A stretch of DNA of 36,997 bases from Streptomyces sp. AcH 505 (GTDB lineage: Bacteria > Actinomycetota > Actinomycetes > Streptomycetales > Streptomycetaceae): NCBI RefSeq assembly GCF_000818175.1, contig NZ_JTIY01000001.1, positions 2,728,609-2,765,605 of the forward strand, in the 5' to 3' direction. How positions within the stretch are numbered: the stretch's first letter is position 1; each line of letters begins with the position of its first letter. The notes under the pieces are model-generated. The model did no database searches. It was not told where the DNA came from and saw nothing but the letters and a program-made list of their open reading frames with translations. Positions 1-36,997 of the stretch are shown here, piece by piece. The translations under genes were made by a program, and so were the position numbers.

Positions 1-132
1 ACGAGCGGTGGCGGCGGCAGCACGGGCGGCGGCAGCGGCAGTGACGGCGGCGACAGCGGCGGTACGAGCGGCGGGTCGACGTCGGGCGGTGGCGGCGGGG
101 CGAAGAACCCGATCGGCGGGCTGCTCGGCTGA
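1..132 (+). CDS. C-terminal tail of a Gly/Ser-rich host protein (partial)
   Basis: The window opens inside a reading frame that runs in frame 1 to a TGA at 130-132. The 43 visible residues are nearly all Gly, Ser, Thr and Asp, then finish AKNPIGGLLG. Such a tail is a flexible low-complexity C-terminus, common on surface or cell-wall proteins of Streptomyces, but no domain is visible, so no function can be given. A strong hairpin terminator follows 19 bp later, which supports this as the true end of the gene. The other reading of this stretch (an Ala/Arg-rich frame starting at base 8) is the usual out-of-frame shadow of GC-rich DNA. Confidence 0.7.
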   Translation, partial: TSGGGGSTGGGSGSDGGDSGGTSGGSTSGGGGGAKNPIGGLLG

Positions 133-151
133 GACCGGGACACACGAGGGA

Positions 152-183
152 GGGGCGGCCACCGGGACAGGGGTGGCCGCCCC
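152..183 (+). terminator. Hairpin terminator after the partial gene
   Basis: Perfect 12-bp inverted repeat GGGGCGGCCACC / GGTGGCCGCCCC with an 8-nt loop, followed by TTCGTG. There is no U-tract, as is usual for Streptomyces terminators. It lies between convergent genes (partial gene on plus, nucleotidyltransferase on minus), so it may serve both. Confidence 0.8.
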
Positions 184-186
184 TTC

Positions 187-222
187 GTGACGTACCCGCA
201 CGTCGTGACGTATCCGCACGTG
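187..222. repeat. Tandem 18-bp direct repeat in a convergent intergenic gap
   Basis: Two adjacent 18-bp units, both beginning GTGACGTA and containing CCGCACGT, differ at two positions. The repeat lies just behind the terminator and just before the stop of the minus-strand nucleotidyltransferase. No function is evident; it may be a local replication-slippage duplication. Confidence 0.6.
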
Positions 223-237
223 CGGCCTTGAGGAGCC

Positions 238-954
238 TCAAACCCCGCCGGTGGCAAGCTCCTTGGCGGCCTCGGTGAGGTCCTTCGCGGTGTCGATGGC
301 CCGCCAGTACGCGCCCTGCGGCAGCGGGAAGCCCGCCAGCCGGCGCTCACGGGCCAGCCGGGGGAACGTCGTACGTTCGTGGTCGCCGCGGTCGGGCAGC
401 AGCTCCACGAAGTCCGGGGCGAAGACGTACACGCCCGCGTTGATCAGATAAGGCGACGGGGGCGACTCGATGAAGTCGAGGACATGCCCGAACTCGTCGG
501 TCTCCACGGCCCCCCAGGGGATCCGGGGCCGGGCCAGCGCCAGCGTCGCCGTGGCGTCGCGCTCCGCGTGGAACGCCGCCATCTCGCGCAGCGAGAACCG
601 CGTCCAGATGTCGCCGTTCGTCGCGTACCAGGGCTCGGTGGGGTCCTTCAGATGCGCGGCGGCGTACTTGAGCCCGCCGCCGCGCCCGAGGGGTTCGGAC
701 TCGACCACCGTGGTGACGTGGAGCGGCAACACGGCGTCCTCCAGCCATTCCTGGAGGACTTCGGCGAGATGGCCGCAGGAGACGACGGCGTCCGTCACCC
801 CCTCGGCGGCCAGCCAGGAAAGCTGATGGCCGATGATCGGGGTCCCCGTTCCGGGGATCTCGACCATCGGCTTGGGACGGTCATCGGTGTACGGGCGCAG
901 CCGCGACCCCTGGCCGCCCGCCAGGACCACGGCCTGCGTCGGATAGGTATGCAT
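238..954 (-). CDS. Nucleotidyltransferase (NDP-sugar pyrophosphorylase family)
   Basis: A 238-residue protein of the NTP_transferase family, which transfers a nucleoside monophosphate from an NTP to a sugar 1-phosphate and releases pyrophosphate. The family signature is at the N-terminus: AVVLAGGQGSRLRP then DRPKPMV, forming the nucleotide-binding loop and catalytic Lys. GDIW further on matches the metal-binding Asp region. It has no C-terminal left-handed helix domain, so it is a stand-alone mannose-1-phosphate guanylyltransferase or RmlA-like enzyme; the exact sugar cannot be read from sequence. I chose the Met at 954 because homology starts immediately after it; the longer frame from 1044 would overlap the upstream gene and adds an unrelated segment. 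Host chromosomal gene, minus strand. Confidence 0.8.
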   Translation of the reverse strand: MHTYPTQAVVLAGGQGSRLRPYTDDRPKPMVEIPGTGTPIIGHQLSWLAAEGVTDAVVSCGHLAEVLQEWLEDAVLPLHVTTVVESEPLGRGGGLKYAAAHLKDPTEPWYATNGDIWTRFSLREMAAFHAERDATATLALARPRIPWGAVETDEFGHVLDFIESPPSPYLINAGVYVFAPDFVELLPDRGDHERTTFPRLARERRLAGFPLPQGAYWRAIDTAKDLTEAAKELATGGV

Positions 955-992
955 GCCGTGCACGATATGCGGGGCGGGCAGGGAGCCCTCGG

Positions 993-1412
993 TCAGCTCC
1001 CCGCGGTCTGCTGGGAGACCCCGTAGGCGAACGACGTGTCGCACACGGGACGCGAGAACGACTGCGCCCGTGTGGGACCGTAGTGGGCGACGGCCGCACG
1101 GCCCAGGGACCGGGCGATCGACATGCAGTGCTTGGCGAGCGAGGGGCGGGCCTCGACCTCACGCTGGAGATGGGTCAGGGCGATCCCCGGGTCCTTCTCC
1201 TGAAGCTCCACCAGGAGCTTGTCGCGGAGAATGTCCTGCGGGGTGCGGGACTTGGCCTTCACGGACGCGGTGTCCGACGAAGCGGTCATGATCTGCGACT
1301 CGGAACTGGACGCCCACGGGACACGCGCGACAGCGAGGGTCCCGGAGAGCACCAGAACGACGGGCAGTACGAAGGCGAGAGTTCGGCCGATACGGCGGGC
1401 TGTATGGGTCAC
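993..1412 (-). CDS. Secreted or membrane-anchored hypothetical protein
   Basis: 139 residues starting MTHTARRIGRTLAFVLPVVLVLSG: a short basic segment and one hydrophobic helix at about 12-30, typical of a signal peptide or N-terminal anchor. The remainder is hydrophilic with two Cys (about positions 95 and 123) that could form a disulphide outside the membrane. I recognise no enzyme motif. It lies 38 bp upstream of the nucleotidyltransferase on the same strand, so the two are probably co-transcribed. Function unknown. Confidence 0.65.
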   Translation of the reverse strand: MTHTARRIGRTLAFVLPVVLVLSGTLAVARVPWASSSESQIMTASSDTASVKAKSRTPQDILRDKLLVELQEKDPGIALTHLQREVEARPSLAKHCMSIARSLGRAAVAHYGPTRAQSFSRPVCDTSFAYGVSQQTAGS

Positions 1413-1555
1413 GCAGGCGAGCGTAGCGGCCAGTGATGATTTGGCGACATTTAGTCACTCTGCCGGGGGATGGTTCGAGGGGTCTTTTCGAATTACGTGT
1501 TGACGCCCCTCGGTCGAAGTGGCCTGTATCCCGGGGCATTTGTCGACTTACGCCG

Positions 1556-1583
1556 ACGGCCCCGCACCGGAGTGCGGGGCCGT
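1556..1583 (-). terminator. Terminator of msiK
   Basis: Perfect 12-bp stem ACGGCCCCGCAC / GTGCGGGGCCGT with a CGGA tetraloop. It is 70 bp past the msiK stop codon on the minus strand and upstream of the hypothetical gene at 1412, separating the two transcription units. The rest of 1413-1653 holds no gene I can support. Confidence 0.8.
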
Positions 1584-1653
1584 GCGGACGAATTCGCGCC
1601 GGTGAACGGGGTGGGCGCGTCAGTCGTTCCAGTCGATCGCTTCGACCGGGGGA

Positions 1654-2790
1654 TCAGTCGGTGAGGCGCTCGCCGGTGGAGGTCGAGAAGACGTGCAGCT
1701 CGCCCGGGTGCGGGGTGACGTGGACCGTGGTGCCCTTCTCCGGCACCGAACGGCCGTTGACGCGGACGACCAGTTCCTTGGTCTCGTTGTCGAGCTCGGC
1801 CGAGCCGTAGACATAACCGTCGGCGCCCAGCTCCTCGACGACGTTGACGGCGACGGCGAGGCCGGCCGGGGCGTCGTCGGTCGCCTTCGAGAGCGACTTG
1901 GTGGCCGCGCCCTCTTCACCGGCGATGTCGAAGTGCTCGGGGCGGACACCGACCGTGACGGTGGTGTCGCCGCGGTCGGCGGCGGCGGACAGCGCCTCAC
2001 GCGAGACCGGGACGATGGTGTTGCCGAACTTCACACCGCCGTCGGTGATCGGGACCTCGATCAGGTTCATCGCGGGGGAGCCGATGAAGCCGGCGACGAA
2101 GAGGTTCTTCGGGCGGTCGTACATGTTGCGCGGCGAGTCCACCTGCTGGAGGAGCCCGTCCTTGAGGACCGCGACGCGGTCGCCCATGGTCATGGCCTCG
2201 ACCTGGTCGTGCGTGACGTACACGGTGGTGATGCCGAGGCGGCGCTGCAGCGAGGCGATCTGCGTACGGGTGGAGACACGGAGCTTGGCGTCGAGGTTCG
2301 ACAGCGGCTCGTCCATGAGGAACACCTGCGGCTCACGCACAATGGCGCGGCCCATCGCGACACGCTGACGCTGACCACCGGAGAGCGCCTTCGGCTTGCG
2401 GTCGAGGTACTCGGTGAGGTCGAGGATCTTCCCGGCCTCCTCGACCTTCTTGCGGATCTCCGCCTTGTTGACGCCGGCGATCTTGAGCGCGAAGCCCATG
2501 TTGTCGGCGACGGACATGTGCGGGTACAGCGCGTAGTTCTGGAACACCATCGCGATGTCCCGGTCCTTCGGCGGCAGGTGCGTGACGTCGCGGTCACCGA
2601 TGCGGATCACTCCGTCGTTGACGTCCTCAAGACCCGCGAGCATGCGCAGGGAGGTCGACTTGCCACAACCGGAAGGACCGACGAGGACGAGGAACTCGCC
2701 GTCGGCGACATCGAGCTCAAGCTGGTCGACAGCGGGCTTCGTGGAGCCCGGGTAGACCCGGGTTGCCTTGTCGAACGAGACAGTAGCCAT
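1654..2790 (-). CDS. msiK: MsiK, shared ATPase of sugar ABC transporters
   Basis: 378-residue ABC ATPase that energises several carbohydrate importers (cellobiose, maltose, chitobiose type) in Streptomyces by coupling ATP hydrolysis to binding-protein-dependent uptake at the cytoplasmic face. Visible motifs: Walker A GPSGCGKST (38-46), Q-loop in MVFQNYALYP (81-90), signature LSGGQRQRV (136-144), Walker B VFLMDEP (156-162), H-loop YVTHDQ (191-196). After about residue 240 comes the MalK-type regulatory region with VGVRPEHF. Length fits the MsiK/UgpC/MalK family. The gene stands alone without permease genes beside it, which is typical of MsiK because it serves many transporters. Its start at 2790 (ATG) gives the standard MATVSFDKATRVYPG terminus. 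Confidence 0.93.
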   Translation of the reverse strand: MATVSFDKATRVYPGSTKPAVDQLELDVADGEFLVLVGPSGCGKSTSLRMLAGLEDVNDGVIRIGDRDVTHLPPKDRDIAMVFQNYALYPHMSVADNMGFALKIAGVNKAEIRKKVEEAGKILDLTEYLDRKPKALSGGQRQRVAMGRAIVREPQVFLMDEPLSNLDAKLRVSTRTQIASLQRRLGITTVYVTHDQVEAMTMGDRVAVLKDGLLQQVDSPRNMYDRPKNLFVAGFIGSPAMNLIEVPITDGGVKFGNTIVPVSREALSAAADRGDTTVTVGVRPEHFDIAGEEGAATKSLSKATDDAPAGLAVAVNVVEELGADGYVYGSAELDNETKELVVRVNGRSVPEKGTTVHVTPHPGELHVFSTSTGERLTD

Positions 2791-2847
2791 GATCAGTGTG
2801 TCCCTTCACCGGCAGGAACGTGCCGGACGATCCGAGTAAAGGAATGG

Positions 2848-2871
2848 ATCTTCCACAGGGAAGTGGAAGAT
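2848..2871. promoter_or_regulatory. Inverted repeat in the msiK upstream region
   Basis: Perfect 9-bp dyad ATCTTCCAC / GTGGAAGAT with a 6-nt centre, 58 bp upstream of the msiK start. It could be an operator or a leader hairpin of the msiK transcript. No known regulator's consensus is recognised with certainty. Confidence 0.45.
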
Positions 2872-2994
2872 GGGTCTAGTCCACCTGGGTGAACTTGGGG
2901 TGACGTTACCCCCGGATTTCCGATCTGTCAGTAGGTTCACCTGCACGAAATTCTGCCGGAGCACTGATCGGAGACGGCTACACTTCTCTCGCGC

Positions 2995-3071
2995 GCCTCC
3001 TTAGCTCAGCTGGCCAGAGCAACGCACTTGTAATGCGTAGGTCGTCGGTTCGAATCCGACAGGAGGCTCCA
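2995..3071 (+). tRNA. tRNA-Thr (anticodon TGT), integration target
   Basis: A full cloverleaf can be folded: acceptor GCCTCCT (2995-3001) pairs with AGGAGGC (3061-3067); D arm GCTC/GAGC; anticodon stem ACGCA/TGCGT around loop CTTGTAA (3027-3033), anticodon TGT for Thr ACA codons; T arm GTCGG/CCGAC with loop TTCGAAT. Discriminator T3068 is followed by an encoded CCA. A possible -10 TACACT lies at 2979-2984, with no good -35. The element's integrase gene ends 42 bp beyond the tRNA, the standard layout when a phage or AICE has integrated into the 3' half of a tRNA gene and restored it. The attL core should therefore lie within about 3027-3071. Confidence 0.95.
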
Positions 3072-3076
3072 GGAAC

Positions 3077-3112
3077 GGCGAGGTCAGGGGCGGTTTAGCT
3101 CCTGGCCTCGCC
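3077..3112. terminator. Hairpin between tRNA and integrase gene
   Basis: GGCGAGGTCAGG (3077-3088) and CCTGGCCTCGCC (3101-3112) form a 12-bp stem with one mismatch or G-U pair. It sits between convergent units (tRNA on plus, integrase on minus) and can terminate both. It touches the integrase stop codon at 3113. Confidence 0.7.
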
Positions 3113-4684
3113 TCATTCCACAGGGGCCTGCGTGAGCGATGCGTGAGCGGCCGTGCCAGGAACCGGCTTCCGGGCGCGGGGGACCGCAGCCGCCGCGCGC
3201 TCGGTCAGCTCCTCCTCGTACTCCTCGAACAGCTCCATGTACGTGTCCGAGGTCAGCGCGATCGTGGCGTGCCGCAGCTTTGCCTTCGCGTCGTGGATGT
3301 CCCCACCGCCGGCCTTCACGAGCGCCGCCGTCCCGTGCCTCAGATCCCGGAGGTTGATCGGGGGCATGCCCTCGGCCGCCACGATCCCGCGGAACGCGTC
3401 ACTGACCATCTCGGGGTGCAGCCACGTCCCGTCTTCCTGGGTGAACATCTTCCCGGTGTCCGTCCACGGCAGCCGCGCTTCCAACCGGGCGGCCTTCTCT
3501 GCGGCCTGGCGCCCGCGGTGCGCCTTCAGTACCTCGACCGTGCCCCGGTCCAGCTTCACGGCCGCCGCAGACCCGTCGGTCTTCGGCTCGGTCTCGATCG
3601 GCGTCCACCCGTCCGTCACGATCTCCTTCGCCACCATGATCGTGCGGGCCGTCCAGTCGACGTTCGTCCAGTCCTGGCCCACCCCCTCACCGCGGCGCAG
3701 GCCGTGGTGGGCGATCAGGTGGAAGAGGGCGTACAGGCGATGCGACTCGGCCGCGTCGAGGAACGCGCCGAGCTGGGCCGGCGTCCACACCATGACGGGC
3801 CCCGGCTTTACACCGGTCTCCCGCCACCGGGCCACCCGCTCCGCCGTCCACAGCATCCCCTTGGGCCGCTTCGCCGAGCCGATGTCGACGTGGGCCGCCG
3901 GGTTGAAGGTGATGTACTGCCGGCCGATCGCGAAGTTCAGCGCGGTCCGCAGGGCCCGGCGGATGTCATGCCGCGTCGCGTCGCCCGTGATCCTCCGGAA
4001 CGGCGGCATCTCGGCCAGCTTCTCCTTCTCTGCGGCCAGGCGCTCGCGCTCGGCAGCCGGCGGCCGTGACCGCTTTCCCCAAGTCGCCCTCGCCACCTGC
4101 TCCCGACGGGCCTCGTTCTCCGAGCGGATCACCTCGTTGCGTTCGGCGATGCCGTCGAAGAACGCCTGCGCGTGGCCGACGTTGAAGCGGTCCAGGCGGT
4201 AGTGGCCGACGCCCTCGCGCAGGTGGTAGTCCACCCGGGACTGGTAGCCGTTGACGGTGGTGGCGCGCCGTGACTTGCGCTTGGCGTCGAGCCACTCGTC
4301 GAGCAGGTCCGCCACGGTCATCGTTGCCGTGAGCTTCTGCCCGGTGCGGAACCGGCGCCGCGTCTCGTCGAGGTCGGGGAGCGGTGTCTTCTTGTCGCGC
4401 GAGACCTCTTCGAGGAGGTCCCCGATACGGACCTGCCCTTCCGGGTCGTCGCCGTCCGGGAGGTCGAGGAGAGCGCGAACCTTGTCCAGGTCGCCCTGCG
4501 CCTTCTTCGCCGAGTCGTAGCCGGAGCGGGAGAACGACCGGCGACCGCCGTCGGCGCGCGGGGGCAGCTCCTGGCGCACTGCGTACACCCCGTGCCGCCG
4601 GCTGGTCAGCTGCGGGCAGGCTTTGCCGAGCGGCTTACCGTCCTCGCTGCGGCAGTAACAGCGTCTGTACGTCGAACCCTTCAC
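3113..4684 (-). CDS. int: Tyrosine site-specific integrase
   Basis: 523-residue tyrosine recombinase that inserts and, with an excisionase, removes the element at tRNA-Thr. Start is the GTG at 4684, preceded by a good Shine-Dalgarno (GAGGTG on the minus strand). The N-terminal 100 residues include a Cys-containing basic segment (RRCYCRSEDG) and probable arm-binding domain; a core-binding SAM-like domain spans about 120-255 with a long charged insertion near 185-225. The catalytic domain shows Arg330 in HHGLRRGE, R446-D-L-R449-H450, H472 in LRHATIAL and the nucleophile Tyr482 in SDTYMELF. The first His of the usual HxxR box is Arg here (RDLRHG). The gene is 27 bp behind the repressor gene on the same strand, suggesting joint transcription. 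Confidence 0.95.
   Translation of the reverse strand: MKGSTYRRCYCRSEDGKPLGKACPQLTSRRHGVYAVRQELPPRADGGRRSFSRSGYDSAKKAQGDLDKVRALLDLPDGDDPEGQVRIGDLLEEVSRDKKTPLPDLDETRRRFRTGQKLTATMTVADLLDEWLDAKRKSRRATTVNGYQSRVDYHLREGVGHYRLDRFNVGHAQAFFDGIAERNEVIRSENEARREQVARATWGKRSRPPAAERERLAAEKEKLAEMPPFRRITGDATRHDIRRALRTALNFAIGRQYITFNPAAHVDIGSAKRPKGMLWTAERVARWRETGVKPGPVMVWTPAQLGAFLDAAESHRLYALFHLIAHHGLRRGEGVGQDWTNVDWTARTIMVAKEIVTDGWTPIETEPKTDGSAAAVKLDRGTVEVLKAHRGRQAAEKAARLEARLPWTDTGKMFTQEDGTWLHPEMVSDAFRGIVAAEGMPPINLRDLRHGTAALVKAGGGDIHDAKAKLRHATIALTSDTYMELFEEYEEELTERAAAAVPRARKPVPGTAAHASLTQAPVE
3128..3150. repeat. Left copy of the 23-bp end repeat (candidate Int arm site)
   Basis: Two direct TGCGTGAGCG units separated by A or T bases, embedded in the last codons of the integrase. 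The right copy (36864-36886) matches 22 of 23 bases. Paired short direct repeats flanking the core on both sides are how tyrosine integrase arm sites are built; assignment here is inference from position. Confidence 0.55.
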
Positions 4685-4711
4685 CGAGACACCTCGATAG
4701 CTATTGACTCG

Positions 4712-5551
4712 CTAGAACGGGGGCTGTTCCGAATCCGTTTTCCCCCCTGCGTCCCTACCAAAAGGATCTCCGGTCCGGGTCGTTCTCCTGCCATTCCACA
4801 TGCCCCTTTGCATCATTTCATCAGCGAGCAGTTTCGCTACCTCAGCGGAGTGCACCTTGATCAGCGCTCCGTATTCTTCAGAAGTTAGCCGCGCCTCAGC
4901 TTTGCGCGCTACCTCCTTCTGGTGGTCGTACACCTTCCTCTCCCACTCCTCATGGCGCTCCTCTGCTGCACGCTCTTCTTCTTCGCCTGGGGCCTGCTCA
5001 TACTCGACCCACTCCTCTGGCCTGTACCAGTCCAGGTCAGGGGTGCCGGGAGACCACACTTGGCCACGCTTACGCATCACCCTATTAACGCCGTCGACCA
5101 CTTCTGCTGAAAAACGCAAGGGCATTGCGCATTCGAGTAGGTCAAACTCGTTGACTCCGAACGGTGGCGTTGACTCGCCCTCGTTCTGGTGGTGCATGAA
5201 GATCACGACGTCCTTGCCTTCCACGTCGGGCGGAAGGAAGAAGTAAGAAATCGGCTGGCCGAATGTCAGGCTGAATGTCAAGAGTTCGTTCGCGTCGAAC
5301 TGCCGCGTCCGGGAGCTAGAAGACCCTGCCGCCGTCCGTTCTGCGGCACCCAGGGTTGGTGCTGTCCAAGTCTTTCCGCTCTGGCGCTGTAGTCGTTCTG
5401 CGGCTTCAGCCTGCGTCCAGCCCTTGGCGCGCCGAGCGCGAGCAAGGTTGTACGCGACGACCTCGTTGACTGTACGGAACTCCGGTTCAGCCGCGACGCC
5501 GGGAGACTGCTGCGCGTCGGAGCCCTGGGGGGTTCGTTTCCGTTTCGACAT
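4712..5551 (-). CDS. XRE-family regulator, probable element repressor
   Basis: 279 residues from the Met at 5551 (the frame extends to 5587, but that extension lies in the operator region). An XRE-type helix-turn-helix occupies about residues 28-85: VAYNLARARRAKGWTQAEAAERL, interrupted by a Ser-rich loop, then a segment ending PISYFFLPP. The C-terminal half is charged, with a long Glu/Arg-rich probable coiled coil near 190-260. Its role is inferred as the lysogenic or quiescence repressor from divergence with a small XRE gene over shared operator-like repeats and from its position upstream of int. On the minus strand a -10 (TACACT) lies six bases before the start codon, predicting a leaderless mRNA. 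Base composition is visibly more A+T-rich than neighbours, suggesting separate acquisition. Confidence 0.8.
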   Translation of the reverse strand: MSKRKRTPQGSDAQQSPGVAAEPEFRTVNEVVAYNLARARRAKGWTQAEAAERLQRQSGKTWTAPTLGAAERTAAGSSSSRTRQFDANELLTFSLTFGQPISYFFLPPDVEGKDVVIFMHHQNEGESTPPFGVNEFDLLECAMPLRFSAEVVDGVNRVMRKRGQVWSPGTPDLDWYRPEEWVEYEQAPGEEEERAAEERHEEWERKVYDHQKEVARKAEARLTSEEYGALIKVHSAEVAKLLADEMMQRGMWNGRRTTRTGDPFGRDAGGKTDSEQPPF

Positions 5552-5652
5552 GACGCGAGTGTAGGCCGCCAGGCAACACCCAAGCAATGGTGACCATGCA
5601 TGGGTGTTGGATTGGGTTGCCTGGGGGGCAGATGTAAGCGTAGGTTGCCTCT
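5552..5652. promoter_or_regulatory. Divergent switch region: two leaderless-type promoters and operator half-sites
   Basis: Minus-strand promoter for the repressor: TTGCTT, 18 nt, TACACT (5563-5558), then six bases to ATG at 5551. Plus-strand promoter: TTGCCT (5617-5622), 18 nt, TAGGTT (5641-5646), then six bases to ATG at 5653. The motif GTTGCCT occurs three times: inverted at 5571-5577 inside the repressor promoter spacer, at 5616-5622 over the forward -35, and at 5644-5650 beside the forward -10. The outer two form a 9-bp inverted repeat CCAGGCAAC (5569-5577) / GTTGCCTGG (5616-5624). This is the layout of a phage-type bistable switch. Confidence 0.7.
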
Positions 5653-5895
5653 ATGCGATCGAATCCAACATCGGTGCAGGCATACCCGCCTCTCCGTGCA
5701 GTGCGCATGGCGCGAGGTATGAGCCTGCGGGCTGTAGCGCAGCGCTCCGACCTCGACCCAGGGCATCTGTCCAAGGTCGAGCGGGGAGAGAGACAACTCT
5801 CGATCGAGTCCCTGTACCGACTCGCGGTGGTGCTTGAACTGCGCGAACTCGTAGTCCTCTTGAAGCCGTACCTCCTCGAAAAGGAGGCGGCGTGA
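5653..5895 (+). CDS. Small XRE helix-turn-helix regulator (Cro-like position)
   Basis: 80 residues, almost entirely one XRE domain: LRAVRMARGMSLRAVAQ, then RSDLDPGHLSKVERGERQ as the recognition part, then ESLYRLAVVLEL. It faces the repressor gene across a 101-bp operator region, the place of Cro in phages or of an activator in AICEs. The ATG at 5653 has no Shine-Dalgarno but stands six bases from a -10 hexamer, so leaderless translation is likely. A later Met at 5707 would cut the domain. It overlaps the excisionase-like gene by GTGA, so the two are co-translated. Confidence 0.85.
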   Translation: MRSNPTSVQAYPPLRAVRMARGMSLRAVAQRSDLDPGHLSKVERGERQLSIESLYRLAVVLELRELVVLLKPYLLEKEAA

Positions 5896-6197
5896 CGACG
5901 GCCCTGCGTCGCGAGGCGCTCACCGTCGCCCAGCTCTACGACCAGCCCCCGCTGATGCCGCTCTGGCCCACCTTCGGCCAGGCCATCTGCGGGATGTCCG
6001 AGAGCACCACATACCAGCTCGCGGCCGAAGACCGGCTGCCCATCGAAACAGTCCGCATGGGCCGCAAGCGCTACGTCAGGACCGCAGACGTCCTGGCCTG
6101 GCTCCACCTGCCCACAACCAGCGAGACCCCTGCGGTTGCACCCGCAGAGGCCTCGGACGAGCACGACCAAAACGCTAGCCAGCAGATCGGTGCGTAA
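5892..6197 (+). CDS. Excisionase-like helix-turn-helix protein
   Basis: 101 residues from a GTG that overlaps the previous stop, with a strong GGAGG 6 nt ahead. The core from about 25 to 72 (GQAICGMSESTTYQLAAEDRLP, then VRMGRKRYVRTADVLAWL) has the winged HTH pattern of MerR/Xis-type DNA-binding proteins: helix, turn, recognition helix, then a basic beta-wing and a C-terminal helix. The tail after 75 is polar and probably disordered. In tRNA-integrated actinomycete elements such a gene next to the control region encodes the recombination directionality factor that bends attL/attR DNA; here that role is inferred from fold and place. Confidence 0.7.
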   Translation: MTTALRREALTVAQLYDQPPLMPLWPTFGQAICGMSESTTYQLAAEDRLPIETVRMGRKRYVRTADVLAWLHLPTTSETPAVAPAEASDEHDQNASQQIGA

Positions 6198-6201
6198 CTC
6201 C

Positions 6202-7062
6202 ATGACAACGGTACAGCCCAACCCCGAGACGGCACAGAGCAGCACCACCAAGCTCGTCGAGGCGATCACCGGCCAGCTCGCGCCGGCGTTCGTCGCGAAG
6301 GAGAAGACGCCCGGCGCGATCACCAAGGCGCTGGCCGAGGCCGTCAGCACGATCACAGAGGCCGCGCCGAAGACCCTCCGCGGCATCCCGGAGCGCGCCG
6401 CCCGCCGCCCCGTCACCGCCCTCCTCGCCGACATCGTCCAGCTGCGCGACAACCAGGAGGACGGAGCGGTCGCAGAGTTCATCGGCGCCGTCGCCGACGC
6501 CATGCAGCACTCCGACGACCCCGCCGGTGTCCTCGACTGGGTCCAGGACATGGTCAGCGGACCCGCCCTGAAGTCCCTCCTGGCCAAGCACGACGTGCGC
6601 CTCGTCGTCTCCCCGGTCGTTGAGGTGGTCAGCGAGGCGATCCTGATGGATCTCGGAGATGAGCGGCTTCTGATCGCCCCCGAGCAACGTCTGTCGATCA
6701 CCCTCAAGCAGGCCCGCGCCGCTATCGAGACGAGCACGGCGCCCGTCGGGACCCGCGCCGCTCTGTGCCCCCAGGGCTACGACTTCTGCGTCGGCGAGAA
6801 CGCCGACCACTCCGAACCGCGAGAGGTCATCCACCGCAGCACCGAGCACACGATGAGCGGTGTCTACGGCACCGGCCTGATGACGTTCCAGATCAGCCAG
6901 TGGGACGACGATGAGCCGGAGATGCTGTTCTGCGGCGACGGCGACTGGCCCACCCTCGACCTCGACCAGACCGACGAGCTGATCGAGGACATGGCCACGC
7001 ACCTCACGAAACTGAGGGCCGCCCGCGCAGAACTCGCCGCGATCAAGGCGGCGCGCGCGTGA
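6202..7062 (+). CDS. Hypothetical protein with DUF6907-like C-terminal region
   Basis: 286 residues from the ATG at 6202 (the frame extends upstream to 6136, but that part lies within the previous gene). The N-terminal 170 residues are helical without recognised motifs. The C-terminal 110 residues run CPQGYDFCVGENADHSEPRE, then HRSTEHTMSG, an ISQWDDDEPE strand, and a helical end, resembling the small DUF6907 proteins found on Streptomyces plasmids and AICEs. The protein at 14117 has a similar WCxxH-type arrangement, so the element may carry two relatives. No catalytic residues are obvious. It overlaps the next gene by four bases. Confidence 0.6.
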   Translation: MTTVQPNPETAQSSTTKLVEAITGQLAPAFVAKEKTPGAITKALAEAVSTITEAAPKTLRGIPERAARRPVTALLADIVQLRDNQEDGAVAEFIGAVADAMQHSDDPAGVLDWVQDMVSGPALKSLLAKHDVRLVVSPVVEVVSEAILMDLGDERLLIAPEQRLSITLKQARAAIETSTAPVGTRAALCPQGYDFCVGENADHSEPREVIHRSTEHTMSGVYGTGLMTFQISQWDDDEPEMLFCGDGDWPTLDLDQTDELIEDMATHLTKLRAARAELAAIKAARA

Positions 7063-7334
7063 CCGAGCGCACCATCACCGCGACGGCCGGGGTCCCCACC
7101 CCCGGCTTTCCGGCCCGCGCTGACACCCGGCATGCCGTCAGCGCCTTGTTCGTGGACCTCGGCGAGTACCGCGGCGAGCGATGGGTTCGACCGCCGCACG
7201 CCCGCTTCGAGTGCCTGCTCTGCCGCACCGCCGAGGGTCCCGTGCACGGAGCCGACGCCGTCACCGCCTTCAACGCCGGAATCCGCACCGCCCACCAACG
7301 GCGCTGCACCGCACTTCAGGAGAACCACTCGTGA
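7059..7334 (+). CDS. Small possible zinc-binding protein of the replication operon
   Basis: 91 residues from a GTG that overlaps the preceding stop codon (GTGA). The centre reads RPPHARFECLLCRTAEGP and the end HQRRCTALQ, so a CxxC pair and a distal His/Cys could hold one zinc ion. Small zinc-ribbon proteins of this sort often precede primase genes in actinophages and AICEs. It in turn overlaps the primase-helicase start by GTGA, so translation of all three genes is coupled. Function unknown. Confidence 0.6.
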   Translation: MTERTITATAGVPTPGFPARADTRHAVSALFVDLGEYRGERWVRPPHARFECLLCRTAEGPVHGADAVTAFNAGIRTAHQRRCTALQENHS

Positions 7335-10009
7335 GCGACGCACCGAGCAACACCCTGCGGGACGCGGCGCGAGAGCTGCACGAAGCCGGCCTCTGCGTCC
7401 TGCCCATCAAGGGCGATGGCAGCAAGCGGGCTGACGTCACGAGCTGGACCCCGTACAAGGTTGTTCGCTCCACCCCGGAAGAGCACGACGCCTGGTTTGG
7501 CGACGGCCGCCGCCACGGCATTGCCGTCGTCTACGGCGGCGTCTCCGGCAACGTCGAGATGATCGAGTTCGAAGGCCACGCCATCGCGGACAGCCTCCTC
7601 GACGACGTCACCGAGATCATGGACGCATCCGGGCTCGGCGAGGAATGGGCGGCCATCCTCACCGGCTGGGTGACCGAATCCCCCGGCGGCGGCGGGCGCC
7701 ACTTCCGCGCCCGTGTCGACGGCGCCCCCGTGCCCGGAAACACCAAGCTCGCAAGCCGCCTCGCACGACCCGAGGAATACACGGCTGAGGAGAAGCAGCG
7801 GCTCGCCGAGAAGCCGAACGCGCGGATCATTCGTGTGCAGATCGAGACGCGTGGCGAAGGCGGCTACGGCCTCGTTGAACCCAGCGACGGGATGGCCCAC
7901 CCGACGGGCAAGCCTTACGTCCTTCTCGTCGGCGGACCGGACAACATCCCGACCGTGGACGCGGAAGCCATGGATGCCATCCGGAACATCTGCCGCATGG
8001 TCGACACCCTGCCCAAGCAGGAGACGTCCAAGAGTGCGCCCCGCGACCTGCGCCCGCTCCCCGACGGCGGCCTGCGCCCGGGGGAGGACTACGAGGCACG
8101 CACCGACTGGGCCGAGATCCTCGAACCCGAAGGTTGGACGTTCGTCTGCCAGCGCGGGAACACCCGCTACTGGCGACGCCCGGGCAAGAGCCGCGGCCTG
8201 TCAGCGACCACCGGCCACGCCGCCGATCGCGACCGGCTGTACGTCTTCAGCACCGGCACCGAGTTCACCTCGGAGACGCCGTACAACAAGTTCGGCGCCT
8301 ACGCCCTGCTGCACCACAACGGTGACTTCAAGCAGGCCGCGGCGGCGCTGCGCAGGGAGCGGTTCGGAACTGAGCCGCCGCGCCGCCGGCTCAACTCCGT
8401 TCCGCCGCAGTCGCCGTCGGGGCACTTCAACGATGGCTCCTCGGCGCTGGACCCCGACGCCGCGCCGGAGGACACGCCCGACTCCGCGCCCGGCCCTTCC
8501 CTGCACGTCGTGAAGGCCAAGCTGCCCGAGCTGGACATCACCAATGAGGCCGACGCCATCGACGGGCTCCTCGACATCATGGCCGCCGAACAACTTCCCG
8601 ATCTGTACAAGCGATCCGGCGGACCCTGCTGGGTGTACGAAGACGACCAGGGCAACCCGCTCATCAAGCAGCTGGCGACCGACAACCTGCGCGCCTACCT
8701 CGCCGATCACGTCACCACGTTCCAGGTCGTCAGAGATCCGCTGACCGAGGGCACCCAGGAAGTCCGCGAGCTGTTCATGCCCAAGACCTGCGGCACAATC
8801 CTCGGACGCAAAGACTGGCCCCTGCTGCCGCTACGGGGAATCGTCACGTCGCCCGTCGTGCGCCCCGACGGATCGCTTCTCCAGGCACCCGGATACGACA
8901 AGGCCACCGGCCTCTACCTCCGACCCCGAGTCAAGCTCCGCCGCCTGCGCCCCGAAGTCACAGACGAGGCGCTGGAGAAGGCCAAGGAAATCGTCCTCGG
9001 GCAGATGCTCGCCGACTTCCCGTGGAAGGACCCCTCGGACAAAGCGCACTTCCTCGGCGCGCTCCTGACCCCGATCCTGCGCCCGTACTTCTTCGGCACC
9101 ACACCTATGTTCGTGTTCACCGCGACCACCATGGGGTCAGGCAAGAGCCTCCTCAAGGACATCTTTCTGTACCTCTACGGGACCAGCGAGACACCCTGGC
9201 CGGAGAACGACACCGAGCTGCGGAAGTCCATCACCACCCAGCTCTACACCACCGGTCAGCCCGTCGTTGTCCTCGACAACCTCCCCAACGGCTACGTCAT
9301 CAAGTCGCCGGTCCTGTCCAGCCTGCTGACCACAGAGTTCTGGGGCGACCGCGTCCTCGGCTCCACCGCCTCCGTCACCATGCCCAACGACAGACTGTGG
9401 ATCGCCACGGGCAACGGCCTTCGCACTGGCGGGGACAACGGGCGCCGCGTCGTGTGGGTCCGGCTCGATCCGGACTGCCCTGACCCCGACCAGCGCGACG
9501 GGTTCAAGGTCGGCGACCTCCGCCCCTGGCTCCGTACCAACGCCTCGACAGTCGTCGCCGCGCTCGTCACCATCGTCCGCAGCTGGCTCGCCGCCGGCGC
9601 CCCCTCCGTACGCGTCCGCAAGGGCGACTACTCGGAGTGGGCCAGCATGGTCGCCGGGATCCTCAAGCACATCGGCGTCCCCGGCTGGATGGCAGACCGT
9701 GCGGGCGAAAACCAGATGGACGACGAGACCATCGAGTGGTCCGCCTTCCTCACCGTCTGGCGTACCAAGCTCGGCGGTCAGGCCGTCACCACGAGCGCGG
9801 TCCTCGGGTCAGTAGCCGATCACGTCCCGCGTGTGGCGAAGACGGGTGAACTCCCGTCCGCGAACGCGCTCGGCTCCTGGCTCAAGGCCAGGGACGGCCG
9901 CTACTTCGGTACCCACAAGGTCGTCAAGGTCTGGGACTCCCACCGTTGCCAGAACACCTGGCGTGTGGATGTCCACCAAGACCGTGGCACAGGCCGGGAT
10001 GAGTCGTGA
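7331..10009 (+). CDS. Primase-polymerase/helicase replication protein
   Basis: 892 residues from the GTG at 7331. The N-terminal 250 residues resemble the bifunctional primase-polymerase (Prim-Pol) domain: GLCVLPIKGDGSKR, then WFGDGRRHGIAVVYGGVSGN and MIEFEG. In typical members the metal site here is Asp-rich; this one shows Glu-Phe-Glu. After a linker, the C-terminal half is a P-loop helicase-like ATPase with Walker A TTMGSGKS (599-606), Walker B-like VVVLDN (Asp649) and a conserved ATGNGLRTGGDNGRR stretch. It should open DNA and lay primers or copy DNA for autonomous replication after excision, as RepPP-type AICE initiators do. The GCAGGGA array follows directly. Confidence 0.85.
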   Translation: MSDAPSNTLRDAARELHEAGLCVLPIKGDGSKRADVTSWTPYKVVRSTPEEHDAWFGDGRRHGIAVVYGGVSGNVEMIEFEGHAIADSLLDDVTEIMDASGLGEEWAAILTGWVTESPGGGGRHFRARVDGAPVPGNTKLASRLARPEEYTAEEKQRLAEKPNARIIRVQIETRGEGGYGLVEPSDGMAHPTGKPYVLLVGGPDNIPTVDAEAMDAIRNICRMVDTLPKQETSKSAPRDLRPLPDGGLRPGEDYEARTDWAEILEPEGWTFVCQRGNTRYWRRPGKSRGLSATTGHAADRDRLYVFSTGTEFTSETPYNKFGAYALLHHNGDFKQAAAALRRERFGTEPPRRRLNSVPPQSPSGHFNDGSSALDPDAAPEDTPDSAPGPSLHVVKAKLPELDITNEADAIDGLLDIMAAEQLPDLYKRSGGPCWVYEDDQGNPLIKQLATDNLRAYLADHVTTFQVVRDPLTEGTQEVRELFMPKTCGTILGRKDWPLLPLRGIVTSPVVRPDGSLLQAPGYDKATGLYLRPRVKLRRLRPEVTDEALEKAKEIVLGQMLADFPWKDPSDKAHFLGALLTPILRPYFFGTTPMFVFTATTMGSGKSLLKDIFLYLYGTSETPWPENDTELRKSITTQLYTTGQPVVVLDNLPNGYVIKSPVLSSLLTTEFWGDRVLGSTASVTMPNDRLWIATGNGLRTGGDNGRRVVWVRLDPDCPDPDQRDGFKVGDLRPWLRTNASTVVAALVTIVRSWLAAGAPSVRVRKGDYSEWASMVAGILKHIGVPGWMADRAGENQMDDETIEWSAFLTVWRTKLGGQAVTTSAVLGSVADHVPRVAKTGELPSANALGSWLKARDGRYFGTHKVVKVWDSHRCQNTWRVDVHQDRGTGRDES

Positions 10010-10032
10010 CGGCGACCGCGAGGTGGGGTTTT

Positions 10033-10353
10033 GCAGGGAGTGCAGGGACCTTGCAGGGAGCCGTGCAGGAAGGCAGGGACCTCCCTGCACGGCCGTTGAG
10101 CTGCCGGTACGCAGGGAGGCAGGGAGTTGCAGGGACTTCCTGCCAGTCCCTTACTGCACACAGGCGTCACATGCGTCATGCGCAACATGCGTATTCGTAT
10201 GCGCATCGCGTCCTGAAAGAGGTTCTCCGGCACGTAGGGCTAGAGATATCTCCCTGCAACTCCCTGCCTCCCTGCAAAAACCCAGGTCGAGCCGCGTGCC
10301 GGAGTCTTCCCAGCTCCCTGCATGCCTCCCTGCAGCTCCCTGCAACTCCCTGC
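10033..10353. repeat. Mirror-image iteron array, candidate replication origin
   Basis: The 367-bp gap 10010-10376 between the two replication genes carries GCAGGGA on the plus strand at 10033, 10042, 10053, 10073 and, after a gap, 10111, 10119, 10129; then a 115-bp centre; then its complement TCCCTGC at 10251, 10261, 10269 and, after a gap, 10315, 10327, 10337, 10347. That is a 4-3 / 3-4 mirror arrangement, with most units 8-12 bp apart. One extra inverted copy (10082-10088) makes a local hairpin with 10073. The centre holds four ATGCGY units (10171, 10178, 10187, 10199) and a near-perfect ATGCGTAT/ATGCGCAT dyad. Iterons beside an initiator gene suggest an origin; function is inferred. Confidence 0.75.
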
Positions 10354-10376
10354 AAAACGGATCCGAGGTGACCGTC

Positions 10377-11987
10377 ATGTCTGAAGTGACCGAAACGTTC
10401 AAGCCCAGGCCGTACCAGACAGAGGCGATCAAGGCCCTCACCGCCGGCTGGCAGGGCCCCAACAACCGTCTCGCCGTAGTCCTCCCGACCGGCGCCGGGA
10501 AGACCGTCGTCTTCGCCAACCTCATCGCCGGCATGCTCCAGATCCTCAACGGCCGCCGCGCACTGGTCATCGCCCACCGCGAAGAACTCATCCAGCAGGC
10601 CGCCGACAAGATCCGCGCCGTCTGCCCCGGCCTCCGGGTCGGCATCGTCAAGGCCGAGCGCGACGAACACCAGGACGCCGACGTCATCGTCGCCAGCATC
10701 CAGACCCTCGCGGTCAAGCGCCGCCGCGAAGCCATCCGCGACATCGGCATGGTCGTCGTCGACGAGTGCCATCACGCCGCGGCCAAGACGTACATGACCG
10801 TCCTCGAACACTTCGGTGCCTGGCGCGGCGTGCCCACCGCCGGGTTCACCGCGACCATGACCCGTACCGATGGCGGCCTCGCCGACATCTGGCAGGACGT
10901 CGTCTACACCCTCGACATCCTCGACATGATCCGCGACGGATACCTCGTCGACGTACGAGGCAAGCGCGTCGTCGTCGACGGCCTCAACCTCGACAAGGTC
11001 AAGACCCGCAACGGCGATCTGGCTGACGGGCAGCTCGGCCAGGCCCTCGACGACTCCGGCGCCGCCGACATCGTCGCCGACGCGTACAAGGAATTCGCCT
11101 CCGACCGGCCCGGTGTCGTCTTCACCCCGACCGTCGCCACCGCTCAGTCCATGGCCGACGCGCTCAACGAGGCGGGCATCACCGCCACGACCATCTGGGG
11201 TGACATGCCCAGGGAGGCCCGCGCGACCGCCCTCAACTGGTACAAGGCAGGCAAGGTCCAGGTGCTCACGAACTGCATGGTCCTCACCGAGGGCTTCGAC
11301 GCGCCGTGGACGTCGTGCGCGGTCATCGCCCGCCCAACCAAGTCCCCGGGCCTGTACTGCCAGATGGCCGGCCGCGCGCTGCGGCTCTTCGAGGGCAAGA
11401 AAGACGCGCTACTCCTGGACGTGATGGGCGCCTCCACCCGGCACAAGCTCGCCTCGATCGTCGACCTCACCGGCCGTACCGTGTCCGACCCGGAAGAGGG
11501 CAGGTCGCTCGGTGAGACCGCTGCCGACGACGACCTGACGGCCGCGGTCGCCGCCGTCGTCTGGGAGGAGATCGACCTCTTCCAGCGGTCCCCGGTCCGC
11601 TGGCTCCAGACCGACGACGGGACCTGGTTCATCCCGCTGAAGAACGAACTCTTCCTCTTCCTCGCCCGAGGCGCCGAGCTGGGCACGTACCGCGTCCGCC
11701 GGTGGGACGCACACGAGGGAGTGCGCCCGCCGAACCCGGACATCGAGGCGTCCTTGACGGACGTCATGCGCTGGACGGAGGAACAGGCGCGCCGCCTGGC
11801 CCCGCCCTCGTTCTTCAGCCGGGCCGCTGGTTGGCGTGACGGGGCGCCGAGCCCGAAGCAGCTCGGGTGGTGCCGGTACAACCGCGTGCCGGTCCCGCCC
11901 GGCAGCACGGCGGGCGACGTCTCGGATCTCCAGGCCATCCGCAAGGTCGGCGCGGTCCTGCGCAGCTGCGCCTCCATCGCCGCGTAA
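10377..11987 (+). CDS. SF2 DEAD/DEAH-type helicase
   Basis: 536 residues from the ATG at 10377, chosen because a GAGGTGA Shine-Dalgarno stands just upstream and the homology begins KPRPYQTEAI; the open frame extends back through the iteron array but that part is not protein-like. Motifs: Q-like start PRPYQ, Walker A LPTGAGKT (36-43), motif II DECHH (129-133), motif III-like GFTATMTR, and the second RecA domain with FTPTVATAQSM and motif VI QMAGRALR. The last 120 residues are a phage-type C-terminal extension. It likely unwinds DNA next to the candidate origin during replication. Such helicases occur in many actinophage early regions. Confidence 0.88.
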   Translation: MSEVTETFKPRPYQTEAIKALTAGWQGPNNRLAVVLPTGAGKTVVFANLIAGMLQILNGRRALVIAHREELIQQAADKIRAVCPGLRVGIVKAERDEHQDADVIVASIQTLAVKRRREAIRDIGMVVVDECHHAAAKTYMTVLEHFGAWRGVPTAGFTATMTRTDGGLADIWQDVVYTLDILDMIRDGYLVDVRGKRVVVDGLNLDKVKTRNGDLADGQLGQALDDSGAADIVADAYKEFASDRPGVVFTPTVATAQSMADALNEAGITATTIWGDMPREARATALNWYKAGKVQVLTNCMVLTEGFDAPWTSCAVIARPTKSPGLYCQMAGRALRLFEGKKDALLLDVMGASTRHKLASIVDLTGRTVSDPEEGRSLGETAADDDLTAAVAAVVWEEIDLFQRSPVRWLQTDDGTWFIPLKNELFLFLARGAELGTYRVRRWDAHEGVRPPNPDIEASLTDVMRWTEEQARRLAPPSFFSRAAGWRDGAPSPKQLGWCRYNRVPVPPGSTAGDVSDLQAIRKVGAVLRSCASIAA

Positions 11988-12009
11988 CCCCAACCCGAAG
12001 GAGACATCC

Positions 12010-12234
12010 ATGTCCGACGACCTCACCGACGCCGACGCCAAAGCGATCTGCGCCCAGCTCGGCATCGACACCAAGACAGTCACCGACGCCTTCGGCCGGA
12101 CGCTCGTCCTGATCAACGAGGCAGGCATGCGCAAGCTCGCCGACCACGCACCCATCGGCCCCACCACCGCCCACGCCATGGTCGACCAGATGTTCGCCGC
12201 CGCCCGCGACCTCCCCGGAGCCAGCCATGAGTGA
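12010..12234 (+). CDS. Small hypothetical protein
   Basis: 74 residues from the ATG at 12010, preceded by GAAGGAG. The sequence (SDDLTDADAKAICAQLGIDT...) predicts short helices and no membrane segment; no family is recognised. It follows the helicase by 22 bp and overlaps the next gene by 8 bp, so it belongs to the same operon. Confidence 0.65.
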   Translation: MSDDLTDADAKAICAQLGIDTKTVTDAFGRTLVLINEAGMRKLADHAPIGPTTAHAMVDQMFAAARDLPGASHE

Positions 12235-12442
12235 CTACCGGATCCAGCTGATCACCCTGCTCATCCTCACCGCCGTCGTCCTGGTGACCGCGGCCCGTAC
12301 CGTCGCCGCCGGCCGAGCCGCGGACAAGGCCGCCGCCCGAGCGGATGCCGCCTTCGCGAAGATGAAGGCCGACCTCGCCGAGATCGACCGCCGTGCTGAC
12401 CGGCTGCTCGACGACATCAAGGACCGTCGGAGCCAGCCGTGA
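12227..12442 (+). CDS. Small membrane-anchored coiled-coil protein
   Basis: 71 residues. Residues 6-25 (IQLITLLILTAVVLVTAART) form one transmembrane helix; the rest (Ala/Asp/Lys/Arg-rich, ending DDIKDRRSQP) is a probable cytoplasmic coiled coil. It starts within the previous gene (8-bp overlap) and its stop overlaps the next GTG. The layout is that of small helper proteins in phage and plasmid operons; no specific role can be named. Confidence 0.65.
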   Translation: MSDYRIQLITLLILTAVVLVTAARTVAAGRAADKAAARADAAFAKMKADLAEIDRRADRLLDDIKDRRSQP

Positions 12443-13083
12443 ACGCCGAGTGCGGGCTGTGCCAGCGACGAATGGAAGACGGGTATCTCTGCCTCGGGTG
12501 CGTCAAGGACTTGCGGGTACGGCTGGAGTCCTGGCCCACGCTGTACACGGGGCTGGCGCTGTTCCTGGCCCCGGGGACCGGCGGTGGTCAGGGGCGTGGC
12601 GCCAAGCCCGCGTACGGCCCGATGCCGGTCTCGGAGGACATCCTCGACCTCCGCGGTCCGGGCGGTCTCGTCGGCGTCGCGGAGGGCTGGGTGAGCGCGA
12701 TCCGGCGGGACCGCAGGATGACCGCACTGGCGCCGCAGGGCGGCGTAGAGGGCCGGTTGGGGGCGGCGGTCGCCCAGCTGCTGGGTCACCTGCCGTGGGT
12801 GGCCGTGTCGTGGCCGGATGCGGGCGCGTTCGCCGCGGATGTGCGGGAGGTGACTCGCTCGGTCAGCTCGATCTTCGTGCCCCCTCCCGATCGCGGTAGG
12901 CGGCTCGGGAACTGTCCGGCGCTGAACAACGACGGGTCCCTGTGCGGGGCGGTTCTGCGGCTGCACCAGGGCGCGAAGGTGAGCAGCTGCCCGTGGTGCG
13001 GTGCGTCCTGGCCGCCGGCGACCTGGGCGCAGTTGAAGGTGTGGCAGGACGAGGACGCGAAGGTCGCGACGGATGTCGCATGA
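12439..13083 (+). CDS. Hypothetical protein with two zinc-ribbon modules
   Basis: 214 residues from a GTG that overlaps the preceding stop. The N-terminus has CGLCQRRMEDGYLCLGC, four Cys in a tight treble-clef-like ribbon. The C-terminus has CPALNNDGSLCG and CPWCGASWPP, a second ribbon, then a Trp-rich helical segment. The middle part is helical and Ala/Gly-rich. Proteins with this two-ribbon plan are recurrent and unnamed in Streptomyces phages and integrative elements; a nucleic-acid-binding role is likely but unproven. It is the last gene of the operon begun at 12010; a controlled promoter follows. Confidence 0.7.
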   Translation: MNAECGLCQRRMEDGYLCLGCVKDLRVRLESWPTLYTGLALFLAPGTGGGQGRGAKPAYGPMPVSEDILDLRGPGGLVGVAEGWVSAIRRDRRMTALAPQGGVEGRLGAAVAQLLGHLPWVAVSWPDAGAFAADVREVTRSVSSIFVPPPDRGRRLGNCPALNNDGSLCGAVLRLHQGAKVSSCPWCGASWPPATWAQLKVWQDEDAKVATDVA

Positions 13084-13090
13084 AGCCACA

Positions 13091-13131
13091 CCTAGGACAT
13101 GGTTGCCTAGGACACTGTGTCCTGCTAGTGT
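13091..13131 (+). promoter_or_regulatory. Promoter with palindromic operator in its spacer
   Basis: TTGCCT (13103-13108), exactly 17 nt, TAGTGT (13126-13131), then seven bases to the GTG at 13139. The spacer is filled by the palindrome AGGACAC-T-GTGTCCT (13109-13123), so a bound dimer would block RNA polymerase. CCTAGGACA is also repeated directly at 13091-13099 and 13107-13114 (partly). The site resembles palindromes near 36680 and 36767. Confidence 0.7.
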
Positions 13132-13138
13132 CGGAGAC

Positions 13139-13384
13139 GTGCCAACAACCAATTGGCGCGAGCGCGTCGCTATCGAAACACGGCGACAGCGCGAGTTGCG
13201 AGACGAGGTCGTGGCCAGCGCCCGAAGACGAGCGGAAGCGTTCGCAGAGGGCGTCCAGGAACTCGACTCCAAGTCGGCTGTCGCCCGGGAAACCGGGATC
13301 GACGTCCGCATCGTGCGAAGAGCGATCAACGAGTACGGGACGGCGACTGCACCGCCCACCGGCTCGACAACTGAAGACAAGTAG
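13139..13384 (+). CDS. Small helix-turn-helix-like protein
   Basis: 81 residues from a GTG seven bases after a -10 hexamer, so probably leaderless. The first half is a charged helix; the second half (SKSAVARETGIDVRIVRRAINEYG) reads as a helix-turn-helix: AVARETGID as positioning helix and VRIVRRAINEYG as recognition helix. It likely controls the transfer operon that follows or itself. The open frame continues upstream to 13073 but only across the promoter. Just after its stop, a 15-bp piece of its 3' end (GGCGACTGCACCGCC, 13342) is repeated at 13399. Confidence 0.65.
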   Translation: MPTTNWRERVAIETRRQRELRDEVVASARRRAEAFAEGVQELDSKSAVARETGIDVRIVRRAINEYGTATAPPTGSTTEDK

Positions 13385-13413
13385 ACCCCCCGGCAAAAGG
13401 CGACTGCACCGCC
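13342..13413. repeat. 15-bp direct repeat spanning the end of the HTH gene
   Basis: GGCGACTGCACCGCC at 13342-13356 (coding) and again at 13399-13413 (intergenic). It suggests a small duplication that created part of the 120-bp gap before the next gene; no role is evident. Confidence 0.5.
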
Positions 13414-13504
13414 AAGCCGAGGGGCTGCTACCCGGGACTCCAGCGGCGCGCTAACGCCGACCGGAGCCCTGACCGAACTCCCTGAGTAGACCAAGGAGAC
13501 GGCT

Positions 13505-13672
13505 ATGGCCGATCTTGCCCGTGTTGGGTCGCACGACACAACTCCGCCGCCCGCCGACAGGCGTCTGATCGCCGTCGGCATCATCCGCCGCCGCGACGGC
13601 CGCACCACCACGGTGCGCGCCACCCCGGCTGGCGTCACCGGCAGCATCACCCCCACGGGCGGTGCCCGATGA
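13505..13672 (+). CDS. Very small basic protein (55 aa)
   Basis: ATG at 13505 with an AAGGAGAC ribosome-binding site. The sequence MADLARVGSHDTTPPP, then RRLIAVGIIRRRDGRTTTVRA, is a short basic beta-rich unit of unknown family. Its stop overlaps the next ATG (ATGA), a coupling repeated in the following genes. Too short for most gene finders, but the ribosome-binding site and overlap chain support it. Confidence 0.6.
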   Translation: MADLARVGSHDTTPPPADRRLIAVGIIRRRDGRTTTVRATPAGVTGSITPTGGAR

Positions 13673-13800
13673 GCAAGCACAACCCCAAGACCTGCCCGCT
13701 GTGCGCCACGCTGCGCCACCCCTCGCAGGCCAAGAACCGCAAGGCCATCGCCGCCCACCTCGCCGAGCACCCTTTCCCCCGGCAGGCGGCGACCTCATGA
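13669..13800 (+). CDS. Very small zinc-finger-like protein (43 aa)
   Basis: Starts with the ATG overlapping the previous stop. It has CPLCATLRH, then AAHLAEHP: one CxxC pair and two spaced His residues, the pattern of a single C2H2-type mini-finger. It ends in ATGA shared with the next gene. Probably DNA-binding or a protein adaptor; no family known to me. Confidence 0.6.
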   Translation: MSKHNPKTCPLCATLRHPSQAKNRKAIAAHLAEHPFPRQAATS

Positions 13801-14120
13801 GCGAGCAGACCGAACCCCTGCACGGCCGCGCCGCCGACGAGATCCGCGAGCAGCTGCGCGCCACCACGGCGGGCGACCCGATGCGGGACTACCTCGCCGC
13901 GATCGTCGAGGCCCTCGACATCCCTCAGCCCAGGGCCTTCAACGACCGCGCCCACGCGAGGCTGCTGGAGTCCCGCGCCCGCTCGGTCCTCACCTCTCTG
14001 CGCGGGCTGCTGGAAGACGGCAAGAACGCCGACCCGGGCTTCGACGCCCGATGGATCCGCAAGTCAATCGCCGCCAACCCCGTCACCTACGAGCCCTACC
14101 AGGACGGGGGCCAGTCGTGA
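13797..14120 (+). CDS. Hypothetical helical protein
   Basis: 107 residues from the ATG at 13797 (ATGA overlap with the preceding gene). It is mostly amphipathic helix, with no Cys and no membrane segment; no family is recognised. It lies in the chain of overlapping small genes leading to the Spd/TraB block, so it is probably expressed with transfer functions. Confidence 0.65.
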   Translation: MSEQTEPLHGRAADEIREQLRATTAGDPMRDYLAAIVEALDIPQPRAFNDRAHARLLESRARSVLTSLRGLLEDGKNADPGFDARWIRKSIAANPVTYEPYQDGGQS

Positions 14121-14494
14121 CCGCGCCGCGCACCGTCACGGTGCAGACCTTGGACCACGGGCTGATCACCATCCCCGAACCCTCGTGGTGCGTCGGCCAC
14201 GGGGTGGAGCCTCCGCAGCTCCGCGTCGACACCGGGCACAGCGGACCCGAGCACGACGCCGAATGGAACGGCTACCACTTCGCGTGGGCCGCCCTCTCGC
14301 AGGACCCGTTCCGCATCAAGGGTTCCCAGGGCGTCGGTGTCGTCGTCGAGCTGGGCGGTCTCCAGAACCGGCTCGAACCGAACGAGCTGCACCAGGTCGC
14401 CAGCGTCCTCGTCGACTACGCGTCCACGCTCCGGCACCTCGCCCGCGAACTGACCGTACTGCGCGCACGAAACGCGGCAGGTGGTGCCCAGTGA
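14117..14494 (+). CDS. DUF6907-like small protein
   Basis: 125 residues from a GTG that overlaps the previous stop (GTGA). The core reads PSWCVGHG, then DTGHSGPEHDAEW, a beta segment around GVGVVVELGG, and a helical end LVDYASTLRHLARELTVLRA. This plan (WCxxH, later His/Asp, strands, helix) fits the DUF6907 proteins found on Streptomyces conjugative elements. The C-terminal part of the gene at 6202 shows a comparable arrangement. Function unknown. It overlaps the DUF2637 gene by GTGA. Confidence 0.65.
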   Translation: MTAPRTVTVQTLDHGLITIPEPSWCVGHGVEPPQLRVDTGHSGPEHDAEWNGYHFAWAALSQDPFRIKGSQGVGVVVELGGLQNRLEPNELHQVASVLVDYASTLRHLARELTVLRARNAAGGAQ

Positions 14495-15234
14495 AGCGCC
14501 TCGACGCCCGCAAGGGCCTCGCCGTCGGCGCGTCGGTCGCCACCGTCGCGCTCACCGCAGCCGCGTTCTGGCTGTCCTACGAACACCTCCACGACATCGC
14601 CGGGGCCAACGGGCTCACCGGGGTACGGGCCTGGTTCTGGCCCTCCACCGTCGACCTGTTCATCGTCGCCGGGGAACTCCTCATCCTGCGGGCCTCGCTC
14701 GCCAAGCGCGTCGACCCCTGGGCCATCGGGTTGGCTGCGGTCGGCTCGGTCGGCTCGATCGCCCTCAACGTCGCCGGCGTCGGCACCGAAGCCGGACTGC
14801 TGGAGTACATCGTCGCCGCCGTCCCGCCCGTGGCCGCGCTCCTCGCGTTCGGCGCGCTCATGCGCCAGGTCCACGAGCACCTCGCCGGACACGCCGAGGA
14901 CACCGCCCCTGCCCCCGTCCCCGAGCCGGACACCACCGTCCTGCCCGACCCGGTCGCCGACGAGCGGGCCCTCGAACCGGCCACCGAACCGGCCGCCGAG
15001 GAGACACCGGCCCTGCCCCCCGCGTCCGCCCAGGACGACCCCCGGTACGCCTACGAAGGACGCCGTCTCCTGTCGTCCGCCGAAGTCGCCGAAGCCGTCG
15101 GCGTCCAACCCTCCACGGTCCGCAACTGGGTCGCCGCCGGACGCCTGCCCGTCACCTTGCAGGACGACCGGGGACGCAACTGGTTCGACCCGGACGCCCT
15201 GCCCGCACCCGCCAAGGAAGGGGCGTCGAAATGA
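14491..15234 (+). CDS. DUF2637 membrane protein with C-terminal HTH (Spd-like)
   Basis: 247 residues from the GTG at 14491. The first 130 residues have four hydrophobic segments (about 10-30, 45-67, 77-100, 108-125), including VRAWFWPSTVDLFIVAGE, the hallmark of DUF2637. A Pro/Glu-rich linker follows, and the last 60 residues (LLSSAEVAEAVGVQPSTVRN, then WVAAGRLP) form a MerR-like HTH. In Streptomyces plasmids and AICEs, DUF2637 genes sit beside spd and tra genes and belong to the set for spreading DNA through mycelial compartments. A membrane protein with its own DNA-binding head could tether element DNA to the septal membrane; that is inference. Confidence 0.85.
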   Translation: MKRLDARKGLAVGASVATVALTAAAFWLSYEHLHDIAGANGLTGVRAWFWPSTVDLFIVAGELLILRASLAKRVDPWAIGLAAVGSVGSIALNVAGVGTEAGLLEYIVAAVPPVAALLAFGALMRQVHEHLAGHAEDTAPAPVPEPDTTVLPDPVADERALEPATEPAAEETPALPPASAQDDPRYAYEGRRLLSSAEVAEAVGVQPSTVRNWVAAGRLPVTLQDDRGRNWFDPDALPAPAKEGASK

Positions 15235-15527
15235 ACGAGCCCGAGCAGTACGAGCAGCCCGTCCAGATCGGTGTCTACAACGACGGACGTCCCATGTACG
15301 CCTCGGCAAAGCATCTGGCCTACCAGCCGCCGGCCTGCCACCACCACGCCCCCGTGCAGCGCACGTCCGGCGGTGCGGCCAAGTGGATCGGGATCGGGGT
15401 CGGCGGGTCGGTCCTGCTGATCACCGTGGCCGTGTCCGCCGTGGCCGTCGCGATCAGCGCCGTCGCCCTGACCGTCTGCCTGCTGGTCCTGCGGTCGGTC
15501 TGGCGCGACGTCACGAAGGGCCGCTGA
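15231..15527 (+). CDS. SpdD-like membrane protein
   Basis: 98 residues, start ATG at 15231 overlapping the previous stop. A hydrophilic N-terminus (MNEPEQYEQPVQIGVYNDG) and a His/Cys cluster (CHHHAP) precede one or two hydrophobic helices at about 50-90 (WIGIGVGGSVLLITVAVSA and following). This matches the small SpdD-type intramycelial spread proteins of Streptomyces plasmids in size, order and topology. Located between DUF2637 and the FtsK-like gene, as in AICEs. Confidence 0.75.
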   Translation: MNEPEQYEQPVQIGVYNDGRPMYASAKHLAYQPPACHHHAPVQRTSGGAAKWIGIGVGGSVLLITVAVSAVAVAISAVALTVCLLVLRSVWRDVTKGR

Positions 15528-15528
15528 C

Positions 15529-15714
15529 ATGCCGATCTCCGACAACGACGACATCAGCCACCTCGACCTCGCCCGCATCGGCCGCATCAGCGCCGTCGCC
15601 GCCCTGCGCGGCGGCGTCCTGACCAGCAAGCAGAAGCGCGCCCTCGCCCGTATCGCCGAGCAGGCCAAGCAGCGCGAGGACAAGAAGCGCGCCGAGGCCA
15701 AGAAGCGCAAGTAG
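15529..15714 (+). CDS. Small Lys-rich protein of the spread operon
   Basis: 61 residues, beginning one base after the SpdD-like stop. The second half (SKQKRALARIAEQAKQREDK, then Lys/Arg-rich) is a basic helix likely to bind nucleic acid or an acidic partner. No family recognised. It ends just before a 15-bp terminator stem, closing the spread operon. Confidence 0.65.
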   Translation: MPISDNDDISHLDLARIGRISAVAALRGGVLTSKQKRALARIAEQAKQREDKKRAEAKKRK

Positions 15715-15717
15715 CAC

Positions 15718-15765
15718 CGCCCAGGACGGCCGCCAACCCGGCAAGGACACCGGCCGTCCTGGGCG
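15718..15765 (+). terminator. Strong terminator between spread genes and traB-like gene
   Basis: Perfect 15-bp inverted repeat CGCCCAGGACGGCCG / CGGCCGTCCTGGGCG with an 18-nt loop. It separates the small genes from the translocase gene, so the latter is either read through at a reduced level or has its own promoter. Confidence 0.8.
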
Positions 15766-15800
15766 TCCCCGCCACCCAGAGAGCAGCAGGAGCAAACAGA

Positions 15801-17909
15801 ATGTCAGAAGCGCTCATCACCCTCGTCAAGGACGCCCCGGACGCCCCCGTCCTCGACGGGACGCCCCCCGAGGACACCGTCCTGGTCGAAGCCGTCGACC
15901 GCCCCGACAACCCCCTCGCCGACTGGCTCACCCTCCCCGACACCCCCGTCCTGCCCGCGTGGGCCCGCTCCCGGGCGTCCATCACCGCCAACGTGACCGC
16001 GCTCGGACGCCTCACCTGGTGGCACACCCGCTACCACGCGATTCGCGTCCCCAAGTACCTGATCAAGGCCGTCCTGCTCGCCGCGCGCGGCTTCTACCGG
16101 GCCACGGCCGGCCTGTGGCCCACCCTCACCGCCCACGACCACACCGCCGCCGTCCGCGCCCTGAAAACGCAGGTCAAGCTGCGGCCCGAAGACGTCGACC
16201 TCGCCGCACGACTCCAGCTCGCCCACGCCGCCCGCACCCACACCCGACGCTGGAGGTTCGGCGCCGCCGCCATCGCGGTCGCCGCGGCCGCCACCGGGTT
16301 CGCCCTCGCCGACCCGGCCCTGCAAGCCGGCATGGCCGCCGCCGTCATCACCCCGCTGTCCTACCTCGGACGCGGCAAGGACACCCAGCTCCTCGACCAC
16401 GGCGCCCCGCCGTTGCGCGTCGACATGTCCGCCCAGCAGCTCAACGACGCCCTGCGCGCCGTCGGGCTCCTCAAGCAGGGCCGCGGCGACGACGACGGGC
16501 CCAAGGTCACCTGCGTGATGGGCCCGCTGCGCGACGGCAACGGGTGGGCCACCGTCTTCGACCTGCCCCGCGGCGGCGGCAAGACCGCTGCCGACGTCCT
16601 CGCCAAGCGCACCGCCATCGCCGCCGAACTCGGGGTCGACGAGATCCAGGTCATCATGGCCCGCGTCCGGGCCCACGGCGGCGGCCACGCAGGACGCGTC
16701 TCGATGTGGGTCGCCGACGACGACCCCTACCTCGCCGCACCCGTCCCCTCACCGCTGGCGGCCATGGAGACGTTCTCCGTGTGGGACCCGATCCCCTTCG
16801 GGCAGGACGCCCGAGGACGCCGGGTCACCGTCCCCGTCGTCTGGCAGTCCATGTTCTTCGGCGGCCTGCCGCGCCGGGGCAAGACCTTCACCCAGCGACT
16901 CATGTCCGCCGCCGGGATCCTCGACCCGTGGGTGCGCCACTACGTCGCCGACGGCAAGGGCGGCGCCGACTGGATGCCCATGAAGGCCGTCGCCCACCGC
17001 CTCGTCATGGGCGCCGAAGACGACGCCGTCGAAGCGCTGAAGGCCATGCTCAAAGAGCTGATCGCCGAGATGGAGCGGCGGTTCGCCCTGTTCCGGAGCC
17101 TGCCCACCGCCATGTGCCCCGAGGGCAAGCTCACCCGGCAGATCATCGAGCGGTACAAGCTGCCGTTCATCTTCGTCACCATCGACGAGTTGCAGGAGTA
17201 CCTCACCTCGATGGACAGGGACGACCGCGAGCAGGTCATCAACGACCTGTGCCGCATCGCCCGGCGCGGGCCGGCCGCCGGGTTCGTCTCCAACTTCGCG
17301 TCCCAGCGCCCGGACGCCGACAGCGTCCCGACCAAGCTGAGGGAGATCATCACGCTGCGCTACTCGACCCAGGTCGTCGACCAGACGTCCTCCGACATGG
17401 TCCTCGGCAAGGGCAAGGCGTCCCAGGGCGCGGACGCGTCCGTCCTGTCCGAGGAACACAAAGGGGTGGGCGTCCTGGTCACCGGACCCGCGTCCTTCAT
17501 CACCGTCAAGGCCGACCTCCTCGACGGCTCCGGGTTCGCCGAAATCTGCGGCAAAGGACGCCGCCTGCGCCAGGCCATCAACCAGCTGTCCGGCGACGCC
17601 CTGGGCGACGTCACCGCCATCGCCGACGAGCACGGCGTCACCATCCCCGGGATCATCACCGACGTCCTCGACGTCATGCGCCACTCGGTGCGCATGTACA
17701 CCGTCGACCTCCTCGCCGGGCTCGTGAACCTCGACGAGGACACCTACGGCGACTGGGACGCCGAACGCCTCGCCTCCGAACTCGACACCGCCGGCGTCAC
17801 CCGCACCAGCAAGCAAGTCAAGATCGACGGCCGGTCCCTCGCCGGATACCAGCGCCGCGACATCGAAGACGCCGTACCCATCGAGATCCTCAACGGCCTC
17901 ACCCGGTAG
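15801..17909 (+). CDS. FtsK/SpoIIIE-type DNA translocase (TraB-like)
   Basis: 702 residues, ATG at 15801 with AGGAG 7 nt ahead. An N-terminal region carries hydrophobic segments at about 150-190 (membrane anchor). The motor domain has Walker A GGLPRRGKT (354-362), Walker B FIFVTIDE (456-463) and the FtsK-type ending LREIITLRYSTQVVD. The last 70 residues (WDAERLASELDTAGVTRTS...) are a winged helix like the FtsK gamma or TraB recognition domain. TraB proteins of Streptomyces form hexamers that move double-stranded plasmid DNA between hyphae after binding short repeats at the clt locus. Here direct GGTCATG repeats lie 75 bp downstream. Finding this motor in an element with a full siphovirus module is unusual. 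Confidence 0.9.
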   Translation: MSEALITLVKDAPDAPVLDGTPPEDTVLVEAVDRPDNPLADWLTLPDTPVLPAWARSRASITANVTALGRLTWWHTRYHAIRVPKYLIKAVLLAARGFYRATAGLWPTLTAHDHTAAVRALKTQVKLRPEDVDLAARLQLAHAARTHTRRWRFGAAAIAVAAAATGFALADPALQAGMAAAVITPLSYLGRGKDTQLLDHGAPPLRVDMSAQQLNDALRAVGLLKQGRGDDDGPKVTCVMGPLRDGNGWATVFDLPRGGGKTAADVLAKRTAIAAELGVDEIQVIMARVRAHGGGHAGRVSMWVADDDPYLAAPVPSPLAAMETFSVWDPIPFGQDARGRRVTVPVVWQSMFFGGLPRRGKTFTQRLMSAAGILDPWVRHYVADGKGGADWMPMKAVAHRLVMGAEDDAVEALKAMLKELIAEMERRFALFRSLPTAMCPEGKLTRQIIERYKLPFIFVTIDELQEYLTSMDRDDREQVINDLCRIARRGPAAGFVSNFASQRPDADSVPTKLREIITLRYSTQVVDQTSSDMVLGKGKASQGADASVLSEEHKGVGVLVTGPASFITVKADLLDGSGFAEICGKGRRLRQAINQLSGDALGDVTAIADEHGVTIPGIITDVLDVMRHSVRMYTVDLLAGLVNLDEDTYGDWDAERLASELDTAGVTRTSKQVKIDGRSLAGYQRRDIEDAVPIEILNGLTR

Positions 17910-17950
17910 AGCCCACCCCTCTACCCGCCACCCAGAACCCACCCTCGACA

Positions 17951-17981
17951 GGGCCCCCGCACACGATCCGCGCGGGGGCCC
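17951..17981 (+). terminator. Terminator after the traB-like gene
   Basis: Perfect 10-bp stem GGGCCCCCGC / GCGGGGGCCC, 41 bp past the stop codon, loop of 11 nt. No U-tract. Confidence 0.75.
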
Positions 17982-17983
17982 AA

Positions 17984-18046
17984 GGTCATGGGGGGCCTTG
18001 ACCAAGGTCATGCCCCCGGTCATGGGCGCCCACCTGCGAGGTCACG
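17984..18046. repeat. GGTCATG direct repeats, candidate clt transfer site
   Basis: GGTCATG at 17984-17990, 18006-18012 and 18018-18024, with a related GGTCACG at 18040-18046; the first two are preceded by AA (AAGGTCATG). The imperfect dyad CCTTGACCAAGG overlaps the second copy. Streptomyces TraB proteins recognise clusters of short direct repeats next to their gene. The repeats are seen; the clt role is inferred from position after the TraB-like gene. Confidence 0.5.
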
Positions 18047-18104
18047 GGGGTAGAGGGGGCAACGATCACCCACGCAGCGGGCGCCCAGGGGCCACAATGG
18101 GCTC

Positions 18105-18284
18105 ATGAACGAGCCGGTCCTCGTCGACATCTACGCTGCCGCCCTGCACGCCAACGTCAAGCCCGTCGCCCTGCGTAAGAGGCTCAGCCGCGGCACCCTC
18201 ACCCACCACGGCTACGACCACCAAGGCCGCGCCCTCGTCGACCTCAACGAACTCCCGGCCGCCGTGCTCGCCCCTGCTGCTTGA
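18105..18284 (+). CDS. Small helix-turn-helix protein (59 aa)
   Basis: ATG at 18105, stop at 18282-18284. The sequence VLVDIYAAALHANVKPVALR, then KRLSRGTLTHHGYDHQGRALVDL, reads as an HTH followed by a short wing, similar to the excisionase-type DNA-binding mini-proteins common in Streptomyces phages. There is no Shine-Dalgarno; CACAAT lies six bases before the start, so a leaderless transcript is possible. It sits alone between the transfer and packaging modules, a good place for a late-gene regulator, though it could equally bind the neighbouring repeats. Confidence 0.65.
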   Translation: MNEPVLVDIYAAALHANVKPVALRKRLSRGTLTHHGYDHQGRALVDLNELPAAVLAPAA

Positions 18285-18345
18285 CCAGCACAAAGCCCGA
18301 TGTCACACTCAACGCGGAGACGCATGTCCGGACAACCGGACACCG

Positions 18346-18377
18346 AGGCCCCGACTACATCCCCCCGGTCGGGGCCT
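18346..18377 (+). terminator. Terminator before the HNH gene
   Basis: 10-bp stem AGGCCCCGAC / GTCGGGGCCT with a 12-nt loop, followed by TCG. It closes the transcript of the small HTH gene. A perfect TGTCCGGACA palindrome lies 12 bp before it (18325-18334). Confidence 0.7.
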
Positions 18378-18399
18378 TCGCCATGCCCGGAGGTGACGC

Positions 18400-18687
18400 G
18401 TGGCCGGCCGCACCGACCTCACGAGCTACGACTACCGACAGGCCCGAGCACGCTGCCTCGCAGAGTCCGACGTCTGCATCGTCTGCGGCCACGGGGCGGC
18501 CGACGCCGTCGACCACATCCACCCCGTCAGCAAGGGCGGCGCCAAGCTCGACCCCGACAACCTCGCCCCCATCCACGGCGTGCTCGGATGCCCGACCTGC
18601 GGCCGCAAGTGCAACAACGAGAAGGGCGACCGCCCGTTGTCGCAGGTCACAGCCCTGGTGACGTCGCGAGACTGGTACACCAGGTGA
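18400..18687 (+). CDS. HNH endonuclease next to terminase
   Basis: 95 residues from a GTG at 18400, preceded by GGAGG. Motifs: zinc ligands C26xxC29 (CIVC), the catalytic AVDHIHPVSKGG (His39), a middle DPDNLAPIHG, second zinc pair C64xxC67 and CNNEKG. This is the complete treble-clef HNH fold. In many siphoviruses a small HNH protein beside the terminase genes is needed for specific cleavage during packaging, so this may be part of the packaging machine rather than a homing enzyme. It is separated from the small terminase by 320 bp of repeat-rich non-coding DNA. Confidence 0.88.
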   Translation: MAGRTDLTSYDYRQARARCLAESDVCIVCGHGAADAVDHIHPVSKGGAKLDPDNLAPIHGVLGCPTCGRKCNNEKGDRPLSQVTALVTSRDWYTR

Positions 18688-18723
18688 GCAACCGCGTGCT
18701 CTGCGCAGGGAGCGTCAAGCTCC

Positions 18724-18873
18724 TGACCTGCACCTATGCGCAAACCTAGGCAAACGTGCAGGTCAGAGCGTTGCGGCTGTAGCCGAATGGCGTGAGGAGC
18801 GCGGCGCCCAGACTGCGGTGCCTTGACCTGCGGCGATGCAGAGAGTTGCACAAACATGCAGGTCAGCGCGTTG
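18724..18873. repeat. Two dyads exactly 100 bp apart upstream of terminase
   Basis: First dyad: TGACCTGCAC (18724-18733) / GTGCAGGTCA (18756-18765). Second: TGACCTGC (18824-18831) / ATGCAGGTCA (18856-18865). Each right arm is part of a longer 22-bp direct repeat (18752-18773 and 18852-18873), with two differences. Left arms, right arms and spacing are identical in both copies. The gap 18688-19010 has no gene I can support. The site could be an operator pair for late genes or a cos/pac recognition element next to HNH-TerS-TerL. Confidence 0.7.
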
Positions 18874-19010
18874 TCACTGTTGCTGGTCTCGCGTCAGTTC
18901 GTCGGCTCGGCTGGAGTTTTAGGAAGATCGTCTTCTCAGCCCCGCGCCCAGCTTTTATTTTTCTCCCCCCGGGCCCGATGGCCTGGCGATGATCATGGAT
19001 GGGGGTCGTG

Positions 19011-19295
19011 ATGGGACCCGTCGAGAAGGCCGTCCGTGACGACGTGGAGCAGCTCGGCGACCTGGCCGGCGTGGAGCCGTCGCTGTCGGAGATGGCGTAC
19101 ACGCTCGCCCACCACATCGACGTCACGACCAGCGGCCAGTGCGACACCTGCGGCGAGGGGGTCCCCACCGAGGACGGGACGCGCTCGCTCCCGCAGCTGA
19201 ACCGGGAACTCCGGCAGACGCTCGCCCAGCTGCTGGAGGGACGGGCCACCGATGACGACGATGACGACCTCGGAGACCTGGGCACCCCCGAGTGA
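19011..19295 (+). CDS. Putative small terminase subunit
   Basis: 94 residues from the ATG at 19011, which has GGGGG upstream; an earlier in-frame ATG at 18999 is possible. It begins MGPVEKAVRDDVEQLGDLAG and continues PSLSEMAYTLAHHID, a helical pair of the kind that binds pac/cos DNA. It then has a CDTC pair and a helix RSLPQLNRELRQTLAQLLE for oligomerisation, and an Asp-rich tail. Size, helical content and a 44-bp overlap with the large terminase gene give the assignment. Sequence alone does not prove it. Confidence 0.7.
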   Translation: MGPVEKAVRDDVEQLGDLAGVEPSLSEMAYTLAHHIDVTTSGQCDTCGEGVPTEDGTRSLPQLNRELRQTLAQLLEGRATDDDDDDLGDLGTPE

Positions 19296-20817
19296 CTTCG
19301 CCGAGGATCTGTACGAGCGGTACGGGCTGACGTGCCCGCCGCGCTGGGGTACGCCACGCCATCCTGACCGGCCGTCGCTCGGGCCGAAGATGTGGAAGGT
19401 CATGGCCAAGCTCGGCGCCCCGCCGATGCCGTGGCAGAAGTACGTGTCCGATGTCGCGCTGGAGATCGACCCGGACACCGGGCTGTTCGCGCACCGCGAG
19501 GTGGGGCTGAGCGTCTCGCGTCAGCAGGGCAAGACGGAGCTGTGCCTGGGGGCGCAGGTCCACCGCTCGCTGGCGTGGCAGCGGCAGAACATCGTGTACG
19601 CCGCGCAGACCAGGGGCATGGCGCGGCAGCGCTGGGAGGACGAGTTCTGGGAGAAGATCTCCGGCTCGGACCTGGCGAAGCGGGCGCGGATCCGCAAGAG
19701 CAACGGCAACGAGGCGATCCTGTGGCCGTCGACCCGCTCGCGCATGGGCATCACGGCGAACACGGAGAAGGCCGGCCACGGGCCACCGTTGGACCTGGGG
19801 TTCATCGACGAGGCGTTCGCCCACGAGGACGATCGGTTGGAGCAGGCGTTCTCCCCGGCGATGCTGACCCGCGCCATGGCGCAGCTGTGGTGGGCGTCGG
19901 CCGGCGGGACGACCAAGTCGGTGTGGCTGAACAAGAAGCGCGCGGCCGGGCGGAAGCTGATCGAGGCGATGTTCGCCGCGCTGGCCGAGGACCCGGCTGC
20001 GGCCCGGCCGCACGCTGCGTACTTCGAGTGGTTCGCTCCGGAGGACATGGACCGGGCGGACCCGGCGACGTGGCGCGCCACGCTGCCGGCGCTGGGCCAC
20101 ACGGTGACCGAGGCGATCATCGCCGCCGAGCTGGAGAAGATGGGCACGGCCGAGTTCGACCGGGCGTACCTAAACCGCACCCGGAAGCCGACGCCGCCCA
20201 CCGACCCGAACGTCCCGAAGGGGAAGTGGCCGGGCCTGGTCGACGCGGCCAGCAAGCCGGACACCGATCTCGCGTTCGCCATCGACGTCTCGCAGGACCG
20301 CAGCTCCTCGTCCATCGCGGTCGCCTCGAAGCGGCCGGACGGCAAGGTGCACTTGGAGATCGTGGACCGCAGGCCCGGTACGGACTGGGTGGTGCCCGCG
20401 ATCGTGAAGCTGTCCGCCCTGTGGAACCCGCTCGCCGTGGCGGTGTCCGGGGGCGGGGCGCCTGCTGGCTCTCTGGTGGACGATCTCGTGGCCGCTGGTA
20501 TCACGGCGCCGGAGGACAAGGAAGAACCGCACCGCGGGCACCTGGCCGTGCTGCGGACCTACGACCAGGTCGAGGCGTGCGGGCAGTTGGCCGACGCGAT
20601 GAACCAGGGCACGGCCGTCCACCTGGACCAGGTGCCGCTCACCGCCGCGGTGAACGGGGCCAGGACCCGCAAGGTCGGCGACGCCTGGACGCTCGACCGC
20701 ACCAGCTCGCTGGTGGACGCCGCACCGCTGGTCGCGGTGACGATCGCCCGCTGGGCGCTGATCGTGCGTGGCCCGGCCGTCCTCGACGACTACGACATCG
20801 CGGACTCGTTCGCGTGA
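19252..20817 (+). CDS. Terminase large subunit
   Basis: 521 residues. This is the motor and nuclease that cuts concatemeric phage DNA and pumps it into proheads. N-terminal ATPase: Walker A-like SVSRQQGKT (87-95), a Q-rich motif around YAAQTRGMARQRWE, Walker B LGFIDEAF (182-189). C-terminal RNase H-like nuclease begins at FAIDVSQDRSSSS, with Asp345 as the first metal ligand. The start at 19252 follows GGAGGG; a second ATG nine bases later is also possible. It overlaps the small subunit gene in a different frame. Length is normal for actinophage terminases. Confidence 0.92.
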   Translation: MTTMTTSETWAPPSDFAEDLYERYGLTCPPRWGTPRHPDRPSLGPKMWKVMAKLGAPPMPWQKYVSDVALEIDPDTGLFAHREVGLSVSRQQGKTELCLGAQVHRSLAWQRQNIVYAAQTRGMARQRWEDEFWEKISGSDLAKRARIRKSNGNEAILWPSTRSRMGITANTEKAGHGPPLDLGFIDEAFAHEDDRLEQAFSPAMLTRAMAQLWWASAGGTTKSVWLNKKRAAGRKLIEAMFAALAEDPAAARPHAAYFEWFAPEDMDRADPATWRATLPALGHTVTEAIIAAELEKMGTAEFDRAYLNRTRKPTPPTDPNVPKGKWPGLVDAASKPDTDLAFAIDVSQDRSSSSIAVASKRPDGKVHLEIVDRRPGTDWVVPAIVKLSALWNPLAVAVSGGGAPAGSLVDDLVAAGITAPEDKEEPHRGHLAVLRTYDQVEACGQLADAMNQGTAVHLDQVPLTAAVNGARTRKVGDAWTLDRTSSLVDAAPLVAVTIARWALIVRGPAVLDDYDIADSFA

Positions 20818-20828
20818 AGGGGGAAGCC

Positions 20829-22052
20829 ATGGGCGTCTGGTCCAGGGTGCGCAACGCCTTCACCCGCGACGCGCAGATCACGTCCGCCGAAGAACTCCTC
20901 GCGATGGCCAGGGAGCAGCGCGGCGGCGGGGGCGGGGCGGTGTACGTCACCAACGACACGGCGCTGCGGCACAGTGCGGTGTGGGCGTGCCTGCGGCTGC
21001 GGGCGGACCTGGTGTCGACGATGCCCGTGGACGTGTACCGCAGGGTCAACGGCATTCAGGTCGAGGTGCCCAAGCCCCCCGTGCTGGTCACTCCGGGCGG
21101 AGCGCAGGTCGGCCTCAACGAGTGGATGTACTCCACCCAGGTCGACCTGGACCGGGCCGGCAACTGCTTCGGCATCATCACCGAACGCTCAGGCGTCGTC
21201 GGTCCGGACGGGCGCGGGCTGCCCGCGCGCATCGAGCTGGTGGCGCTGGGCGACGTGACGGTCCGGGCGACCGGTTCGCTGATCACGAAGTTCGTCATCG
21301 GCGGCAAGAGTTACGAGCCGTGGGAGATCTGGCACGAGAAGCAGTACACCGTGGCCGGCCTGCCGCTGGGCCTGTCGCCCGTGGCGTACGCGGCCTGGAC
21401 GATCGAGGAGTCCCTGAACGCCCAGCAGTTCGCCCGCGACTGGTTCGCCGGCGGGGCGGTCCCGCTGGCCGAGCTGACCAACACGGCGAAGACCATCAAC
21501 GAGGCCCAGGCCAAGACCGCCAAGAACGCGTTCAAGGCGGCGGTCACGACCGGCGACCTGTTCGTCCACGGCAACGACTGGGAGTACAAGCCGATCCAGG
21601 CCGCGGCGCAGCAGTCGCAGTTCATCGAAGCCCGGCAGTACGGGCTCGGTGACATCGCCCGTTTCTTCGGCTGCCCCGGCGACATGATCGACGCGGCCGT
21701 GTCGGGCAGCAGCATCACCTACGCGAGCGTCACCCAGAGGAACCTCCAGTTCCTGATCATGCATCTGGGGCCGGCCGTCGGCCGCCGGGAGAACGCGTTC
21801 AGCCGCAACCTCGTCTCCAACCCGCGGTACGTCAAGCTCAACACCGACGCCCTGCTGCGCATGGACCCCGAGGCGCGGACCCGCACGATCGGGCTGCGCA
21901 TTACCAACCGGACTCTCGCCCCGTCCGAGGCGCGGGCGCTGGACGACATGCCGCCGTTCACGGAGGACCAGCTCGCGGAGTTCGACCGTCTCTTCGGCTC
22001 GCGCTCCGTACCCGCACAGCCCACGACCGTCGTCCCGGGAGCTACGCCATGA
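20829..22052 (+). CDS. Portal protein (HK97 family)
   Basis: 407 residues from the ATG at 20829, with AAGGGGGAAG ahead. It forms the dodecameric ring at one capsid vertex through which DNA is packaged. Family features: ALRHSAVWACLRLRADLVSTMP near the N-terminus, GLSPVAYAAWTIEESLNAQQFA in the middle, and the conserved IARFFGCPGDMID near 280. The ORF remains open far upstream in this frame, but that is the shadow of the terminase gene. Its stop overlaps the protease start (ATGA). Confidence 0.92.
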   Translation: MGVWSRVRNAFTRDAQITSAEELLAMAREQRGGGGGAVYVTNDTALRHSAVWACLRLRADLVSTMPVDVYRRVNGIQVEVPKPPVLVTPGGAQVGLNEWMYSTQVDLDRAGNCFGIITERSGVVGPDGRGLPARIELVALGDVTVRATGSLITKFVIGGKSYEPWEIWHEKQYTVAGLPLGLSPVAYAAWTIEESLNAQQFARDWFAGGAVPLAELTNTAKTINEAQAKTAKNAFKAAVTTGDLFVHGNDWEYKPIQAAAQQSQFIEARQYGLGDIARFFGCPGDMIDAAVSGSSITYASVTQRNLQFLIMHLGPAVGRRENAFSRNLVSNPRYVKLNTDALLRMDPEARTRTIGLRITNRTLAPSEARALDDMPPFTEDQLAEFDRLFGSRSVPAQPTTVVPGATP

Positions 22053-22720
22053 CCACACCCGTGCTCGCTGCCGCCGCTGCGGCCCGAGCCCAGAACATCC
22101 GCCAGCGCGCCGACCGCCCATCGCAGCGCCGCTGCGCCGAACAGGCCGGGGCCCGCGCCACGGTGCGCGCGTCCCTGTCCGGTGTCGAGGTCCGCGAGAC
22201 GGGCGACGGCACGGGCCTGGAATTCCTCGGGCACGCCTCGGTGTACGAGCAGGCGTACGACATGTGGGACATGTTCGGCCCGTACACGGAGATCGTGTCC
22301 GCCGGCGCGGGGGCCGACTCGATGGCGCGCGCCGACCTGGACGTGCCGCTCGTCCTGGGCCACGACCAGCTGCGCCGCCTGGCGCGCACGACGACCGGCA
22401 CGCTGGTCCTGACCGAGGACGAGACCGGCCTGTCCGTGCACGCCCCGCAACTGGACCCGAGCGACTACGACGTGGCGTACATCGCGCCGAAGCTGCGCGC
22501 CGGCCTGGTCGACGAGATGTCGTTCGCGTTCCGCATCGAGGCGGGGCAGTGGTCCCCGGACTACTCGGAGTACCGCATCTCCCGCTACGACATCCACCGC
22601 GGCGACGTCGCGATCGTCGGCTACGGCGCCAACCCGTACACCGGGGCGGGCCTGCGCCAGGCGGCCGCGCCGATGTCGAGCCGGGCCCGCGCGCTGCTGG
22701 AAATCGCGCTCGCCCGCTGA
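22049..22720 (+). CDS. Prohead protease (S78 family)
   Basis: 223 residues. It cleaves the capsid scaffold segment during prohead maturation. The S78 core is recognisable: VSLSGVEV-like start, GHASVYEQAYDMWD, VPLVLGHD with catalytic His105, and VDEMSFAFR with Ser158, followed by the YDIHRGDVAIV strand. The start overlaps the portal stop (ATGA). The 141-bp gap downstream holds no gene. Confidence 0.9.
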   Translation: MTTPVLAAAAAARAQNIRQRADRPSQRRCAEQAGARATVRASLSGVEVRETGDGTGLEFLGHASVYEQAYDMWDMFGPYTEIVSAGAGADSMARADLDVPLVLGHDQLRRLARTTTGTLVLTEDETGLSVHAPQLDPSDYDVAYIAPKLRAGLVDEMSFAFRIEAGQWSPDYSEYRISRYDIHRGDVAIVGYGANPYTGAGLRQAAAPMSSRARALLEIALAR

Positions 22721-22861
22721 CCCCCTGATCTGCCCGCCGTCACACGCGGGTGCTTTGCCCTGCGCTCTGCGCGCACGAGCCCACCTGGCGCACTGCCTCG
22801 GGTGGCCGTCTGACCTGGACCGGGGCGTCTGGTATCCCATCGACCAACGAGAGGACGAGCC

Positions 22862-24259
22862 ATGACGCTCGCCGATCTGATCGCCCAGGCGCGTACCGCC
22901 CTGAACACCGCGATCACCACCCGCCAGCAGGAGCAGGACGCGCTCGTCGCGCTGCGCTCCGACCCGAACCTGACCGAGGACGCCGTCACCGCCCGGGTCG
23001 CCACCCGTGACGCGGCGGACGCCGAGGTCACCACCCGCTCGGCTGCGCTCGACGAGCTGCTTGCCGAGCAGGCCCGCGAGGACGAGATCGCCGCACTGTC
23101 GGCCCGCACCGTCCCCGCGGCCACCCGCGCCCCGGCCTACGACCAGGTCGCCCGGGTCGGGCAGGAGGAGCGCACCTACCGGCCCGACCAGGACCGGCGC
23201 GGTGCCGGATTCCAGGGCGACGTCCTGGGCGCGTTCCTCGGCGACTACGAGGCGCAGGCCCGGCTCGGCCGGCACATGACCGAGGAGCGGACCGAGCGCG
23301 GCAACCGCATCCGCGAGACCCGCGCTGTGGGCACCGGCGCCTTCGCCGGCCTGGTCATCCCGCAGTACCTCACCGACATGTACGCGCCGCTGGCCCGCGC
23401 CAACCGCCCGTTCGCCGACGCCTGCCGCCCGCACGTCCTGCCTTCGCAGGGCATGACGGTGGAGATCTCCCGGATCACCACCGGGTCCGGTGTCGACACT
23501 CAGGCGGCGGAGAACGACGCGGTGACCGAGACGAACATGGACGACACCGGACTGTCCGTCCCGGTGCGCACCGCGGCCGGCCAGCAGACCGCGTCCCGGC
23601 AGTCGATCGAGCGCGGGGCCGGGGTCGAGGACGTCATCCTCGACGACCTGTTCCGGGCCTACGGCAGCCGCCTGGACACCACCATGCTCAACGCGGCAAC
23701 GGTGGGCCTGAGCAACGTGGCCACCACGGTGGCGTACACCGACGCCAGCCCGACCACGGCCGAGCTGTACCCGAAGGTCATCGAAGGACTCTCGGGTGTG
23801 GAGAGCGCGCTGCTCGACCAGGCGTCCGGCGACAACCTCGCGGTCATGCACTCGCGCCGCTGGTACTGGATGCAGAACGCCATGGGCACCTCGTACCCGC
23901 TGATCACTCAGCCGGGTGTCGTGGCCCAGACCCTCGGTGCGAACTACGCCGAGGCGTATGGGCGCGGCGTGCGCGGCATCCTGCCCAACGGCACTCCGGT
24001 CATCGTCGACAACAACATCGTGACGAACCTGGGGGCCGGCACGAACGAGGACGAGATCTACCTCGTGGACCGGCAGGAGTGCCACCTCTGGGAGGACCCG
24101 GACGCCCCGGTCTACATCCGTGCCGAGCAGGCGAAGGCGGCCAACCTCGGGGTCCTGATGGTCGTCTACGGCTACTACGCCTTCACCTTCCAGCGGCAGC
24201 CGCACGCCCGGAAGATCGCGGGCACCGGCCTGGTCACGCCGACGTTCACCGGCGCCTGA
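22862..24259 (+). CDS. Major capsid protein (HK97 fold) with N-terminal scaffold domain
   Basis: 465 residues from the ATG at 22862. Residues 1 to about 110 are a long charged coiled coil (Ala/Glu/Arg/Gln-rich), the delta domain that serves as internal scaffold and is removed by the protease upstream. The HK97 fold follows: GLVIPQYLTDMYAPLARANRPFA, the E-loop region around PVRTAAGQQTASRQSIERG, and the P-domain with LAVMHSRRWYWMQNA and PVIVDNNIV. Length after cleavage would be about 350 residues, normal for this family. A terminator hairpin just behind it probably lets capsid be made in excess over the tail genes. Confidence 0.93.
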   Translation: MTLADLIAQARTALNTAITTRQQEQDALVALRSDPNLTEDAVTARVATRDAADAEVTTRSAALDELLAEQAREDEIAALSARTVPAATRAPAYDQVARVGQEERTYRPDQDRRGAGFQGDVLGAFLGDYEAQARLGRHMTEERTERGNRIRETRAVGTGAFAGLVIPQYLTDMYAPLARANRPFADACRPHVLPSQGMTVEISRITTGSGVDTQAAENDAVTETNMDDTGLSVPVRTAAGQQTASRQSIERGAGVEDVILDDLFRAYGSRLDTTMLNAATVGLSNVATTVAYTDASPTTAELYPKVIEGLSGVESALLDQASGDNLAVMHSRRWYWMQNAMGTSYPLITQPGVVAQTLGANYAEAYGRGVRGILPNGTPVIVDNNIVTNLGAGTNEDEIYLVDRQECHLWEDPDAPVYIRAEQAKAANLGVLMVVYGYYAFTFQRQPHARKIAGTGLVTPTFTGA

Positions 24260-24271
24260 TCCCTTTTCGTG

Positions 24272-24303
24272 CAGGGCCCGCCTCGTACACGGGGCGGGCC
24301 CTG
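24272..24303 (+). terminator. Attenuating terminator after capsid gene
   Basis: Perfect 11-bp stem CAGGGCCCGCC / GGCGGGCCCTG, 10-nt loop. The downstream gene begins 26 bp later with no clear promoter, so partial read-through is likely. Confidence 0.75.
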
Positions 24304-24329
24304 TCCGTACCGAATCGCTGGAGGATGCG

Positions 24330-24554
24330 ATGAGCGACGAACCCCAGACCGACGACCCGATGGTCGCGGCGCTCCTGCGCGAGCGCGCCGGCTACGCGAC
24401 CCGGGGCATGGACGAGCGTGTAGCCCAGGTCGACGAGCAGCTGAAGCTGCGCGGCCACGCGCCGTCGGCCAGTCCCACCCCGGGCCCGTCGACCGGCGAT
24501 GCCCGGTCGGCGGCGCCGAAGTCCCGCCAGCCGCGGCGGACCGAGAAGACCTGA
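24330..24554 (+). CDS. Small protein behind capsid
   Basis: 74 residues from the ATG at 24330 with GGAGGATGC upstream. The N-terminal half is a helix (DDPMVAALLRERAGYATRGMDERVAQVDEQLKLRG region); the C-terminus is Pro/Ser/Arg-rich and disordered. Similar short proteins stand between capsid and connector genes in many actinophages, but none has a firm role. Hypothetical. Confidence 0.65.
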   Translation: MSDEPQTDDPMVAALLRERAGYATRGMDERVAQVDEQLKLRGHAPSASPTPGPSTGDARSAAPKSRQPRRTEKT

Positions 24555-24555
24555 C

Positions 24556-25140
24556 GTGGCCCAGGACTACGGCACCGTCGCCGCGCTCAAGGACCGCAGC
24601 AACATCGACCCGTCGGACGACAGCCGTGACGAGCAGCTGGCCAAGGCGCTCGCCGCAGCATCGCGCGGCATCGAGCGCGCGTGCGGCCGCCGGTTCTGGC
24701 TGGACGAGGAGCCCGTGGCGCGGACCTTCAACCTGCGGGGCCGGGTCGTGCGCGAGGCGGACGGGGATCTCCTCCTGGTCGGCGACATCGGCAGCCTCGA
24801 AGGGCTGACCGTCCAGACCGGATCAGGGCCCGTCACCGGCTACGAGACCAGCCCGGACAACGCCCTGCTGGACGGGGCGCCGATCACCGGGCTGCTGCGC
24901 GTCAGCGGCACCTGGGGTACGGCCGCCACCCGCGTGCAGGTCACCGCCAGGTTCGGTTGGCCGGCCGTCCCGGACGACGTGGCCGAGGCCGCGCTCATCC
25001 AGGCCGCCCGCCTCTACAAGCGCAAGGACAGCCCGGAGGGCGTGACCGGCTCGGCCGAGTGGGGTGTGGTCCGGCTGTCCCGCCGGGACCCCGACGTCTG
25101 GGCGCTGATCGAACCGTTCATCCTCCCCGGCTTCGGATAG
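24556..25140 (+). CDS. Head-tail connector (HK97 gp6-like)
   Basis: 194 residues from a GTG one base after the previous stop. The start VAQDYGTVAALKDRSNIDPS, then the helical stretch AKALAAASRGIERACGRRFW, with later VTARFGWPAVPDDVAEAALI and LYKRKDSPEG, is the standard pattern of gp6-type adaptors that join the portal ring to the tail. Position directly after capsid agrees. Confidence 0.8.
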   Translation: MAQDYGTVAALKDRSNIDPSDDSRDEQLAKALAAASRGIERACGRRFWLDEEPVARTFNLRGRVVREADGDLLLVGDIGSLEGLTVQTGSGPVTGYETSPDNALLDGAPITGLLRVSGTWGTAATRVQVTARFGWPAVPDDVAEAALIQAARLYKRKDSPEGVTGSAEWGVVRLSRRDPDVWALIEPFILPGFG

Positions 25141-25153
25141 AGAGGGACCGCCC

Positions 25154-25363
25154 ATGAAGATCCGCATGCTGGTCGAGATGAGCGGCACGCGCGACGGCCA
25201 GCCCTGGCCCGCGAAGGGCGTGCCCACCGAACTGCCCACCGCCGCGGCCGCGCACCTCGTCGCGGCCGGCGTCGCCGAGGAAGTACCCGACGGCGGCGCG
25301 CCGGCCGCGCGCAAGCGCAGAGAACCGCGAGGTGATCGCCATGCAGATGGCGGCGATTCGTGA
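25154..25363 (+). CDS. Small hypothetical protein
   Basis: 69 residues, ATG at 25154 after GAGAGGGACC. The core (KIRMLVEMSGTRDGQPWPAK, then GVPTELPTAAAAHLVAAGVA) is a small beta-alpha unit common in phage head-completion regions. Its 3' end overlaps the next gene by 23 bp in another frame. No known function. Confidence 0.65.
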   Translation: MKIRMLVEMSGTRDGQPWPAKGVPTELPTAAAAHLVAAGVAEEVPDGGAPAARKRREPRGDRHADGGDS

Positions 25364-25787
25364 CGCGATCGCGGACGCGGCGCGGGCCGTGGTCCTGCCG
25401 GAGGGCATGCCGAAGCTGACGTGCACCGGGTATGTCCCGGACTCCGTCGTCGCCCCGCACTTCTTCTGCGGCGAGTACACCGTCGACTTCGACAAGGCGA
25501 TGCGCCGCAGCCTCGACGAGGTCGAGCTGACCTGCCGGGTCCTGGTGGGCCGGGCCGATGACAAGTCGGCGCAGGTGATCCTCGACGCGATGCTGTCCGG
25601 CTCCGGGCCCGGGTCCCTGAAGCAGGCCATCGAGCAGGCTCGGGGCGCCCCGGGCGAGTCCGCGCTGGGCGGCCTGGCCGACGACTTCCACGTCATGCGT
25701 GTGCAGGGCTACCGCTGGTACGAGCACCAGGGCACGCAGTTCGTCGGCGCCGAACTCGCCATCAAGATCATTGGAGAGGGGGCCTGA
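25341..25787 (+). CDS. Probable tail-completion / tail terminator protein
   Basis: 148 residues from the ATG at 25341, chosen because GAGGTGAT, nearly a perfect anti-16S match, stands four bases before it; an in-frame GTG at 25332 is less likely. It starts MAAIRDAIADAARAVVLPEG and has alternating strands and helices as in tail-terminator proteins, which cap the tail tube. The call rests on position between connector and tube proteins. Its TGA overlaps the next ATG. Confidence 0.6.
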   Translation: MQMAAIRDAIADAARAVVLPEGMPKLTCTGYVPDSVVAPHFFCGEYTVDFDKAMRRSLDEVELTCRVLVGRADDKSAQVILDAMLSGSGPGSLKQAIEQARGAPGESALGGLADDFHVMRVQGYRWYEHQGTQFVGAELAIKIIGEGA

Positions 25788-26521
25788 TGGGCAAGCAAGT
25801 GCTGCTCGATTGCAGGCTGTTCAGCCCGGGGGCGGACCTGTCAGGCGCCTCCAACAAGATCGAGCTGTCCTCGGAGATCGAGGACAAGGACACGACCAAC
25901 TACCGCAGCCAGGGGTGGAAGGAAGTCATCGGCGGGCTGGGCTCGGCGGAGATCTCCGGCGAGGGGCAGTGGGAGGCTGGCGACCCCGGGCTCGTCGACA
26001 ACGCATCCTGGTCCGACCTCGGCGGCCGCGGTCCCTACACGGTCTGCCCCAACGACAGCGTCGTTGGCGCCCTGGCGTACTTCACCCTCGGGATGCGCAC
26101 CGACTACAAGCTGGGTGACGCGGTCGGCGAGGTCGCCCCCTGGACCGGCACGGTGAAGTCGTCGTGGCCGATGGTGCGCGGACAGATCGCCCACCCGCCG
26201 GGGACCGCCCGCACCGCGACCGGTCTCGGCACCGCCCTCAACCTCGGGGCCATCCCGGCCGGGAAGCGGCTCTACGCCGCGCTGCACGTCCTGTCGGCGG
26301 CCGGCACCACCCCGTCCCTCACTGCCCGGATCGAGTCCGACGACAGCGCCGGATTCGCCTCGCCCACCACGCAGCTGACGTTCGCTCCGGCCACCGCGCC
26401 CGGCGGACAGATCCTGCGCGGTGACGGGCTGGCCCTGGCGGACACGTACTACCGGGTCGCCTGGACCATCTCCGGCACCGCGCCCAGTTTCATGCTCGCC
26501 GTCTCTCTCGGAATCAGGTGA
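25787..26521 (+). CDS. Tail-tube-like protein, longer paralogue
   Basis: 244 residues. The N-terminal 60 residues (VLLDCRLFSPGADLSG, IEDKDTTNYRSQGWKEVIGG) are clearly related to the next gene's product. The remaining part adds a beta-rich stretch that runs to a C-terminal segment with GTARTATGLGTALNLG and LTARIESDDSAGF, resembling a decoration domain. Two such paralogues next to each other could mean that one is the main tube and the other a minor or capping tube form. The sequence does not tell which is dominant. Confidence 0.75.
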   Translation: MGKQVLLDCRLFSPGADLSGASNKIELSSEIEDKDTTNYRSQGWKEVIGGLGSAEISGEGQWEAGDPGLVDNASWSDLGGRGPYTVCPNDSVVGALAYFTLGMRTDYKLGDAVGEVAPWTGTVKSSWPMVRGQIAHPPGTARTATGLGTALNLGAIPAGKRLYAALHVLSAAGTTPSLTARIESDDSAGFASPTTQLTFAPATAPGGQILRGDGLALADTYYRVAWTISGTAPSFMLAVSLGIR

Positions 26522-26527
26522 TCCCCC

Positions 26528-26938
26528 ATGGCAAAGATGGTTCTGCTGGCGGCATTCGTCAGCCTCGGTGGTAGCGACCTCTCGGGCTACGCCCGCAAGG
26601 CTGAGGTCAGCGTGGAGGTGGAGGACAAGGACGTCACCACCTACGCGTCGCTCGGGTGGAAGGAAGTCCTCGGCGGTCTCAAGTCCGGTGAGCTGGGGCT
26701 GGAGTTCCTCCAGGACGTGGCCGCCACGAAGATCGACGCGATCATGTGGCCGCTGCTGGGGACCGTCGTCCCCTTCGCTGTGCGCCTCGACAACGCGGCC
26801 AAGTCGACGTCCAACCCGGAGTGGACCGGCAACGTCCTGATCAACGGGTGGAACCCCATCGAGGGATCCGTCGGTGACGAGGCGTCGGTGTCCGTCGGCT
26901 ACCCGACGTCCGGGGCCGTGGTCCGGGCCACGGCCTGA
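26528..26938 (+). CDS. Major tail (tube) protein
   Basis: 136 residues, ATG at 26528 six bases after the previous stop. It shares with the upstream protein the pattern DLSGYARKAEVSVEVEDKDV and YASLGWKEVLGG, then goes on as a compact beta fold (LGLEFLQDVAATKIDAIMW, VRLDNAAKSTSN), the usual size and position of a siphovirus tube subunit before the assembly chaperones. Its stop overlaps the next ATG (TGATG). Confidence 0.8.
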   Translation: MAKMVLLAAFVSLGGSDLSGYARKAEVSVEVEDKDVTTYASLGWKEVLGGLKSGELGLEFLQDVAATKIDAIMWPLLGTVVPFAVRLDNAAKSTSNPEWTGNVLINGWNPIEGSVGDEASVSVGYPTSGAVVRATA

Positions 26939-27459
26939 TGCCCTCCGGCGGCCCGCCCTTCGATCTCCGGGTCACGCACGAGGGCCTGGACGCCCTGGTC
27001 CGCGCGATCCGCCAGGAGGCCGACGGCAAGGCCCTGCGCAAGGAACTCGCGAAGAACATGCGCGAGGCGCTGAAGCCCGGGGCGCTGATGGCCAAGTCCT
27101 CGATCATGGCGATGGGCTCGGCCGGTATGGGCACCGGGGCCGGCCTGCGGGCCGGGATCGCGAAGAAGATCCGGCCCGAGGTCAAGCTCGGCGGCCGGTG
27201 GTCCGGCGCCCGGGTGAAGGCGTTCAAGACGCCGGGGCTCCGCGGGTTCGCCAACGCGCCGAAGCGGACCAACCGCAGGAGCGGCGGGTGGCGGACCCTC
27301 ACCTACGGCCACGAGCCGTGGCGCACGCAAGAAGGCAAACGCCAGTGGTTCGACCACGCCTTCGAGAACGACACCGACCAGTACACCCTCGCCGTGCACG
27401 AGGCCATGGAGGACATGGCCCGCCGCCTCGCGGCCAGAGCCCGAGAAGGAAACCGCTGA
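26938..27459 (+). CDS. Minor tail/tail-completion protein (HK97 gp10-like features)
   Basis: 173 residues, start overlapping the tube gene stop. The first part (FDLRVTHEGLDALVRAIRQE, then KALRKELAKNMREALKPGA) is a helix-rich, basic segment like gp10-type proteins; then comes a Gly/Lys-rich stretch and a C-terminal helix ending LAARAREGNR. Gp10-type proteins normally precede the tube gene, so the order here is a little unusual. Uncertain, but it is clearly a structural-module gene. Confidence 0.6.
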   Translation: MPSGGPPFDLRVTHEGLDALVRAIRQEADGKALRKELAKNMREALKPGALMAKSSIMAMGSAGMGTGAGLRAGIAKKIRPEVKLGGRWSGARVKAFKTPGLRGFANAPKRTNRRSGGWRTLTYGHEPWRTQEGKRQWFDHAFENDTDQYTLAVHEAMEDMARRLAARAREGNR

Positions 27460-27869
27460 TGTTCCTCGTCTACACCCCCGAAGGCCAGGCCGAGCCGACG
27501 CGCTGGCGCTACAACCCGAAGAAGCTCATGTCGGTGGAGCGCGAAGACCTTGAGCGGCGCACGGACCGCAACTTCAGCCAGTTCACCACCGACGTCTTGC
27601 AGGGCAACGCCCTGTGCCGGCGGGCCCTGCTGTTCACCTACCTGCGCCGCGACCACGCCAAGGTCAAGTTCGAGGACGTCGACTTCGCGTGGGACGAACT
27701 GTCCCTGGAGTACTCCCGCCAGGAGTTGCAGCAGATGCGCGAGCGGATGCTGGAGAACCTGCACGGTGACCAGCTCGCCGGGGCGCTGGTCACCATCGAC
27801 GCGGAGATCGAGACCGCCTTCGACGATGTCGAGGAAGCGGGAAAAGCCCAGCTGCCGATCGCCGACTGA
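27459..27869 (+). CDS. Tail assembly chaperone, short form (gpG-like)
   Basis: 136 residues from the ATG at 27459 (TGATG overlap). It begins MFLVYTPEGQAEPTRWRYNP and is otherwise helical and acidic, the usual profile of the first tail chaperone, which coats the tape measure during tail growth. It stops at 27867-27869. A slippery heptamer 24 bases before the stop allows a longer product (27459-28015). Confidence 0.85.
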   Translation: MFLVYTPEGQAEPTRWRYNPKKLMSVEREDLERRTDRNFSQFTTDVLQGNALCRRALLFTYLRRDHAKVKFEDVDFAWDELSLEYSRQELQQMRERMLENLHGDQLAGALVTIDAEIETAFDDVEEAGKAQLPIAD

Positions 27870-28015
27870 GGCAGCTCGGCAACGCCGCCCATCTCCTCGG
27901 GATCAAGGCCCGCGACTGGGACACCTTCACGGCCGAAGAGACCGACATGTATCTCGACTGGCTCGACGCGTACAAGAAGGCCAACGACGAGGCCGCCGAA
28001 AAACTGAAGAGGTGA
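27459..28015 (+). CDS. Tail assembly chaperone, frameshifted long form (gpGT-like)
   Basis: Ribosomes slipping -1 at 27839-27845 leave the short frame after 129 codons and continue for 56 codons (SPAADRRLRQLGNAAHLLGI..., TEETDMY-type acidic centre, ending AEKLKR) to TGA at 28013. The added part is protein-like, with a WDTF/DWLDAYKK helical pattern typical of the T part of gpGT. Total about 185 residues. It is followed after seven bases by the tape measure gene, as in lambda-type tails. Confidence 0.85.
27839..27845 (+). promoter_or_regulatory. Programmed -1 frameshift site GGGAAAA
   Basis: In the zero frame the codons are gcG GGA AAA, an exact X XXY YYZ heptamer. After a -1 slip the next codon is AGC at 27845 and the frame is open to 28012. 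GC-rich sequence just behind may pause the ribosome. Confidence 0.85.
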
Positions 28016-28022
28016 GCCGCCC

Positions 28023-30218
28023 GTGTCGGACACATCCCTGGTCTTCAACCTGGTCGCGCGAGACCGGGCCTCCGGCGAAGTCGGCGCGATCGGCGAGAAG
28101 TTCAACACCGCGGCGGCCGGGATCGGCGTGGGGTTCGCGGCGCTGCTCGGCGCCAGCGTCATGCAGAACATGGACATGGAGGCGGCCGGCGACAAGCTCG
28201 CCGCGCAGCTCGGCCTCGGCCCGGCAGAGGCCGCGCAGGTCGCCGAGGTCTCCGCGTCGGTGTACGAGAACGCGTGGGGCGAGTCCGTTGACGAGGTGAA
28301 CCTCGCCATCAAGGGCGTCTACCAGAACATCGGCGACACCTCCCAGGCCGAGGGCGGCCTCGAAGGGATCACGACCAAGGCCCTCGCGCTGGCCTCGACC
28401 TTCGACCAGGACCTGACCATGGCGACGGCCGCCGCCGGGCAGATGATCCGCACCGGCCTCGCGGACAACGCCGACGAGGCGTTCGACATCCTCACCAAGG
28501 GGCTACAGGGCAGCGCCGACAAAGCAGGCGACCTGCTGGAGACGTTCAACGAGTACTCCACCCAGTTCCGGCGGATCGGCCTGGACGGGCAGACGGCAAC
28601 CGGTCTGCTATCGCAGGGGCTGAAGGCCGGCGCCAAGGACGCGGACCAGGTCGCCGACGCCATCGGGCAGTTCGGTGAGCTGACCCTGGCCGGCGGCACA
28701 GCGGTCGACGCCGCGTTCAAGTCCATCGGCCTGTCCTCCACCGACATGGCGAAGAAGATCGGTGCCGGGGGCAGCACTGCCGAGGCGGCCCTGGGGCTGA
28801 CGCTCGACAAGCTACGCGGCACCAAGAACGAGCAGACCAAGCTCAACGCGGCCACCGCGCTGTTCGGCGACCCGGGCACCGTCATGGGCAACGCCCTGTT
28901 CGCCCTGGACCCGGCCACCGCCGCAGCGTCGGCAGGCATGGACAAGACGGCCGGCGCAGCGGACAAGATGGTCAAGTCCGTGGGCGACAACCCGAAGGCC
29001 GCGCTGGAGTCCTTCAAGCGGACCGTGATGACCGAGCTGGGCCAGGCGGCCGGCGGCATCGCCGGATTTGCCATGGACAACATGGGCGCGACCAAGGGAC
29101 TGGTCGGTGCGCTGACCGCGGTCGCCGGGATCATCCTCCTGGTCTCCGCCGCGCAGAAGGTGTACGCCACCTACACGGCGATCGCCACCACGGCGCAGGC
29201 GCTACAGAACTCCACCGCGTTCCTGGCCATCGGCGGGTGGACGCGGATGATGGCCGTCGGCCTGATGGCCTACGCCCGCATCGCCATCGGCGCGGTCGCT
29301 TCGGCCACCACCACGGCGGCCGCATGGGTGGGCAGCGCCCTGGTCTCCATCGGCACCTGGATCGCAGCCGTCGTCCGGGCCGGCCTGACGGCGGCCGGGC
29401 AGTTCCTCATGATGGCCGCGCGCGCCGTTGTGTGGGCCGCGGTCATGGCCGCACAGTGGCTGATCGCGATGGGCCCGATCGGCTGGATCACCGCCGCCGT
29501 CATCGCCCTGGTCGTCCTGATCATCCTCAACTGGGACAAGATCGCGGCGGCCACCGGCGCCGTATGGACCTGGATCTGGGGCAAGATCAAATGGGCGGGG
29601 CAGATGATCCTCGCCGTCTTCCTCAACTTCACCCTCCCCGGTCTGCTGATCAAGCACTGGTCGAAGATCAGGTCCGGGGCGGTGGCCGGGTGGAACGCCG
29701 TGGTCGGCTTCATCCGGACCATGCCCGGAAAGATCAGCGGCGCCCTCGGCAACCTCGGCTCACTCCTGTTCGGCAAGGGCCAGGACGTCGTACGCGGGCT
29801 CCTGCGCGGCGTCCTGTCGATGGGCGGTTGGCTGCGCAGCCAGCTCATGTCATTCGCGAAGGCCGCGGTACCCGGGCCGATCGCCAAGGCCCTCGGGATC
29901 GGCAGCCCGTCGAAGGTGCTCGCCGACGAGGTGGGGCAGTGGATCCCGCCCGGCATCGTCGAAGGCGCCGAGTCGAAGCAGGGCATGCTCGATCAGGCGA
30001 TGGCCGGCCTGGTCCAGGTGCCCTCGTCGTCCGCCGCGCAGGCGATGGGCCGGCAGATGGGGCCCGGCGCCGCACCGCTCATGGCGGGCGGCGGCGGCCG
30101 CGCGCAGGCCGATATCCGTATCGAGATCGCGGGGCCTGCCGAGGTCCGCAAGCTCATCCGCGGCATCGTCCGCAAGGACGGCGGCGGCAACGTCCAGCTC
30201 GCGTTCGGAGGACTGTGA
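28023..30218 (+). CDS. Tape measure protein
   Basis: 731 residues from a GTG at 28023, with AGGTGAG of the preceding stop region as ribosome-binding site. It sets tail length and acts at DNA injection. The long helical N-terminal half has a conserved phage TMP section (AAGQMIRTGLADNADEAFDI and following). The middle holds several hydrophobic segments at about 355-375, 400-450 and 470-505, as usual for TMPs that enter the host membrane. Near the end AKAVPGPIAKALGIGSPSK is the typical GSPS motif. At about 1.5 angstrom per residue the tail would be around 110 nm. Confidence 0.92.
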   Translation: MSDTSLVFNLVARDRASGEVGAIGEKFNTAAAGIGVGFAALLGASVMQNMDMEAAGDKLAAQLGLGPAEAAQVAEVSASVYENAWGESVDEVNLAIKGVYQNIGDTSQAEGGLEGITTKALALASTFDQDLTMATAAAGQMIRTGLADNADEAFDILTKGLQGSADKAGDLLETFNEYSTQFRRIGLDGQTATGLLSQGLKAGAKDADQVADAIGQFGELTLAGGTAVDAAFKSIGLSSTDMAKKIGAGGSTAEAALGLTLDKLRGTKNEQTKLNAATALFGDPGTVMGNALFALDPATAAASAGMDKTAGAADKMVKSVGDNPKAALESFKRTVMTELGQAAGGIAGFAMDNMGATKGLVGALTAVAGIILLVSAAQKVYATYTAIATTAQALQNSTAFLAIGGWTRMMAVGLMAYARIAIGAVASATTTAAAWVGSALVSIGTWIAAVVRAGLTAAGQFLMMAARAVVWAAVMAAQWLIAMGPIGWITAAVIALVVLIILNWDKIAAATGAVWTWIWGKIKWAGQMILAVFLNFTLPGLLIKHWSKIRSGAVAGWNAVVGFIRTMPGKISGALGNLGSLLFGKGQDVVRGLLRGVLSMGGWLRSQLMSFAKAAVPGPIAKALGIGSPSKVLADEVGQWIPPGIVEGAESKQGMLDQAMAGLVQVPSSSAAQAMGRQMGPGAAPLMAGGGGRAQADIRIEIAGPAEVRKLIRGIVRKDGGGNVQLAFGGL

Positions 30219-30219
30219 C

Positions 30220-32967
30220 ATGGCGTTTCCCGATGACCCGCTGGACGTCCAGGTGGACCTCCAAGTCGGTGCGGCCTGGACGGACGTCACCGAGTGGGCG
30301 TTCACCCGGGACCCGATCACGATCTCGTACGGGCGCGCGGACGAGGGACAGCGCGTCGACCCCGGCCGGGCCACGATCTCGTTCAACAACCGGGACGGCC
30401 GGTTCTCTTCGAGCAACCCGCGCTCCCCGTACTACGGGCTCATCGGCCGCAACACCCCGGTGCGGGTGAGCGTCCCCGGTGTCGAGCCCTACCTCGAACT
30501 GACCGGCGAGACACCGGATACGGCGTCGACCCCGGACGCCTCGGTCCTCGACATCGTCGGCGACATCGACGTCCGCTACGAGGCCACCGTCGACTGGCAG
30601 ACGCCCGGCACTCACCTGCTGATGGGGAAGTACTCCACCCTCAACCAGGCGTCTTGGCTGCTGTATGTGCGGGATCAGTTCCTTCGGTTCCAGTGGTCGA
30701 CCACCGGCGCGGACGCCGTGGTGTACGGCTGGCAGCTGCCGCCCCTGCCCGGCCGCGCCGCGGTGCGCGTCGTCCTGGACGTCAACGATGGCACCAGCCA
30801 CAGCATGCTGCGCATGTACACGGCCCCGTCCATCGCCGGGCCCTGGACCCAGTTCAGCACGGACGCGGACTTCGTCCAGCCGGTCACCTCCATCTTCAGC
30901 GGCTCGTCGCCTCTGGTCGTCGGGGTGACCGTCGGCGCGACGCCGCCCCTGCCCGGCCGGGTCCACAAGGTGGAGATCCGCAACAGCGCCAACACGGTGG
31001 TGGCGAACCCGGACTTCACCGTCCAGGACCTGGGCGACACGTCCTTCGCCGACGGCGCCGGTCGCACCTGGACCGTCAACGGGGCCGCGCGGATCACCGA
31101 CCGGGAGTACCGGTTCAAGGGAGAGATCAGCGCCTGGCCGCCACGATGGGACGTCAGCGGCAAGGACGTATGGGTGCCGATCGAGGCCGGCGGAATCCTG
31201 CGCCGTCTCAGCCAGGGCCGCAAGCCCCTCGCCTCCACTCTGGCCCGCCGCATCCCCACACAGCCCAACGTCCTGGCGTACTGGCCCATGGAGGAAGGCT
31301 CGGACGCCAAGCAGGCGTCCAGCCCCATCTCCGGTGTCAGCCCGCTGCGGCTGACCGGCGTGACCTGGGCCTCCGCCAACACCTTGCCCAGCTCGTTGCC
31401 GCTGCCTGTCCTGGCGTCCAACGGCGGGCCGGGTGCTCTCATGTCCGGCGCGGTCCCCGCTCCGAAGGGAGCCACGACCGGCTGGCAGGTGCGGTGGATC
31501 TACCGGCTCGACACCGTGCCGACCACGCTCTACACGGTCATGCGGATCCTGGGCAGCGGCACCGTGAAGGAGTGGTACCTCCAGTCCCGCGACACCCAGT
31601 CCCGGATCATCGGCAGAGACGCCGAAGGGGTCGACGTCGTCAACCAGACCGTCGCCACCGGCGCCGACCTGTTCAACCAGTGGAACACCTGCAACCTCCA
31701 CCTCTCCCAGTCGGGCACCACCGTCAGCTGGCGGGTCGACTGGCAGGACATCGGCGGCGACGCGGGAGGGTTCGGCGGCACCTACACCGGGACCGCCGGA
31801 CGCGTCACCGGTGTCGCCTCGCCCCCCGACGGGTACGCCGCCCAGCTGGACGGCATGGCGCTGGGCCACATCGCCGTCATCAGCACGAGCACCACGGCCG
31901 CCTACGACGGGGCGATCACCGGCTACGCCGGAGAGACCGCCATCAACCGGATGCTCCGCCTCGCCTCCGAGACCAACCTCCCGTTGAGCGTGTACGACGG
32001 CAGCATCACCCTGGGCGCCCAAGCCATGGGACCCCAACTCCCCACCGGAATCCTCGACCTGATCTTCGAGTGCGCCGACACGGACGGCGGGATCCTCTAC
32101 GAGCCGTCCGACGCCATCGCCCTGCGCTACCGCGACCGGACCAGCCTCTACAACCAGGCCCCGGCCCTGGTCCTCGACTACGAAGCGGAAGGGGAGGTCG
32201 CCCCGCCGCTGGAGCCTGTCGAGGACGACCAGCACCTGCGCAACGACGTCACGGTGGAACGCTCCGGCGGCTCGTCCGGACGCGTCGTCATCGAGGAGGG
32301 ACCCCTGTCCGTCCTGCCCCCGGAAGAGGGCGGCGTCGGCATCTACGACGAGACGGTCACCCTCAACCTGGCCACGGACGAGCAGACCGAACCCATCGCC
32401 GGATGGCGCGCGCACCTGGGCACATGGCCCGGCGCCCGCTACCCCTCGGTCCACGTCCAGCTGCACACGGCCACACATCTGATCGGCCCGATCCTGGGAC
32501 TGCGTATCGGCGACAAGGGGATCATCGAGCACCCACCCGAGTGGCTGCCGCCCGAGGACATCGAGTTCCTGACCTACGGCTACACCGAGGTGCTGGACGT
32601 CTTCACCTGGGACTGGACCGCCAACACGGCACCGGCCGGCCCCTGGATCGTAGGCATCACTAACGATCCGGTCCTGGGCCGGGCGGACACCGGCGGGTCG
32701 ACGCTCACCACGGGGGTGAATGCGACGGCGACGAGCTTGTCCGTGACGACGGCCGCCGGGTCGGCAAGGTGGATCGACTCGGCCGCGTTCGCCTCCGAGT
32801 TCCCCTTCGACGTCGTCATCGGCGGCGAGGTCATGCGGGTGACCGCGATCACCGGCACCAGCAGCCCGCAGACGTTCACCGTGACCCGGGCCGTGAACGG
32901 CATCCACAAAGCCCAGACAGCAGGCACCGCCCTGCAACTTGACCAGCCCACGGTTGTGGCCCTGTGA
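30220..32967 (+). CDS. Large minor tail protein (tail tip / adsorption)
   Basis: 915 residues from the ATG one base after the tape measure stop. The first 100 residues (VDLQVGAAWTDVTEWAFTRD, RADEGQRVDPGRATISFNNR) are the tail-tip section. Two beta-rich concanavalin/LamG-like stretches follow: about 105-260 (YEATVDWQTPGTHLLMGKYS) and about 340-540 (AYWPMEEGSD start, VRWIYRLDTVP). The last third is a hub-like segment with a V/T-rich end. Since no separate Dit or Tal gene follows the tape measure, both roles may be merged here. The LamG-type regions are probably the cell-surface binding parts. Confidence 0.82.
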   Translation: MAFPDDPLDVQVDLQVGAAWTDVTEWAFTRDPITISYGRADEGQRVDPGRATISFNNRDGRFSSSNPRSPYYGLIGRNTPVRVSVPGVEPYLELTGETPDTASTPDASVLDIVGDIDVRYEATVDWQTPGTHLLMGKYSTLNQASWLLYVRDQFLRFQWSTTGADAVVYGWQLPPLPGRAAVRVVLDVNDGTSHSMLRMYTAPSIAGPWTQFSTDADFVQPVTSIFSGSSPLVVGVTVGATPPLPGRVHKVEIRNSANTVVANPDFTVQDLGDTSFADGAGRTWTVNGAARITDREYRFKGEISAWPPRWDVSGKDVWVPIEAGGILRRLSQGRKPLASTLARRIPTQPNVLAYWPMEEGSDAKQASSPISGVSPLRLTGVTWASANTLPSSLPLPVLASNGGPGALMSGAVPAPKGATTGWQVRWIYRLDTVPTTLYTVMRILGSGTVKEWYLQSRDTQSRIIGRDAEGVDVVNQTVATGADLFNQWNTCNLHLSQSGTTVSWRVDWQDIGGDAGGFGGTYTGTAGRVTGVASPPDGYAAQLDGMALGHIAVISTSTTAAYDGAITGYAGETAINRMLRLASETNLPLSVYDGSITLGAQAMGPQLPTGILDLIFECADTDGGILYEPSDAIALRYRDRTSLYNQAPALVLDYEAEGEVAPPLEPVEDDQHLRNDVTVERSGGSSGRVVIEEGPLSVLPPEEGGVGIYDETVTLNLATDEQTEPIAGWRAHLGTWPGARYPSVHVQLHTATHLIGPILGLRIGDKGIIEHPPEWLPPEDIEFLTYGYTEVLDVFTWDWTANTAPAGPWIVGITNDPVLGRADTGGSTLTTGVNATATSLSVTTAAGSARWIDSAAFASEFPFDVVIGGEVMRVTAITGTSSPQTFTVTRAVNGIHKAQTAGTALQLDQPTVVAL

Positions 32968-32977
32968 GGAGACGACG

Positions 32978-33403
32978 ATGACGCAATGGCTCGCCGGGAT
33001 GGTCATCACCGCTGACCGGCTGAATGACGGCCTGGACCTGGTCACCACGTCCAGCGGGCTGGTGGCCGCGACCGGGTTCTCGGTCACGTCCTTCGCCGGG
33101 GCGCGGATCGGCCGGGCGTTCACCCTCGACATGATCATGCACCGCACGGGCGCGGACATCACCGTCTCCGGCGGCAACATCGCCGACACAGACATCTGCA
33201 CCGTCCCGGCCGGGTGGCGGCCGACCGTCGGCACGATCAACGGGCAGTGGGACGACGGGACCGCAGAGGGCGGCTTCGTCATCGGCACGAACGGGGTGTG
33301 CACACTCCGCACATCCAACGGGTCGATCCTGCGCGGCGACACCACTGCGCCCACGGGCAACGGATCCAACCCGCGCCTGCACATCGACTTCTTCATCGAC
33401 TGA
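32978..33403 (+). CDS. Small tail-tip/receptor-binding-like protein
   Basis: 141 residues from the ATG at 32978 with GAGGAGACG ahead; the open frame extends back into the preceding gene without a good start. It begins MTQWLAGMVITADRLNDG and is then mostly beta strands (ADITVSGGNIADTDICTVPA, GTINGQWDDGT). Proteins of this type close the tail operon in many Streptomyces siphoviruses. Its exact role is not known; a host-contact function is likely. Confidence 0.65.
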   Translation: MTQWLAGMVITADRLNDGLDLVTTSSGLVAATGFSVTSFAGARIGRAFTLDMIMHRTGADITVSGGNIADTDICTVPAGWRPTVGTINGQWDDGTAEGGFVIGTNGVCTLRTSNGSILRGDTTAPTGNGSNPRLHIDFFID

Positions 33404-33422
33404 CCGCGCCGCAACCACAGAC

Positions 33423-33446
33423 GCCCCGAGCCGACACGGCCGGGGC
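33423..33446 (+). terminator. Weak hairpin before the lysin gene
   Basis: GCCCCG / CGGGGC with a 12-nt loop, followed by TTTCC. It separates structural from lysis genes and may attenuate. Confidence 0.55.
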
Positions 33447-33471
33447 TTTCCGCATGCCAGAAAGGACCGCG

Positions 33472-34305
33472 ATGACTGTTCACGGGCAGGACTGGGCCAG
33501 CTACCAGCCCAGCGAGCCGTCGACCAAGGGCATCGACTTCGCCATCATCAAGGCCACCCAGGGCACCACGTACACCAACCCGAAGATGACCGCCCAGGCC
33601 GCGCACGCCCGCAAGGCCGGGTGCGTGGTCGGGTTCTACCACTTCCTCCAGCCGGGCAACATCAAGGCCCAGGCCGCATACTTCGTCGCCCAGGCCGCCT
33701 CGGTGGGGGGTGATCCGCTGTTCGCGGACTGGGAGACCACCCCGGAAGGCAAGCGCGCCACCTGCGACGAGAAGGATGCGTTTCTCGCCGAGGTGAAGCG
33801 GCTGCGGGGCGACACGCACCGGGTCGGCCTGTACTGCAACCGCGACTTCTGGCTGAACCACGACACCACCGGCGACGCCGGGGACGCGTTGTGGATCGCG
33901 GACTACGTCGGCGCCGGGAAGCCCCGCATCACCGCGAAGTGGCTGTTCCACCAGTACACGTCCACGCCCGTCGATACGAACGTCGCCGCCTTCAAGGACA
34001 AGGCGGCCCTGCGCGCCTGGGCCGACGTCGACACCCCGAGCACCCCGCCGAACCAGCCGAGCACCCCGCCGAAGGGAACCCCCGCCATGGCCACGAACAC
34101 CGACCTGCTCGAAGCGCTCGTCAAGAACCTGTTGCACGTCGGCTCGCTCACCGAGGTCGACGCGAAGGGCAAGGCCGTCGAGCACGGCGCCGGCTACTTC
34201 CTCGCCCACGTCGAGCAGGACACCGTCGCCCTGAACTTGAAGGTCGACCGCATCGAGAAGGCGCTCCTCGAACTGGCCGCAGCGGTCAAGACGCTCCAGT
34301 CCTGA
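33472..34305 (+). CDS. GH25 endolysin (muramidase)
   Basis: 277 residues from the ATG at 33472, preceded by AGAAAGGACC. Lysozyme of family GH25 that cuts peptidoglycan between MurNAc and GlcNAc. Seen: HGQDWASYQP with Asp7, FAIIKATQGTTY, GFYHFLQPGN, and the catalytic pair in LFADWET (Asp86, Glu88), then GLYCNRDFW and FHQYTSTPVD. A Pro/Thr linker with a repeated STPPNQPSTPPKG leads to a helical C-terminal part (206-277) that is probably a coiled-coil binding or oligomerisation region. There is no signal peptide, so export depends on the holin downstream. The internal ATG at 34087 could produce the tail part alone. Confidence 0.9.
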   Translation: MTVHGQDWASYQPSEPSTKGIDFAIIKATQGTTYTNPKMTAQAAHARKAGCVVGFYHFLQPGNIKAQAAYFVAQAASVGGDPLFADWETTPEGKRATCDEKDAFLAEVKRLRGDTHRVGLYCNRDFWLNHDTTGDAGDALWIADYVGAGKPRITAKWLFHQYTSTPVDTNVAAFKDKAALRAWADVDTPSTPPNQPSTPPKGTPAMATNTDLLEALVKNLLHVGSLTEVDAKGKAVEHGAGYFLAHVEQDTVALNLKVDRIEKALLELAAAVKTLQS

Positions 34306-34347
34306 CCCGGCCGCAACCCCTTCCCTTCCAGCAGAAACGGATCTGCC

Positions 34348-34623
34348 ATGTCCAGTCCCTCCCTGCCCAACCTCGGCGACTTCGACGCCCTCGGCAAGAC
34401 CGCCAAGACCTACGCCATAGACCTTGGCGAGCGCGTCGTCTGGACGTTCCTCGTCGGCTCCGGCGCCGTAGCCCTCGCGGGCGGCCCGGCCGACATGTTC
34501 CACGCCAGCTTCTGGCAGGCCGTCGGCGCGGGCGGCATCGCCGCCGCCGGGTCCCTCGTGAAGGGCCTCGTCGCCAAGGTCGTCGGCAACAAGAACTCGG
34601 CCTCGACCACGACCACCGTCTGA
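34348..34623 (+). CDS. Putative holin
   Basis: 91 residues. Two hydrophobic segments at about 31-46 (VVWTFLVGSGAVALAGG) and 55-75 (FWQAVGAGGIAAAGSLVKGL) are joined by a short turn; the C-terminus is short, Lys/Asn/Thr-rich. Small size, two helices and its place directly after the endolysin are the class II holin pattern. Its last base overlaps the next ATG (TGATG). Confidence 0.8.
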   Translation: MSSPSLPNLGDFDALGKTAKTYAIDLGERVVWTFLVGSGAVALAGGPADMFHASFWQAVGAGGIAAAGSLVKGLVAKVVGNKNSASTTTTV

Positions 34624-35042
34624 TGCGGGCGGCGGTCCTGCGCGTCAGTCCCCGCCGCGGATTCCTCGTCACCATGGGCCTCGGCTGGGCCGGCTACGGA
34701 AAGCTCGGCATCCTCGGCAACCCGCGGTACGGGACCAGCCGGGGCCTGGACGACATCACGAAGTACGCGCCCATGAACGTCCTCGGCTGGATGTGGGTGG
34801 CCCTCGGCCTAGTCGCGGTCCTCGCCGGCCTGGCGGTCCGCTGCCCGCGCATGCAGTCGCTCGGGTTCACCGCGCTCGCCGTCCCGGCCGGGTTGTGGGG
34901 GACGGCGTTCACGATCGCCGCGGCGACGTCCTACGCGGCCGGCGCCGGATCGGCGTGCGGGTGGGTGGCGTTCGCCCTCGGCATTGTCTGGGTGGCCGGC
35001 ATGGACGACCCGCCCCCTCCGCACCTCAGAAAGAAGGCTTGA
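34623..35042 (+). CDS. Membrane protein of the lysis cassette
   Basis: 139 residues with three probable membrane helices (about 52-72, 80-105, 112-128: WMWVALGLVAVLAGLAV, FTALAVPAGLWGTAFTIAAA, GWVAFALGIVWVAGM) and a Pro/Lys-rich cytoplasmic end. It starts within the holin stop. It may be a second holin or an antiholin; the sequence gives no proof. Confidence 0.65.
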   Translation: MRAAVLRVSPRRGFLVTMGLGWAGYGKLGILGNPRYGTSRGLDDITKYAPMNVLGWMWVALGLVAVLAGLAVRCPRMQSLGFTALAVPAGLWGTAFTIAAATSYAAGAGSACGWVAFALGIVWVAGMDDPPPPHLRKKA

Positions 35043-35043
35043 C

Positions 35044-35316
35044 GTGGACCTGGGGGCGCTGGCCGCAACGGGAGTCGCAGCACTGGTTGGCCTGACGACG
35101 TGGACTCAGTCCCGGGCCGCCAACCGGCGCTCGGATTTCACCACGATCACCGACCAGCTGCGGCAGGATCTCGCCGCCGAACGGGTCCAGCGGAAGCTGA
35201 CCACCTCGTTCGTCCTCGATCTCCTCAAGTGGGCCCACCAGGTCGGCCCTGGCACCCCGGCCGGTCCGCCGCCGGAACCGCCTGTAGACCTCGATCTGAC
35301 GCCCTGGCGGCACTGA
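35044..35316 (+). CDS. Small membrane-anchored coiled-coil protein (lysis cassette)
   Basis: 90 residues from a GTG at 35044, with AAGAAGG 10 nt before. One N-terminal membrane helix (LGALAATGVAALVGLTTWTQ), then a charged helix (RSDFTTITDQLRQDLAAERV) and a Pro-rich end. This is the outline of an inner-membrane spanin or of a small regulator of the holin. In a monoderm actinomycete a spanin function is less obvious, so the role remains open. It is the last gene before the operon terminator. Confidence 0.6.
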   Translation: MDLGALAATGVAALVGLTTWTQSRAANRRSDFTTITDQLRQDLAAERVQRKLTTSFVLDLLKWAHQVGPGTPAGPPPEPPVDLDLTPWRH

Positions 35317-35323
35317 ACGAACT

Positions 35324-35363
35324 GCGCCCCCTGTCTGGCCCTCACGGGCTGGGCGGGGGGCGC
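35324..35363. terminator. Bidirectional terminator of the late operon
   Basis: 8-bp stem GCGCCCCC / GGGGGCGC around a 24-nt loop followed by TTT, between the lysis cassette (plus) and the GntR gene (minus). It closes the structural operon. Confidence 0.75.
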
Positions 35364-35379
35364 TTTCGTGCGTCCGGAG

Positions 35380-35622
35380 TCAAGCGTCGGCGGACGGCTC
35401 GGCGACGAAGGACCCCATGCCGGGCACGGTGTAGATGAGACCTTCCTCGCGCAGCCGGCTGAGCACCTTCTGGCTGGTTGCCTGTGCGATGCCGAACTCG
35501 CCCTGCAGCTGGACGACCGAGGGCACGCGGGACCGCGGTTCGTAGGTGCCGTCCGCGATCCGCGCGCGGAGCACGTCGGCCACTTGAATCCAGCGCGGAA
35601 CATCCGAGGTGTAGTCGATCAC
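35380..35622 (-). CDS. Small GntR-family regulator
   Basis: 80 residues from a GTG at 35622, consisting only of the GntR winged HTH: PRWIQVADVLRARIADGTYE, RVPSVVQLQGEFGIAQATSQ, then KVLSRLREEGLIYTVPGMGS. There is no C-terminal ligand-binding domain. KorSA of pSAM2 and other AICE repressors are GntR proteins as well, though usually larger. It faces a palindrome (35678-35693) in its own upstream region and is thus probably autoregulated. A TACCGT hexamer seven bases before the start again suggests a leaderless mRNA. It may silence transfer or lysis genes. Confidence 0.85.
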   Translation of the reverse strand: MIDYTSDVPRWIQVADVLRARIADGTYEPRSRVPSVVQLQGEFGIAQATSQKVLSRLREEGLIYTVPGMGSFVAEPSADA

Positions 35623-35668
35623 CTACCCGACGGTAAGCACACCTGGCATTCCCCGCGAGCCAGGCAAT

Positions 35669-35700
35669 GCCTAGAACACCTAGCACGCTAGGTATACGCT
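35669..35700. promoter_or_regulatory. CTAG-rich palindrome upstream of the GntR gene
   Basis: ACCTAGC-AC-GCTAGGT (35678-35693), perfect 7-bp arms, preceded by GCCTAGAACAC (35669-35679). The tetranucleotide CTAG is normally rare in Streptomyces, and here it occurs three times in 25 bp. GCCTAGGACAC, one base different, stands in the promoter at 13105-13115, so one regulator could act at both. Forward -10-like TAGGTA overlaps the right arm. Confidence 0.6.
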
Positions 35701-35714
35701 TCATGACAAGAAAA

Positions 35715-35741
35715 ACCCCCGCGGCGGCCAGGCCCGGGGGT
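35715..35741 (-). terminator. Leftward terminator before the right-end genes
   Basis: ACCCCCG (35715-35721) / CGGGGGT (35735-35741). Read on the minus strand the stem is followed by TTTTTCTTG, a true U-tract, unusual in this GC-rich window. It would stop leftward transcription before the GntR promoter. Confidence 0.6.
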
Positions 35742-35769
35742 GCGGACGACGCCACGAGGAGCGACCGTC

Positions 35770-36198
35770 ATGGATGAGAGTACCGACCCCACGCCCGAGG
35801 CACATAGGACCGGTCCCGACTGGGCCCTGTCGCCTGGGTGGCTGGGTGTCGACGAGCAGGGCCGCGTCGGCGAGGTGATTTTGGATACCGCCGGCGTGAT
35901 GATGCTGCGCATGCCGTGGATCGGCGCCGAGTGGATGGTCCCGTCGCAGTCCGTCCGGCCCGCCGACGAGGACGAGCAGGCCAAGGCGCGGCTCGCGGTG
36001 TGCCGCTGCTGCGGTGAGCGCACAGGTGAGCCGATACAGGTCGGCCTCACCGAGTCCATGTCCGGGCCCGGCTGGCCCATCTGGGCCTGCCGCGCGTGCG
36101 TCACCTTCCGCCGGCTGATGCCGTTCTCCGAGCACCCGCTGGAAAGCCAGGGTTCGGTCCGGCACACCGACGGGACTCTGCTGCGGGAGGCACTGTGA
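35770..36198 (+). CDS. Hypothetical protein with zinc-ribbon region
   Basis: 142 residues from the ATG at 35770, GAGGAG nine bases before it. It starts MDESTDPTPEAHRTGPDW, has a short beta-rich part (GRVGEVILDTAGVMMLRMPW), then VCRCCGERTGEP and WACRACVTFRR, two CxxC pairs forming one zinc ribbon. No known enzyme motif. First of three overlapping small genes at the right end, the typical position for accessory genes expressed from the integrated element. Confidence 0.65.
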   Translation: MDESTDPTPEAHRTGPDWALSPGWLGVDEQGRVGEVILDTAGVMMLRMPWIGAEWMVPSQSVRPADEDEQAKARLAVCRCCGERTGEPIQVGLTESMSGPGWPIWACRACVTFRRLMPFSEHPLESQGSVRHTDGTLLREAL

Positions 36199-36368
36199 AC
36201 GAGCTGACCGAGGGTGCGGCGACGCCGACCGCGCCCGACCCGCTGGACGCGCACTTCGAGCACCTGGCCCACATCGACGGCTGCGGCTTCTGCCGGGAGA
36301 GCAGAGACGGCAGCATGTGCCACGAGGGCCACACCCTGTGGCGCGCGTCGAGGGAGGCGCGCGCATGA
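36195..36368 (+). CDS. Small Cys/His protein (57 aa)
   Basis: GTG at 36195 overlapping the preceding stop (GTGA). The sequence AHIDGCGFCRESRDGSMCHE, then GHTLW, has three Cys and several His residues suitable for one zinc site. Its stop overlaps the next ATG. Unknown function. Confidence 0.6.
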   Translation: MNELTEGAATPTAPDPLDAHFEHLAHIDGCGFCRESRDGSMCHEGHTLWRASREARA

Positions 36369-36505
36369 TCTGTGCTCGTTGCGACAAGCCCATGAAGGCC
36401 GCCGAGGCCGAGGAACGCGACGTGCCCGGCAACTCCGGCGGGGTGCGCAGCATCTGGGTCCACAAGAAGCTGTGCCCGCTCCCGCTCGTACGCCGCTTCC
36501 CCTGA
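36365..36505 (+). CDS. Small Cys-rich protein (46 aa)
   Basis: ATG at 36365 inside the previous stop (ATGA). It begins MICARCDKPMKAAEAEERDV with a CxxC pair and has a single later Cys (KKLCPLPLVRR). Probably a zinc knuckle protein like its neighbours. Two terminator hairpins follow, so it is the last gene before the element's right end. The open frame 36530-36766 is not supported as a gene. Confidence 0.55.
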   Translation: MICARCDKPMKAAEAEERDVPGNSGGVRSIWVHKKLCPLPLVRRFP

Positions 36506-36559
36506 GACTTCCTGTCCGTCGGCGCGGCGGTGCGCGACGGGCAGGAGGGGACACCTACC

Positions 36560-36592
36560 CCCGCCCGCTGTCCGCCGATGGCAGCGGGCGGG
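36560..36592 (+). terminator. Terminator after the right-end genes
   Basis: Perfect 11-bp stem CCCGCCCGCTG / CAGCGGGCGGG, 11-nt loop. Confidence 0.75.
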
Positions 36593-36601
36593 TACCCCGG
36601 A

Positions 36602-36635
36602 GCCCCGGCCGCCTACGCACCTCAGCGACCGGGGC
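36602..36635 (+). terminator. Second hairpin in tandem
   Basis: GCCCCGG / CCGGGGC with a 20-nt loop, ten bases behind the first terminator. Tandem terminators protect the following right-end region from read-through. Confidence 0.55.
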
Positions 36636-36679
36636 CTCGCCGTGTCCGGCCGACTGTCAGTGGTGGGGGCTACGGTGAC

Positions 36680-36781
36680 AGGACAGTCCTATCCACGCTC
36701 ATGGCTGCGCGTGCTGCTCGGACCTTGACGGCCGTACCTCCGGGTACGGCCGTCGCCCGTTTGTGAAGGACAACCTGTCCT
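36680..36781. promoter_or_regulatory. Two AGGACA-type palindromes near the right end
   Basis: AGGACAGTCCT (36680-36690) and AGGACA-ACC-TGTCCT (36767-36781). The second has the same half-site and 3-bp spacing as AGGACA-CTG-TGTCCT at 13109-13123 in the promoter of the small HTH gene. No coding gene starts here that I can support. Confidence 0.55.
36727..36754 (+). terminator. Strong hairpin between the palindromes
   Basis: Perfect 12-bp stem GACGGCCGTACC / GGTACGGCCGTC with a TCCG tetraloop, followed by GCCCGTTTG. With a promoter upstream it would delimit a small RNA; as it stands it can be called a terminator-like hairpin. Confidence 0.65.
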
Positions 36782-36863
36782 CCGCAAAGGCCCATTGCCG
36801 CGCACGGAAGGGTGCGAGACAATGGGCGTAGCGCCTGTTCAGGCCCGGTGAGGAAGCCCCGTA

Positions 36864-36886
36864 CTGCGTGAGCGGTGCGTGAGCGG
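36864..36886. repeat. Right copy of the 23-bp end repeat (candidate Int arm site)
   Basis: Two TGCGTGAGCG units in tandem, in the same orientation as the copy at 3128-3150 and differing at one base. Located 111 bp from the window end, in non-coding DNA. Confidence 0.6.
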
Positions 36887-36892
36887 AGGTCC

Positions 36893-36990
36893 CGGAGCAG
36901 CCCAGAATTGGCGGAGTGGGGCGGAGTAGACACCCCGCCTGAGCTGGACTTCCGGAGTAGGCCAGAGGCCCCCGGAGTGAGCTGGAGTGA
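36893..36990. repeat. Phased GGAGTR repeats at the element's right end
   Basis: CGGAGCAG 36893, CGGAGTGG 36912, CGGAGTAG 36922, CGGAGTAG 36953, CGGAGTGA 36973, TGGAGTGA 36983. Spacings of 19, 10, 31, 20 and 10 bp are close to whole helical turns, so the motifs lie on one face of the DNA, as for cooperative binding by Xis or Int near attR. The 36506-36997 stretch otherwise has hairpins and palindromes only. Confidence 0.6.
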
Positions 36991-36997
36991 AAACCTT

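Follow-up and report, generated by a model that had tools for sequence, protein, structure and literature searches.

What does a dense array of short, facing repeats do between a primase-polymerase gene and a helicase gene of Streptomyces sp. AcH 505? The array occupies positions 10033 through 10353 of a 36,997-nucleotide stretch of contig NZ_JTIY01000001.1 (herein the window), and a preliminary description made from the sequence had read it as a bidirectional origin with initiator bound on both sides of a melting region.

Genomic setting and layout of the array

The gene upstream of the array (7331 through 10009, forward strand) encodes an initiator of 892 residues (herein PP). Residues 14 through 201 form a Prim-Pol domain (Pfam PF09250, E = 3.3e-7); the best structural match of the N-terminal domain is 1rni (E = 5.6e-6), and the protein matches PHROG 19930, DNA polymerase/primase. 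Its middle part contains, by eye, a P-loop-like GSGKS at residues 602 through 606. The downstream gene (10377 through 11987, forward strand) encodes an SF2 helicase (ResIII/DEAD, RadD-like; Pfam ResIII, E = 2.5e-29) that scores well below the cut-off of the NCBIfam RadD model. The array begins 23 bp from the PP stop codon and ends 23 bp before the helicase start. A phage-type integrase gene (3113 through 4684, reverse strand) adjoins a tRNA-Thr gene (2995 through 3071), and the later genes of the window are phage-like (their names are borrowed from the related plasmid NZ_CP108372.1); the element is therefore a prophage, housed in a genome of 9.0 Mb. An exact 18-base seed scan of the window found no att-like direct repeat. 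An FtsK/SpoIIIE-like gene (15801 through 17909) lies in the phage early region, 5.4 kb from the array.

Within the 321 bp from 10033 through 10353 there are 15 exact copies of GCAGGGA, compared with a maximum of 2 in any 321 bp of 60 simulated windows (first-order Markov); the whole window holds 21 copies on both strands, against a shuffle mean of 7.76. The preliminary description had placed the array correctly and counted seven units pointing right and seven left; the exact counts are 7 right and 8 left (>>>><>>><<<<<<<), its list having overlooked the left-pointing copy at 10082 through 10088 and two near-copies. The latter are one-base variants at 10065 through 10071 (GCAGGAA, right) and 10137 through 10143 (left), and with them the order becomes >>>>><>>><<<<<<<<. 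The left outer group (10033 through 10079, forward strand) comprises right-pointing units at 10033, 10042, 10053 and 10073 and the variant at 10065; the lone left-pointing unit of the left half (10082 through 10088, reverse strand) is part of the clearest short-loop hairpin of the array (10060 through 10093). The left inner group (10111 through 10135, forward strand; units at 10111, 10119, and 10129) faces the right inner group (10251 through 10275, reverse strand; units at 10251, 10261, and 10269), and the right outer group (10315 through 10353, reverse strand) has units at 10315, 10327, 10337, and 10347. When the variant at 10065 is counted and the units at 10073 and 10082 are omitted, unit spacing is itself mirrored: read towards the centre, it is 9-11-12 and 8-10 in the left arm and 10-10-12 and 8-10 in the right arm. 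The array also amounts to a long, imperfect inverted repeat: of 108 positions, 76 agree between arm 10028 through 10135 and the reverse complement of 10251 through 10358, and outside the units 26 of 44 agree.

The centre (10145 through 10250), the presumed melting region, is AT-richer than the window (AT 0.45 vs 0.31). The ATGCGY repeats attributed to it are there, kept as a run only in the closest relative (L006); the dyad also attributed to it exists as an exact 7-bp ATGCGCA, the sole exact dyad of at least 6 bp in the centre, and is chance-like. GC skew gave no sign of an origin on the prophage or on NZ_CP108372.1 and is uninformative.

The array in relatives and in pWTY27

Relatives were gathered by protein searches, and PP, the helicase and the intervening gap were mapped by script, giving 19 distinct PP-array-helicase loci with the window included (L002 through L005 and L069 are the window itself). 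L008 and L035 were dropped as copies, their origin segments being the same as those of L021 and L007; L070 and L071 share origin centres with L038 and L042, and L075 and L080 are one gene. An array lies between PP and the helicase in all 19 loci. L033, in which no helicase relative was detected, was kept outside the 19-locus analyses and checked separately; it has an array downstream of PP nevertheless.

The closest relatives place the fourth right-pointing unit at the position of the 10065 variant, so that they follow the plan [4 right + 1 left] - [2-3 right] - centre - [3 left] - [3-4 left], where the preliminary description had given 4-3/3-4. Among the GCAGGGA loci, the distance from the units to the helicase start is preserved, often to the base. 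With a generic unit GC(A/G)GG(G/A)(A/T), a left outer group of three to five right-pointing units is found in 11 of the 19 loci, and the lone left-pointing unit in 10, all among those 11; the left outer group is shorter or differently oriented in the other eight (L007, L032, L038, L039, and L041 through L044). The constant parts of the plan are the inner groups and the right arm, and in these eight loci the mirror is imperfect. Words found in the 19 loci are GCAGGGA, GCAGGAA mixed with GCAGGGA (L020 and L021), GCGGGGA, and GCGGGGT.

Conservation in close relatives had been proposed as a check; the array is kept there, and more distant phages with PrimPol and helicase lack it, no such array appearing in the stretches scanned of Gordonia Trine, Mycobacterium LilMcDreamy, Nocardia KYD2, and Corynebacterium BFK20 (L111 through L114). 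Inside ORF39 of BFK20 (3864 through 4280 of L114), CTGGAAC and CCTAACC each occur eleven times as direct copies in ~410 bp. The automatic scan likewise found no such mirror array in Actinoplanes phage phiAsp2, Arthrobacter phage Eileen (L061 and L062), L048, or L053 through L055, and the automatic rule called none in RepA-type L078 and L079.

NZ_CP108372.1 (L001), a circular plasmid of 34,477 bp from Streptomyces sp. NBC_01335, carries a related PP, an array and phage genes, and no further gene annotated as replicative, which indirectly supports autonomous replication from such a region. Like this plasmid, the three genome-contig matches come from Streptomyces. With its integrase, phage structural genes and similar origin, it is a phage-plasmid or an excised prophage. 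Two further sets of loci combine the parts differently. L045 through L047 keep the helicase and, of PP, the Prim-Pol part alone (63 to 64% identity); their word is GGTACGCA. L022 through L025 keep the helicase (73 to 75%), have no PP relative that we found, and use words of the CGTTACGCA/CGGTTACGCA type. By eye, the inner groups of both sets face each other and the outer groups are not strictly mirrored. These loci look like natural module swaps around one origin, the initiator being of the DUF927 type where tested (L024, class C; L045, class B); of these two, only L024 has the Cch HTH domain (HTH_56) above cut-off.

The preliminary description had not recognised the precise mirror plan from a described origin. 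A precedent exists in pWTY27, published as direct and inverted repeats and the only case among the titles and abstract starts of the open-licence papers searched. In a tblastn comparison with plasmids, pWTY27 RepA is 46.1% identical to PP residues 335 through 866 (E = 9e-127), and the C-terminal 60% of PP is homologous to it; PF09250 also occurs in pWTY27 RepB, and a Prim-Pol partner is common to both systems. Replication of pWTY27 in S. lividans is reported to need repA, repB, and a 300-bp downstream region, the 149-bp piece 382 through 530 of the repeat region being insufficient; RepA gel-shifts the repeat region in vitro, with footprints at 405 through 447 and 462 through 509, and, once telomeres are joined to it, the locus is maintained in linear form, a result that the authors interpret as bidirectional replication (PMC3583192).

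We read the region downstream of RepA as >>< TGACCTGC >> centre << GCAGGTCA ><<, with the word GTGGGAA(C). In our mapping, the footprints cover only the inner groups, on either side of a 14-bp unprotected gap; the TGACCTGC and GCAGGTCA boxes lie just outside the footprints, and the 149-bp piece is without the outer groups. NZ_CP108626.1 (L058) has a plan of the same kind. The prophage element resembles pWTY27 in its RepA-homologous initiator, its Prim-Pol partner, the direct and inverted repeats directly downstream of the initiator gene, the inner groups that face the centre, and the position of TGACCTGC/GCAGGTCA between inner and outer groups; all three features of the pWTY27 type that can be tested by sequence are present. 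The two differ in that Prim-Pol and RepA are separate genes in pWTY27 and one fused protein in the prophage, in the word (GTGGGAAC in 10 exact units vs GCAGGGA in 15), and in that pWTY27 is a conjugative element without a detected SF2 helicase relative, whereas the prophage element is a phage. Elsewhere on pWTY27 (6068 through 6493), twelve direct copies of CGCGAAC lie within a DUF2637 gene.

Repeat word, initiator C terminus, and a constant box

The third base of the repeat is A in 7 and G in 12 of the 19 loci, and PP residue 873 is Cys in 7 of 7 proteins with GCAGG and Lys in 12 of 12 with GCGGG. Nine PP columns fully separate the A and G groups, all between residues 377 and 873; only residues 619 (Ser/Ala) and 873 (Cys/Lys) are fixed in both groups. 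The helicase alignment of the 19 loci has no column that separates them. On trees, the word label changes five times for Prim-Pol residues 1 through 370 (all five forced by supported branches), three times for PP residues 400 through 700 (one forced), three times for the helicase (one forced by supported branches), and once for PP residues 760 through 880 (74% of bootstraps; support 73/87). In the 19-locus group, the A and G words may have parted only once. Lys also accompanies GCGGG in L068, L072 through L076, and L060 (7 of 7) and in L033. At the GTGGG loci residue 873 is Gly (pWTY27, L057) or Ala (L058, where GTGGG and GCGGG tie at 7 each), and L059 has Asn and yet another word. L065, L077, and L079, with Lys in the 873 column, were left uncounted because of an unclear GC(A/G)GG array or an unsure alignment.

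AlphaFold2 (AF2) models PP residues ~798 through 881 as three helices and a hairpin, a winged-helix-like arrangement with block pLDDT of 82 to 92 in the core; residue 873 falls in a turn between strands, at the modelled wing tip. AF2 confidence is low for the middle ATPase part of PP. For the C-terminal domain, Foldseek returned no significant match. A PDB sequence search with alignment A2 also returned none. A second structural comparison of the C-terminal domain placed many winged-helix proteins, such as MarR regulators and Z-alpha, among the 50 matches listed, with Z of 5.3 to 6.8, a range (Z < 8) that may reflect a common arrangement. The repeat word follows the C-terminal winged-helix-like domain of PP, notably residue 873, a relation that may be new. 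The linkage may be partly physical, because the PP stop codon is 23 bp from the array, and recombination alone could keep the end of PP and the array together. The helicase start, at an equal distance of 23 bp, needs three label changes, of which supported branches force only one.

A second element recurs with different words. The box GCAGGTCA was first spotted by eye in array classes A to C and in pWTY27. It occurs exactly in 9 of 11 arrays of these classes and pWTY27-like plasmids (14 sites vs 0.45 expected, as estimated from the remainder of each locus), the exceptions being the window and L001, and in six of nine other arrays (7 sites vs 0.38 expected; spans set after the array scan). The arrays of L056, which has facing GGGGTGA units, and of L059 and L060 also contain no exact box. 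We searched 394 Streptomycetaceae genomes with pWTY27 RepA and obtained 13 rows, 11 with arrays by the automatic rule; the 7-mer CAGGTCA occurs in 7 of the 11 (14 sites vs 0.53 expected), and in 5 of 7 after removal of the window, a duplicate row, and two copies of known origins. For a D5-type initiator query, two of the best 30 loci of a longer list have at least seven units, and both are boxed; of the remaining 28, a single locus is boxed within the scored span. Box orientation varies between arrays. One locus of the search set, L068, has an extended array ~27 to 546 bp past the initiator stop, with 16 CGGGTAC units (nine one way, then seven opposite) and four CAGGTCA-type boxes, two per direction.

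Only 3 of the 19 PP-array-helicase loci contain the exact box. The window has a degenerate left copy, TGAGCTGC (10097 through 10104, reverse strand; consensus TGACCTGC), and a degenerate right copy, CCAGGTCG (10282 through 10289, forward strand; two mismatches to GCAGGTCA); because one-mismatch copies are expected at ~0.5 per 240 bp, these rest on their place in the alignment and not on their number. The initiators differ in their domains: Pfam detects DUF927 in L024 and L045 and D5_N/DUF5906 in L049 and L052, and neither DUF927 nor D5 in PP, pWTY27 RepA, L058, or L060. The SF2 helicase was considered as the reader of the box and rejected. L049 through L052, L057, L058, L068, and L076 are boxed and gave no helicase match at E 1e-3, although the stretches of L068 and L076 span ~4.4 kb and a helicase further off would be missed; since L049 through L052, L057, and L058 have the box without a helicase match, the helicase is not needed for it. 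No GCAGGTCA occurs in the 3.5 kb around the sole pair of DnaA boxes found in the chromosome, a site that, with only two DnaA boxes, may not be oriC. The box recurs in mirror arrays with other words and initiator types, which is possibly new, and its reader is perhaps a host factor. The main text of the pWTY27 report has neither GCAGGTCA nor TGACCTGC as a word or the start of one (PMC3583192), and in the phage phiJoe paper the box string is part of a cloning primer for the int-attP region.

Box sequences are also found outside arrays. In the window, TGACCTGC-N26-GCAGGTCA dyads lie at 18724 through 18765 and 18824 through 18865, 100 bp apart, in a gap between an HNH gene and the presumed terminase genes that holds another exact GCAGGTCA at 18642 through 18649; L001 has a single dyad copy in the matching gap. 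These dyads are perhaps an element of a packaging site. The Streptomyces phages Xkcd426 (L063, 2596 through 2777) and YDN12 (L064, 2950 through 3131) each have an inverted pair of GCAGGTCA boxes separated by 174 bp, in the gap between the primase gene and its divergent neighbour, with no iteron array by the scan; the YDN12 pair encloses, by eye, a long inverted repeat. It is possible that these pairs are origins of a different design.

The array as an origin and other readings

The array is real and conserved and, as judged by comparison of sequences, very probably a functional bidirectional iteron origin; homology makes bidirectional initiation, from initiator bound to either side of a melting region, the best reading. 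It builds on the array itself, the conservation of its plan, the concerted change of word, the covariation of the C-terminal domain, the homology to pWTY27 RepA, and the enrichment of the box elsewhere; from these we infer melting, two assemblies, priming and a role for the box. The fused primase-polymerase/ATPase initiator would dock on the GCAGGGA units through its C-terminal winged-helix-like domain, which is the likely binder rather than the Prim-Pol domain. Each mirror-image group would hold one initiator assembly; the two, facing opposite ways, would flank the AT-richer centre and melt it, so that two forks depart in opposite directions; the Prim-Pol domain would prime, and the neighbouring SF2 helicase would assist. 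Residue 873, at the modelled wing tip, may help decide the word that is read. The GCAGGTCA-type box between the outer and inner groups, which does not depend on the word, would be read by something probably other than the iteron-binding surface of the initiator, perhaps a host protein. That a temperate Streptomyces phage starts its replication at this array, with initiator docking, facing assemblies, residue 873 and the second box all included, we hold to be likely.

Comparable systems share parts of this design. At SaPI origins, two repeat sets flank an AT-rich stretch. The initiator helicases SaPI Rep and SCCmec Cch and Cch2 recognise iterons directly downstream of their own gene through a C-terminal domain, and binding as two hexamers has been proposed (PMC7581432). 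The prophage iterons likewise lie directly downstream of the initiator gene, starting 23 bp past the PP stop codon. The helicase domains of SaPI Rep and Cch are of the DUF927 or D5 type, whereas Pfam detects neither domain in PP, and none of the 17 members of alignment A2 has one; the element is not filed as SaPI Rep type because PP is without these domains. ORF904 of the archaeal plasmid pRN1, the protein of structure 1rni that best matches the N-terminal domain of PP, is likewise a fused Prim-Pol replication protein, comparable in the Prim-Pol domain only, and the pRN1 origin is not known to be a mirror iteron array. The pRN1 minimal replicon includes 166 bp downstream (PMC4234260). Actinomycete integrative and conjugative elements (ICEs) of the SLP1 type have a Prim-Pol gene followed by a second replication gene (RepPP), and pWTY27 is given as a probable excised ICE (PMC3218068). 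The PLE satellite has an initiator of a type other than PP (PMC7145576).

Other functions for the array have to be weighed against an origin read by PP. Iteron arrays can double as operators, and the helicase start is 23 bp past the array end, so that the initiator or a phage repressor might bind the repeats solely to control the helicase gene, with replication starting at some other site. Yet the homologous pWTY27 region is needed for replication, though no helicase relative was found there, L033 retains the array without a detected helicase relative, and seventeen mirrored units over 320 bp seem excessive for an operator; we regard an operator as unlikely. Marginally less probable still is an origin whose units are read by another phage protein, PP being recruited only afterwards. 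A small HTH protein (5892 through 6197) that resembles excisionase-type DNA-binding domains, with scores just under the model cut-offs, or the helicase could be that reader, and physical closeness can explain the linkage of the word to the PP C terminus. Against this, pWTY27 RepA, homologous to the C-terminal 60% of PP, binds its own repeats alone in vitro (PMC3583192); the helicase has no residue that separates the two word groups; and L022 through L025 combine a 73 to 75% identical helicase, no detected PP relative, and a different word.

The array could also be the recognition site of the phage FtsK/SpoIIIE-like protein, in the manner of clt of Streptomyces conjugative plasmids. The prophage does have such a gene, and Tra translocases bind repeat-rich clt sites; on pWTY27, however, clt is a separate locus at the tra gene (PMC3583192). 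Sites of the clt kind adjoin the translocase gene, whereas the prophage array adjoins the primase gene, with the FtsK-like gene 5.4 kb off, and its word follows the PP C-terminal domain. We consider this reading highly improbable.

Reading the array as an origin recognised by PP gives these unnamed repeats an origin model that is testable in a laboratory Streptomyces. The model offers a reason for the pWTY27 footprints and for the insufficiency of the 149-bp piece, which has the inner groups and boxes and no outer groups, and natural variation would yield a readable rule of protein-DNA specificity. More tentatively, and with the balance of our judgement against it, Streptomyces phages and plasmids may share one origin architecture, in which facing iterons carry a word set by the initiator winged helix, largely through its wing-tip residue (Cys for A, Lys for G, and Gly or Ala for T before GGGA) and the GCAGGTCA box stays constant across at least three initiator kinds (PP/RepA, DUF927, and D5) owing to recognition by a conserved host protein. 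The constant box hints at a factor common to phage and plasmid origins and bears on how the host replication machinery is recruited, and the facing groups with the box may help to locate origins in actinobacterial phages and plasmids that are not annotated. If the shared architecture is true, GCAGGTCA would act generally in actinobacterial theta origins, as a host-dependent site for licensing or for helicase recruitment.
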